Of a stretch of DNA of 64,000 nt, positions 1 through 64,000 are shown one piece after another. The notes under the pieces are model-generated. The model was not told the DNA's origin, ran no database searches, and worked only from the letters and a program-made list of their open reading frames with translations. The position numbers and the translations under genes were made by a program. This DNA is from Chrysaora quinquecirrha (lineage: Eukaryota; Cnidaria; Scyphozoa; Semaeostomeae; Pelagiidae). The DNA is taken from assembly GCA_014526335.1 (NCBI GenBank), contig JACTAT010000059.1:2119596-2183595 (forward strand), written 5' to 3'. Position 1 is the stretch's first letter. The number at the start of each line of letters is the position of its first letter.

Positions 1-149
1 TTCTGAATCTGTCAAAATTGCAAAAATTATTCGCATCGGCCTTAGCTATAAAATTTTATGATAAATTAAAATTCTCAAAATACCCCGCTTTTGGCATGAA
101 ATTTGGTTCAGGTCCTGGTTTGTGCAGGAGATTGGGGATGATACTTTCC

Positions 150-171
150 TGACGTCAAGTCAGGAACTCTC
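150..171. repeat. Left arm of 22-bp inverted repeat
   Basis: This 22-mer begins TGACGTCA, a CRE-like octamer. It matches the reverse complement of 5572-5593 at 20 of 22 positions. It lies 62 bp before the THAP gene start, while its partner lies 94 bp upstream of the start of the convergent P2X7-like gene. It could be a terminal or subterminal repeat of one transposon carrying both genes, or a shared promoter element. No target-site duplication is evident next to it. Confidence 0.55.
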
Positions 172-233
172 GTCGAGGAAGGGCTTTTAGGCCTGCTTGC
201 TGTTCTGTTTGTAGCAAGTTCGCTTGAAGAAAC

Positions 234-3200
234 ATGCCTAACAGATGTGTTGTAGCCAGTTGCAATAATTATGCTGATCGCAGTTAAGGTATTGCTTTAC
301 ATAGAATTCCTTTTTATGGTGCTACGCACCAAGAAGCCGTTACAAGGAGACGAAAATGGACAAACTTCGTTAATCAGAAGAGAGCGAGTTGGACTGACAC
401 GAAAAACAGCGTTATTTGTTCATTGCATTTTGCTCCTGAGATGTTGGAGAGGAGATATACATTGTGTCATGGAGATGATAAACCGTTATTACCTTGGTTG
501 ATATCAGACGATATCGGTTGTGCTGCATATCCATCAATACACTTCCCTGTTGGTGGTGATGCTGATGCCAGTGAAGACGATACTCAAAGCAGCAGCAGAG
601 CTCGTAGACAGGTATGATCCTTGTAAAATCTTTCCTATTTTATTTAATATTGATTTGTTTTCCAAGCTTAACTATGTCGTAAGTCCGGTTAACAATAAAC
701 ATTTATCTTATTTGGCATTTTAGTTAGTAAGACATGTATTGAAAACGGTGCCAGAGCCAGGCCCAAGCGGTGGCGTTGAATCTGAAGCAGATGCGGAGAG
801 TGACAAGGAAGGTCCATTGATGGAATTAGAAGAGAGAGAAGAGAGGAATGAGGAAGAACACTTGTCAGATCATGAGCAAATCATTTCAGAGGAGACAAGC
901 CTTGGCAATCAAGTAAAAACTGTAATTAGTACTATTCTTTGTTATATTTCTTGAACTGCAAGCTCAATTACATGTTGATTTTAAATAGTTTAAATAGTTC
1001 TTTTCAAGTGCTAGATAGCTCATAATTTTGTTCAATAAAGGGAAATGGACAATGAAGAATGTATCCACAAAAACAAAGAATATCGCCTGATGAAAAATAA
1101 GCTGATCAGCCTAAAAACCCAAGTAAAAGAACTCAAAAATGAGAAAAGACAACTGAAAAGGAAAATTGGTGTGTCAACATTATATGTTGACATATTCGCT
1201 TATATGGACATTTTGATTTGTTTGGTTTTAGCTTATATCCTTATTTTTGTAAATTCTTTATCATACAGGCCATCTAACTACTGTTGTGAGAGAATCTCCT
1301 GTTAAAATTAACTGTGACCTGTCTGATACTGAATTGTCTAAAGCATTTCTGATTCAAGTGATGATGAACCAAATGATGAAGATATGTCTAAAGATGTGGA
1401 ATATTTACCACAGGATGAAGGGGACATAGAATTAGAAGCAGATTATGAAGAAGATGATAAAGATGATGACCAAGCTGTTATTGTAAACAGGTGAAGATAT
1501 TTGTTCAGATCTGAATGAGATCTTGCTGTTTTTCAATAAGAAATGTCCAGGGCTGTAACATATATCGATATTTTTCAGGCAAGAATCTGCTGGGAAAAAT
1601 CTTCGTACTGAAGCAAAGCACACCACTTTTCTGACACAACTGCTACAAATTTTAGAAATTGAGCGCCAAAAAATTCCGAGCTTCCTCGCTGGTCCCGTTA
1701 ATTTCACACCTTTCGATCCGACCTTTTCAATAAATAGGCAAGAAACCACATTTCTCATTGCGATGATGGGAAACGGATCTCTCCCGAAACGTTGCCCAAC
1801 TAAATATCAAGGGCTTGTCATGATAAGTGGTGACTATCATGTCTAATACAGTGTCAGAAACAGCCTTGATAAGTCCGAATATATTCACTACTGCTACTGT
1901 TGTTCAATATTTGTAACATATGGAAAGGGGAAAATCCACTGATAGAAGTAAAAGAGATAGGGACAATGGTTGCAATCACAACTGCTTGTGGACATTGTGG
2001 GAGAGATTTTACTTGGACAAGTCAGCCCTTGATGCCCAGAATGAAGACAGCAGCAGGAAATTTCTTGCTATGCATGGCAACATTGCTTTCAGGTGGATCA
2101 ATCTCCAAAGTACGTCAACTATTCAATGCAATGGGGCTGGCATGTGTATCACTTTCAACATATTTTAAGCATCAAAAGGTAAGGTGATCTGGAAAATGAC
2201 CTTCTTGTTCAGCTGCCTGGATATGTGATATTTAGAAATCTTATTATTTTAAGCTTTCCTTTTTATATTTCTCTTATTTCCCCTTAATTTAGGCAAAATT
2301 ATTTCCTGCAATATTTATACATTGGAATAATTGGAATATGTTCAAAAGCCTCGAAAATAAAAAACTTGTCCTGGCAGGTGATGCAAGACATGATAGAATG
2401 GGCCACTGTGCCAAGTACGGAGTGTATTCTATGTTCTCATGTGATGATTCAAAGGTCATAGACTTTCAACTTGTTCAGGTAAAATATAATAAATCATCAT
2501 TTATCATTTCTGATATTGAGTTATAGGTTATGTCAGTGTTAAAACAATACCCTTTGATCTGGTGCTCTTGATTTTGTTCTAGATTTCTAAATTGAAGTTT
2601 GTAAATAGTGTTTGGGTCTTCCATCTGAATGAGAAACTCTTACTATGTAGGTTTTGTTACGTCAGCTTACCTTCTATGCGATGATTGGGTAAAACATGAT
2701 TCTTCTTTTATCACACTAGAAAAATGAGGTTGGCAGCAGTAATGCAATGGACCTTCATGGACTCAAAAAGTGCATCAAAAGAACTTTAAAATTGTGAAAA
2801 GCTCTCCATGGACACCTTGGTTACTGATTGACATATCTCAATTACAAAATATGTCAGAGAGAGTCACCCAGATATAAAGCATTTTTTTTTACCTATGGCA
2901 TATCAAAAAAAGGGTGTATCAATTATCATTTTTCATTTCTTAGCATGATAAAGTATGTTATCTTACATATCTCTTATACTTTGTATTGATTCATGCCTTT
3001 TCCAAAACAACTGTAAATCTTTGTTGAAGTTATGACATATAAATGAAATTTCTACTTGAAACCTTACTTTTCAATCAATTGATTATCTCCCTGTTTCTTT
3101 AGAAATACGGAAAGTCCTAAGCAAGATATCGAAAGAAAAGGGCATGGAAATTGTCAAGGAATAGATTCGGCCATGTGACTTATCACTTATATTGGTCAGC

Positions 3201-4414
3201 AACAACAACAAGCAATGGGAATGGTGCTGTGATTCTGGCCAAGTTTTAAGCTTTTCTGCAAAACATTTTAGACAAGCACAAAGATTTTGATGAGCCAATA
3301 TTGAATGCCTGTGCACATGGTCCTCTAGAACCAAAGAAATGGCTTTTAGAAGGTTTTATATAGCTAAGCTCATAAAACCTTTGTAAGATCATTTACTTGT
3401 TTATCATAAAATTTTGGTCAACACTGACTTAACGATAATTATCAACAGATTCAAAAGAATATGGAAAAATCTCGAAAGCTCTTCTTGACAAAAAACTTTT
3501 GAATGGAATTAAAAAGGTTTCACCATTTGCACAAACCAGCTGCCTTGAAGGTTACCACTCTGTTGTTAACCAGTTTGCTCCGAAGATGGTAGCCTTCTCT
3601 CATCCCGGGATATTTTGCAGGTACCGTATCCTTAATAAAAATGTCATTATCATTTGGCTAGATGCAAATTCTCAATATAAGCAATAACATCTGCTCTTGA
3701 ATTTCACAGAACAGCCCTTGCTGCCATACATTTTAATGCCAACCTCCACAGAGAAGTCAACACCAGCAAAGATGGGACAAAACAGATAAGAGTATTTTAT
3801 CCCAAGTTTAAGAATGGTGAAGCAACCATAAAAGATGTTCGTTAACCACAGAATTTTGGTTTGTAACCTTTTATTTCTTTAAGTTAACGCTCTTTATGCA
3901 ACTCATTTTTATCCTTTTCAACAATACAATGCTAAAAACCAAAAGTATGTAAAGGTTTATATTTTTGCAGGATATCTGCAAAATATATATCAGATGCTAG
4001 TAGGATCAAGACCAGATGATTTTAGCAAAGCAGAGAGATGCCTTAAAGATCAGACCCCACCACCAATGAACACAATGCTTGAAAAGCAATCAAGAGAAGA
4101 TGCCCTTAAAAAGCTTGCCAACAGAAAAGCAATGATTACAATCGATGTGCCTCCAACAAGCAGTAAATATTGCAAGTTATATTCCTTAACAGATTTCTTA
4201 TTTCAGGCTCCCGTTTTACACAATCTTTGTGCTAACAGTTGGTTACCGGTACTAACAATCACTCTTCTCTATTACAGATCCAAATCAATCTAATTCAGAA
4301 AAAGCATCAAAAGTAAGATGTTGCACTTCATGTAAAAGACCAATGAAGGGTCACAGCAAGTACAGTGACTGTCCCAAGAATAAAAAAAACACAGAAATGA
4401 TAGCATTTGAATAG
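234..4414 (+). pseudogene. THAP-domain transposase-like gene, multi-exon, decayed (Kolobok-like candidate)
   Basis: Exon pieces read in order. 234-282 gives MPNRCVVASC, the first Cys pair of a THAP zinc finger; 305-611 supplies its remainder, with a W residue and then ICSLHF. 724-912 is acidic. 1041-1168 is a Lys/Glu coiled coil. 1269-1490 is acidic with a +1 shift near 1345. About 1580-1840 follows. 1890-2178 contains CGHCGRDFTWTSQP. 2294-2478 contains LVLAGDARHDRMGHCAKYG. A piece starts near 2730 (NAMDLHGLK). About 3170-3360 ends CAHGPLEPKKWLLEG. 3452-3619 contains TSCLEGYHSVVNQFAPK. 3707-3846 and about 3970-4163 follow, then 4278-4414 ends in a CxxC...H...C knuckle. Many junctions are GT/AG. 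Lesions include TAA near 3246 and TGA near 2797. Exon 1-2 and 3-4 joins do not keep phase. The GDxRxD and EGYH motifs suggest a DDE-type catalytic domain. Kolobok transposases are known to carry THAP, but this superfamily call is inference. Confidence 0.7.
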
Positions 4415-4449
4415 TAATAGATTGATTTTGTTAAAATAGAACAGTTTAA

Positions 4450-5478
4450 ATGCTACAGTTCATCTTCATCTATGTAGCCCTTGTAACCATCCACGTCTTG
4501 AAATTTTTCTCTGATTGCATGATATGCACATGCTGGTAGCGGTATGCGCCTATCTCCTAATATGCCATACACCAGTCTCGTAAATTCTCTGTATGATACA
4601 CTCCGCAACAATCTATTAAAAGAGCATAACTGTAAGGATTTAAAAAAATGATTCCCTCTAAATTTTGTATTGCTACAGAATATTTTAGAAAGTCGAACAA
4701 AAGTTTCTGCCAACCTTGATTCTTTGCCAGACTTGTCATATTTTTTGCCTCCCCTATCTTTATATTTGTCTGCTGCCAAACGAAGACTCCATTTTCGGAG
4801 ACAGACATCCTCAAACCCAGGGTGATCAGTGATGCAATTCACCTCCTTTTGCAAATTAACTTTCACCTCATCTGACTGTAAAGAATGCACCTATCCTTCT
4901 AACTCTGTGCAACACAAGCACTCCTTCAAGTTTTGAATGTGGTCAATTTGACAATTACCACACTGACACCTGAAAAACACAATTTAAAGATCATTCAAAC
5001 TTTTAATACTTAACTAATACTATAAAGCTTCTTTCTCCAATTCAAGCAATAGATAACCAATATGTAAGCAATGAAAAAAAGGTAAGCGAAATCATTGAAG
5101 ACATTTGGCAGCTCGCCCCTCCCCTCCGGGTCTGCTTCTTACAGAAAATACCTACAAAATATGTCTACAGTAAAAAGCTAACTTACCATTCTTGATAGCT
5201 ACTAATCTACCAAGTCTTCCCTCCAACACCCGCTTTCTTTCTTCATACTCTTGCTGCCTTTGTAAGAATGCTCTAGTGTTCTCTTCATCAGCAACAGGAT
5301 CATCTAGACAAGCGAAAGCCATATCCTGCTCTAACTCTTGGCCTAGCTCGTCGGCAAAACCTCCACCTCTCTCGTTTTCAGAGCTGCGGAGAACAATTTC
5401 ATCATCTGCCTCAACTGAATATACAGATGTTCCTTCAGAATTTGTGTTTGAATCGGATTCTGATCCATCAGACGACAT
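4450..5478 (-). pseudogene. P2X7 receptor C-terminal-like (P2XR_C) zinc-domain protein, decayed
   Basis: Two exons are visible. Exon 1 (5478-5187) starts MSSDGSESDS, is Ser/acidic, then has a Glu/Arg helix, and ends at a GTAAGT donor. Exon 2 (4970-4450) starts after TTTTTCAG with CQCGNCQ, then CLCC, CITDHPGFEDVCL, a tryptophan and a tail FTRLVYGILGDRRIPLPACA. The Cys clusters and the HPGF..VCL motif are those of the intracellular ballast domain of vertebrate P2X7, which also occurs as channel-free proteins in invertebrates. No P2X transmembrane channel is present. A TAG at 4891-4893 interrupts exon 2, and the exon join is off by one base, so the copy is probably dead. It converges tail to tail with the THAP gene, with only ~35 bp between the two coding ends. 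Its true role is unknown; nucleotide or zinc binding is inferred from the family. Confidence 0.75.
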
Positions 5479-5571
5479 CTTGAGTTACTTATTCTTCAAT
5501 TGCAGTTTTTTTGCTTCTCCAGTCTTTTCCTTATTATGGTCTTCACTGACAACACCATTGATAAAGTTCCT

Positions 5572-5593
5572 GAGCGTTCCTGACTTTACGTCA
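5572..5593. repeat. Right arm of 22-bp inverted repeat
   Basis: The reverse complement of this segment matches 150-171 at 20 of 22 bases (differences C/A and T/G). It lies just upstream of the first codon of the minus-strand P2X7-like gene. Together the two arms bracket 5.4 kb that holds exactly two convergent genes. Confidence 0.55.
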
Positions 5594-5728
5594 CTTCCGA
5601 GCTCATATTTGCTAGTTCCCAGCCTTCTGTTTTGCGCGGATGACAACCAAGAATAGGGGAATTTGTGGGGGCAATAACTCGGTATCAGTGGCAGATTTTG
5701 CCAAAAAAAAAACATCTAAACGCAATCG

Positions 5729-8333
5729 TTGACACCTAAATCTAGCAAATTAAACCATGAAAAAAATGTACATGTCCACTTTAATGTTAATGGGCTACAG
5801 AACAAGACAAAACTACCAGAATTTCAACAATTAATTTCAAGGTACGATATCATAGCGTTTGTTGAGTCAAGAACTGATGATTATGATGACTTTAACCTTC
5901 CGAGATTTAAGGCTACTTACATAAAGAATAGAAAACAAAATAAAAGGAACAAATAAGGTGGAATTTTGTTGGGATATGTGATGATGTAAGCAAACTTTTT
6001 GAAGTAGATTTTGAGATGGGCTCTGAAATCTTAATTTGGCTAAAGGAAAGGAAAAAAGTTCTTGAATCTGCCAATCCAAATAAAATTGCAATAGGATTTT
6101 CTTACATTCCCCCAAATAGTTCTTATTATTATGATGAGGATTGTTTTGATGGTTTGGAAGAGATATCAGCAAATTACAAGAGGAAAATTATGAAGTTTTG
6201 TTACTAGGGGATTTAAATGCAAGGACTAAAAAAGAAATTGATTATATTGAATTTGATCAAAGCTTATTTGATCATTTTGGTCTGGACTGTGGAGATATTC
6301 CTAATGAAACTATTTACAATTTAAAATAATTAAAACAAAAACAAATTCCCACTGAACATTTGTAGGAATACCAATCTTTTCATCTTAATTGGACGTGTAG
6401 GGAGGGATAAAGGAGTAGGAAAAAACACTTCTCATGACAAAACTCTATAAGACTATGCAATTGGAAGTGCTGAAATGCTTTGCTCTTGCAAAAACTTTCA
6501 AGTACATGATTTTAATCCATTGTTTTCAGATGTACAAAGTTCGATATCAGTTTCATTTGGTATTTTAGAAAACATTCAATTTATAAAAATAAAGGATCAA
6601 AAAGTGATCCAAATAACTATCAAGGTATAACATTAGTGAGCTGCCTTGGGAAAATATTTACCAGTATTTTAAATAGAAGGCACTCACTTTTTCTTGAAAT
6701 GAACGAACTTCTTAATGAAAATTAAGCAGGATTTCGTGAAAGCTAGTCAACAATTGATCATATTTTTAATCTAAATCTTATAGCTAATTGGTTCGTTTCT
6801 GATGGAAAGAAACTTTACTGTGCCTTCATATATTATGAGAAAGCATTTGACACTGTTTGGAGAAAAGGACTGTGGTTGAAAATGGTTAATCATGGAATTT
6901 CTGGTAAATGCTTAAACATAATAAAAAATATGTATGATCAGACCAAATCAGCATTGAAATTAAATGGGAAATTAAGTGATGTTTTCCATTGCAACATTGG
7001 AGTTCGACAAGTTATCACCATTATTGTTTGCAATGTTTTTAAACAACATGGATAGTTGCTTTGCAGAAGACGAGAATGAGGGCATTGAATCGATGGGCAA
7101 AAATTTTGTTTATTTTCACTTTTGTATGCAGATGACACGGTAGTTTTTGCAGGTTCAGTGGATAAGCTAAAAAAGTCTCTTGATGCCCTGTACAATTATA
7201 GTTCAATGTTGAAATTAAAGGTTAGTGTAGATAAAACAAAAATTATGATTTTTTCTAAGAGTGGTAGATCAAGTAAGAATTTAAAATTTTCGTATAATAA
7301 TATTCCTTTAGATATTGTTAATGAATTTAAGTATCTTGGTGTTATTTTTAAGAGTAATGGTAGGTTTCTAAGTGCAATTAAACACATAAAATCACAAGCT
7401 AATAAGGCAATGAGATGTATAATTTCTAGAGCAAGATCGATTAATATGCCAATAGACCTCCAAATGAAATTATTTGATTCACTAGTAATACCAATTTTGA
7501 CCTATGGTGCAGAAGTATGGGGATTAGAGAAAACAGACCTGATTGATGAATTAGAACTTCAGTTCTATAAATTAATACTTAACGTCAAAAAATCTACCCC
7601 AAACTACATGAAATATGGCAAATTAGGTCGTACTTCAGTCTCTATTACAATAAAATTAAGAAGGCTTAGCTTGTAAACAAAAATACTAACGGGAAAACAA
7701 ACAAAATTTTTGTTTGTTTTGTATAATATTGTAAGCAGAAATATGAACATAAATTGGATTAGAAGCATTAAAAGTATACTGGATAACTCGGGTTTTTCCT
7801 GTATATGGAATACACATGCGTTTCAAAATGCTAACAAGCTGTTAGAAATCGTAAAAGGCAGGTTCAAGGATCGGTATTTGCAACATTGGAATTTCGATAT
7901 GGAAACATCAAGTAAAGGTAGAATGTATAGGCGCATGAAAAAGAGTTTTGACTTTGAAGAGTATCTTAAAATGTTACTTTCCAACCAATCACAATTTCTA
8001 TGCTGGTTTAGAACTGCTAATCATAAATTATCTGTTGAAGTAGGAAGATGGAACAAAATAGATTATAATCTTCGAAAATGTGACATGTGTTCTTCCAAAG
8101 AAGTTGGAGATGAATATCATACTTTACTAAGATGCCCAGCTTTTGATAATATCAGGAAGAACTTTATACCCAATTACTTTTTTCGTTACCCAACTGATGA
8201 AAAATTCGATTCCTTGATGCAAATAAGTAAAGAAAAGAAATTTATTGCAAATATAGCAAAATTTATTAGAGAAATATTTCGCTATCGCCATAAACTGTCT
8301 CGGTCTCCTGTAAACCTAATCCGACTTCCAATA
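5729..8333 (+). pseudogene. APE-type LINE ORF2 (endonuclease + reverse transcriptase + zinc tail), decayed, 5' part
   Basis: Frames chain into one non-LTR retrotransposon protein. At 5765-5890 an endonuclease start reads HFNVNGLQNKTKL and then FVESRTD. At 6205-6225 a GDLNAR motif appears. At about 6605-6870 an RT region has NYQGITLVSCLGKIF, AGF and a YEKAFDTVW-like segment. At 7122 MYADDTVVFAG is the RT catalytic YADD box. At 7330 FKYLGVIF and at 7500 ILTYGAEVWG are typical of the RT thumb. The 7710-8333 part ends in a CxxC...H...C motif (CDMCSSKEVGDEYHTLLRC). Several stops and shifts are present (for example near 5955, 6205, 6330 and 6725), so the copy is dead. Layout fits the CR1/L2/Jockey group. 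The reading frame is cut at 8333 by the 7-kb element, and the LINE 3' end resumes at 15397. Confidence 0.85.
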
Positions 8334-8341
8334 ATTAATTG
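8334..8341. repeat. Left 8-bp target-site duplication
   Basis: ATTAATTG sits directly before CAGGGCC. The copy at 15389-15396 reads TTTAATTG, so seven of eight bases agree. An 8-bp duplication is typical of hAT and a few other DNA transposon superfamilies. Confidence 0.7.
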
Positions 8342-8789
8342 CAGGGCCATAGCTACGGGGGGGTGTGGGGTTGTGACACCCCCCAGGCAAGTCATCCGTC
8401 ACCAAATTTAAGAAGAAGGGAATTTTTCGGCAGTAGTAACTAAGAAACAAAATAAAAGTGTCGGGAAAGCTTCAGCACATAGCTTGCCGACGAATACTAG
8501 CATCAACTTTCCACAGCTGTCGACTTGTTGGGTATCAATAACAGTTAGGGGGTTGCTAACTGCGAGCTATTGCTGAAAGAAAGTGCATCCTTACCAGCTA
8601 ATCGTATCTGTATATGCCAGTTTTCCAGCCATAACAGATACAGGCGCGCAGCAGCAAACAGGATGGAGATACAATGCACGGGGTCGCCAAGACTGCCTCT
8701 AAAATTATAGGTTTAGTCCTATTTCTAACTGTAAAGCGCTCTAGAGTGCATTATCAAAGTAGTCTCAAATTATACAGTGTATACAAGAA

Positions 8790-9475
8790 TCTAACTGGCA
8801 AATGATTACAATGCTGCATGTATGTCCTCCATTTCTATTAGTATAGCTGCTAATGTCCAAAAAACAGCCAAATTGTTCATTTTAGCGATAAAAGCATGAA
8901 ACTTGGCAGGAATAATAGGAAACATGTACTTTATCATTTCTGATATGGATCCAAGCAGTACTAGGTCTTAGAATGGAGAACTATGCATGCTCAGGAACTG
9001 GTCACATGAAACCGAGGCTATGTCTTAATTGTCTGATATCCCAAGCAAGAGCACAGATATATAGACAAAACCAATAAATATGGTCATATTGGTTTATATT
9101 TATGAAATGGTGAGCTGTACATGCACTAATAGTCCTATCGCGAAAACGAGGCTGTGGTGAAATTGTCATACTATAAAAGCAACAATATTCTTTGGAAATG
9201 AAACCAAAATAAAAATCAACTGTACTTTATTGTTTTCATATTATGTTTCACTCATAAAATTCAGTTTCCGAGTTTCCTCCACGGTTGCACAATCCAGTGC
9301 AAGCAAGATTAGCTTTGAGGAGGCATTTTGCAGCATCCCGGACAACCAGCTTTACAGTCAAATCTTATACCTAAAAAGAGTGCATGGAATCAAGTAAAAG
9401 AGCAAACTAATACATTTCGGCATCATTTGAGGCTTAATGCGATTTTAGGTCAAGAAGGGCATCCCAAAATCGGCT
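8790..9475. repeat. Left inverted arm of the 7-kb element
   Basis: Read on the minus strand, this segment aligns with 14610-15270. By eye about 80% of bases agree over the best 300 bp; both arms share GTTCATTTTA, GATATGGATCCAAGC, ACCGAGGCT, TGTCTTAATTGTCT and TATCGCGAAAACGAGGCTGTG. From 9273 to 9359 the arm is an inverted copy of the Cys-rich C-terminal coding tail of the element's own gene. The outermost 450 bp of each end agree much less well. Confidence 0.8.
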
Positions 9476-9862
9476 CAGTGTTCCAAAACAGAAGCGAGGC
9501 TATGACAAAATGTCTCAAAGTTGCACGTGTTTTCGGTTGAAGCAATGGGTGTTGAAGCCTGCAGGTATGACTTATTTTCAGTTTAAATAGATTTCTATGT
9601 GGAATCATAAAAACAAAGTGCCTTTCGAATAATGAAAGTAATTTTCATAACAAATATGCAATAAAAAGAAAGCATAATATATAAAATAGCAATGAACGAT
9701 TAGGTAACAATTTAGAGTTATTTTATAAATTTTTTATTGCGTCGTTCTTAACTAATTTATAAGAATAAAAATATTAGCAATCTATAACATCAAAATTTAA
9801 GATATATAACTTATTTGTAATATGAAATAGAAATATTAATTATTTGTAAAAATAAATATAAT
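9476..9862. other. AT-rich spacer inside the 7-kb element
   Basis: I see no gene here. The sequence is very AT-rich between 9580 and 9860, and its short ORF remnants are shadows of the inverted arm. Confidence 0.5.
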
Positions 9863-9945
9863 CGCCTCTGGGAAGACTCGAACCTCCACTTGCTTTACTC
9901 AATGCAGCGCGAGGCAGACACGCTAACCAAATCACCACAGAACCA
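9863..9945 (-). repeat. tRNA-like sequence (tRNA pseudogene or SINE head)
   Basis: On the minus strand an A-box-like GGTTAGCGTGTCTG and a B-box-like GGTTCGAGTC stand at tRNA spacing. The 5' GGTTCTG can pair with the 3' CAGAGGC at about six of seven positions. The interval between the anticodon region and the T arm is too long and mispaired for a convincing functional tRNA. It lies upstream of the nuclease gene within the mobile element. Confidence 0.45.
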
Positions 9946-10179
9946 TAGTATTGTATTTATTTGTTATTGGTTCATCATTCTAGTCCCAAATTTCGCTTGG
10001 CTCTTAGATTACTAAAAATGGGTTCTTTTATAGCTCGAGGCTGTAGCTCGAGGAGCAGGCTGAGTGGAGCGGGCAGGCCAACACATTTTGATTTAGACTA
10101 TTCCAAGATTTCAGTTGTGTAAAACAAGATTCGATGTTTGGTAATTATTTTTCAATTCTAAATATTATCATTTGACCCC

Positions 10180-13100
10180 ATGGATTGGAAATTGTGCATC
10201 ATTTGCCAAGCCTATAAAGCTGGAGAAACTCTGCAGTGTCCTGCAATTTCGAAAAGGAAGGATGTTGGTGCAAGCTATTCATCGTTTGCTAGCAACCTTG
10301 AAGAATTTAGAATCATCGGATCAGTTCCTGGAAATCTGAATTTAGAGCATCTAGATGATGGACAGGGTGTAGAGAAAACTCTTGTGGAAAGGCAGGCCAC
10401 ATGGTATAAAACATGCAGAAATGCTTTTAGCAGTGCAAAGCTGGAACGTGCAAAAAAAAGAAAGCATGAAAGTGACCAGGATGGTGAAAGCAACATCTTT
10501 GTCGCAACTGAATACACGACTAGCCCAATCAAAGCCAGACGCTCCAGCATTCCTATCAATCCATCCACCAACCACTGTATCTTTTGTGATTCAAGTGACA
10601 GTCCTGAGCATCTTCATGCTGCTTCTACTCTCGAGATCGACAAGAAAGTAAGGGAATGTGCGTCTCTTGTTCATGACAACAACCTCAGCATCTGGAGACA
10701 TGATAGCCATAGAGGTGAAGTACCACACCAAATGTTTAGTTGGTTTGTACAACAAGGCAAGAAAAGTGAAATGCAGTGATGCAAATGCAGACTCAGTTAC
10801 TGTTTCTTCTATAGACACAGAGGAACTGGCTTTCACAGAACTTCTAGCTTTGATCGATGAAAGTATTCAGATTGAAAATTTCACTGTGTTGAAATTGTCA
10901 GATCTTGCAAAATTCTATTCTTCAAGACTGAGTGAAATGCACAGAGAGGCACCGAAAGTTAATACAACAAGATTGAAAGCACGAATACTGGCATCATTCC
11001 CAGACCTTACTGCACACACTCAAGGATGGGAGGTTCTTTTTGTTCTTGGTAATGAAATAGGTGGTGTTTTACTAGACGCCAAGAATAGAGATTCTGAGGC
11101 ATTCTACTTGGCCAAAGCTGCAATGATCGTGAGAAGGGAAATTCTTCAAATAGAAAACTGCTTTAATAGAACATTCTTAGATGATTGCCAGGCAAATTCA
11201 GTTCCCGCCTCACTTGTAACTTTATTGAACATGATAATGAGAGGCCCTACAACCAAACGGGATACAACAGAGAGCCAAGCATGCCTTACTGTCGCTCAGT
11301 TGATAGTTTGCAATAGCATATCTCGATTTAGAAACGTATCCAGTGATCAGAGAAGTAGCCACACACATCATGTGAGAAACAGAGAGTGCCCTTTACCTAT
11401 ATACACGGCAGTGAAGATATATGGCACAACAAGAGAAATATCACTTATTGACACCTTCTACAAGCTTGGGCTGTGTGTATGATACGACAGGCTACTGTCG
11501 ATCTCGACTGATATAACTAACACTGTCATTGATAGGTATGAAGAGGATGGAATAGTATGCCCTTCCAAATTACGCAATGGGGTGTTTACAATTGCAGTGG
11601 TCGATAACATTGATCACAACCCAAGCGCAACCAGTTCCCAGGGTTCTTTTCATGGTACAGCCATCTCCTTGGTCTAGCACGTAACAACAGAAAATTCAGG
11701 GGTAGAGAGACCTACTGATGTCTTTGACCCGAATAGATGCTCGACTTCCAAAAAAATCACCCGATTGCCAACCTATTACACTGATGTTCCACCTTTCACT
11801 CTTCCCTCTACAAATATTGTTGTCTCTGATAGTAGCAATCAGCTGGGGTTTGAGGCAGATCAAAATGCATCCTCTCAAGTGAATTACGAAGATGACTGGC
11901 TTGAAAGTACCAGACAGGCCCTGACAAAAGAAGAGCTAGGGAACGAAGAAGCAGTGTCATGGGCTGCATACCATGCTTCAAGATCATCAATATCATTTCA
12001 CCAGCCAGCTATTATATCATTGCTTCCAATATTCACAGAGAATGCACACTCGCTTGCTATGATTGCGCATTCAATCAATGTCACCAGCAAGGCCATATTG
12101 CACTTGAATCCATCGCAAATACCTGTTATCGCAGCTGATCAACCTTTGTTTGCCCTGGCAAAACAAATTCAATGGATGGCTAGCGGTACATATGACGAGG
12201 ATCATCTTCTTGTCATGATGGGTGGATTGCACATCGAAATGGCTGCTTTTAAGGCTCTCGGGAAGTGATTGAATGGCAGTGGATGTGTAGAAGCACTTAT
12301 CATTGCATCAGTGGCATCATCAGGAGTAGCAGATTCATTTATTTCAGCAAGTCGTATAGCAAGAACAAGAAGAGCCCATCAAATAACAGCAGCAGCTCTT
12401 CATACTCTAATGAAGAAAGCATATGTTGAATATAGTAAATCAGATGAAAACAATGGCGTTGTGGAACCGTTTAGTGACTGGAAAGACGAGAGGATGAAGA
12501 AGTGTCCCCAATTTCTCTACTGGCTACTGGACCACCCTACTGGAGTTTGAGTTTCTTTGCCTCAAGCTTGTAAAAGCATTCAGAGAGTCAAACTTTTCTT
12601 TATATATGCAAGCTATTCGTGATTTACTTCCTTGGATGTTTGCTCTTGACTGCTATAACTATTGGAGATGGCTTCCTGTGCATTATCGAGACATGAGTGA
12701 GTTGCATTCAAAGCATCCAGATTTGTTTACGGAGTTTCAAAATGGTTCTTTTGTAGCTCACAAGACAAACAGACTATTTTCAGCTATTGCGTTAGATCAA
12801 GCCCACGAGCAGGTCAATGCCATCATAAAAGGAGAAGGAGGTGCTATAGGGTTGACAGAATATCCTGCAGCCCTCAGGAGATGGATGGTAGGTGGTCCAG
12901 AGCTGGCAAGGATGGTAAAAGAATGTGAAAATGTCACATTGGAACAAGAGAGCCAAAAGCACCACGAAAAAAACCGGCCATTCAAGCAGCCTTTGCAAAA
13001 GATGTGTCGAAATTAGTTGCTTCGATTGATGAAATTGGTAATCCATTCACGGAAGATGGGGAAAACCTTACAACTCTCAATAGGAAAGACATCATGAGTG

Positions 13101-14804
13101 AAGATGTTGTGTTCACAGTGAGAAACGGAAAAAATCTCGGAGAGATGCAATGCAAACAATTTTGTAAGGAGCGACTCCAGGAAAAAACAAAGCCTTTAAC
13201 AGATGCCATTACAAAAATAATCTTTCTACATTCAATATCAAAGAAAAAAAGGTTCCTTCAAAAAACAAAACAAAAGTAACAGTGTTAAAGGAAGATTGTG
13301 CCCTCTTTTCAAGACTTTACCTTACATGTCAAAATCGTGATGGAAACCTTGAAGATTTCTTCAGGTTTGAAAACCAACCGTGGCCTCTTCGCTATCTAAA
13401 ATGGGACAACTGCGAGGAGGCTCGAAAGCAGATCTTGTAGGCTGCTTGACGGGTTCTCTTTGTGAAACAGAAGGCCATCCAGTTGTAGATGCTGCTATAT
13501 TAGACGGAGCAGTGATAGTGCAGATGTTGCAACCCAAAGCTGTAACCACATTTGAAGAGTACTTTGACCATATATTTGCTCCTTGCATACTGAGACAGTT
13601 GCAAGATGTGAAGAGGCTCGATATTGTTTGGGATATTTATAGAGACGACTCTTTGAAGAAAACAACCAGAGAAAAGCGAGGGTCAGGTCAGAGGAGAAAA
13701 GTCACGCCGTCTACCCTTATTCCGTCTGACTGGAAAGGTTTCTTGAGAGTCAATGACAACAAAGATGAACTCTTCAAACTCTTAGCAACCAAAGTGAGTA
13801 CTATTTGTTACGGTCTTTCTTTCGTAAATTTTCATTATGAATTACAGAATGAATATTCCTGGAAAACGTATAAAGTCACTTTTTTAATTTTTGTTTTGTA
13901 AGCGGTTTCTCTAAAGCTGTCGGCAGGGAAAACTATTTTTGCAACATATGGAGAAAATGTTTTGTCATCCGAAGAAATGCCAGATATGAGTGCTCTTTCA
14001 CCGTGTACTCATGAAGAAGCGGACACGCGCATGATTATTCACGCATTCGATGCCAGTCTGCATGGTCATCGAAGAATAGAGATTCGAAGTAACGACACTG
14101 ATGTTGTTGTACTAGCTGTTGCATTTGCTCCAGTTATGTCAATGGATGAGTTATGGATCTCATACGGCCCTTCTAAGCAAGTTCGGAATCTTCCAGCTCA
14201 TTCGATTGCCACATCCATTGGTTTGAAAATAGCCCGGGTACTACCACTGTTTCATGCATTAACTGGGTGCAACACGGTTTCATTTTATTGCGACAGAGGA
14301 AAGAAGACAGCATGTCATGTTTGGAAGGTATTTCCCGAGCTAACTATCGCCCTTGAAAAATTGATGATGCTGCCAGATAATGTTGATGATGCATGCTTGG
14401 GTGTCATTGAGAGGTTTACAATTCTTTTATACCATAGAACATGCAGTTTAAACAAAGTTAACGAAGTGAGACAAATCCTTTTTTCAAGCAAAGCAAGATC
14501 ACTTGAAAACATTCCTCCAACGCAGACATCATTATTGCAACAAATCAAGAGGGCTATCTTTCAAGGAGCTTATGCATGGGGTCAGACCCTGTTAAAGCAG
14601 CCTACCTTGCCAAGTCCTTCCCTGTGGGGATGGAAACTCGAAAATAGCTACTGGGTGCCTTATTGGACTTCGTTACCGTAAGCCAAGGACTCTTGCTATG
14701 AACTGATCCGATGTGGCTGTAAAGCTGGTTGTCGGGGACGCTGCAAATGCCTCAAAGCTAATCTTGCTTGCACTGGATTGTGCAAATGTGGAGGAAACTG
14801 CTAA
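10180..14804 (+). pseudogene. HEEADTR-family protein: Cys/His N-terminus, possible RNase-H-like core, FEN/XPG-like nuclease, Cys-rich tail
   Basis: The product would be about 1,500 residues. N-terminal Cys/His region: CIICQAYKAGETLQCPA (10195), HCIFCDSSDSPEHLH (10573), VKYHTKCLVGLYN (10717). Middle: VDNIDHNPS and SFHGT (about 11600-11660), ADQPLFALAKQIQW (12132), GGLHIEM, YWRWLPVHYRDM (12660), DQAHEQVNA (12796), EYPAALRRWM. C-terminal nuclease part: ILDGAVIV, then VWDIYRDDSLK and REKRG (13625-13685), THEEADTRMIIHA (14007), SNDTDVVVLA (14088), ALTGCNTVSF (14257). These mirror XPG N and I regions and the LxGxDY loop of FEN-type nucleases. The tail (14716-14801) has ten Cys in 30 residues. Four in-frame stops (11480, 11675, 12266, 14679) and about five frameshifts make it a pseudogene. 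A 123-bp intron at 13794-13916 keeps phase. The nuclease assignment is motif-based. Confidence 0.8.
13794..13916 (+). other. In-phase GT-AG intron in the nuclease gene
   Basis: The donor reads AAA|GTGAGTA and the acceptor CTAAAG|CTG. The length is 123 bp (41 codons). Removal joins LATK to LSAGKTIFATYG in frame 3 and removes a TAA at 13899. This is the one clear intron in an otherwise intronless gene. Confidence 0.65.
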
Positions 14805-15270
14805 TCTTGGTGGAACATATTATAAAAACAATATAAAGTTTAGTTCATTTTCATTTTTTTTTATTTCCAAAGAATATTTTTGCTATTATATTTTGACTTT
14901 TCACAGCCTCGTTTTCGCGATAGAACTATTAGCGCATGCGCAGATCACCATTTGATCTTGTATAAGATTGAACATCAAAATATAACCGTATTTATTTGTT
15001 TTGACTATATATCTATGCTCTCGCGTCAGATATGAGACAATTAAGACAGAGCCTCGGTTTCATTTGACCAGCTTCTGATCATGCGTAGTTATCCACTCTA
15101 AGACTAAGTACCGCTTGGATCCATATCATAAATCATTTTGTACATGTTAGTTAGTATTCCTGCAAAGTTTCATGCTTTTATCAGTAAAATGAACAATTCA
15201 GGACGTTAGCAACTATACAATATATGATGTTCTATGATTCAAGCATGATATTTCTGACCTGGCAGTTGTG
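14610..15270. repeat. Right inverted arm of the 7-kb element
   Basis: This is the partner of 8790-9475. It starts inside the last coding exon, runs through the stop at 14802-14804 and covers the 3' untranslated part. The segment 14904-15210 holds the best-conserved part of the arm. Confidence 0.8.
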
Positions 15271-15388
15271 TGAAAGCATGGGAAACAAAAAAAATTCGCC
15301 AAGGAAAGAGCAACAGCCAAGCCACGCCCATTTTGTCGGCAAAATACCGAGCTATACCCCCAGTCATTGAGTCCTTGCGACGGCCCTG

Positions 15389-15396
15389 TTTAATTG
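15389..15396. repeat. Right 8-bp target-site duplication
   Basis: TTTAATTG follows GGCCCTG directly and pairs with ATTAATTG at 8334-8341. Confidence 0.7.
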
Positions 15397-15655
15397 AAGT
15401 ACTGTATTAGCTTGACTAGGATTTATTTGTGTTTTCTGCTAATTTTGTAAACTAATCCTCCTGTAGCTTTATACATTTTGTTGTTGCTGTTATTGTAAAA
15501 ATATTTTCTTTTTACCTTATGATTTTAATAATTGTCACTCCTAATAATGTTTAAACAAACGTTAAGAGTGATGAACGTATTTTAAATTTTGATTTTACAT
15601 ACCCTAGCTGAGGGTATGTTTTTAATAATTTTTTTTTGATGATGATGATTATGAT
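15397..15655 (+). mobile_element. 3' remainder of the LINE split by the 7-kb element
   Basis: This stretch continues the LINE from 8333. It has no long ORF. It ends in a T-run followed by GATGATGATGATTATGATGATGA, the short-repeat tail common at the 3' ends of L2/CR1-like LINEs. Confidence 0.6.
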
Positions 15656-15673
15656 GATGAATGTATTTAATCA

Positions 15674-15824
15674 GATGACCTGTCAATCAAAATCGCATGA
15701 CCTGTCAATCAAGACCCCATGACCTGTCAAACAAAACACCTGACCTATTAATCAAAATCACGCAACCTGTCCATAAAAACCACGTGACCTGTCAATCAAA
15801 TTACGTGACCTGTCAATCAAAATT
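15674..15824 (+). repeat. Minisatellite, ~7 units of 21-23 bp
   Basis: The unit is close to TGACCTGTCAATCAAAATCA. Spacers vary by 1-2 bases and units diverge by a few substitutions. Units follow directly without unique spacers, so this is not a CRISPR array. Confidence 0.8.
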
Positions 15825-15825
15825 C

Positions 15826-16484
15826 TTTTCCATATAGTATGGTTTTCAATAAAATCTCTTTTTAATGTTTCATAATATATTTAAAGAGATTTTCTTTGTA
15901 AAGGTTATGTCTGTAACCCAAAGATTCTATACCATCACTTGAAATAAATCGTTTATAATCTTAGAATGACAGTGATAGTTTGTTAATTTACAAAAAGAAT
16001 AAATTCGGTATTTTGCTTAAAACCTAATACAGCAGGTGCAAATGTTGCTTTGCGCAATATTTCACAATACTGTTATTTAATTTTTAGTTTAGTTCGTAGA
16101 TGATCATACAATAAAAATACAAACTTTTTTCACGTGATATGATAAACAATCATATTTACATTCGTTGATTCTATAGTTTGATATGCAAAGTCAATTTTGT
16201 TTTTGAAAGAAATATTTCTCATCAGCTTCACAAATCAATGCTTGGAGATCTTAGAAGCGAAAAGAGTGGTTCACATCCAGGTTGCTATAGCGTCAAAAAG
16301 ACATCATCATCATCACCTGTTGCATTTTCATAATCTGCATCAGTTTCTGTCTAACGCATGATTAGGAACTTTCTGTTATCAATCGCATAGTAAAAAGCTT
16401 CTAGAAAACTCATACTATCTTCTTCTTTTGCCTTTCTCATGGTTTCCATGACGGCTTTGAAACTCTATCGCGTTTGAAACTTTT
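15826..16484. other. No gene recognised
   Basis: AT-rich DNA with no convincing ORF, RNA or repeat structure. Confidence 0.4.
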
Positions 16485-16706
16485 TCAATATATAAAATTC
16501 CTCTTGAAAACTTTTATAATATCTTCATCGTAATCACCTTCAGCAAGCATAACAGGCCAGACATTTTGCAGTGGGATTTCATCATCTTCATCATCCTCCT
16601 CCTTCTCGTCCTCCTCCTCATCGTCATCATCATCATCATCATCATCGTCATTATCTTCAAAATGATAGTCGTCATCAATGTCAGAATCATCCTCGTCTTC
16701 ACTCAC
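16485..16706 (-). CDS. Short highly acidic ORF encoded by a CAT/ATC-rich tract
   Basis: The 73-codon frame starts MSEDEDDSDIDDDYHF and contains a run of ten Asp followed by Glu/Asp/Lys. It ends in a less biased tail, VWPVMLAEGDYDEDIIKVF. The Asp run is written by (ATC)n on the plus strand and could be a microsatellite read as protein. The non-repetitive tail with balanced composition hints at a real exon, or the end of a decayed gene. I recognise no family. Confidence 0.25.
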   Translation of the reverse strand: MSEDEDDSDIDDDYHFEDNDDDDDDDDDDEEEDEKEEDDEDDEIPLQNVWPVMLAEGDYDEDIIKVFKRNFIY

Positions 16707-16919
16707 TATTTCTCTGTCCAGATCTAATTAATCCTTCACAGATTTCTAATCTTTGTAACAAATTTTAAGTTTATTCTTCAGATGCCGATTTAAATTACTC
16801 CTGTTTAATAAACTGTTGTCAGAAAGTCCACATTCAAAAGCCATGTCTCAAAGAACTCTTCCTTATAGCTTACCTTTCCTCTTAAAAAGGCGATGAGCAG
16901 CTACTCAAAATTTAAAATG

Positions 16920-17671
16920 TACTGCTATTTTCACGCAATTCGATGAATGACTATAGTCTGGTTATTCCAGACTATAGTCCGGACTATATAACCCTTACGT
17001 TGTCCCAACCTACAATCTTGGACAAAATATTTTGAACAAGGCCTTTTCCCAAGGTATACAGCCTATTCCATTGGTTTTCTACTTCCAAAACTGTTATTGT
17101 TCCACCTTTTACCCCCAAAACAATGTTGGTAGCGGAACAAGACAACTTTTACTCGAAACAACATTGTAACGGGGGAGAATTGGGAATTCATAGATAATAG
17201 CAAAACTATTTAGGCTGTTCCCATATATTTTCTCTAAGATTGTAGTCTCTACCTAGTCCTCACTTATTCTTTGTCTTTTTACACGCATTTTGATTAATGA
17301 CTATAGTCCTTGCTTAGTCTCGACTATAGTCCTCACTTAGTCCCTGCCTGCAATCGTGGACAAATATTTTCCAAAAAGTTTAAATTAGCAATTTTCTTGA
17401 AAAAGAAATAGAAAAATCAACTCTACATCCCCCCTCTTTCCCTAAAAACAATGTTGAATTATAGCTATATGCTTTGCCTTGTTTTTCTTCAACACTGTTC
17501 ATATAGGGATGGGGAAGAGGTCAGAACAAGATGTTTTCGAAAATAAAACTTTTGCAAAAATATTTTGCCCAAGATTGTAGTATCTATTTTGTCCTCACAT
17601 AGTATTTGCCTTTCTACATGCAATTCGATGAATGACTATAGTCTTTGCTTAGTCTGGACTATAGTCCTTAG
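16920..17671. repeat. Dispersed GACTATAGTC palindrome region, left copy
   Basis: The 10-bp palindrome GACTATAGTC occurs at least six times here, often twice within 40 bp so that a hairpin can form (for example 16949-16985). Between hits, segments resembling CTTAGTCTGGACTATAGTCC and CAATTCGATGAATGACTATAG recur. An inverted relative lies at 24710-24975. Confidence 0.7.
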
Positions 17672-18421
17672 CAGGCATGGATCCAGAGGACAACAGTGAC
17701 AGGTTCATCGGGGTCGGGGGCAGAGCCCCCGAAATTTTTTGGAAATTCTTCGCGGAAAAAGCCGTTTTTCTTTATTGGGAACGCTCTTTTTACTTATGTG
17801 AAACGCCCTTTTGATTTCTTGGAGACGCCCCTCTCCTTGACTCGCGAATGCATTTGCACCAATTCAAACCATCATGTCTTCGTAAACTAATTTTTTCTTC
17901 CACATATTCTCGACTAATTAAACTCTCTACTCCAAACTTAGATTCAAAAGACTAATTCACTATTTTTTCCTTATCAATTTCTAACTGATTTTTGAAAAAG
18001 CCATTCTAAATCTGTATTTGTTTTATCATTTGATGAAATCAGAAGCTCGTGAAAGTGTTTTCAGTCTTGTTGTACAGATACACTCGTTTAGTACTGAAAA
18101 GAAGCAGAACAACTACAATTAAAACGAGACAAAGAGCTTATACAAAACAAACAGCAACATTCAATCTTTGATCTGAAGAATGTTTTAAGAAAATTTTAAA
18201 TCGTCAATTTTCAGAAAACGCAAGCAACAAGTAGACTAAATTTGAGATTTTGGAATTGCGAGAATTTCGAACGCAGAGGTGAACCTATTACACAATTACA
18301 AAGGATTTAGAAAATTAAAGATATCTTTCTGAAAGATTTCAATTAACAATTTTTTGAAATTGCCCTAAAATAGTCTGACAGGTTCTAGCGAACCGTTTGA
18401 ACCGGTCTGGATCCGCGCCTG
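17672..18421. mobile_element. 750-bp non-autonomous hAT-like element
   Basis: Left end CAGGCATGGATCCAG and right end (reverse complement) CAGGCGCGGATCCAG agree at 13 of 15 positions. Both flanks contain CTTA, but I cannot fix an exact 8-bp duplication. Near the left end a hairpin reads GGGGGCAGAGCCCCC, and GACAGGTTC occurs near both ends in the same orientation. There is no transposase ORF. It inserted into the GACTATAGTC repeat. Confidence 0.7.
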
Positions 18422-18613
18422 CTTACTTAGTCCTAACTCATTCCCAACCAACCTAGTCTCTACCCAATCCATGCTTTGTCTATGCCTAATCCTAAATTAT
18501 ATCAAAGTGGCACTCAATTCAGTTCTATTTTGTCTTTTTAAGATAAGTCTTTTTAAATATATTTTCTATGGAGCAGTGCGAAACACCTGCGTAGCGGCAT
18601 TAAATGCTTCAAC

Positions 18614-18626
18614 AAACTGGAAAACT
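18614..18626 (+). repeat. Left 13-bp direct repeat flanking the Penelope pair
   Basis: AAACTGGAAAACT is identical to 23667-23679, and the two copies sit just outside the inverted Penelope arms. It is the likely target-site duplication. Confidence 0.75.
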
Positions 18627-18869
18627 ATATAAGAATACAAAAGAGCGGATGCACAAAAAGAAACCAAAAACTTTGATCTTAATACTTTGAAACTTGTAAA
18701 AACTAATACTAAAACTAAACTTATAGCACACTTAGGCCTTTCAGATTTACATCCTCATCAGAGTGTGTCTAACATAAACTACTAAAAACTTTAAAATACA
18801 AACAGGTTAAAACAACAAATGACTAATCGATAAATACATAGTTCCTCTTTCAGTATGGTATGCACGTCA

Positions 18870-21354
18870 TCAATTTAGAACGGCATGTCCGGTTTTTATC
18901 AAATGCTCTTCGTACTGTAATAAGAGCTTCGAGTCTGTTAATTTCATGAAAACGTTAATTTTGAAATACGGTTCCTTCAGATTTTTATTTAGAGTACCAC
19001 ACTGATTTACATGTTGGGGGAAAACACAGAAAGAAGTTCCTGTTCTTGACTCCGATATATGATTGTTCATGCGTTGACGTAAATTAGTTGTTTGCCCAAT
19101 GTATGTTATTTTGTTGTTGCAACAGTTGCAGGTTAAAAAATACACAATATTTTTGCTTTCACAAGTTACATGACTTTTAAATTCCATGTGGTTCCATTTG
19201 AAGTTTCAAAATGTTTCCAGGTTGTAGGTATAGAGAACACAGTTTGCATCTTTTCGATTACAGAGAGAAATACCAGGGTTAGAGTTTCATTTGCTGTGGG
19301 GTTTGAGACGAATCTGGCTTTTGTTAGTATTGATGTTATGTTGGGTGGTTGCTTGAAAGATAGAATTGGTTTTGAGTTTGCAAATTTTCTTTTGTATCTT
19401 GATCTTTAATATTTTTAGAATTCTTGTTATAATTTTGTTGATCTGAGAAAGCTGTAATTGTGGATTATATGTAGTAATTAAAGGAATGACATCAAGTTGT
19501 TTTTTCTCTGGGGCTGGTCCTTGTAGTTTGGCACGATGGAATGCTTGCTTTATTAGGTTTATAGGATAGTTACAATCAATTAGCCAATTTCTAAGTTCAT
19601 CTAAGCGTTGTTCAACTAGATCATCATCAGAAACAAAAACAACGATTCTTTTAGCCAAATTATAAGGGATAGTATTCTTTACATGTGATGGGTGGGCGCT
19701 CTTGAAATCCAAATATTTATGAGGGTTTGTCGGTTTGTAATAAATGTCAGTGCTGATTTGTTTATTATCATGAAGAATAATCTTGATGTCCAAAAAGTTT
19801 ATTGATTCAGAATTATCTGTAGTCTTTGTACCTCTTTGCATTGTAAATTGTATCGAAGGATTAGACTCATTTAGGGCGTGTCTGAATCTTTCTGGGTCGA
19901 TTTCTTTCGGCAAGGCAATAAAGCCATCGTCCATATAGCGAAAATAGTTTGATTCTATATATTTACAAATTTCTGATGAAAAATATTTTGGTAGAATTTC
20001 AGGGAATAACTTTGTTTCTTCTAAGAATCCAACGGTACTGCATGCGTAATATGGAGCAAATTTTGTTCCCATTGCAGTGCCTTTTACTTGTTTGTATAAT
20101 ATTTCGTCGAACATGAAATTATTATTTTCCAAAATAAACTTAACAGATTCCAAAATGAATGATTTTGAAAAGCGACCAAGTGTAAGGTCTCTTCTTTTGT
20201 CAATCCAAAATTCAATTGCTTGAAGTCCGAGTTGGTGAGGAATTGTAGTATACAAGCTAGTAACATCATAGGAATATAGACCAGAGGGCGTATCAAAATT
20301 TCTCGGTAGCTTTTGAAGAAAATGCCAGTCATCTTTAATATATGTTTTCAGATCAGGTACAATCGGTTTTAATATCGTGTCTAAAAATTCGCTTAGTCTC
20401 TGGGTTGGCGATACTGGTCCAGCAATAATTGGTCTTCCTTTTAAATCTTCTGGGGGTGACATTTGAACATAATCAGTATTGGAAGTGGCCATAAAATCCA
20501 GTAATTCTTTTGACTTATGGATCTTAGGTAAGACATAAAAGTTACTAGATTTCCACTCGAAGTTAGTAATGAAATCACATTCTTTTTTGGTAAGCGATGA
20601 TTCATTGTTTACTACAAGTTTTTTCAAATTGTTCATTACTTTTTTATCTTCATTTGGTTGCACTTTTTGATATGTATCTGTTTTGAGATGGCCATTTAAG
20701 ACTAAAGTATCACGATAATATGATTTGTTCATAATAACAAAGTTACCACTTTTATCTGCTTTTTTATCACAATGTCTTGATTCGTAGAAATTTCTGTAAG
20801 TGCATTTCGTTCATCTGCTGTTAAATTATCACAAGTGTTTAATTTATTTGGCTCTAGTAATTCAATCAAATTGCATATATTATTTAATTCCTGGTTTTGA
20901 GAGTAGATTTGTCTGTTTGATTTATTTCTTTTAATTGATTCGTCGTTATCGTCTTTATCCCAGAAAACTTCTCGTATCTTTATTTTCCTTGTAAAGTCTT
21001 TGATATCACTTTTGAAATTAGTTTTTTGGCTTTGAGTAACTGGTGTGAACTTTGGTCCTTTAGTTAGTAGGGAAATGTGTTGCTTAGCCAGGGGGAGGGA
21101 GGAAAGGTTGATGAGCTTAGAGGATACAGATGTGGTGGTTGAGGAAGTTGATGGCGATTGTAGTTTTTTGAATGTTGAGACTGATGATTGGGATTGTTGA
21201 AACTTGAATGAAAGGATGAAGTTGGATTTCTTGGACGTGTAGAGGTAAAACGTTGTTGGCTAGCTGGTGTTTGGCTTTGAGCTGGGTTGCGTGCTTCATT
21301 TTTTTTGCTGTTGTTGTTGTTGTTGCTGTTGCTGCTAGACAAATCTACACTCAA
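18870..21354 (-). pseudogene. Penelope-like RT/GIY-YIG protein, left copy, frameshifted
   Basis: From the 5' side: a Ser/Asn/Gln-rich leader (21354-21064), then SLPLAKQHISLLTKGPKF (about 21090-21040), a typical Penelope N-terminal motif. The RT core is at 20732-19287 with YDVTSLYTTIP, GTAMGTKFAPYYA and RYMDDGF. A one-base deletion near 19409 (five A instead of six) throws the frame after ITRILK and yields a 481-residue truncated product. The GIY-YIG part (NIVYFLTC...ITYIGQT) remains at 19187-18870 in another frame. A second shift near 21085 separates the leader from the N-terminal motif. This copy preserves more 5' sequence than its inverted partner. Confidence 0.85.
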
Positions 21355-23388
21355 AACCAGGAATTAAATAATATATGCAATTTGATTGAATTACTAGAGC
21401 CAAATAAATTAAACACTTGTGATAATTTAACAGCAGATGAACGAAATGCACTTACAGAACTTTCTACGAATCAAGACATTGTGATAAAAAAAGCAGATAA
21501 AAGTGGTAACTTTGTTATTATGAACAAATCATATTATCGTGATACTTTAGTCTTAAATGGCCATCTCAAAACAGATACATATCAAAAAGTGCAACCAAAT
21601 GAAGATAAAAAAGTAATGAACAATTTGAAAAAACTTGTAGTAAACAATGAATCATCGCTTACCAAAAAAGAATGTGATTTCATTACTAACTTCGAGTGGA
21701 AATCTAGTAACTTTTATGTCTTACCTAAGATCCATAAGTCAAAAGAATTACTGGATTTTATGGCCACTTCTAATACTGATTATGTTCAAATGTCACCCCC
21801 AGAAGATTTAAAAGGAGGACCAATTATTGCTGGACCAGTATCGCCAACCCAGAGACTAAGCGAATTTTTAGACACGATATTAAAACCGTTTGTACTTGAT
21901 CTGAAAACATATATTAAAGATGACTGGCATTTTCTTCAAAAGCTACCGAGAAATTTTGATACGCCCTCTGGTCTATATTCCTATGATGTTACTAGCTTGT
22001 ATACTACAATTCCTCACCAACTCGGACTTCAAGCAATTGAATTTTGGATTGACAAAAGAAGAGACCTTACACTTGGTCGCTTTTCAAAATCATTCATTTT
22101 GGAATCTGTTAAGTTTATTTTGGAAAATAATAATTTCATGTTCGACGAAATATTATACAAACAAGTAAAAGGCACTGCAATGGGAACAAAATTTGCTCCA
22201 TATTACGCATGCAGTACCGTTGGATTCTTAGAAGAAACAAAGTTATTCCCTGAAATTCTACCAAAATATTTTTCATCAGAAATTTGTAAATATATAGAAT
22301 CAAACTATTTTCGCTATATGGACGATGGCTTTATTGCCTTGCCGAAAGAAATCGACCCAGAAAGATTCAGACACGCCCTAAATGAGTCTAATCCTTCGAT
22401 ACAATTTACAATGCAAAGAGGTACAAAGACTACAGATAATTCTGAATCAATAAACTTTTTGGACATCAAGATTATTCTTCATGATAATAAACAAATCAGC
22501 ACTGACATTTATTACAAACCGACAAACCCTCATAAATATTTGGATTTCAAGAGCGCCCTCCCATCACATGTAAAGAATACTATCCCTTATAATTTGGCTA
22601 AAAGAATCGTTGTTTTTGTTTCTGATGATGATCTAGTTGAACAACGCTTAGATGAACTTAGAAATTGGCTAATTGATTGTAACTATCCTATAAACCTAAT
22701 AAAGCAAGCATTCCATCGTGCCAAACTACAAGGACCAGCCCCAGAGAAAACACAACTTGATGTCATTCCTTTAATTACTACATATAATCCACAATTACAG
22801 CTTTCTCAGATCAACAAAATTATAACAAGAATTCTAAAAAATATTAAAGATCAAGATACAAAAAGAAAATTTGCAAACTCAAAACCAATTCTATCTTTCA
22901 AGCAACCACCCAACATAACATCAATACTAACAAAAGCCAGATTCGTCTCAAACCCCACAGCAAATGAAACTCTAACCCCTGGTATTTCTCTCTGTAATCG
23001 AAAAAGATGCAAACTGTGTTCTCTATACCTACAACCTGGAAACATTTTTGAAACTTCAAATGGAACCACATGGAATTTAAAAAGTCATGTAACTTGTGAA
23101 AGCAAAAATATTGTGTATTTTTTAACCTGCAACTGTTGCAACAACAAAATAACATACATTGGGCAAACAACTAATTTACGTCAACGCATGAACAATCATA
23201 TATCGGAGTCAAGAACAGGAACTTCTTTCTGTGTTTTCCCCCAACATGTAAATCAGTGTGGTACTCTAAATAAAAATCTGAAGGAACCGTATTTCAAAAT
23301 TAACGTTTTCATGAAATTAACAGACTCGAAGCTCTTATTACAGTACGAAGAGCATTTGATAAAAACCGGACATGCCGTTCTAAATTGA
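21338..23388 (+). CDS. Penelope-like RT with GIY-YIG endonuclease, right copy, 5'-truncated but open
   Basis: The frame is open for about 680 residues of element sequence. RT motifs are YDVTSLYTTIPH (21981), GTAMGTKFAPYYA (22174), a YMDDGF catalytic box (about 22315) and INFLDIKI (22447). A CxxxxCxxC knuckle (CNRKRCKLC, about 22996) precedes GIY-YIG, with NIVYFLTC and ITYIGQTTNLRQRMNNH (23107-23195). Penelope elements use this RT with the single-strand endonuclease for target-primed insertion. The open frame can be extended back to 21253, but that first stretch is antisense of the left copy and not native protein. The original start is lost. Differences from the left copy are few (for example R/G before PIIAGPV, H/L in KSAxPSH), which suggests recent insertion. 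Confidence 0.88.
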
Positions 23389-23666
23389 TGACGTGCATAC
23401 CATACTGAAAGAGGGAACTATGTATTTATCGATTAGTCATTTGTTGTTTTAACCTGTTTGTATTTTAAAGTTTTTAGTAGTTTATGTTAGACACACTCTG
23501 ATGAGGATGTAAATCTGAAAGGCCTAAGTGTGCTATAAGTTTAGTTTAAGTATTAGTTTTTACAAGTTTCAAAGTATTAAGATCAAAGTTTTTTGGTTTC
23601 TTTTTGTGCATCCGCTCTTTTGTATTCTTATATTCGTACGTATATTCATCTACATAAATATTCAGT

Positions 23667-23679
23667 AAACTGGAAAACT
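23667..23679 (+). repeat. Right 13-bp direct repeat flanking the Penelope pair
   Basis: AAACTGGAAAACT, identical to 18614-18626. Confidence 0.75.
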
Positions 23680-23740
23680 TGTGTGTGTGTGTGTGTCTGT
23701 GTATGTGTGTGTGGAGTAGTTGCGTGTGTGTGTGTTTGCA
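23679..23740 (+). repeat. (GT)n microsatellite
   Basis: GT dinucleotides run with a few interruptions, directly after the Penelope target duplication. Confidence 0.9.
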
Positions 23741-24340
23741 GCGCTGTTGTTGCGGTTGTTGTGTGTCGGTTTCTTTGCTGCGAACAAAAATAGCGTCAAA
23801 GTGGAGGAGAAGCTGAGAGTTCGAAGCAAAATAAAAGTGAGAAGAAATTTAACATCAATCAGGAAGGAAAATAGAGTTACAAGAATCTAATTTGTAGGTA
23901 CTCATTGCTTTTGCGATCCACGGAAGCCTTTTTCACATACACAAACTACAGTAGGTACAAAGGCCAAAGTTTCAGCGTTTAGGCCTATAGACCTACTCTA
24001 TTCAGTGGAGCCTGGAGCTTTAAAAATGCAGCTTGCATCTGTCGGACTATATTGACACAATGAGGTAAAGAGAAGAATACAATTTTAATGCTTATGTTAA
24101 ATTGTTGCTGAATAATGAGGAGTTTAAAAGAAACATAATAATGTGAAATAATGATATTGCCAAATATCAAACGCCGCCTTTGTGATTATTAAAAACCTTA
24201 ATTTTGTCAAATATCTGATTCGAATATTTGTTTTTCGTTTTAATGACTCTTTTTGTATAGTTTGTACGACAAAATTGGTTATATAATACAAAGACAATCT
24301 AGTTCAACTTTAACTACTTGCTAGTGCACAACCATAACTC
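23741..24340. other. No gene recognised
   Basis: Only short frames and AT-rich DNA are seen. Confidence 0.4.
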
Positions 24341-24353
24341 TTGACATTCATTT

Positions 24354-24398
24354 CGATCATAGTCAATAGAGTAAATCCTGTTTATTCTATTGACTAGG
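24354..24398. repeat. Short palindrome built on CATAGTCAATAGA
   Basis: CATAGTCAATAGA and TCTATTGACTA lie about 15 bp apart in inverse orientation. The same 13-mer opens the TIRs of the element at 40419-41905, so this may be a collapsed or solo end of that family. Confidence 0.45.
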
Positions 24399-24709
24399 TT
24401 TCGATATACTAATGGCAGTCTCCTGCAATACTTGCTTTCGGGGTGCCTTCTGCCTCGGGGCAGCACTCCCTTAACGGTGTTAACGGCTAGTTTATGCCAT
24501 TGAAAATATGACTTTAGTCCTTTCTTAATCCTAAAGTAATAGATATCTGGACCTCTCGGCCAGTCTGCCATTAGTTCTAATCTTATTTCAATCTTCACTT
24601 TGTCCTTTTCTAAGTGATCCTGTGTTCACAACTTGTGGTCATGTTTTAAAAAAAACACTTTTTCTAGGAAAGCAAGTTTTTGAACCATTTAAATCATGAC
24701 CATTAGTTA

Positions 24710-24975
24710 TGACCACATAGTCCAGACTAAGCAAAGACTATAGTCATTCATCGATTTGCGTGTGAAAAGGCAAATTCTAAGAGAGGACTATGTAGTGACT
24801 ATAGGTTGGGACTAAATGAGGACTTTATTCCGGACTACGCAAGGACTATAATCACTCACCAAATTGTGTACAAAAAGGTAAAGACTATAACGGTTGATTA
24901 GGTGGAGAATATCTTTGGATTAAGCAAAGACTATAGTCCAGAGTAAGCAAAGACTATAGTCATTAATCGAAATTC
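24710..24975. repeat. GACTATAGTC palindrome region, right (inverted) copy
   Basis: AGACTATAGTCA/C occurs three or more times. A stretch here (CAGACTAAGCAAAGACTATA) is the reverse complement of one near 17635-17660, 7 kb away, so the family is present in both orientations around the Penelope pair. Confidence 0.7.
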
Positions 24976-24979
24976 GTGC

Positions 24980-26289
24980 AAAAAGACATGGCAATGTGCT
25001 TTTCTGGATCTAAATCAGTAATGTGAGTAGGTGTACACTCTAAAAATGTTGAAATGCTCTCAGGCTTTTAAGTTTTCGGAAAATTATTTACAACCATGGT
25101 TTTTCGTAATAGCTATTTTATTTATTTCCATAATGAAATACCAAACAAGCAAAGAAAGTATCTCCTGTGCAATTCACAATAAAGCCTAAGCAGTCTGGTC
25201 TTCTTAATGTTCTTTTTAGCAATAGTTAAAAAGAGTGTGATACAGGAAACAAAGTTTTGCAATTTTTTGCAACTGATTAAAATCATCATTGTGTTGATGA
25301 AATAAAAAATGCAAAATGTGACTTTCCTTGTTTTCCTCGAAATTAAATTGATTTTTCCCTTCCCAATCATCATTGCAATGAAATCAATCAGCAACCCTCA
25401 CATTGCCATTGATAATGAATGATTGAGGGAAGATATCTAAATTTTCCTTAACTTATCATTTGAGAAACTTCATATGCGATAAAAATATCAGTTTTTTCGG
25501 TTTTAAAGTGCATTTTCCTATGTTTTTGAAAGGGCGTTTCCCATTGAAATTCTAACCGAGAGGGCGTTCCCCGGTGATCTAAATGGCGTAGTCCGAAAAT
25601 TTTTTCCCCTTTCCCTATTCCCCAGACCCCTCTTTTTCATTTGTGCAACTATCAGAATTCTAGTAAGCCGCATGAAAGCCGCACGAGAATAATAGCCGAA
25701 AGTGTTGGTTTCAAAATGGTTTGTTTTTTGATGCTCACGCAAGTTATAAATAGTAACATCATGTATGCGAAAACCACACAAAGTTTATTCCAAACGTCAC
25801 AGATAGATTTTTGTTTCAATTGTCTTTGTCATGTCAACGAAGTGCGACCTTTGACCTGGAAGTTTGTGACAGTGACAAGAGACCTTTTCAAATTTGGTTG
25901 TAAGGAGACGCTGACACACGGGATGGCCAAGAACAGCAATTTAAAGCAAAACAGTGATGAAAACTTAAAGTTTTGGTAATGCATCTTGGTCCTCATATAA
26001 ATAGATAACGCTAAATTTGATTTGTTCGTACGAAGGCCGTTTAGTAATAGTAAGGCCCACCAAAAACAAGAAAGAAAAGAGATGCGTAGATGTCAGTCAG
26101 TGACTTTGAATTTCTTATCATTTCCATTTGTTCGTTTGTACAGTAGATAATGATTATCTGTGCAATCAAGGCAGAAGGCGAAATAAGTATTGTTGAACAG
26201 ATCTTGATTACCAAGTGCTCAGTACTATTTTATAACTTTAGGCTAGAGTAGATGATATGAGAGGAATCAAAATAGGTACATTTCTTCGC
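24980..26289. other. No gene recognised
   Basis: The 25510-25640 stretch has GGGCGTTTCCC and AGGGCGTTCCCC segments and GTCCGAAAATTTTTTCCCC, which resemble hAT-like ends elsewhere in the window (31130-31236). Otherwise nothing is supported. Confidence 0.4.
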
Positions 26290-28283
26290 AGGTGTCAAGG
26301 TAAAAATCTCACCCGCATCGCGGGTGTCAAGGTAAAAAGGCTTGCCCGCATCGCGGTCGTCAAGTTAAAAAGCTAGTCTACTTGTAATGGTAAACACATA
26401 AGAGAATTGATAAAAGGGTATTAAACTGTGGACAAGAAAAGAACATTATCATCATCATCATAATCATCATCATAGCTATCAGTACTGTCAAAATTATCAT
26501 TATCGCCTTCATTAGCTATTACATTTCAATCACCATTAGAATCATCCTCATCATCATCATCATTACCATCATCATCATCATCATCGTTACCATAATCATA
26601 ATCATCATCATTATCATAATCATAATCATCTTCAGGTCATCGTCATCATCGTCATCATGCCATCAAAATCATAGTAATAATCATCATCACCATCATCATC
26701 ATCATAATCATCATTATCTTCATGTCATCAAAATCATCATCATCATTACCATTATAATATGAAAGCTGAAGGTCAAATATAAGCAAAGTTTTATAAAACA
26801 AAACCTTGGGTGGGATCGTGAATCAGTGAGTCACGGAGGTTAAGGGTATCTCTGACTGTGTTCCATCGACTTGAATTCTAATGCAACGTTTCTATGCCCT
26901 GTCCGCACTCGAAAATCCTATTATTTTATTAACAGCCTTAATAATAGTCAAACAGTTCGATGGTAAATGCTCAATGAAATTTATTGCCACCAAATTTCCA
27001 GATCTACTGAGAATGGCTTTTGTGTCAACTTAAGACGCAAAATTAATAGTATTACTGCTGCGTAATTTCGGAAATCCATCCCTATCTCACTGAGAGTTTA
27101 GTTTTAAATGTCCTTCATGAACAATAAATACCGCACTATATCGGAACAATTTTCATTTTGTGTGTTTGTGCTCTGAATTTCCAAAGGAACATTCAACTTG
27201 AAACCCGAAAAATTTATGGCGTCTTAGTAGTGTTTCATATGCATTGAAACACTAAAACTCAAAGTTTAGCATGGCGATTTATGGAAATAATCAAAGCAAG
27301 AACTCTTCTTGAAAACGGAAAGAATATGAGAAAAATTTCAAAGTGAAATACAGTCTCCTAGTGTCCTTTGACGTCCTTTGACCCCTGAAAACGTGAAAAC
27401 GTACTTACCAAAAACACGAAACAACCCAAAATTGCCCAAAACCAGCCAAAAGCACTCAAAACGAACCATAACTTGATGAAAAGCACCCAAAACCACCCAG
27501 AAATGTCCAGTTCTCTTGAAATCATCTATTAAGTGGCAGAAAATCCTTGAGAAATCACCAGAAACTCTCATGTTCTTTGAAATTTCATTCTTAACTCTTA
27601 AAATTCTACTTTCGTCTTGGGACTTTTGTTGACATAAAAAGCTTTGACATCGCTGGAGTCGGAAAATCCTTTTTTGCTCACAACAGTACTGTAGTGTTGT
27701 ATTTGAGCGTGAAGTAGAGAGATAAGACACAATCGCACGCTGCCAATAAATATACCGTTGAGAAAGGTATCTATTGTCTGGAAAACGTGTTTCATTTTGA
27801 TATCTCAAAATATCTTGTAAGAAAGACTACATCACAACTAAATCGTAGTAATGTAATCGTGGAGGCTCTGCTACAACCACAATGTCACCATTTGTATTTA
27901 TGGTCGTGCAATAATAGTACGAAAAGAAATTCTCACGTCTCACGACTGTGCGATAGTCGCACGACAGTTAAGACTTTATATGGAATCCAGGCTTTTAATG
28001 CCACAAGTCATTGAATAAACCCCTGAGAGTTTCACGCAAAAGATTCAATGTACGTGTAGTGAAAAGAACATAATAGATGTCCGCCATTAAAAAGGAAACT
28101 TTTTGAGGCCGAGAGAAAATCGAAATTTTAACTATCGTTCGCTTCTCCAAAGATTTAGAAAAATAGCGCATGCACTGCCTGGGCAGAAAGGGCTTCGATC
28201 AAAAAAAGAATCGCATTTCCAGGTGCCCCAGCACTGGAGCCTTTCCTGCACAATCGAACAATGGGCCACAACAATGGGGCAAC
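26290..28283 (+). repeat. ~2-kb direct repeat, copy A
   Basis: This matches 28588-30806 in the same order: hairpin units, GCTAGTCTACTTGTAAT, an ATC-rich tract, TATGAAAGCTGAAGGTCAAA, GTCACGGAGGTTAAGGGTAT, a CCCAAAACCA-rich stretch, ATAAACCCCTGAGAGTT and AAAGAATCGCATTTCC. Its minus-strand frame of 156 codons (27808-27338) is not a recognised protein and is broken in copy B. This is a non-coding repeat unit, possibly a non-autonomous element. Confidence 0.85.
26446..26755 (+). repeat. (ATC)n-rich imperfect microsatellite, copy A
   Basis: TCATCATCAT tracts with ATA, ATT and ACC interruptions. The counterpart in copy B is 28741-29025. Confidence 0.9.
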
Positions 28284-28320
28284 TCATTTTTTGAATATTA
28301 AGGAGTTTAGTAATAGAGAC

Positions 28321-28581
28321 GATGCGGGTGAATATTAGTACCAGTTTAGCCTTGGAAAGACAAGATACCACTCAGCTGCCTTTTAACTTGCTGCCTTTTA
28401 ACTTGCAGCCTTCTGAACTTTCGCTAGAGTCCGGGAGGTTGTGGGATGCCATGGGGAGCTAACCTCCCCGGACTCTAGCGAAAGTTCAGAAGGCTGCAAG
28501 TTAAAAGGCAGCAAGTTAAAAGGCAGCTGAGTGGTATCTTGTCTTTCCAAGGCTAAACTGGTACTAATATTCACCCGCATC
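28321..28581. repeat. Near-perfect 120-bp inverted repeat with 20-bp loop
   Basis: Arms 28321-28440 and 28461-28581 are complementary except for one inserted G (CCGGGAGG against CCGGGGAGG). Each arm contains CCTTTTAACTTGCTG twice in tandem-like form. The structure sits exactly between the two ~2-kb direct repeats. Confidence 0.9.
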
Positions 28582-28652
28582 GCGGGTGTCAAGGTAAAAA
28601 CTCACCCGCATCGCGGGTGTCAAGGTAAAAAGCTCGCCCGCATCGCGGGCGT
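28573..28652 (+). repeat. Three tandem hairpin units CCCGC-ATC-GCGGG
   Basis: Units start near 28573, 28604 and 28636. Each has a 5-bp stem, a 3-base loop and a GTCAAGGTAAAA or GTCAAGTTAAAA spacer. Two diverged units occur at 26311-26365 and two at 43237-43283. They could be ends of a non-autonomous element, but no terminal rule fits clearly. Confidence 0.8.
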
Positions 28653-30806
28653 CAAGTTAAAAAGCTAGTCTACTTGTAATTGTAAACACATAAGAGAATT
28701 GATAAAAGGGTATTAAACTGTGGATAAAAAAAGAACATTATCATCATCATCATCATAGTTATCATCACCGTCAAAATTATCATTATCGCCATCATCAACT
28801 ATAACATTATAATCACCATTAGAATCATCCTCATCATCATCATCATAACCATCATCATTATCATCATCATCATTATAATCATCATCATTACTATCATCAT
28901 AATCATCATCATCATCAAAATCATAACCATCATCAGATTATCATCATCATCGCCATCATCATGCCATCAAAAATCATAATAATAATCATCATCATCATTA
29001 TCATCACAACCATCATTATAATATGAAAGCTGAAGGTCAAATATAAGCCGAGTTTTATAAAACTAAACCTTGGGGGGGATAGTGAGCCAGTGAGTCACGG
29101 AGGTTAAGGGTATCTCTGACTGTGTTCCATCCACTTGAATTCTAATGCAACGTTTCTATGCCCCGTCTGCACCCGAAAATCCTATTATTAACAGCCTAAA
29201 TAAAAGTCAAACAGTTCGATGGAAAATGCTTGAAATTTTTTGCCACCAAGTTTCCAGATCTACTGAGAATATTCCAAATGCTTTTGTGTCAACTTAAGAC
29301 GCAAAATTAATAGTATTACTGCTGCGTAACTTCGAAAATCCTATCCCTATCTCATCGCAGACTTTAATTCTAAATGTCCTTCATGAACAATAAATATCGG
29401 AACGATTTTCCTTTTGTGTGTTTGTGCTCTGAATTTTCAAAGGAACATTCAAGTTGAAACCCGAAAAATTTATGGCCTCTTAGTAGTGTTTCATATGCAT
29501 TGAAACAGTAAAATTAGCGTGCCGAATTATGGAAATAATCAAAGCAAGAACTCTTCTTAAAAACGGAAAGAATATGAGTAAAATTCCAAAATGAATTACA
29601 GTCTCCTAGTGTCCTTTGACGTCCTTTGACCCCTGAAAACGTGAAAACGTACTTACCAAAAACGCAAAACAACCCAAAATTGCCCAAAACCAGCCAAAAG
29701 CACTCTAAACGAACCATAACTTGATGAAAAGCACCCAAAACCACCCAGAAATGTCCAATTCACCTGGAATCATCTATTAAGCGGCAGAAAATCCTTGAAA
29801 TATCTCCAGAAACTCTCATATTCTTTGAAATTTCGTTCTTAACTTTGAAAATTCTATTTTCGTCTTGGGACTTTTGTTGAAATAAAAAGTTTTTACATCG
29901 CTGGAGTCGGAAAAGCCTTACTTGTTCAAAACAGTACTGTAGTATTGTATTTGAGCGTGAAGTTGAGAGATAAGACACAATCGCACGCTGCCAATAAATA
30001 TACCGTTGGGAAAGGTATCCATTGTCTGGAAAGCGTGTTTCATTTTCATGTCTCAAAATGTCTTGCAAGAAATCACAATCACAACTAAATCGTAGTAATG
30101 TAATCCGTGAAGGCTCTGCTACGACAAAAATGTCACAATTTGTATTTATAATCGTGCGATAATCGTGCGAAAAGAAATTCTCACGTCTAACGAATGTGCG
30201 ATGATCGTACGACAGTTAAGATTTTATGTGGAATCCAGGCTTTAAAGGCCGCAAGTGATTGAATAAACCCCTGAGAGTTGCACGCAAAAGATTCAATCTG
30301 AAATAAGTAAAAAGCGCATTGTTCACGTTATTGGCCCAAAGGGAAAAGATAATTTACTACACAGCGATGATATTTTGCTAGAATCTGAGTATTTTGAGAG
30401 TTTTCTGGCCCTTAATAATGGAAATTACTATTTTAGAATAATTTTAGGTGGTGTTTGGTGGTTTTAATTCGATCATGGGTCGTTTTGCGTGATTTTGGCT
30501 GGTTTTGGGTCGTTTTGGGTGGTTCCGCGTTTTAGTAAGCACAACAAACTTTCGCAGGACAAAAGAAGCACTGTTCTTGTAGTGAAAAGAACATAATAGA
30601 TGGCCGCCATTGAAAACGAAACTTTTCGAGGCCGAGACAAAATCGAAATTTTTACCAACTTATGGTTCTCAAAAGATTTAGAAAAATACGGCATCCACTA
30701 CCTGAGCAGAAAGGGCTTCGATCAAAAAAAGAATCGCATTTCCAGGTAGCCCAGGACTGGAGCCTTTCGTGCACAATCGAACAAAGGGCCATCACAATGG
30801 GGCAAC
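28588..30806 (+). repeat. ~2-kb direct repeat, copy B
   Basis: This is the second copy of 26290-28283. It carries about 260 extra bases (30297-30566) that include GGTTTTGGGTCGTTTTGGG, the inverse of the CCCAAAACC-rich stretch inside the repeat. The minus-strand frame seen in copy A is split here into 30068-29760 and 29744-29514. Confidence 0.85.
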
Positions 30807-31084
30807 CTGATATGCATAACTGCATATTAGTATATACAGATGACTATAAGTACAAAGTCAGTACGAAGTCAGTACGAAGTCTGTGTAAAGTCAAATGACA
30901 AGACATGATAGAGAATCGTCTCTCAAAAGTCAACTGGCTCCGTGTGTTGTCTGCGCGCACGTAAAACCAAAGCAGCCAAAGATCCTTTTGCTACGATCGA
31001 TCCCGATAGCAGTAAGAATAGGGTTAACTGTTGAAACTCTGCGAAGGTAAAAAGGAAAGAGACACGACTTATGAATAGAGTCTG

Positions 31085-31240
31085 GGTTCAATAGAAATAG
31101 GCGTGGTCCTGCCAAAATAGGCGTTGTCTGAAATTGAAAAGAGCGTGGTCCGAAAATTTTGCGGGGGCCCTGACCCCGGACTCCCGTGACTTAGGCCGCT
31201 ACACAACCCTTTTGCTGCATTTTTCTGGATCCGCCCCTAA
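31085..31240. mobile_element. Right-end remnant of a hAT-like non-autonomous element
   Basis: The segment has two GGCGT(G/T)GTC motifs, GGGGCCCTGACCCCGG and an end TGGATCCGCCCCT, the inverse of the CAGGGGCGGATCC type of left end seen at 56969. No left end is found nearby. Confidence 0.45.
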
Positions 31241-33425
31241 AGATTGACAGATTGATTTTTCTAAGTTGCTGAATGCTACCGACATTTGTTGTCAACTGTT
31301 TCTGTTTAGATACCAGTCGTTCATGCGATTTAGCAAACAGGTAAGAACTGAGTAAAGCTTTCTTTTTCTTGATTGCTGCGAAGAAAAGCATTTCATTTGA
31401 CATTAATTAATTTATAAATCTAATCATAGACAGGCTTTTCAAACATCTGAGACTGAACTTGTGAAATTGAGATGCGACGATAATTTGATCGTTGTACCTG
31501 TTTTATGGATGGCTGCTATGCTAGCAATTTTTCACTTATCTGCAAACAAACCTGTAAAAAGGACAATTTAAAAAGATCGCCCAAGACATGTATTCTAGCG
31601 TTCAAAACAGAAGCTGGAAATTTCAATTAAGCCGCGCACCTGTGAAGTTCTAACCCTGCAAAGGCTTGGCTTTTTTAGTCATATATATTATTTGGCCCCT
31701 CCATTATAAAATCCTTTTGTTAAGCCTAAAGGTCATGAAGAGCTTGATAGGATTATACAACAACATGTTCTGCATTTTTTAACATTCGAATGGGGCTGCC
31801 AAGTGATCACGATCTGTTGAAGTAACAAATTTTCGAAAAAAAAATTCCCGACGTCATTTCGAGGTTACACGGCCTTCTACAATTTATATTTTGCATGCAA
31901 CAATGTAATTATGGAATGCACCTATATTATAGAGGGTTTATGTCATAATGGATATGTTGTGACGTCATCAAAATGGGTGCTCCGAAACAAAATATTTTGC
32001 ACCAATTTAACCCTGAAAAGCTTTTAGGAAAGCTCAGAGACTTTCATTGACAAATTCTCACAGGTTTTGAAATTATGACTGCAGGTTTCTACCCATGGGC
32101 CCATTGGCCCCCCACCCAGCCTGTGAAGGGTTGCAAATAGCTGTGTAACCTGTTCAGGTTCTATTGTTATAATTAAGAAGCCCATCGACCTCCAAAGAGG
32201 TGATGTAGTTGTGGATCGTTTATTGGCCAGTTTATTTTGAATAGCCAAGGCTTCTTTTAGATTACTTTGAGAAGCCTCCTACTTTACTGAAAAATATGCC
32301 CTTGGCTTCTCTATTCCTCTTGTTTGCTTTTTTTCTCAGCTGTCTGTAGGTTTTCATCAAAATTTCAAACTTGCTTTTTAGCTCTAGTTTTGAGGAGAGC
32401 CTTGAGATCTACAGAGATCCAAGGGGCTTATCTTTAAGACACACGTCGCTCAACCAGAGGAGCATACTTTTGTATAACCCCTGATATAAAAACAGTAATT
32501 TTTTCAACAATTGTATTTTTGTAAGCTGAAAATCAAAAAAGAGTTTTCCAATAATTATTAAAATAATTAGGGCCAACTCATGCAAGCAAAACTCATTACA
32601 ATGTTTCATTTGTGTGGTTGTGATGATTTTGTGCTGTCGCTTAGAACCACCTTGAAATTTTCTGATAGCATATGCTAAATAGTGACTGCAGTTTATATCA
32701 CACCGGCCCCTACAATGTTCTTGAATTAGCTAACTGCAATGTGGTCGATTTATGTTGAGGTATGAAAAGGCCTCCCTACTTGACTCCTTAATCACTTGCC
32801 TTCAGCCAAGCTATTACTAAAAAGAGTAACGAATCAAAGCTTATAATCAGTTAAATGCTTGAAAAACTTGATATGACAACGATCATTTTTGGTTTCTTCT
32901 GAAATCATTGACGATAGACACAGTTTGCCTCTTTGAATTACACAATAGAATGCCATGTATTTCTCTCATTTCTCGAAAAATTGTGACTTTTAAGTATTTA
33001 TTGATACAAGATTTGAACCCTCGTCACTAAAACCTTTCTTTTGGTACCTCAAAAAACCAGGTAAAATTTTTGTTTGCAATGTTCCCAGGATTCCGTCTTT
33101 TTGTAATTTCTCAAATTTCAGATTTTTAAAAATCTGCCAAAAATAATTCGAACTCAAAGGCATGAAAGACAGTAGAACAAGACAACTTTCATTTATAGTT
33201 TATTGCATTTTGGTGTCTTAAGCGGTTTTGGTGTTCCCCGGATTCCATGTGTTACCCTTTTTAGTAATTTGCTATTTTTAGAATTCCCCTGAGTCCTATG
33301 ACATTACATTTCAACTTTTTTAAGCACGGTGGCCCCGTCAATCCATCAGGACTGCCTTTCAGGGGCCCTGACATAGAACTAAAGCTATTGACAAGAAAAT
33401 TTTCATAATTATTCAAATTTTATTT
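31241..33425. other. No gene recognised
   Basis: AT-rich DNA with only short frames. I see no repeat or RNA that I can support. Confidence 0.4.
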
Positions 33426-33429
33426 TTCA

Positions 33430-36150
33430 TTTTTTCTTAAATGTGGCAATAGAGGGTGCTTCTTTTAAATCATGTTCAAGGTAATTCCAGAGCTCAGCTC
33501 TTCCTTAATGGCAATGTAAGATCGGTTTTTGTGTTTCTCAATGTTCTGTCATTTAGCGTTACATTTTTGACGAATAAGTTGGAGAGGTAATCAGATCCAA
33601 GATCATGCATCGATTTGTACATGGCAGTTCCTGTTTCACTTTTAATAATATCATTCATTCTAGGCCATTTCAAACTAGCAATTAGAGGAGTGGCGGAGTA
33701 TCAAATTTACATTTTGTAACAATTCTAGCAGCTCTGTTTTGCAACTTTTGTATGGTCAATGGTCTGATCTCCCACAGCTCCCCAATACCAAATAGCAATA
33801 CCCGAAGCGCGGCTCAGCGATCCCGCAATTAACTTTGCTCAGACTATTTTCAGGTAAATACTTTCCACAATATTTCAAAAATCCGATTGCTCGAGACACT
33901 TTAGCACAAATACCATTCAAGACCTTCCCAAGTAAAGTTCCGATCAATTATGACTCCCGTTTACTTTCTTCGCTGTTCGCTCTACATTTTCAACTTGAGA
34001 ATTGCCAATAAAAATTGACGGTGATTAACGATTTTCTTAGTTTTTGGTTGAGAACCAACAATCATTGTGATAGTTTTAAGGACGTTAAGAGACAATTTAT
34101 TAGCATGCAACCATTGCTTCAAACAAATTAGTTCGCTATTTAGAGTTGCATTTATTTCATTTAAGCAAGAGGCAGAATATGAAATACTGGTATCATCGGC
34201 GTACATAGTAACCTTTACCGTTATTCAAGGCATACGAGAGGTCGTTTATGTAAATTAGAAACGGAAGATGAACAAGACAGAAACCCTGTGGCAAACCATA
34301 ATCAAAATCTTCAGTTTTGGGAGAAACACCATTAACTTTGCAGAATTGCTTTCTGTCAGTTAGGTAAGATGAAAACCAAGAGAGTTCAAAATCATCAACC
34401 CCATATTTTGTCAGCTTTTCAAGTAAGATGTGGTGGTCTAAAGTAACAAAATGCCTTCTTCAGGTCTATAAATATGTTGGGAGTGTATCTCTCATTGTCC
34501 ATGTTTACATACCAATCATCTGTAGTTTTAAGAAGACAAGTAACAACTGAATGGAGTGGTCTAAAGCCAGATTGATTTGAGAATAGAAGATTGTTTTTGT
34601 TCAAATAATCGTAAAGCTGGTTATGAATAAGTTTTTCAAAGATCCTTGCTAAGACAGGGAGAACAGATATTGGGCGGTAGTTAGATCAATCATCGGACTG
34701 TCCATTTTTGAAAATAGGCGAAACTCTGGCAGTTTTCCAGAAAATGTCGCTGAGAGACTGGGAAATTGCTGGAAGCGCAAGTTTTAGAAAAAACAAGATA
34801 TGTCATCATTTTCTAGGAGAAAGTTTTTTGTTAGGGGGATTTTTTCACTGTGTCTGGCCAATTTTACAGAAACCGTTACTGAAATATTCAGAAATAGCAG
34901 ACTTGTTGGTAATGTTTTTCCTATATACGTTCGAGGATTAAATTTTTGCAGTTTTAGATTGTTTGTTTAAAATGTTACTTATGGTTTTCAAAGGTTTTTA
35001 GGTCACATTTAGGAGAAGCGATTTTATGTGTGAAATAATTGCACTTATAAGCTCGTTGTTTAGTTTATTTACTTTATTGCGTATTTTTCTGCATTCCAGC
35101 TTCAATGATTCTGATTTAGAACGAGTTGCTAGTTTTTTGAGCTTATCTCTTGTCTTGCACATAAGCTTAATATCACTAGTTATCCAAGGGGAAGGCGTGT
35201 GTCCATTTGTTGACTACATCATTAATATCAGTTGATTTCCGTAGTAAGCCCCCCTAGTCGATATCAAATACATTTTTGATAAGATTGGTTTGCTTGAAAT
35301 TTTCCACTTGTCTTGTACAACTATTTCCATGTTGTTTATTGCAAACAGCTCGAAATTTTTTAATACAATAGACCAAGATAGTGATCACTGCGGCAAAAGT
35401 TGTGATTTTCAGCAGTTGCTATATTTGATTTGTTTGTTGTGGCAATTTGAGCAATAAGTGTTTCATTGGTTAGTGTCTAACGGGTCGGGCTATCAATTGA
35501 TTGTGTAAAAACCAAATAGATTATACATATATTTTTAGCAGATGTCGAGCATTTGTTGGTTGGTCATTTCTTTGTCTTCCCTATCAAGAAAGTTCTGACT
35601 TTTTCTGCCTGATCAAAGGTATCAACACAAAAATCAGGAGAACAATACCAAGCCATTATGAAAAAGGGAATAGCACGAAAAGGTTTAATCTCAAGACACA
35701 AAAGCTCTAGAATGATTTAGGAACGTCATCCCGCACTGTAGTTTTGTCTAAAACATTATCTTTTTCATAAATTGCAACGCCAGCCTCTTACGGTCACGAA
35801 CGCATCTTAGATAGTATACCCATCGATATTGACTAATATATCGTCAATAGTATTATCAAGCTTTGTCTCGTTTATTGCAAAAATATGAATCCCCAATTCG
35901 TCCACGAGCATTCGTACGATATGCAGGAGAAGGCTATTTCAATGATTTGCAGGAGAAGGCTATTTACATTTAAAGATGCCCTTCGCATACCCAAGTGTTG
36001 GTACCCTTTTAACAGCTGGTTCAGTGTGGCAAGCTATGGAGGGAGCATCATACATTAGGGGAGAAGTAGCTACCTACTATGCCACAATTTTCATTAAATC
36101 CGATCGCGTTATTTGCGGCAGTCTTATCGGATTCACTTAAAGAATTTTGA
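33430..36150 (-). pseudogene. APE-type LINE ORF2, decayed, nearly full span
   Basis: Minus-strand pieces occur in the right order. About 35990-35800: endonuclease with MLVDELGIHIFAINETKLD and INIDGYT-like residues. About 35215-35000: linker PWITSDIKLMCKTRDKL. 34700-34420: RT motifs RPISVLPVLARIFEKL, SGFRPLHS and FIDLKKAF. 34206: MYADDTSISYS catalytic box. 33950-33756: AKVSRAIGFLKYC. 33660-33500: MHDLGSDYLSNLFVKN, a typical C-terminal LINE motif. Stops and shifts are frequent, so it is dead. It is a different family from the LINE at 5729. The YADD box and the HDL..DYLSNLF tail fit CR1/Jockey-like clades. Confidence 0.82.
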
Positions 36151-38100
36151 GCTGACAATATCTTAGCTGTATGAGTTTCTGAGACTGTTACCCATTTTAG
36201 CAAGAGCCCTTTCAGCCATACAAGTCATAGATATAAACAATACGCTTTACGTGTTTAGGCATTACATGGGCTACGTGGCAAGCAAATTTTCTTTGAAACA
36301 AATCGCTGTTGGTATCGCGCGCTATAGCCCCCGCTTTATTATAGTTAGTTCCAGCTATATTCCCTGTAAATGCTATTAGCATCAGCCAATGTGACATCAG
36401 TCAAGAAACTTTTGGTCAGGCATTTTTTTGTCTCTGCAATGTCTTTCTTAGGCAAATTAAACTGCTTTCTTTGTAACTATAAAGTACTCATGCATTTTTC
36501 CGTCTACAAAGTGTCAATTTTCACTAGGTGGCTTTTGTCAGGTTGGCAGCTTTAAACCGAATTGCCCATTTATTTTTTTTAAGTGGGCTCAACGGTTTCG
36601 ATCACTTTTCAGTTAAAAAATTATGAGTCTTTGCTGATGTGTATACCACTAACTCATTAGCGATAAATTCGAATTTGGTAATAAGTTTATTGTTCGGAGA
36701 TTGAATTTTATCGAATGTCTATTGATTGAAATGATATGAAGAATGAATGAAAGATATTCATACAATAATAAATAGTGCTTAAAAAATAATATTTCTCACC
36801 AGTCCTGAAAGCTGTTCAGACCAAAACCGAATTTTGCTCCCAGATAACCCAAGTATACTGAGCGTCGAGAAGACTCTGGCTGGCTGTAAAACACTCTCTG
36901 ATAGACAATACAATTATTATGCAGAGACTTCCGAGTTAAGCGAATTAATTAAAGAGGAAATAGGAGCTTCAAAATCTATTATTTTAAATTCTAAGCTGAA
37001 ATATTGATGAAGATGCAGATGTAACTAACAATTGAAAATTTTCTACTTGATTATTCTTCCATTTTTCATTAGACACCTATATGAATTATTCAAGCAAAAA
37101 GTGAATTTTTTAAATGAAATACAGAATTATCGTCACTCGGAGAGTTTTTGCACTGTTTAACGACCACTTTGAAAGCAGGAACACTTAGGTGTTTAAAAGA
37201 TTAATTCTCAAAACACTCTTTGTCTTCGTACACAAAATGGGCCTTAAAAAAGATTAATTATTCGTGCTGCAGCTGTTGTCATTTTCATATAGATCTTTTG
37301 GACCAATTTGGTCATTCACTGCGTTGAATTGAAATATCTACAAAGAGTTGCATAAATTATCGACTCTCACAATTGCATCAAAAAGAATGTTGAAGAAAAA
37401 ACTTCTTCTCCACCACAAGATACATTTCCTCATAATCTGTTGAAATGTGAAATGTTGTAACTAGAAATAAGGTAAGAAAATGAAATAAAACATGCGTTCT
37501 AAATTAAGACTGAGGTCGCCTGTACTGCAAGTGACGTATTCTAACTTCTCAAATGCACTGGATGCGATAAGGAGTACGTTGGAGACCCTTTTTTTTATCA
37601 AGGTTAAGAGTACACAAATAGCAAACGCCCCTTGGTAAACCGACTCTATTTAAAATTATAGAATTTTTTTGTCAATAGAAATGACAAAATGGAAGAAAAT
37701 GGAAAAACCTTTATTAAAAATTGGAAGAAAGCTTCATTAAAAAAGTTGAATCGATGCTGAATCGAGACAAACGCTATAACAAGGCTTACATATCATATTT
37801 CGGCCCAACAGTACTAAAATATTTATATTATTACATAAAATTTGTGTTCATTTCACATCTCATAAAATTTTGACAGTATAATATCGCAGAAAAATATTAA
37901 TTTTGTTAAACTATGCTGAAGATTCTACTTGAACGGATGAAACCGGTACATTAAACCTGGCTTTTTCTGCATCGAAATTTTTTTCAAGTATTTATCTACT
38001 GCACTTGGCGACAACCATATACTGTATATATTTATCTAAACCTTCTTCAGTACCATAAATATTTTTATGAATGGTGATATATTTAAATAGTTAGTAAACA
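36151..38100. other. No gene recognised
   Basis: AT-rich, only short frames and no clear repeats. Confidence 0.4.
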
Positions 38101-38265
38101 ATAGCCGAAACACAAAGAGCCAAATGGTAGGAGAGGCTTGGGCTGTGACTTGGAGAGTCAGTCGGCCATTTTGTTGATCTCTATAGCTGAGTGGAAACGT
38201 CGTAGGCTCTCTGATCATGCATGCAGTCTTGGGTTCAAATCCAATCCAATCCCATCATGACTAAA
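38101..38265 (+). repeat. tRNA-derived SINE, copy 1
   Basis: The segment holds an A box (TAGCTGAGTGG, near 38187) and a B box (GGTTCAAATCC, near 38231), the internal RNA polymerase III promoter of tRNA-type SINEs. It aligns with 52633-52795 through AGCCGAAA, GCTTGGGCTGTGACTTGGAG, AAACGTCGTAGGCTCTCTG and CTTGGGTTCAAATCC. Confidence 0.7.
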
Positions 38266-38419
38266 GGATAACCATCAACAGAATGTCAAGGTACGGAAGC
38301 CCAATGAAATCTTGAAAGAAACTTAATTGTTACACGGTTTCGACTACGTACTGTAGATAATAATAACATTTCATTTTGTAATTTGGCTTGAGACGGACAA
38401 CACATTACTGAAAAGGGGG

Positions 38420-39690
38420 ATTCGCAAATTTTCAAGCAATGTGAGTAAATATGTCAGGTACTTTTAGGGGTGTAAGGGATCTAGTTGGATTGAAACAATT
38501 TTTCTCTCTGAGAAAAAATTTCAAAGAACTACGAATTGTCATGGATAATCATCAATTCAATATTTTTGGCCTAAAAGAAACAAACTTAGAAGAGGGAATC
38601 TCGGATTCCAAGATAAGAATTGATGGTTATGACATATACAGAGGTGACCAAAATAAGAGCTGTGGTCGATTTGCCATCTATATCAATCAAAATGTCCCAC
38701 ATTTTCAGAGGACGGATATGAGCAATACTGCACTAGAAATTGTAAGTATTGAAGTCGCTCCGAAACATGCAAAAATTTTATAGCAATTTGCAGGTACCGA
38801 CCTCCCAAATCTGAAAATGATGATTTATCTTTTAATGCTCTATGCAAACTGATGTCAAAAATGGATTCGGAGGAAAATGAGATTTTGTGATGCGTGACAA
38901 TAACTTTGACTTGAAAAATGGCCCAACCAAAAAACTCAAATCTATTAACAACGAATTTCAATTGATCAACAGATCAACAACTGCACAAGACCTGCTTTAA
39001 CCTGAAATTATCAGGGGCAATTGAAACGACGAAAAGTCTCATAGACCATGTTGCTACTTACCGCCCTAACTATACCATGTTTTTGCTAGACGGAAGACTG
39101 GAAAAAAAGTCATTTTTCTCGAAACAAAAAGTTTGTCAAATTATGACAAAAGCCTTTCTTGGCTGAGTTGCAGTCAATCAATTGGAAGGATGTTTTTAAT
39201 GGCTAAAACGGCCCCTCTCGTTTGGTGGATAATTTTCCTTGTATTTTCAACTCTGTTTTTGATATGCACAATACACTGAAGCGCGGGAGATCTAGAAAAT
39301 CTACTCCACACACACCACAATTAAATAGGTTGATGCGGGAGCGTGACCAACTGAAAGCAAGAGCTATAAAAGACAGTACCCTCTGGCCACTGCATAAGGC
39401 ATCGCATGAATTTCGTTAATGTCTCTAGCAATACTATCATAGAATAGTCGAAGAAAACTCAAATGACGCTAAGAAAATGTGGAGGACAATAAACAAAGTA
39501 TTGAATAAGAACCCCACATCTTCTTCATTTTCTGCTGTGAATTTCCAATGCCAAAAACTGGGCCCTTCAAACGAAATTGCTGAAGCATTTAATGAGCATT
39601 CTTCAACAATGGGTCCTAAGCTTGCAAGTAGCATAAAAGAAAAGCCAGATGACGAACTTTTGAAATAATTAGAAAAAAGTAATGACAATT
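38420..39690 (+). pseudogene. LINE 5' half (endonuclease and linker only)
   Basis: 38451-38783 encodes an APE endonuclease start: VMDNHQFNIFGLKETNLE, then IRIDGYDIYRGD and FAIYIN. Further frames give PPKSENDD, VATYRPNY, TPQLNRLMRERDQLKARA (about 39320) and MWRTINKVLN (39477), the usual linker before the RT. No RT follows on this strand; the downstream RT (39840-42730) is on the opposite strand. Several frames are broken. This is a truncated copy, or one arm of a rearranged pair. Confidence 0.75.
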
Positions 39691-39839
39691 CACCGAAATT
39701 TCAATTTAGATAGTTTGTTTGTTTGTCAACTTATTTTATATCAATTCTCTAATTTCTAGCTTTCTACATAATAAATATACATAGGAAACTAATCCAAATC
39801 GATAATTAATAAGTAAAATATATGTAATTGGTTTAACCC

Positions 39840-42730
39840 ATAAGTTTGAATAAACGAAACTTTGGATAAGGATTATCCTTTGATTAATACCAATAAATTG
39901 TTTGAGTTTTTTCAAGACATTGAGTTGTGATTCAGCTTTTCTGCAAAGCTCAGAGATATGCTGTTCAAAATTTAGCTTATAATCTACAATCTTTTACAAA
40001 ATTGTTGAAACCCTGTAGCTGTATACCCAGCAATTTGACAGTTTCTTCTGATTTGGTCTCTTTGCCTTGGGTATTAAAAATCTCTCCACTAGTATTTATT
40101 TGATCCTTGCTAATGAGGAGTGCGTGAAATTTTTCTGGATTGGCTGTCATTTGATTTTGGTTCAGCCAATTCAAAGCAACTCCAGCTTCTTCTTCTAATC
40201 CCTCAATCAAATTTGATTGAGTCTTAGAAAAATAAGCTAGAGTGTTATCGTCAGCATAATTGTGTAATGTTGATCGGTTAATGAACAAAAATAGAATGTT
40301 TATACAAGTATTGAAGAGGATAGGACCCAAAACCGAGCCTTGAGGCACCCCTGACAAAATTGTTTGGAAAGAGCTATACGTATTATTGATTCTAACAGAC
40401 TGTTTCCGCCGTTTTAAGCATAGTCAATAGAAGTGAGGACTGGTCTGGAAACTTATTGTCTTAACTCTTTGTCTCGATTTTAACGAGCCACGTGACCAAA
40501 CTGAGGGGACGGGAATTGTTTGTCTGTTTGCGTTATGTACTGTACTATCCTTAATTTCTCTGCGAAACTTGGCGTTTTTGATTTAAATATTATGCCTATT
40601 CAACTTTGCTTCAGTTTATTGACTGTACATAAACTTAATACATGATGGTTTAGATTGCTGGCTTTCGGGAAAGCGCGCGGTGACGAGTATTGAGCGATTT
40701 TATTTCTCTCGAGTATACTGAAAATGTGAACATTTCAAATTTGTCTTTCCAAATTCACTGTTATTTTTCGTACAGAGAAATGCGGAAATAAATCTAGGTT
40801 TGAAAAAAGAATAGACCTAAGTAATTTATTCCTGATTGGGAGAATTTCGCTAATATTTCCAGAAGGTTCTCGCATCGGCAGACGTCACTCTCTCGTTAAA
40901 GGATTTCTATGGATTTCTATCTATTGAATATTTTCAGCCGGAAAACTTTTTCTTTCCTGCGTGCAGCCGAAAGAGTAGAGATTACAGAAGTGGGAAGAAT
41001 CTGACGCATTTAAGTTGAGCCTCAAACTTTTAGCTCCAGCCAGGGGCTGTCACTCCCTTGAATCGCGTACATCTTTTTGAAGAGTAAAATTTCCCTCGCT
41101 TGAGACTGCAAGCAGGTAAAGTTTTTCTCGATGTGGGAGAAACTAACATGCGGAATTTAAGCCAGTAGTTTCTCCGTTTCTCTGTCAATTGAGAGCAATT
41201 CTTTCTTTCCTTTCTTCTCCCTAGCTGTGTTTTCTTCCGATCAAGAGTCTTCGAATTCTATTATTTTTCGCAAGGAGGAAGCTCTGAAGATTTTTTAATA
41301 AGTTTTGCCGAGTTTTTGAAGGGTGTGGTGATCGATTCGGGTAGAGGGCTTTCGAAAAGAGAAAAGCGGGCGAAAAATAGGAAAGAGTAAGCGATATGCG
41401 AACATTCAGAACTGAATGGTGTTTCCTCTATTAAGTCTAATTTCAGTTTTTGGATGACTTTGCTGCTTTTTTTATTCAAGTTATTAAGTTTAGCTACAAT
41501 AGAGCTTGTAAGACTGACTATTTTCCTGCTTAAAAAGAAATAGCGAACTCTCCTAGCGGAAATTTTGCCCTGATTCTTATTTCTTGGTGTCGGGAGAGAC
41601 GTCTTTAGTACAGAAGAACGATCCCATTCAGGAGAAATTAGCTTATATCTGCAGCCGAGTTGAACTGCTTATCATACGTGCTGTTGCACTTATCTTCATC
41701 CACGAATTTGAATAATAAACTGAACATTTCTCGTCGTTCCTGATCTTTCCTGGTGCTTTCTGCAGTCGATTCTCGAACGTTGTCCCCTCAGTTTGATCAC
41801 ATGACCAAAATAATTTGCGCGTTCAAGTTGTGCGGCCGAATTCAATAGAACAAAAGAAATTATGACAATAGGTTTCCAGACCAGTCCTCACTTCTATTGA
41901 CTATGTTTTAAGTAAGATTAAATAAGGACCAGAGCATTTTCATCAAAACCATAGGCATGTAATTTGGCTATAAGCAAATCGTGTGGAATGCAATCGAAAG
42001 CTCCCGATAGACCCATAAGGATAGCTCCTACAATATTATCATTATTAAGTTTGACCCTCCATTCTTCTATCATTCTTATCAAAACATGCTATGTGCCATA
42101 TGCTCTTCTGTAGGCAGCAATGAAAAGTGAAAGGGTTTCATCCAAGAAAGGGATAAGTTTGTTTTTCAGAATCTTTTCATAGATCTTAGAGAATATATTT
42201 AGAATGCTGACTGGACGAAAGTTTCGCTCAACTGTACGATTGGCCTCCCCTTTATCCAACGGAAATACCGCAGATCGTTTTCCATTATCTGGGAACCTAT
42301 AGTTGCGTATGCTGCTGTTAATGGCATCTGTTAGAGGGGCTACAAGGTCGTCTGCAGCCAAAAGCACAAGTTTTGGTGGTATTTGATCTTCTCCCGTTGA
42401 TTTCATTGTTTCATGTTTTCAGGGTTTTGAATAATAGCAAAAATACTTGGGTGGCTTTTGTATTTTTGAAGTATCAGCCTAATGATTTGCCGATCATCAT
42501 CAGTTTCAACCGTATCTGCAATGTTGCAAGGTTGTTCACCGCTAGACTTTTCTACTATTTTGATGTAATGATCGTTAAATATTTTGGTTAGCTGTTGGTC
42601 GTCGGTTACGAGAGAAAAGGTTTGACAAGGTACCAGAATGCTCGATTCGAAACAGGTCCATTCTCAGTTGCTTGTTTGAAATGCTGTTTATTTGCATTTT
42701 TCTCAGAGAGACGCATTTATTTCTTTGTCG
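39840..42730 (-). pseudogene. LINE RT half, split by a 1,487-bp element
   Basis: On the minus strand, 42630-42410 gives a linker (LTKIFNDHYIKIVEK). 42406-42089 gives RT motifs STGEDQIPPKLV and FRPVSILNIFSKIYEKIL. 42070-41913 reads LNNDNIVGAILM and KLHAYGFDENALVLI. After the insertion, 40411-39977 reads RRKQSVRINNTYSSF, SGVPQGSVLGPILF and NYADDNTLAYF (catalytic box), then QIDYKLNFEQHISEL-like C-terminal residues to about 39840. The insertion falls inside SYLK/RRKQSVRIN. Frames are broken near 42090 and 41920. Confidence 0.82.
40419..41905. mobile_element. 1,487-bp non-autonomous DNA element with 42-bp TIRs
   Basis: The left TIR (40419-40460) opens CATAGTCAATAGAAGTGAGG, and the right TIR (41864-41905) is its inverse with one mismatch. 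A perfect TTTTAAG duplication flanks it (40412-40418 and 41906-41912). Subterminal AACTGAGGGGAC is also inverted at both ends. No transposase ORF is visible. It interrupts the LINE RT exactly, so the RT reads through when it is ignored. Confidence 0.88.
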
Positions 42731-42989
42731 TTTGAAATTTAGTTCAATTCCTTTTGTAGCCTCGTTCTGGCGTAAATTCCCTTATTATGCTTGAAGAATT
42801 CAAACATGATGCAGGGGTTTTCGCAAACCGGATGGAAGATAGGAATCAGGAATGTTGTAACAAAAGATCTTGTAACAAAAGATAAGCATTTCTGTTCTCT
42901 GTGAAGAAATGAAAACAATTGTAAAAACAATACGTTGCTCATTGTTCCACCGTCTCGTACTGAGCCTTCTAAACTATTAAACACGAAAT

Positions 42990-43290
42990 GCTCCTGCTCT
43001 GTTTCATGTCGAAAGGCGATTCTTGTTTCAAACGAAGCCTTTTCTGCCTAGGTAGTTTTTGCCGTATTTTTCCTAATGTTTTTGGTGTTTCAAGTTGATC
43101 AAACAATACTACATGGCATCCCACAACCTTCCCGGACTCTAGCGAAAGTTCAGAAGGCTGCAAGTTAAAAGGCAGCAAGTTAAAAGACAGCTGAGTGATA
43201 TCTTGTCTTTCCAAGGCTAAACTGGTACTAATATTAACCCGCATCACGGGTGTCAAGGTAAAAAAACTCACCCGCATCGCGGGTGTCAAG
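42990..43290. repeat. Diverged relative of the 26-31-kb repeat family
   Basis: 43120-43290 matches the right palindrome arm (28461-28581) and two following hairpin units in the same orientation. 42995-43090 matches, in reverse complement, the AAAGAATCGCATTTCC end region of the 2-kb repeat. The family is therefore dispersed and not a local duplication only. Confidence 0.75.
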
Positions 43291-43877
43291 ATAAAATTCA
43301 ATCTATTGCTTGCTCTATTTCGCTCTATAACCATCTTTCTTAAGGTATATTCAAGGTCTTCACACATTCTTTTCTAAGTTACTTTGCTACTATTTCACTA
43401 TTAACGATTTGAAAAACTGAACACTTTTTCTTCTTTATCATATTGTACATATGACGTCATAAAGAATTATCACCTCAATCATCAAGACGAATCAATTGAT
43501 TTATTGATATCTCACCAGTTTGTACGAAATTATGAATGATAGAAGCTGATTATTGTTTACATGCCTCAAAATATGGTCATCTAGAAGTCACGTGATGAAA
43601 TATATGACAACACATATGATAAAATACTAATCCCAATAAGATTTCCGGCAAAGTCTAGAGTTCTCACCACCTATTGCCAATTATGCTTGGGGGGAAATTT
43701 TTTAAACCCAAGTTGTAATTGGGTTAAGCAACCCATTGTCACTTTGTTCATCTGCAAGGATCTTTAATCATATACCTATGCTAAAGTTTATTGCCCTGAC
43801 TATAGTTCTCGCGATGTCTTCCCTGTTTCTGGTGGTTTCGGGCGGTTATTCTTTCTAAAAATAAGTACCTATCACCA
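43291..43877. other. No gene recognised
   Basis: AT-rich. The Helitron 5' terminus expected here could not be fixed. Confidence 0.4.
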
Positions 43878-45305
43878 TTGCATACACCAGGTTATCTATT
43901 AGGACAGCCTCCATTAGCGCAATTTCTACCTGTTTCGCAGCATTCCAATCAGAACTTTTCCAATTATCCAGCAAATATGCCTCGTGCTCATAGAAGAACG
44001 CTCACAGGTCGGAGAGAGAGACGCGCCAATGCATTGCAGAGAGCCGCTTACACACAACGCCAAGTGCAACAAGCAGAAAACCAACAAGATGAAACTCAAC
44101 AACAGGAGCAGCACTACTTTGAACAGCTGGCACGAATACCTTTACCTTTAAATGTTGAACACCAGCACCCAGAACCTCAAGCACGTGAAGCTGACGATCA
44201 ACGACAGCCTATGAACCCTCCTGTCTTGGGAAACGAACAGCAGCATTACATTGGTCTCATGGACCAACAATGCGACAAATGCAATGCAAAATACTTCCCC
44301 CAAGAAAAAACAACAAGAAACAAATACACAAGGTGCTGTCAAGACGGCAAGGTATCTTTGCCTGCGATTGTCCCTCCATCACCAGAAATCATGGACCTTT
44401 TCTCCGGCAACTCCAATATTTCACTGCATTTCAAGAAACACATACGGAATTATAACTCTGCGCTCGCAATGGCTTCCTGGAATGCTAATTTGGACACACA
44501 TGCAGGGAGGGGTCCAAAAGTTATAACTATTCATGGACAAGCATACCATCTGACATGTCCTGCAGAGCCAGAGCAAGGTCAAGAACGGCAATTTTCCCAG
44601 CTCTATATTATAGACACAAGCCAGGCCCTAGCTGAGAGAATGGCAAACCCTCACAACCAAGAGCTCAATCCCATAGTTCTCCGCACCCTATTAGATGAGC
44701 TCAATGCTCTAAATAGATATGCACAGAGCTACAGACACATGGGGGATGTTATGAGAGAAGAACAGCAACACTCAATTAACGCCGATGAAGTCATGCGCCC
44801 AGTGCGGATGATTATCACAAGTAGACCTCAGCAAGATCGCAGATATGACAATCCAACAACCACTGAAGTTGCAGCTGTTTATGTTGGAGAAGAAGAGGCA
44901 CCTCCAATTCCATCACAAAGAGATATTGTCATTTATCCAATTGGTCAGCAACGTACCCAGCATATCAATGCAATATCAGAGCATGCAGACCCCATGACAT
45001 ACCCACTGTTATTCTTTCATGGTGAATTTGGATGGAGCCCAGACCTTCCTCTTTTAACTGCATTACAACGACAGAATCAGCAACAGGGTGCCGATGGTCG
45101 TGCAAATGACACTGCTTCAAGGCACAGACAACGCATAACACTGTCTCAGTTCTATGCATACCGTATTTCAGTTAGAGAGACATTCTCTGCTATTCACCGT
45201 GGTGCACTTCTGTTTCAACAATACCTGGTTGATGCTTTCACCAAAATAGAAGGACATGATCTCTATTACATTATAACACACCAAGCTCAACTTCGTGCTG
45301 AGTAA
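43878..45305 (+). pseudogene. Helitron A: N-terminal Rep-helicase region, truncated
   Basis: The open frame of 475 residues has a Gln/Arg-rich leader (RAHRRTLTGRRERRANALQR), a zinc motif CDKCNAKYFP...CC (44265-44340) and helitron-like N-domain segments: FRKHIRNYNSALA-like residues at 44430, FSQLYIIDTSQALAERMANP at 44593, DIVIYPIG at 44922, DPMTYPLLFFHGEFGW at 44990 and LFQQYLVDAFTKIEG at 45208. It stops at QAQLRAE, immediately before where the HUH Rep nuclease should begin. Helitrons transpose by rolling circle with a Rep-helicase; this copy lacks the nuclease. The ORF itself has no visible break, so the loss is a clean internal deletion. Confidence 0.88.
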
Positions 45306-45323
45306 CTATTTAAATTCAATTCA

Positions 45324-45382
45324 AAAATATTATTATTATTATTAATAATAATATTAATAATAAAAATAATAATAATAAAAGG
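45324..45382 (+). repeat. (ATT)n/(AAT)n tract at the Helitron deletion junction
   Basis: ATT units turn into AAT/ATAAT units, a self-complementary tract, exactly where the Rep and most of the helicase are missing. Confidence 0.85.
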
Positions 45383-45435
45383 ACCGCATTCAAATTCCTG
45401 AAAGAACAAGGCTACCAAACAATTCTCTTCACGAA

Positions 45436-46110
45436 TTGATTGCTTTTGTCTTTCCACAAGGACCAAATGCTGATTCTCACTACATGGCAACCCGCTGCTG
45501 CCTCACACCAAAGAACACAGACTCACATGTCATCAACGACATGGTTCTTCACAAATTAGAAGGTGATACTAGAACATACCTCAGTATGGACAGCGTTGTC
45601 ACCGAAGACGAGCAAGAAGCAGCAGCCTACCCAATGGAGTTTCTTAACAGTCTCACTCCAAGTGGGATGCCACTCCACAAACTTGATCTGAAAATAGGAG
45701 CCACCGTTATACTGCTAAGAAATCTTAGTCAAAAGAAAGGACTATGCAATGGCACCCGTCTCATTGTACGGCAGCTAAAAGATCACCTCATCGTCGCTGA
45801 AATCATAGCCAGCTCTTTTGCTGGAAAATCTGTCCTAATCCCAAGGATCACCTTGCAGCCCCAAGATCTTGGCCTGCCGTTCCAGCTTTCTAGGCGCCAG
45901 TTTCCAGTACGTCTAGCATACTGCCTTACAATAAACAAGGCGCAAGGCCAGTCATTGGAGAATGTTGGCATATATTTACCACAAGACGTCTTCAGTCATG
46001 GCCAGCTATATGTTGCCTTCTCACGTGCAACATCATTTGCTGGAATCAAAATCGTCACACAAGATGGTGAGTATACCAAAAACATTGTCTATCCTGAAGT
46101 TCTCCAATAA
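45436..46110 (+). pseudogene. Helitron A: C-terminal Pif1-like helicase part
   Basis: 224 open codons cover the last helicase motifs. CCLTPKNTDSHVINDMVL matches the usual segment before the C-terminal RecA fold, followed by YPMEFLNSLTPSGMPLHKLDLKIGATVILLRNL, with each part typical of Helitron helicases. Then come RLAYCLTINKAQGQSLENVG (motif V, about 45910-45965) and GQLYVAFSRATSF (motif VI, about 45999). The P-loop and earlier motifs are absent. It runs in the same orientation as 43878-45305 and is separated from it by only 130 bp, so both are one internally deleted Helitron. Confidence 0.88.
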
Positions 46111-46652
46111 CTGTCTCAACTACACATCTTCACTTTCAACACTTTGAACTACATTACACTTATTGTTTATAAGATATTAGCCACAAGTCCTATATACATT
46201 TCGTATATTCAGCATATGATTATCTGATGCTTTTTAAAATAATCGGAAAAAAATTTCCCTATGTTTTTCTTATAATTAGCCAAACAAAGTATTTCACTCA
46301 AGCAACAATTTGCAAAATATCAGTACTTCTATTTACAACACAATACTCAGTTCTCAGCAGTGATTCAAAAGTTTTTTCATGCAATTAACTTGATTGATTG
46401 AAGATCACCTATATTTGCCATTTACGAGCTGAAAAGCTCTGCAAACAAACAATGCAATGTATTATCCTTAAAGTTCAGAAACAATGCAATATGTTTACCA
46501 AGAGCATATCTTATAAACAGAATGAGTGTATAGTTACTGTTGTATTCCGTTTCCATTTCACACATTCAAATTCACCGAGCATTACAACTTGCTAATTTCA
46601 TCACATCTCCATACACACTATCTCAGTACAACACTAACATAGCAGGCAGCAT
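46111..46652. other. No gene recognised
   Basis: AT-rich 3' flank of Helitron A. No hairpin plus CTRR terminus could be assigned. Confidence 0.35.
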
Positions 46653-46932
46653 GTTACTGCAATGATGGCCCATCCAAAGAGGGCACTCCCTATTGGAACC
46701 ATTGTTGACCCAAAGGTGACACGTTACTGCAATGATGGCTCATCCAATAGGGGCACTCCCTTTTGGAACCATTATTGACCCAAAGGTGACACGTTACTGC
46801 AATTATGGTCCATCCAATGAGGGCAATCCCTCTTGGAGCCATTCTTGACACAAAGGTGACACGTTACTGCAATGATGGCCCATCCAATCAGGGCAATCTC
46901 TCTTGGAACCATTGTTGACCCAAAGGTGACAC
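46653..46932 (+). repeat. Minisatellite, 4 units of exactly 70 bp
   Basis: Each unit starts GTTACTGCAATGATGG and ends ACCCAAAGGTGACAC. The four units have no length change and about 5-10 substitutions each. It lies 540 bp after the Helitron A helicase. Confidence 0.92.
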
Positions 46933-48283
46933 TCCTGCTCCATATTCCACTAAACATCACAAAGCCATAACGTTATACAACAGTACCTCTTAACTCTATG
47001 CTTCCCTTTCTTCAAATTCCTCCACCATTTCATATCTATTGTGTACAATTTCAGATTTAAATCCTGCAACAATGAGTGGGAGCACCCCATGATACCCCTG
47101 CATGATCAGTATTGACGCTACATTTTACTGGTCTCTAGCAGATAATACAAAGCCATCCTCAGCATCCAACAATGCACCTTTCAAAAGCAAGGGAACATTA
47201 TTCCTCGCAACTAGAGTCTTTCAGTAACCATATCTAATAAATTACTTACTCCTCTTTGAAGCCTAATATCAAAATATGATGCACAATATATTTCCTTTCT
47301 TTAATATAAATCTTAAACATTAAAAATTGAAACCTAAATTTCAAGTTATTTCAACAAACCAAATGCTGACAACAATCTGTAGGCTAGATTCTTGCTATAT
47401 ATGTCTCTGTTGAACATACACAATCATTAACCCTAATACCATTAAACAATAGGGCTCCAATAATGCAGAACATAACTTTCTTATCCCTCCAAGGACCCCA
47501 AATACATAAATGGCAGTTATATTTGTGCAATAGAAATTTCTCGGCATATTACTGTCCCAATATGATTCTCAGACATAGATGCTCAATCCCCTGGGTGTCC
47601 ACAATTTGCAAACCAGTAACTATGGTTTTAGATAATCTTTCATCCATTCACATTATATTTCAGGGAAACAATCTGTACACATCCTACTACACAACTATAA
47701 TCAATGACAACAAAATTTCATGCCTCAATTCTCAGTTCATATCTTCTATTCCCTCTGATACATATAACATTAACATAAGAAAGCTGTCTAGAAATTCTAC
47801 AACCAACAACAACTTAGCCAACACATTTTGCTTTCCCAACAATGCAGCAGCTCTGTTATTTTTTGCCATAAACTAGAATAATAATCTAAACCAATCCACA
47901 TCAATTAGATATACCCAACAGAGGAATAGTTTTCTCAGCAACAAAAACAGCATTCGATTTCTGAACGCAAACCCTCCCCTATATTTCTCTTTTTGAGGAT
48001 GGCTTTGGGGGACAGTGAAGCACTAATCTGAAATTATACACACATTATGATACTCCTTTTGTGTTGAGTTTCTTCTTCTGCTTCCATCTCCCTCTTGGAA
48101 CTCTCTACATATGGAATGACCAAGACCTTTAAGCATCGTATAACATGGACAGAGGAATAGGACATGCAACTCGGACATACAAATCCAACCTTTCACTACA
48201 TAAAGAAAACACAGAGCCAAAACACAGGAAACACAGGTATAATAAAATACATTTCCTCTGAACTTTTTTATCAAGGCGATGCA
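46933..48283. other. No gene recognised
   Basis: A 137-codon frame at 47463-47876 has no family signature and Asn/Ile-rich composition. Confidence 0.35.
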
Positions 48284-48352
48284 AATTTGAGGCGGAGGTC
48301 CTCGCGAGGCGGTGGTCTAACACGGGCAAGGGCTAGTCTCTTATAACTAATG
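48284..48352 (+). repeat. GGCGGAGGT / GGGCAAGGGCTAGTC repeat, single unit
   Basis: Matches units at about 50338, 50618 and 50782 with GAGGCGGAGGT, AGGCGGTGGTC and GGGCAAGGGCTAGTCTCTTA. Confidence 0.7.
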
Positions 48353-48365
48353 CATGAATAATTCG

Positions 48366-48990
48366 ATTAGCACCTTTTTTGTGCCAGTAAGTTTGCTCGG
48401 ACTGTGCGAGATATCGACGTGCCGTTTTCGCAAGATTCAGCCGCCCGTGGGGTAGGTGAGCCAAAACTACTTCGTTTATTCGTATCTTCTGCAGACGCTG
48501 GGGTAAGTGGGGCTGACCTTATTCTTTGATCTGCGTCACTGGTCCTACTTGAAACAATCACCCGGCAAGAACGAATTTCAGTCGCACATTCAAGCACACT
48601 CGCATCAAAATTTATTTCGATTTTTGATGTTTTCGCTTCCTAACAAGTTCTTCTTACGAAATGATTGAAAATTAAAATTAATTTACCAGTTCTGGATCCA
48701 AAAAGACGGGTTTTGGTTTTCTGTTTCAGTCATGCGAAAATAATTTCTGTTTTCCTCTTGCAACTTCTTCGGACTGTTGACAGGTGAATTACATTTTGCA
48801 AGAGTACAACAATGTAAGCGTGCTGTGTTGAACGTGACCCTTGGGATGACTTCCGCGTACTTGGCAAATACTTTCTTTGTTTTGATTGAAGCTGGGTAGA
48901 GTATTTTCAGTAATTCGCTTCGTTGTTTTACTTTCGCAATCAACTGTACAGTACATATCATTACTGACTGGCGACTGCCTTATCGAAGTC
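48366..48990 (-). CDS. Possible two-exon gene, unrecognised
   Basis: Exon-like frames on the minus strand are 48961-48683 (ending FWIQNW at a GTAAAT donor) and 48630-48367 (after CTTGTTAG, ending LLAQKRC and a stop). The second is Ser/Arg/Pro-rich with CpG content above its surroundings. The exon join does not keep phase, so either the splice site is different or the gene is false. I recognise no domain. Confidence 0.25.
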
Positions 48991-48992
48991 AA

Positions 48993-49860
48993 AGGTTACA
49001 GCAATGCTTACTCAAGCACCATCGATCTTTGTTAGCATGCAGTGCAGGTACGTTCTCCTTTCCAATAAATCGAAATTATAGTGATTTCAACAGGCTTCAG
49101 TTAAATTTTGCTTTAAAAAGCGAATTGTTTTCATCGGGAATGATTTGGCCTAAATTTCTCCGTTATAGAATACCCTTTCAGTAACTGTTTGCTTTAGGAA
49201 AAATAATTTTTCTTATATTATTTTTTTCACTGACACATTCGTTTGGCTGTTCAAAGCATGGGTTGCAGGAGTCGTGGAATTTTGAATTAAAAAGAACTTT
49301 TGATCGATAAATTGTCTATTTTGTATATCTTTCTCTGTATGCTGCTGCGATGGCGCCATGTTATGCTTGCGCGTGGCTGATTGACGTGGGATTAAGCAAT
49401 CATGTCACTCAAAATGTAAGTTGAAACCTCTTCAGTTCCTAAATATCACATGGGTAAGACACACTTCAACTTGCTGGAGTCGGGGAACAACTCTGTGCAT
49501 GCCCTTTGCATGACATCCGCCTCTCTCACAAATAGTATACTGATTCTATTTCGATGTTTTTTCCTCGATGATTTCATTGTACTTCCACTTACCGAGCAAA
49601 GAATTTTACTAAGTTTATAACAAACAAATTAATTCATTGGGCCACCGCGAAGTTTACATCATGATATTAAAAAATAAATTCCTTTCACATTAATAGTCAT
49701 AAATTGGTTTCCGTCACCTTACTTGAAAATGATAAATTTTCAGGCTTTTAAAATGTATTCTTTAAAGTTGTAGTTTGTTTACACCTGTCTATAAGTCAGT
49801 CAGCAGCATTTTCCTAAGCGCTGTGACAGATAGAACAGCATGAATTAAGAACGTGGTTAA
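48993..49860. other. No gene recognised
   Basis: AT-rich DNA with only short frames. Confidence 0.35.
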
Positions 49861-49861
49861 A

Positions 49862-50860
49862 ACCTGGACCAAGGAATCGCATTGAGGGGCATGCTGTGGA
49901 ACTGGCGGAACATGAATAACGAAGACCCTCGGGAACAACACCTAGGAACAGGACAGAACTGAGGAGCATAAACAATAACAAAACTAAGGAAAATGACCTT
50001 GAAAAAGGATTCAGGAAACGATTCAGATTAAATTAACATTAACATTAAGTGTAACTTCATAAGTGTAACTAAGATTAAGAAAATTTTCATAGACTGAGCC
50101 CCTTGGACTAAGACCAAGGAACAGTTCCTTCACTTGGAGTAAAGGGACCCTTGACAGTGAGCAGAAACAGGACCAGTTATTATGGACTAAGGAACCTAGA
50201 TTAATACCAAGGAACAGGACCCTGGACTAGGACCAAGAAAAAGGACCTAGGAATAGAAAAAAGGAAATAAGTAGACAATTGATCTGCAGGCAGCAGTATA
50301 GATGAGGGCCATGCAATGACTAGCAACTTGACTGCACAGACCTTTAAGATAGAGGTTCTTATTATGCAAGGGTTGTCACTAGGTTGTGGTCAGAGATGGG
50401 CAAGGGCTACCTCATGCCCTGGACAGGGAGTAGAAACAGGACCCATTATGGCTTAAAGATCATGAACTAATACCACGAAACATAACATTTAGAGGGTATG
50501 GGGAACAGGACCCTGAACTAGGGTCAAAAGGGCCTAGGACCAGAATAAAGGATCTAAGTAGAAGTTACGTCTCAAACAGAAGTATGGGTAAGGACCATGG
50601 AATCACTTGAATGCAAAGACCTTATAAGTCGGAGGTTGTTATAAGGCGGAGGTTGTCACTAGGCGGTGGTCGGACCCGGGCAAGGGCTATCTCTTATAAC
50701 TAAGGACCTTGCAATAAATTAAAGAACTAAGTAGAAGATACATCTGGACAATGGAATGACTTCTCTCAATAATTTTAATGCACTGACCTTATAATGCGGA
50801 GGTTCTTATGAGGCGGTGGTCCTAACAAGGCGGTGCTCTTAGACGGGCAAGAGCTAGTCA
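49862..50860 (+). repeat. Degenerate tandem array with AAGGAACAGGACC motifs
   Basis: Recurring parts in order: (CTAAGTAGA), GGACCATGGAATGACT, TGCA(AC)AGACCTTATAA, GGCGGAGGT, GGCGGTGGTC and GGGCAAGGGCTA. At least three units are seen, 160-280 bp apart. The GGAACAGGACC/ACTAAGG words are the inverse of those in the minisatellite at 59146-59415. Confidence 0.65.
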
Positions 50861-50959
50861 AGTCTATGATTTTTGTAAAGAAAACGATTTATTCTTTAAA
50901 AATCAAATTGCCTTTAAGAAATTGTACAGCAGGATAACCTCGATGATTAATATCCCGGA

Positions 50960-51790
50960 AATCTAGCAACAAAACATTGATGAACGCAAGCTAGATGTCA
51001 GCGTATTTCTGGACTTGAAAAAAGCATTCGACGCAGTCGACCATGATATTTTCCTGGAGAAGCTCTCAAGACTTGGAGTCATTGGGAAAACGTGCTGCTG
51101 GTTCATATCAAACCTAAGAAACAGAGAACAATTTCGCTATGTTCAAGGACACAAATCATCAGAAAACCACATAGAATGAGGTATCGTGGATCGTCGGATC
51201 GTGCCTCCCCCTTCTTTTCATGATATGTGTTTACGATTTCGAACGTTGCTTACCAGGAGCGATTCCGAACATGTACGCAGACGATACAAGCATCACCTCT
51301 ACTTCCACTTATTTGGAATGTGAGAAAATAGTTGATTAAATATCGCAAAATGGATGATGCGGTTATATAAACTAAGTTTTAATGCCAACTAAAGCGAATT
51401 CATGGTAATAGGTTATTGTTAGCAGCAGAATATTTTGGATGAATTAACAATAATTAAGGTAAACAATAAAAAATAAATAGGTTACCAAATAAAATTACCT
51501 CAACCTCAATATAGACAAAAACCTATGAAGAAAGCATCAACATAAAATAATTAAAACTAACGCCAAATCTGATCTCTACACCATTAAGAAATTGGAAGAT
51601 AGTCTCCCTCAATCAGAGCTAGCAGCAGTCCGGAAAATCTGCTAAACAAATTCACCCGTATGTCCCAGATTTTAAAGTATTCAAAACAAAATAGCCATAA
51701 CCTGCATCTGCCAAAACCTCCATTGATTTACCAAACAGAGTTTCAAATTTACAGGAGCTTCAACGACAATACAAAGACTTAAAGTCTCCA
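50960..51790 (+). pseudogene. LINE RT fragment
   Basis: SVFLDLKKAFDAVDHDIFLEKLSRLGV (given here only as the start SVFLDLKKAFDAVDHD, 51000-51045) and LRNREQFRYVQG precede a frameshift. Then GSCLPLLF and IPNMYADDTSITSTS (about 51265-51310) form the catalytic box. Further C-terminal scraps (QRLKVSKLLQKRSK, about 51765) reach 51800. Stops in between show decay. Both ends are truncated: neither endonuclease nor a 3' tail is visible. Confidence 0.8.
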
Positions 51791-51998
51791 AATTGCTTCA
51801 AAAAAGAAGTAAAACAACTTCTCTGTGGCTGAGGTGGATGATTGCGCCGGATCCATTTTGGCCTTGCGGTTTTCTGCGGAATGTTACTCTATAGGTCCAG
51901 ATTAGACCTGTTTTGCACCTGGATTGCGGCCTTTGGGGTGTCGCCTCGTTGTGGGATTCCAGTGAGGCCTTGGGGTCTAGATGCATTCACCTACCTTA

Positions 51999-52402
51999 GG
52001 GCCTGTTAATATGGACAAAATCATCCCACCTTCCAGCCCGTCAGCTTAGCAGTTCAAGAGTTTACATGTAGAATTCCATCCCACCTTCCAGCCACTTGTC
52101 TCATATTTCCGCTTTTGTTTAATTTTCTCAGACAATAGGATTATGTCTGGCGCTTGCGCATAGTGAGCAATTTAATCCCACCGTCCAGCTTTCATTCCAC
52201 CTTCCAGCGTTTATATGAGAAAATTTCATCCCACCCAGGTGAGATCCCACCTCTCAACGAGTGAGATCTTACCTGACCGGGATGAAACGTTCTCCATATA
52301 AACAGAAGATGAAAATCACAAAGGTTTGTATTGGAAGGTGAGATCTCACCTCTCAGCTACAGGGCTGGAAGGTGGGATGATTTTCCCCATATAAACAGGC
52401 CC
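51999..52402. mobile_element. 404-bp MITE with ~43-bp TIRs (PIF/Harbinger-like)
   Basis: The left end GGGCCTGTTAATATGG and right end (inverse) GGGCCTGTTTATATGG lead into shared AAAATCATCCCACCTTCCAG. Flanks are TTA on the left and TTG on the right, close to the TWA duplication of PIF/Harbinger. Internal GTGAGATCTCACC words are palindromic and repeated. No ORF. Confidence 0.8.
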
Positions 52403-52632
52403 TTGGTGACAGTAAAAGCACGACCTCGAGGAAGAGAAGCTTTTAGGTTTCGGTTTAATGTGATATTTTATATTTAAGATATTGATATTTGATACCATTA
52501 ATTATGTAAATTATTATGCTATATTAAACTAAATTTAGTAGTAGCTGATAGGGCATTGCCATGTAAAAAGATCTGTCCTTGAGTTCGCCATTCGTTACAA
52601 ATATATATATGTAGTTGTTGTGCTGAACAAGG

Positions 52633-52795
52633 CTCGACATAGCCGAAATGCGAAAAGATTGATGGGAGGAGAGCCTTGGGCTGTATGACTTGGAGCGGCG
52701 ATTTCATTAAGCTCTTTTCCTCAGGGTAAACGTCGTTGGCTCTCTGATCGTGCTGTCTTGGGTTCAAATCCCATGAATTGTGAGAAAAGTCCATC
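52633..52795 (+). repeat. tRNA-derived SINE, copy 2
   Basis: Aligns with 38101-38265. The B box GGTTCAAATCC (near 52763) is intact, while the A box region (CCTCAGGGTAAACG) is degraded. Confidence 0.7.
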
Positions 52796-53111
52796 CTCGT
52801 GTTTGCCTTATTTACAAATTTATTTATATAACTGCAATTCTTGAATTCACGAAAAACACTTGATAGAAAATACGTAAAAATATTGAGAAATATCAGCAGA
52901 AAAAACCTGTTTTACAATCAGGAAACGCATTGTTGTAAACAAGACGCCACACTAAAATATATTCTGAAGAGTCTTCACTGGTAAGACAAAACTAGTCACA
53001 AGAGAAACAAGTTTTCTTTCTTTGTGCTATCTTATCAGTTTTGACATATATTCACACATACACATTGCATATTTTCCCGTTTCTTATATATAACTTCCTT
53101 GTGCAAAAGAG

Positions 53112-53390
53112 ATGGCAAAAATCAATGACCGCAAAGGATTCTATGAGCAAAATGATGAACAATGAGAAGAGAATTCATCAGGCCGAGCATCTTTTCAACT
53201 CGTGGTTATCGGGCAGAATTTAGAGAACAATGAAAAGATGATGGCAATTATAGAAGGAGCTGCTTCAATATCAAAAGGAAGAAGAGAATTAGAAGCACAA
53301 AGAGCAAAGCTGGATCTACAATCATGGACAAAATTAGTTGAGACTTTCCAAACAAAGCTGCCTAAATTCGGTCACTTAATCATTGAATAA
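53112..53390 (+). pseudogene. Unrecognised short charged ORF, broken
   Basis: A frame starts MAKINDRKGFYEQNDEQ, is cut by a TGA, and resumes in another frame to 53390 with NNEKMMAIIEGAASISKGRRELEAQRAKLDLQSW (only its first part, NNEKMMAIIEG, matters for orientation). The helical, Lys/Glu-rich end resembles the tails of transposon-encoded Myb-like accessory proteins, but this is only a composition argument. Confidence 0.25.
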
Positions 53391-53469
53391 GGGGGAAGGA
53401 GAATGTATGTTGATTCATGTGTACATGAATTATATTTTATCGAATTTTGTATTTTGTCTCAACATTTTT

Positions 53470-54320
53470 GTCCATGATTGTAGGCGTGAAAAATTCTTAG
53501 GACCACGCCCCTTTTTCTACTGGAAAATGCCCCAAAAATTTACTTAGGTCGCGCCCTTTTGGATTAGACACACTCAAAAAAGTATATTTATATCTTGTGC
53601 TTTGTGACCATGCAACAATATTGTTACTGAAATATTCCAATGAAGAAACTCAAAGTCATATTTGAAAGTTTATTGAAAACTTCAAAGTTATTTCATAAGG
53701 AAACGAAACGTTTTATTAATCAATTTGTTTAATGATTGATTGATGTGAAACAAAACTACTGCAATCGAAAGGTAGACTTTGAATTCAAATCTTTCAAGCG
53801 TCTTGAAGAAAACAAACTATCAATAAGTAAGGCCTATGCCCTTGAATCTGTCATAGTTTTTGAAAAATTAATTGAAATTCGATGAATTTTTGCTGCAGAA
53901 GGTTTTTACCTTACCAGAACATCCCCTTTCTTTGATTTGATTTATCCTTGATTTATCCTTTGCTCTGCTATTATCCTGCTGAATGTTTCTGCAGTTCTCA
54001 AATTTCATTAGCACTTGGAAAAGCTTGCTGTCGATGCCCTTGTTCGTTCATCGTTGTTTTGTGAACACACATTGCTGCATCTGCATCCCGGGTCTGGAAA
54101 TGTGCTTCAGCACCAACAAGATTTCTTTGGAAAACTAGAAATTTCAAACCCCCGACTTGCTCTTAAGTGGCTCGGGGTTGCTCCGGCGAAAATTGAGACA
54201 ATGAGAGCAACCTGAAAGCAAAATTTTGATTGGTCAAGCATTAATGACGATGGCTCAGTTTGCAGTAGCTAAACGATGGGCCCAGGGTTGCTCCCGTCAA
54301 AACTGAAAACTCGAGAAGCT
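53470..54320. mobile_element. Probable non-autonomous hAT-like remnant
   Basis: 53487-53575 has GGACCACGCCCC and GTCGCGCCC blocks like those at 31085-31236. 54150-54310 (CTCGGGGTTGCTCC, GATTGGTCAAGC) resembles, in inverse orientation, 57290-57420 of the insertion in Helitron B. No ends were fixed. Confidence 0.4.
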
Positions 54321-54606
54321 ATTCGAAGAGCTTAAACTTGCCCTACTATTGATTGGTTCACTTAAACGCTGAAGATTTATTCCAGTCCATAAAATAACTA
54401 AAATGACTATTGAATTCGTAAGTATTCTTACTGTGCCTCGTAGTGGTTGATTAATGGCTTATGAGTTCTAAAACCACGCTTCTTCCCAGAATGAAAATAA
54501 ATTCGAATTTTTCAAGCATAAACAACAAAGATTCCTTCTTGCATTGCATAATACAGTGATAACCTGTTGCTGAAACGCACAGCTAATCTAAATCTTCTAT
54601 GTCAAA

Positions 54607-54939
54607 TTAAACTTCTTCATCGGAAATAATGTCATCCTCCTCAACAATTTCTTTTGCATTGTGTACTGCGATTTGTGGATCACTTGGCCGCATATCTCTA
54701 AGATAGACTTTTCCCGCTCTTTGCCTTACAGCTGAACCAAATGCAGCAGCCCGTCCTTTCATGATCTCTGTTTCTTTCCTGCGTAGAAAAAGTTTGTGGA
54801 GAGGTATATGATGGTAAATTGCACTATCTGGTTTAGGGTACCAGGGATTGTGACTTGTGTGATAATGGCTCCACCAAATCGTGATTTGCTTAAATTCTTC
54901 TCTCGTAGTGACTCCAAATGATCTTGTATGCTCCAGCAT
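54607..54939 (-). CDS. Unrecognised ORF, 110 codons
   Basis: The product reads MLEHTRSFGVTTREEFKQ, then a Trp/His/Tyr-rich part (WWSHYHTSHNPWYP) and IPLHKLFLRRKETEIMKGRA, ending acidic in IVEEDDIISDEEV. Balanced composition and the acidic end suggest a genuine C-terminal exon of a larger, possibly transposon-borne, protein. I cannot name a family, and no flanking exon could be joined. Confidence 0.35.
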   Translation of the reverse strand: MLEHTRSFGVTTREEFKQITIWWSHYHTSHNPWYPKPDSAIYHHIPLHKLFLRRKETEIMKGRAAAFGSAVRQRAGKVYLRDMRPSDPQIAVHNAKEIVEEDDIISDEEV

Positions 54940-55016
54940 AAACTTATTAACTTGCCTTATGTGAAGAGTGGTATCAGAAACTCGGTGTGGTCAGGGTTTG
55001 AGCCCAGCCACGTTAG

Positions 55017-55400
55017 CGTCACGGCCTGGGTCTAAGTCTCGATTTGTTAACTTACTACTGAAATCTTAGCAAATGGCACTAAAATATCAATTCACCTTCA
55101 TCTTTCGTTATCCCGCAGACACAATTCTTTAAAATTGGCTGTTCAGAGTTTGAATAAAATTCGTTTCAGACCTAATCATATTCCGATTATATGCACCAGG
55201 CAACGCCTCGTAGGGGTAGCCCAGTTGCTAAAAAAGACATGCACTGTTGTATTTCGAAAATTATTCTTATTGAATTAACTTTGGGATCGCAAACATAAAC
55301 AACACTGCCAAATTCAAGGCCAGGGGAATTTTCTTCCTGGCCTCTTTCTTTTCAGAAAAAGAACAACTTCCATCGTTACAAGGCTTGATATCAAAGATTA
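55017..55400 (+). repeat. ~380-bp dispersed repeat, copy 1
   Basis: Aligns in direct orientation with 62013-62390. Shared words include GTTAACTTACTACTGA, CAATTCACCTTC, CCGCAGACACAATTC, ATTGGCTGTTCAGAGTT, AAACAACACTGCCAAATTCA and CAAGGCTTGAT. About 80% of bases agree by eye. Confidence 0.85.
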
Positions 55401-55690
55401 GATATCAAATATTAGATATCAAACGCGATGCTACATCTTTGTCCTTTCTACCCTCTCAAATCATTTAGTTTTTCAGATGTTGACCGTTTGAAAACTAAAT
55501 TTTGCGCGTTTTTTTCCATTGAATTCAACGAAATTCAAACTTTAGGGAGAAATCAGGGACAAATCTACAAAAGAAATTGTAAAGCTATTTTAGGGTCAGA
55601 AATACTTGGGTTATTTTCGGGACAATGTAGGGACAAAAGTAAATTGGAATTAGGGGCGATTTAGGGACGACAAAAAGAGTTGACGCTAAA

Positions 55691-55760
55691 TCTATATATA
55701 TAAAACAGAACTGTTTGCATGTATGTATGTATGTATGTTTGTATACATGTTCGCTTATAA
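55691..55760 (+). mobile_element. Probable 5' terminus of Helitron B
   Basis: TCTATATATATAAAAC follows AAA, which fits the Helitron 5' TC end inserted between A and T. A (GTAT)n stretch follows at 55713-55740. Helitron protein begins 420 bp downstream. The 3' CTRR end was not found. Confidence 0.6.
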
Positions 55761-56111
55761 TTCAAGAACCACTCCACGCACAGGAAAATAAAAGGCATTT
55801 TTGTAATCGGCATATTCTGGAGAGTGTCCTCGGCGAAAAATTTTTGAAAAACGTTATGAATTAAAAGAATTGTAAAATAGGTAGTAGAATTGAAATTAAA
55901 ATGCGACGGGATTACGATTTCCTGAAGCCATGTTATGCCAGCATTACGCTTATTAGTTGTACGATTCGGCTAAAGAAAACGATCTATCGAGCAATGATCA
56001 ATACGTCAAATTAAACAGAGTATGCTGTTTAATAGAATGCAAACATGTTTTTCAAAGTTTCGGGATACAAAACGACGCAATGAGATAGAAGTTTAAAATA
56101 GAACTCAAACT

Positions 56112-59100
56112 ATGCCTAAAAAATCACTTAGTTCTAAAACACCTGCAGCAAAAAGGACACAAACAAATATAGCAAGAGAAACAGAGGAGGAACGGCAATC
56201 ACAACTTGAGGCAATGCGACTTCATGCCAGTCAAAGACAATTGACCGAAAGTGAATACCAGCGTTCAGCAAGACTTGAAACAATGCGTATTCGCACAAGT
56301 CAAACAAGATCCAAGAAACAAATGAAGAGCACAATGGACGCTTAGAACAGCTCAGTGTACATGCTACTCAGACACAGGCCAACGAAACAAAGAAGAAATG
56401 AACGTTCGACTTGCAGGAATGCTTATTCAAGCTACTCACACACGTGCTACAGAGACAACAGAAGAAGGAAATGCTCGACTAGAAGGAATGCGTCAACATG
56501 TTAGACAAAACATGCGAAACGAAACATGAAGAGGAACGGAATGCACGACTTCAAGGTATGCGTTAACAGGCCAATCAGACACGCACAAACGATACAGAAG
56601 AGGAAAGAACTACAAGACTTCGCCAGATTTCTCAAAGATTGCAGCAACAAAAAGAAGCAACCAACGAAAGAAAACGTGCAAATAGCAATAGAATGGTGCT
56701 TATTTACAATCGAGCAGAACACCATGTACAAGACAACATGGGTCAAATTAATCAAATATGTAGACACTGTCCTGCACGGAAATTTAGAGGAGAAACAAAT
56801 GGCATGTGCTGTTACAAGGGAAAAATTATCCTTAAACCTTTCCCACCACTACCTGAATTTCTCAGAAACTTCATTTCTGGAAATGAACAACTTAGTAAGC
56901 ACTTTATCGAAAATATTCGATCGTTTAATGTAAGTTTCGCAATGACAAGTTTCGGACACAGAGACGCACCAGGGGCGGATCCAGGGGGTTGCTAGAGTTG
57001 CTCAAGCAACTGTCAATTTTTTCAAATAATGAAAGTATTTGTTTTCAATGTTTGTTTTCATGTTTCACTGTGCGAACTAAATTTATTGATATCCCTTCTT
57101 CGTTAAAAGTTTCATAATTCAATATTGAATTAACCACTGCGGAGGCAGATTTACATTTCTTTAGGAATTCAATGGTCTTTTCTGCTAATTTCCAGACTGG
57201 AATAATGCTCCATAGTTTAAAGGAACCAGTTAATAGACAGAAAATGTTGCTCTCCTCCAATTCTCGAGTTTTCAGAATTGGCTGTAGCAACCTTGGGCCA
57301 GTCGTTTACTGCATACTGAGCAACCGTGATTAAAGCTTAACCAATCAAAACCTGGCATTGAGGGTGCTCTCATTGTCTCCGTTTGAGCGGGAGCAACCTC
57401 GAGCAACTCTCTGGTTTTGAAATTTCTAGTTATCCAATTATATTGCTTGAATATAGTGCATTTTACCCAACGTGCATTGGCACCAGTGATGAGGACGGCA
57501 AGCAGGTTGAGTAGCAATTCGGTTGATGCAGTGAAGTGGCTGCCTGTAGTAATGGCATCTGTACAGGGCTGGAATCCAAGTTTCAGAATTTAAGGCCCAA
57601 CATATCACCGTATTCATAGCCTTCTCCCCACAGAAGAGAATCAAGACAAATTTCTACAGGTTTATTTTCTCGATTCGCTTGCCGAAGCAGTTGCAACAAG
57701 AAATAATAACTACCTCAACCCAAATATCCTTGAAATGCTCACAGCTTGGATGCAGGAAAACAATCAATCGGTTGAAGCAATAAAGACAGCAGGGGACTAA
57801 ATTATTGAAGAGAATAATTATGCAGAACGCAAAATTATAATGAGGGAAAAAACGACCAAGAGGGGAAAATGCACGACGCTATAATGCACAATTAACACCA
57901 GAAGTTGCAATACTTATGGACAGTGAGCCAACACAGCTAAGAGACATTGGCTTGAAACTAGCAGATGGTAGGCTCAAAATAATAAACAAATTACATCCAT
58001 CATATAAATGCACTTCAATATCCAATTATTATTCCATATGATGCAGATGATTATAGCATTTATCTACGTAGTAGATGGAAAGAAAATGGAAAGAAAATGG
58101 GAAGAAAATAACACCATTACAATACTACAGCTACCACAAAATGATAAGAGAAGGAAATCATCTTCTGGAAATGCGTAGACTATTTCAACAATTTGTCGTT
58201 TATATTTACTGCAGCATTGAGACGGAAGGACTAAGCTTCATTCGTCATCAGCAAAACCAATTGCGAGCAGATAATTACACCCGTCTCCGCGACCATATCA
58301 TTGCAAGCGACTCTCGCAACGTTGGCCAAAAAATTATTCTACCAGCAACCTACACTGGTGGTTCAAGATGGATGCAAGAAAACAAAGTTAGGCAGTGGCG
58401 CATGTGCGTTGCTTTGGAAGGCCAGATTATTTCCTAACAATGACAACCAATCCAAAATGGCCGGAAATACAAGGTAATCTAATGCCAAGCCAACTTCCAC
58501 AAGATCTCTCTCACTTTGAAGCTCCTGTATTTTGACAGAAACACAAGAGATTAATTGATTTAATTAAGAAAGGAACATTCAAAAAGATGAGAGTATATCT
58601 GTATACCATCGAATATCAGAAACGTGTTTTACCACATGCACATATCCTCCTATGGGTCACACCAGAGGATAAGCCCATGACCAAATTGATATTGTCATCA
58701 GTGCTGAGATTCAAGAAAAGGATCAAGATCCCGCGCTGCACGAAATAGTTATGTCACAAATTATTCATGGCCCTTGCGGTAATATAAACCAGAATAGCCC
58801 CTGCATAAAGGACTAAATGTACTAAAACGTACCCAAAACCATTTATTCAACATACAAAATAAGGAAATGACAGCTATCCAAAGTATCGCCGGCTAAAACC
58901 AGAAGATGGAGGCAACACTGGTGTCATAAGAAAAAGACAACAGGAAATCACTATCACAAATCAATGGGTTGTACCAATTAACCCAATACTCCTCCGGCAG
59001 CTCAATTGCCATCTCAACGTAGAAATGTGTTCCAGCATCAAGTACATTTGCAAGTATGCAACAAAGGGAACAGACCAAGCAGTATTTGAACTACAACAAG

Positions 59101-59150
59101 CTGATGCAGAACAAAACCACAGAGTGGATGAAATTGCTCAATTTCAAAAT
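56112..59150 (+). pseudogene. Helitron B: N-terminus and HUH Rep nuclease, decayed
   Basis: 56112-56600: leader with repeats of the type RLExMRxxxSQ. 56639-56960: zinc motif QICRHCPARKF...CC and PPLPEFLRNFISGNEQLSKHF. After an insertion (56969-about 57565), 57580-57790 reads FRI, stop, GPTYHRIHSLLP and LDSLAEAVATRNNNYLNPN. 58075-58437: LFQQFVVYIYCSIE, NQLRADNYTRLRDHI and LPATYTGGSRWMQEN. 58440-58500: TTNPKWPEIQGNL. 58600-58650: YQKRVLPHAHILLWVTPED, the HUH metal site (HAH at 58635-58643). About 59030-59070: IKYICKYATKG, the paired catalytic tyrosines. Frames break many times. No helicase follows; the protein ends at a minisatellite near 59146. Confidence 0.85.
56969..57565. mobile_element. 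hAT-like insertion in Helitron B
   Basis: It starts CAGGGGCGGATCCAGGGGG, a typical left end of hAT-like non-autonomous elements, and breaks the Helitron frame after FGHRDA. Helitron protein resumes near 57570 (GWNPSFRI). The expected inverted right end is not recognisable, so the element may be truncated. Confidence 0.55.
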
Positions 59151-59415
59151 TCTTTAATCCTGTTCCTTAGTCCTGAAATTACTAATGGTCTTCAGTCCTG
59201 TTCCTCTATTCTGTTCCTTAGTACAGAAATTATTGGTCGTCTTCAGTTCCATTCCTTTGTCCTGTTCTTTAGTCCTGAAATTATTCATGGTCTTCTCTCC
59301 AGTTCCTTAGTCCTGTTCCTCAGTACTGAAATTAATCTTGGTCTTCAGTCCCATTCCTTCCTGTTCATCAGTCCTGAACTTATTCACGGTATTCAGCCAC
59401 TTTCTTAGTCCTGTT
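59146..59415 (+). repeat. Minisatellite with CCTGTTCCTTAGTCCTGAAATTA unit
   Basis: About five units, 45-65 bp each, combine CCTGTTC(CT)TTAGTCCTGAAATTA and GGTCTTCAGTCC. It starts at the end of the Helitron B Rep part. Its words are the inverse of the array at 49862-50860. Confidence 0.75.
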
Positions 59416-60119
59416 TCCTGGCGTGTTTCTAAGACCTGTTGGTTGGTCTAGTTTTCTTTGTTCCGTAGAAAGTTTTAGCTTTCTAGGTGTCCTTGTTTCC
59501 TTCATTCTGAAAAGATCCCTGGTGATAAATAGCATTAATACTCACCAGGATCGACCTCAGGATGTTGGCGATTAGTTCATTAGACCTTAAATTGGCTGAA
59601 TTAAAACTACATCTTTAAGGTCGGTGATTGAAAAGGGAAATACAATTTGCGGCCGATGCACTTGTCATTGCGGAGAAAGAGCCAGGGAGAGTGGGAAGAA
59701 AAGAAGCAGAAAGTAGAAGGGCAGGAAGCAAGAACAAGCAGAGTATACAACAAAAATGTAAGGCCCAAATTCAAAAGCTAACTTACAGGGAGGGGGAAAG
59801 TCATGACGGCAAGAAGGCGTCTTGCTTGGAGCCGTCAAAATCAGTAGTGCAACGTCATCTTTCGCATCCAGAGTTCTATTGTTCAAGAGGAAGACTCTTT
59901 TAAAGAATCGCTGCAAATTACAGATCTTATTGACATGAAAGAGAAACATATTCAGTAAAAATCTTTCTCCGTTAAATCATGACTGGGGAAATACACAGTG
60001 ACTGGGGAAATACCCGAACTAGACTCCAGATCACATAGGGAAAGCTTTGGATCCAATTCCCATATCATAACATAAGTAATAAAACAATCTCCTGGTGGCT
60101 AAACTCCGGTTAAATCTTT
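59416..60119. other. No gene recognised
   Basis: A 91-codon frame at 59628-59903 is basic and low in complexity, with no family signature. Confidence 0.35.
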
Positions 60120-60121
60120 GC

Positions 60122-61015
60122 TTACCCTATTCGGTATGGGCTATTTTTTGCCTCTCTTAGTATGGGGGGGGGGGCGTTTTTCGCCCCCCTATTTATCTCA
60201 GCTGCTATTTGTCTGATTGAGAAGAAACTTAGTAGACATGTGCAAGTACCCAATTGCAACTAATTAACACTATTGTTTGCTAATTAGTCACGTGACACGT
60301 TGCCTTGTGACCGTTTAGAGTGTGAAATTATGAAAATTTCATCTACGTTGCCGAAAATCAAGCTAAATCTTACTAAAATAGGTAAAAGGCACTGTAAATG
60401 TTAAAACCTCTATAGAAAGTAAACTTTTTCTATCATTTAAGCTAACTATCAGCTAATTGCTGTTTCTTGTCAACTTTTATAAGCCTTTATGATGAGGACA
60501 AAATTTTTTGCTTACTCAGCATTTTGGAAAACGTATATAACAAGCTTTATTTTCAGTAAAAATCTTCAAAAGCATAGTTTACACTGCGTCATGCACGACT
60601 CAATCCAAAAATTAAAAAAAATTGCTAATTAGTCTAATTAACGACATTAATTAAATTGATCACGTGACAAGTGACAAAATTTGCCAACAGTATCAAAAAC
60701 ATTCAAATGATATATCAAATGATAGCTCTCCCCAAGAGAAGTCCAACCATATATATTTCTTTTATATATGATAATTATTGACAGAGATATAGCCGATTGA
60801 AGGGTAATTTGCATTACCTGCTTCCAAATATGGACATTTGCTGGTCACGTGACTAAGTCCGCAACACCATAACCCATACTACAAGGTTGCGTGATAAATT
60901 CTACGAAAATTCAGACCCTTATCAAAGCTACTAAGGAGTTCTTGCAGATGATACACGAGCAAAAGTAGGAAGGGGGGGGGGCGAAAAACGCCCCCCTCAT
61001 ACTTAATAGGGTTAA
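60122..61015. mobile_element. ~890-bp inverted-repeat element with GC hairpin ends
   Basis: The left end TTACCCTATTCGGTATG and right end (inverse) AACCCTATTAAGTATG both lead to a G-run and CGTTTTTCGCCCCCC, so each end carries a hairpin GGGGGGCG-TTTT-CGCCCCCC. The inside is AT-rich with no ORF. Flanks hold GGTTAA and TTAACCGG, but a target duplication is not certain. Confidence 0.7.
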
Positions 61016-61540
61016 CCGGTATCTAAAAAAGATTGAACGTATTCTCCTTCCAAGCATGGAGTTTCGGTCCCGTGTCAGGAACTCTGGTTTACTGCAGGAT
61101 CCTGTTTGTCTTTTGGTAGTTGATCTTTCTCAGTCCTATTCATGCTTTATAGTCAGATGCTGCTAACCAGCCAGCTAAGACTGGAAAGGGCTGTACTGCC
61201 TTTTAAATGCACTCTTTACAAACCTCTTCAAAAGGGTTTTTGTTTTGCTTTGAATGAATTGCATTTGTTAATAAGCGTATGAAATCAGGTAAGAACAGTG
61301 AACTTGCGTTTGAGAATGATTACAGCAACTCTGCAAATACATTAGCTGGGAATAACATCTCATCAACTCTGAAAACATAGTGAGTTATGCCCTAAATACT
61401 CTCACTTCCTCAGTTACAATATATATTAGCTATAAATTTAATTATGTTACCTTTTTCTTTTCTCATGTTTCAAGTCAGAGGTCAGCATCCCGTAGCTACA
61501 ACGTGATGTACAGTAAAGTGTAGTGGAGAGTGCCAATACA
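61016..61540. other. No gene recognised
   Basis: Nothing supported beyond short frames. Confidence 0.35.
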
Positions 61541-61740
61541 GCGTGGAGGGATACCATCAGTATAGTAGAGGGTGCTATACTGATGTTATCATCATGTAAG
61601 TGGAGGATGTGGAGTATCCTGGAGGGTTATCATCATGTAAGTGGAGGGATATCATTTTTAACGTGGAGGGATATCATCATGTAAGTGGAGGAGGCGGAGT
61701 ATCGTGGAGGGTTATCATCGTGTGAGTGGAGGGTTGTGAC
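61541..61740 (+). repeat. Minisatellite, GTGGAGGGATATCATCATGTAA unit
   Basis: Six to seven imperfect units of 20-36 bp; some carry an added GGATGTGGAGTATC insert. Confidence 0.85.
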
Positions 61741-62012
61741 GAATACTGAAATGTTGCACGGAAATTGCATGGAAGTTAGAGAAGATATGGCCTATTTTAA
61801 TAGTCACGAAAACTCTGCCTGTACTGAGGGGTACTTCGGGGGGGTCCCAATACCGTAAATCGCCGAATCCCGAATACCGAACGAAGAATTTGCAAAATAC
61901 CGCAAAATCCTGAAAACTAAAAATATCAGTATTGTTTATGCGATTATGACACAAACCATCAGTGTATAAGAACTTTAATCCATCTGAAACGCACTTGTCC
62001 CATTTCTCCTGT

Positions 62013-62390
62013 CACGGCCGGGGTCGAGGTCTCGATTAGTTAACTTACTACTGAGATCCTAGCGACTGGCGCTAAAACATCAATTCACCTTCACCTTCAT
62101 CTTTCGTGATTCCGCAGACACAATTCCTTATTGGCTGTTCAGAGTTAGAATAAAATTCTGTTCAAACCGAATCATGTTCCCATTGTATCCACCGGCAACG
62201 CTTCATAGAGGTAGCCCTGTTGCTAAAAATGACGCTCATTCGTGCATTTTGGAAGTAATTCTTATTCAATTAGCTTGGGGATCGCAAACGTAAACAACAC
62301 TGCCAAATTCAAGGACTAGTGACATTTTCTTCCTGGCTTTTTTTATAAAAAAAGAACGACTTCGATCGTCACAAGGCTTGATTTCAGAGA
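62013..62390 (+). repeat. ~380-bp dispersed repeat, copy 2
   Basis: Partner of 55017-55400. It starts TCACGGCCGGGGTCGAGG where copy 1 has TCACGGCCTGGGTCTAAG. Confidence 0.85.
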
Positions 62391-62876
62391 CTGGAAACCT
62401 TTTTCATTTGAAAAAAGTGCACCAGAAGAACCAAACAGGGTACATACGAAAAACAAAGGGCTCATTCATGTGACTCAAAATCAAGACACGTACATAATTT
62501 GCAGTGCCCATCGGGTGCTGCCCTTAGATACTCCAACATCATGGGAAATATAATGGAATCCATCATTGAAGCACAAACTGTAAACATCACTGCAAACTGT
62601 TTAAAACGTCCCTCGCTTCAAGGCATTGAACAGTTTTTTAACATATTTGTTTGCTGCATTAACGTTACTGCTGTTACCGCGCCAAACGTTAAAGAGGGGG
62701 TACTTCCACACAGGTCTTGTAAATTTGCCTTCGAACAGAAGCATTGAAGTCCGAGAGTCCAAAAAGTATCGCATGCGCGACAAAGCTTTTCCCACAATTG
62801 CCTGAATAACTTGAAGAAGTTCGGTGAGTATAAAGACGGTGTCTTTACATAATTGATTCAGTGTGCGAGTCGGAAG
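62391..62876. other. No gene recognised
   Basis: Short frames on both strands, none with a family signature. Confidence 0.35.
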
Positions 62877-63060
62877 CTGGCGGGATATCCAAGTGTAAGC
62901 ATATAGTCTGGGGGCCGGAGAGTCCCTCCCCCTTGGCTGGCCGAAGATGCACGGGAGAATAGCGATTTCCTGTTATGGGAACCACGGTAAGATGCGGCGC
63001 CTCAGTCACATTGCCTCGGGATTGTGGATGCAAGTGGGGAACAGTCATCTCCAGCACTGA
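62877..63060. other. GC-rich island, possibly structured
   Basis: The GC content is clearly above the surrounding DNA. GGGGGCCGGAGAGTCCCTCCCCC can fold back on itself. It does not match snRNA, SRP RNA or rRNA sequences that I know. Confidence 0.3.
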
Positions 63061-63532
63061 GCAATGCTTTTGCTTTTCACGCCATTTTTATTTACTGCAA
63101 ATAGACTCAATACATACACGAAATGCATGACAGCAACTGCAACAACGATGCCACAAACAAATAAATTTACAAAATTCCAATTTGTGCAAGAATTTAATGC
63201 TGCAACGAAGGCACTTCGCACAGCTGCGCAGCAACAAGTTACACTGATGCTACAGCTGGTGGTAAATGCGCCGACGGCGTACAGGACCCAGACCCCGACC
63301 CCAGAGATGTTCCTAATAAGGGGGTCTGGGGCATGGTCCCTGAAAATGTTTCAAAATACAACCTCGAGATTGGCCCAGATTGGCTTTTCTTGGCAGTTTT
63401 CTTTTGAGAGGAGATTGTACTAGGGACAACTTTATGAAACTAGGTGGGCAATGATAGGGCTAGGGGCATTTGCCCCTCTAGCTTCCTAGTTACTATGTTA
63501 AAAGAGGCCTTGCTGTCTGCATATGTGTAACT

Positions 63533-63840
63533 TGTGCAGAAAATTGTTAAGTCGTGCAATCAAAATGTAAAATTGCGTAACAACATTGCAAAGTCGTTCA
63601 ATCAAATGTTAAGTCGTGCAAAAAAATTGTAAAGTTGTGCAACCAAAATGTAAAATCGCGCAACAACATTGCAAAGCCGTGCAATCAAATGTAAAGTTGT
63701 GCAGCCAAATATAGCGTTGTGCCATTAACATATGAATTCGCGCAACAAATTGCAAAGTCGTGCAAGCAAAATGAAAAGTCGTGCAACAAAAATGCTATGT
63801 CATGCAGTAAAAACATAGAATCGTGCAGAAAAATATCACA
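63533..63840 (+). repeat. Minisatellite, ~19-21-bp AAAGTCGTGCAA unit, ~16 units
   Basis: Units alternate AAAGTCGTGCAAYCAAAATGT and AAATCGCGCAACAACATTGC. Pairs of the two types give a higher-order ~40-bp period in the first half. On the minus strand it reads as a repeating FLLHDF peptide in one frame, which is a by-product. Confidence 0.88.
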
Positions 63841-64000
63841 AATTTCTGTCAAAAAGTCATGTTTTTGGCCGGTTTGGTGCGCCGAAACAATGGTTGAATT
63901 CACAATTCAATACATAAACATTTGCTATGGCTTTTTAACTCTTTCTTTAAAGGTTCGTAAAATACTAAACACCGCACTGTAAAACTTCAATACCGCAACA

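Follow-up and report, generated by a model that had tools for sequence, protein, structure and literature searches.

An Academ-like transposon nested in a short hAT-like element within a LINE of Chrysaora quinquecirrha

The segment at 8342-15388 of the window (the whole 64,000-nucleotide stretch of DNA analysed here) consists of two nested transposons, an Academ-like element inside a small, unrelated hAT-like element, which itself lies inside a LINE. With a probability of about 0.83, the hAT-like element entered the LINE with an 8-bp duplication, and an AcademX-type transposon encoding a single fusion protein later entered the hAT-like element with a TAT duplication and then decayed. Direct support exists for the element boundaries, for the two empty sites, for a nuclease fold in the model of a relative, and for the fusion in one frame.

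Boundaries of the two elements

The outer element carried the terminal CAGGGCC at 8342 and GGCCCTG at 15382-15388, and was flanked by an 8-bp duplication, ATTAATTG at 8334-8341 in the LINE and TTTAATTG at 15389-15396, after which the LINE resumed; these ends and this duplication had been described in the initial annotation and were present. Its left part occupied 8342-8838 and its right part 15221-15388 (both plus strand), the bases at 15221-15223 being the second TAT copy of the inner duplication. Genome search with positions 8342-9400 gave at least 41 rows (40 of 262 candidates were scored, and the counts are lower bounds). At least 35 of the 41 covered only positions 1-476 of the query (two being pieces of one copy), at least four covered only the part from 496-498 onward, and among these rows the query was matched throughout only by the window and by a diverged duplicate on contig C25. 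These rows placed a break between outer and inner sequence at 8839.

Twenty-four of the 35 outer-part rows were examined as loci. The right part resumed at window 15221-15223 in 22 of them and at 15233 in L024, and was not found in L028. The gap between the left and right parts was 97-117 bp in 15 loci, 760-865 bp in six, 52 bp in a single locus and 150 bp in another; gaps of 52-865 bp are too short to hold the gene. Both ends were recovered in 18 of the 24 loci, with lengths of 734-886 bp (13) or 1468-1574 bp (5), and in 12 of these 18 the flanking 8 bp were duplicated with one mismatch or none, 10 of them perfectly, whereas the other six showed no duplication of that quality. Since the copies elsewhere are short and free of the gene, the CAGGGCC unit stands as a separate, short repeat. 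CAGGG-type ends are a rule of hAT elements, and with such ends and the 8-bp duplication in 12 of 18 two-ended copies the outer element is hAT-like. The longer variant, found at L022, L026, L029, L031 and L035, contained additional internal sequence. The copy in the window was without most of the stretch present between the two parts in other copies, and no long inverted repeat was found in its joined outer flanks.

The LINE site was unbroken in two other copies (L074 and L075), which read straight through ATTAATTGAAGTAC and matched the window's joined outer flanks at 277/295 and 270/291 positions. These copies bore out the proposal that the element lies within a repeat which continues on the far side; the name LINE depends on a YADD-type reverse transcriptase motif, a mark of such repeats, read from the upstream frames, and Pfam gave no match in the upstream flank at 7710-8340. 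The C25 copy (L010, L043) duplicated the left side of the nest at 96-98%, LINE flank included; relative to the window it carried some 237 additional bases near 9738 and showed a gap at 11467-11683, and it is either a segmental duplicate or an alternative haplotype.

The inner element is a 6,382-bp Academ-like transposon at 8839-15220 (plus strand) with the ends TAGTATAGC and CTATACAA. The window read CATTTCTAT, then 6,382 bp, then TATATGATGTTC, and comparison with uninterrupted outer copies gave a 3-bp TAT duplication, whose left copy lies at 8836-8838. The uninterrupted junction CATTTCTATATGATGTTC was exact in L017, L026 and L027 and differed by one or two bases in five more (8 listed of 11 outer copies). 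With the empty site of the outer element in the LINE and that of the inner element in the outer one, the order of arrival was LINE, small element, gene-bearing element. The inner terminal inverted repeats (TIRs), at 8841-9387 (plus strand) and, from the TIR alignment, 14683-15218 (minus strand), exceeded 500 bp and were identical at 438 of 513 aligned positions. The gene's last codons (14710-14799) recurred in mirrored form within the left TIR (9271-9364), so that the TIR overlaps the coding end.

L039, L040 and L041 ended at the same places as the inner element in the window, and no outer sequence was found around them when they were read across both ends. L041 was a 6,421-bp copy with the duplication GAT, identical to the window at 6,087 of 6,332 aligned positions; L039 and L040 were internally deleted copies with common flanks and the common duplication TCA. 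Together with L063 (TAT/TAT), four independent insertions showed 3-bp duplications (TAT, TCA, GAT and TAT), and a fifth, L067, had GTA/GTG with one of the three bases mismatched. Protein search of the genome gave 158 matches, and 30 gene loci were examined to about 1.5 kb on either side, some copies being included twice. Within the stretch examined, outer sequence occurred at the window's locus only; terminal inner-repeat similarity occurred in 21 of the 30, and three more matched the repeat only where it overlaps the end of the gene. Neither was found within about 1.5 kb on either side of six loci, one of which, L055, sits in the C25 duplicate, which has the outer left part (L043). At 15 more distant loci, chosen for terminal similarity, 17 of 18 inspected ends started with TAGTAC or TAGTCC, L060 being the exception at its right end. 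TAGT ends accompany the gene.

Two further observations concern the inner sequence. L042 on contig C91 was a rearranged copy with pieces in both orientations. A tRNA-like, SINE-like stretch with A-box- and B-box-like motifs, seen by eye, lay at 9870-9945 (minus strand), on which ARAGORN and Rfam made no call.

The fusion gene, its probable transposase and the placement of the family

The gene at 10180-14804 (plus strand) comprised N-terminal Cys motifs, a transposase, a FEN/XPG nuclease and a C-terminal Cys-rich tail. It had been read as one long gene; it is indeed single, but broken by in-frame stops at 11480, 11675, 12266 and 14679 and by frameshifts near 10690, 12524 and 13014-13280. Related proteins mapped collinearly along it. 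The 1018-aa relative P0127 covered the transposase and the N region of the nuclease, as did P0236, and L062, a locus of the same genome listed with a 1,295-aa open frame, held the C-terminal part of the transposase and the entire nuclease in one frame within the stretch examined. Together with the model of P0127, these relatives upheld the suggested fusion of the nuclease to a likely transposase. DNA binding is the probable role of the N-terminal Cys motifs and of a winged-helix-like region, and the C-terminal Cys-rich stretch at 14712-14804 (plus strand) was weakly CXC/tesmin-like (of 88 aligned sequences, 2 matched the Pfam TCR model, with a best E of 0.0061). Few relatives bore the name of an animal; those that did came from Apostichopus, Caligus, Patiria, Saccostrea, Patella and Actinostola. 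P0185, labelled as a bacterial MAG (Sedimenticola sp.), is probably animal DNA in a bacterial bin.

The transposase region extended over 10694-12971 (plus strand), with putative catalytic residues in VVDNIDHN (11597-11620), AADQPLF (from 12131) and DQAHEQ (from 12795). The alignment held 92 of the 120 proteins listed among 525 matches (7,999 candidates scored); D273 and D276 were each conserved in 92/92, D452 in 86/88 and E673 in 26/29, a pattern from which a candidate DDE triad of D273/D276, D452 and E673 may be named. In VIA-align, the structure model of P0127 (pLDDT 82.4) scored 11.2 and 10.9 with the P element over 368-369 residues at an rmsd of about 6. Among the rows listed, those that followed scored at most 7.0, including Hermes (6.9), ISCth4 (6.6) and RAG1 (6.6), and were interspersed with small matches of winged-helix type at model residues 14-93. 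Foldseek gave no sensible match at a useful E-value with the transposase model, so the likeness to the P element rests on the VIA-align comparison. The modelled region is likely a DDE transposase of the RNase H fold, resembling the P element in fold and bearing a large helical insertion.

The best Pfam match to pieces of the window had an E of 0.088, and single relatives all stayed below the cut-off except for DUF6589, a family of unknown function, in P0236 (29.0 bits, cut-off 27). In P0157, the other of the two listed relatives bearing it, DUF6589 fell just below the cut-off. In both proteins it overlapped the second half of the transposase region, and DUF6589 may represent a remote portion of transposases of this kind.

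AcademX, whose nuclease is of the XPG type, is a lineage of the Academ superfamily, reportedly described by Kojima in 2020. P elements make 8-bp duplications and are not known to have a FEN domain; the inner element made 3-bp duplications and has a FEN/XPG domain. According to PMC10045372, AcademX and AcademH are linked to a nuclease and a helicase, with duplications of 3-4 and 9-10 bp, respectively. The inner element showed 3-bp duplications in four independent insertions, not the 8 bp of hAT elements, and encodes an XPG-type nuclease; nuclease and 3-bp duplication together would make it AcademX-like, a placement by two features of the lineage's description. Thus the suspected relation to Academ pointed to the right neighbourhood, but the hAT-like ends and 8-bp duplications that had clouded it belong to the outer element. 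Compared by description, both AcademX and the inner element are nuclease-encoding DNA transposons with a 3-bp duplication, and the DDE-type transposase of AcademX has a candidate counterpart in the inner element; the one-frame fusion, TAGT ends, TIRs above 500 bp and length of 6.4 kb are features of the inner element. AcademH, in the same superfamily, differs by its helicase and 9-10 bp duplications (PMC10045372). The bivalve Academ consensus elements of PMC10294476 average 5,565 bp. KolobokP and KolobokD are likewise DDE transposons with an accessory nuclease, which is, however, of the His-Me finger or DEDDh type and not FEN/XPG (PMC9587614). The literature searched yielded no description of an XPG nuclease in Academ.

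It is rather unlikely that the inner element represents a lineage in which a single two-nuclease polypeptide, a P-element-like DDE transposase with its own FEN/XPG flap nuclease, processes intermediates in cis and sets the 3-bp duplication, and which is distinct from described AcademX by transposase descent. A separate superfamily, in which a P-element-like DDE transposase recruited the FEN/XPG nuclease independently of AcademX, is unlikely: the transposase fold was nearest the P element among the chains compared, DUF6589 in one relative was the sole Pfam model above cut-off, and AcademX identity is supported by two features, but nuclease and duplication length both fit AcademX as given in PMC10045372, and the P-like fold is no argument against Academ, as the chains compared included no Academ structure.

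The FEN/XPG nuclease domain

The nuclease lay at 13494-14678 (plus strand), with its N region reaching to 13796 and its I region beyond a probable intron near 13797-13904, which is suggested by a gap between matches. The five motifs cited in the initial annotation followed one another over 13626-14276 in the order given there: VWDIYRDDSLK (13626-13658), REKRG (13668-13682), HEEADTR (14010-14030), NDTDVVVLA (14091-14117) and LTGCNT (14259-14276). The structure model of a relative showed the PIN/FEN fold expected for the C-terminal third, in its FEN/XPG form and with the acidic residues clustered, and the residue-by-residue correspondence to FEN1 would follow from the motif order. Fold and order of acidic motifs are common with FEN1, Exo1, XPG and GEN1, at 9-18% identity among the rows listed; unlike these proteins, the nuclease sits behind a transposase in the fusion protein of a mobile element. 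Neither protein alignment retrieved anything useful from the PDB sequences, and Pfam on the 88 aligned nuclease sequences gave nothing better than E 0.0061 (25 of 33 families listed).

The last motif reads GCNT in the window and GCDT in most relatives, which could suggest a non-catalytic structural remnant that aids DNA binding only. This is quite improbable: Asn at the last acidic position occurred in 5/88 aligned sequences, the window included, whereas Asp stood there in 80/88, and D177 and D179 were conserved in 84/88 and 85/88.

Course of the insertions and meaning

The initial annotation had joined ends and gene into one 7-kb hAT-like element, of which the short CAGGGCC repeats would then be internal-deletion derivatives, but although the CAGGGCC ends and 8-bp duplication enclose the gene in the window and outer sequence also lies to the left of the inner element in the C25 duplicate, this is extremely improbable and was rejected, given the gene's own ends, TIRs and 3-bp duplication, the outer copies that read across the insertion point, the occurrence of outer sequence at one of 30 gene loci (in the stretch examined), and L039, L040 and L041, gene copies without those ends and duplications of the very kind it had named as decisive against it.

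For the nested pair, we infer transposase catalysis, the role of the nuclease and AcademX membership. The short hAT-like element would have inserted into the LINE, leaving the 8-bp duplication, and the AcademX-type transposon would afterwards have inserted into it, leaving TAT, and decayed. The transposase would bind the long inverted repeats and cut and join with a 3-bp stagger, and the FEN/XPG part might trim 5' flaps or branched intermediates at the excised ends or target gaps, a trimming that elements without such a nuclease would leave to host repair.

The hAT-like ends on an Academ-like gene are an artefact of nesting, which removes the apparent contradiction. Clean boundaries are now available for a gene family that is present in several animal groups and hardly described by Pfam, with DUF6589 only and no model found for the nuclease. 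The fusion raises the question of whether a transposon that brings along a flap nuclease processes the gaps left by its own excision or insertion and, further, whether this nuclease may be the reason for the 3-bp duplication against 9-10 bp in the helicase lineage.
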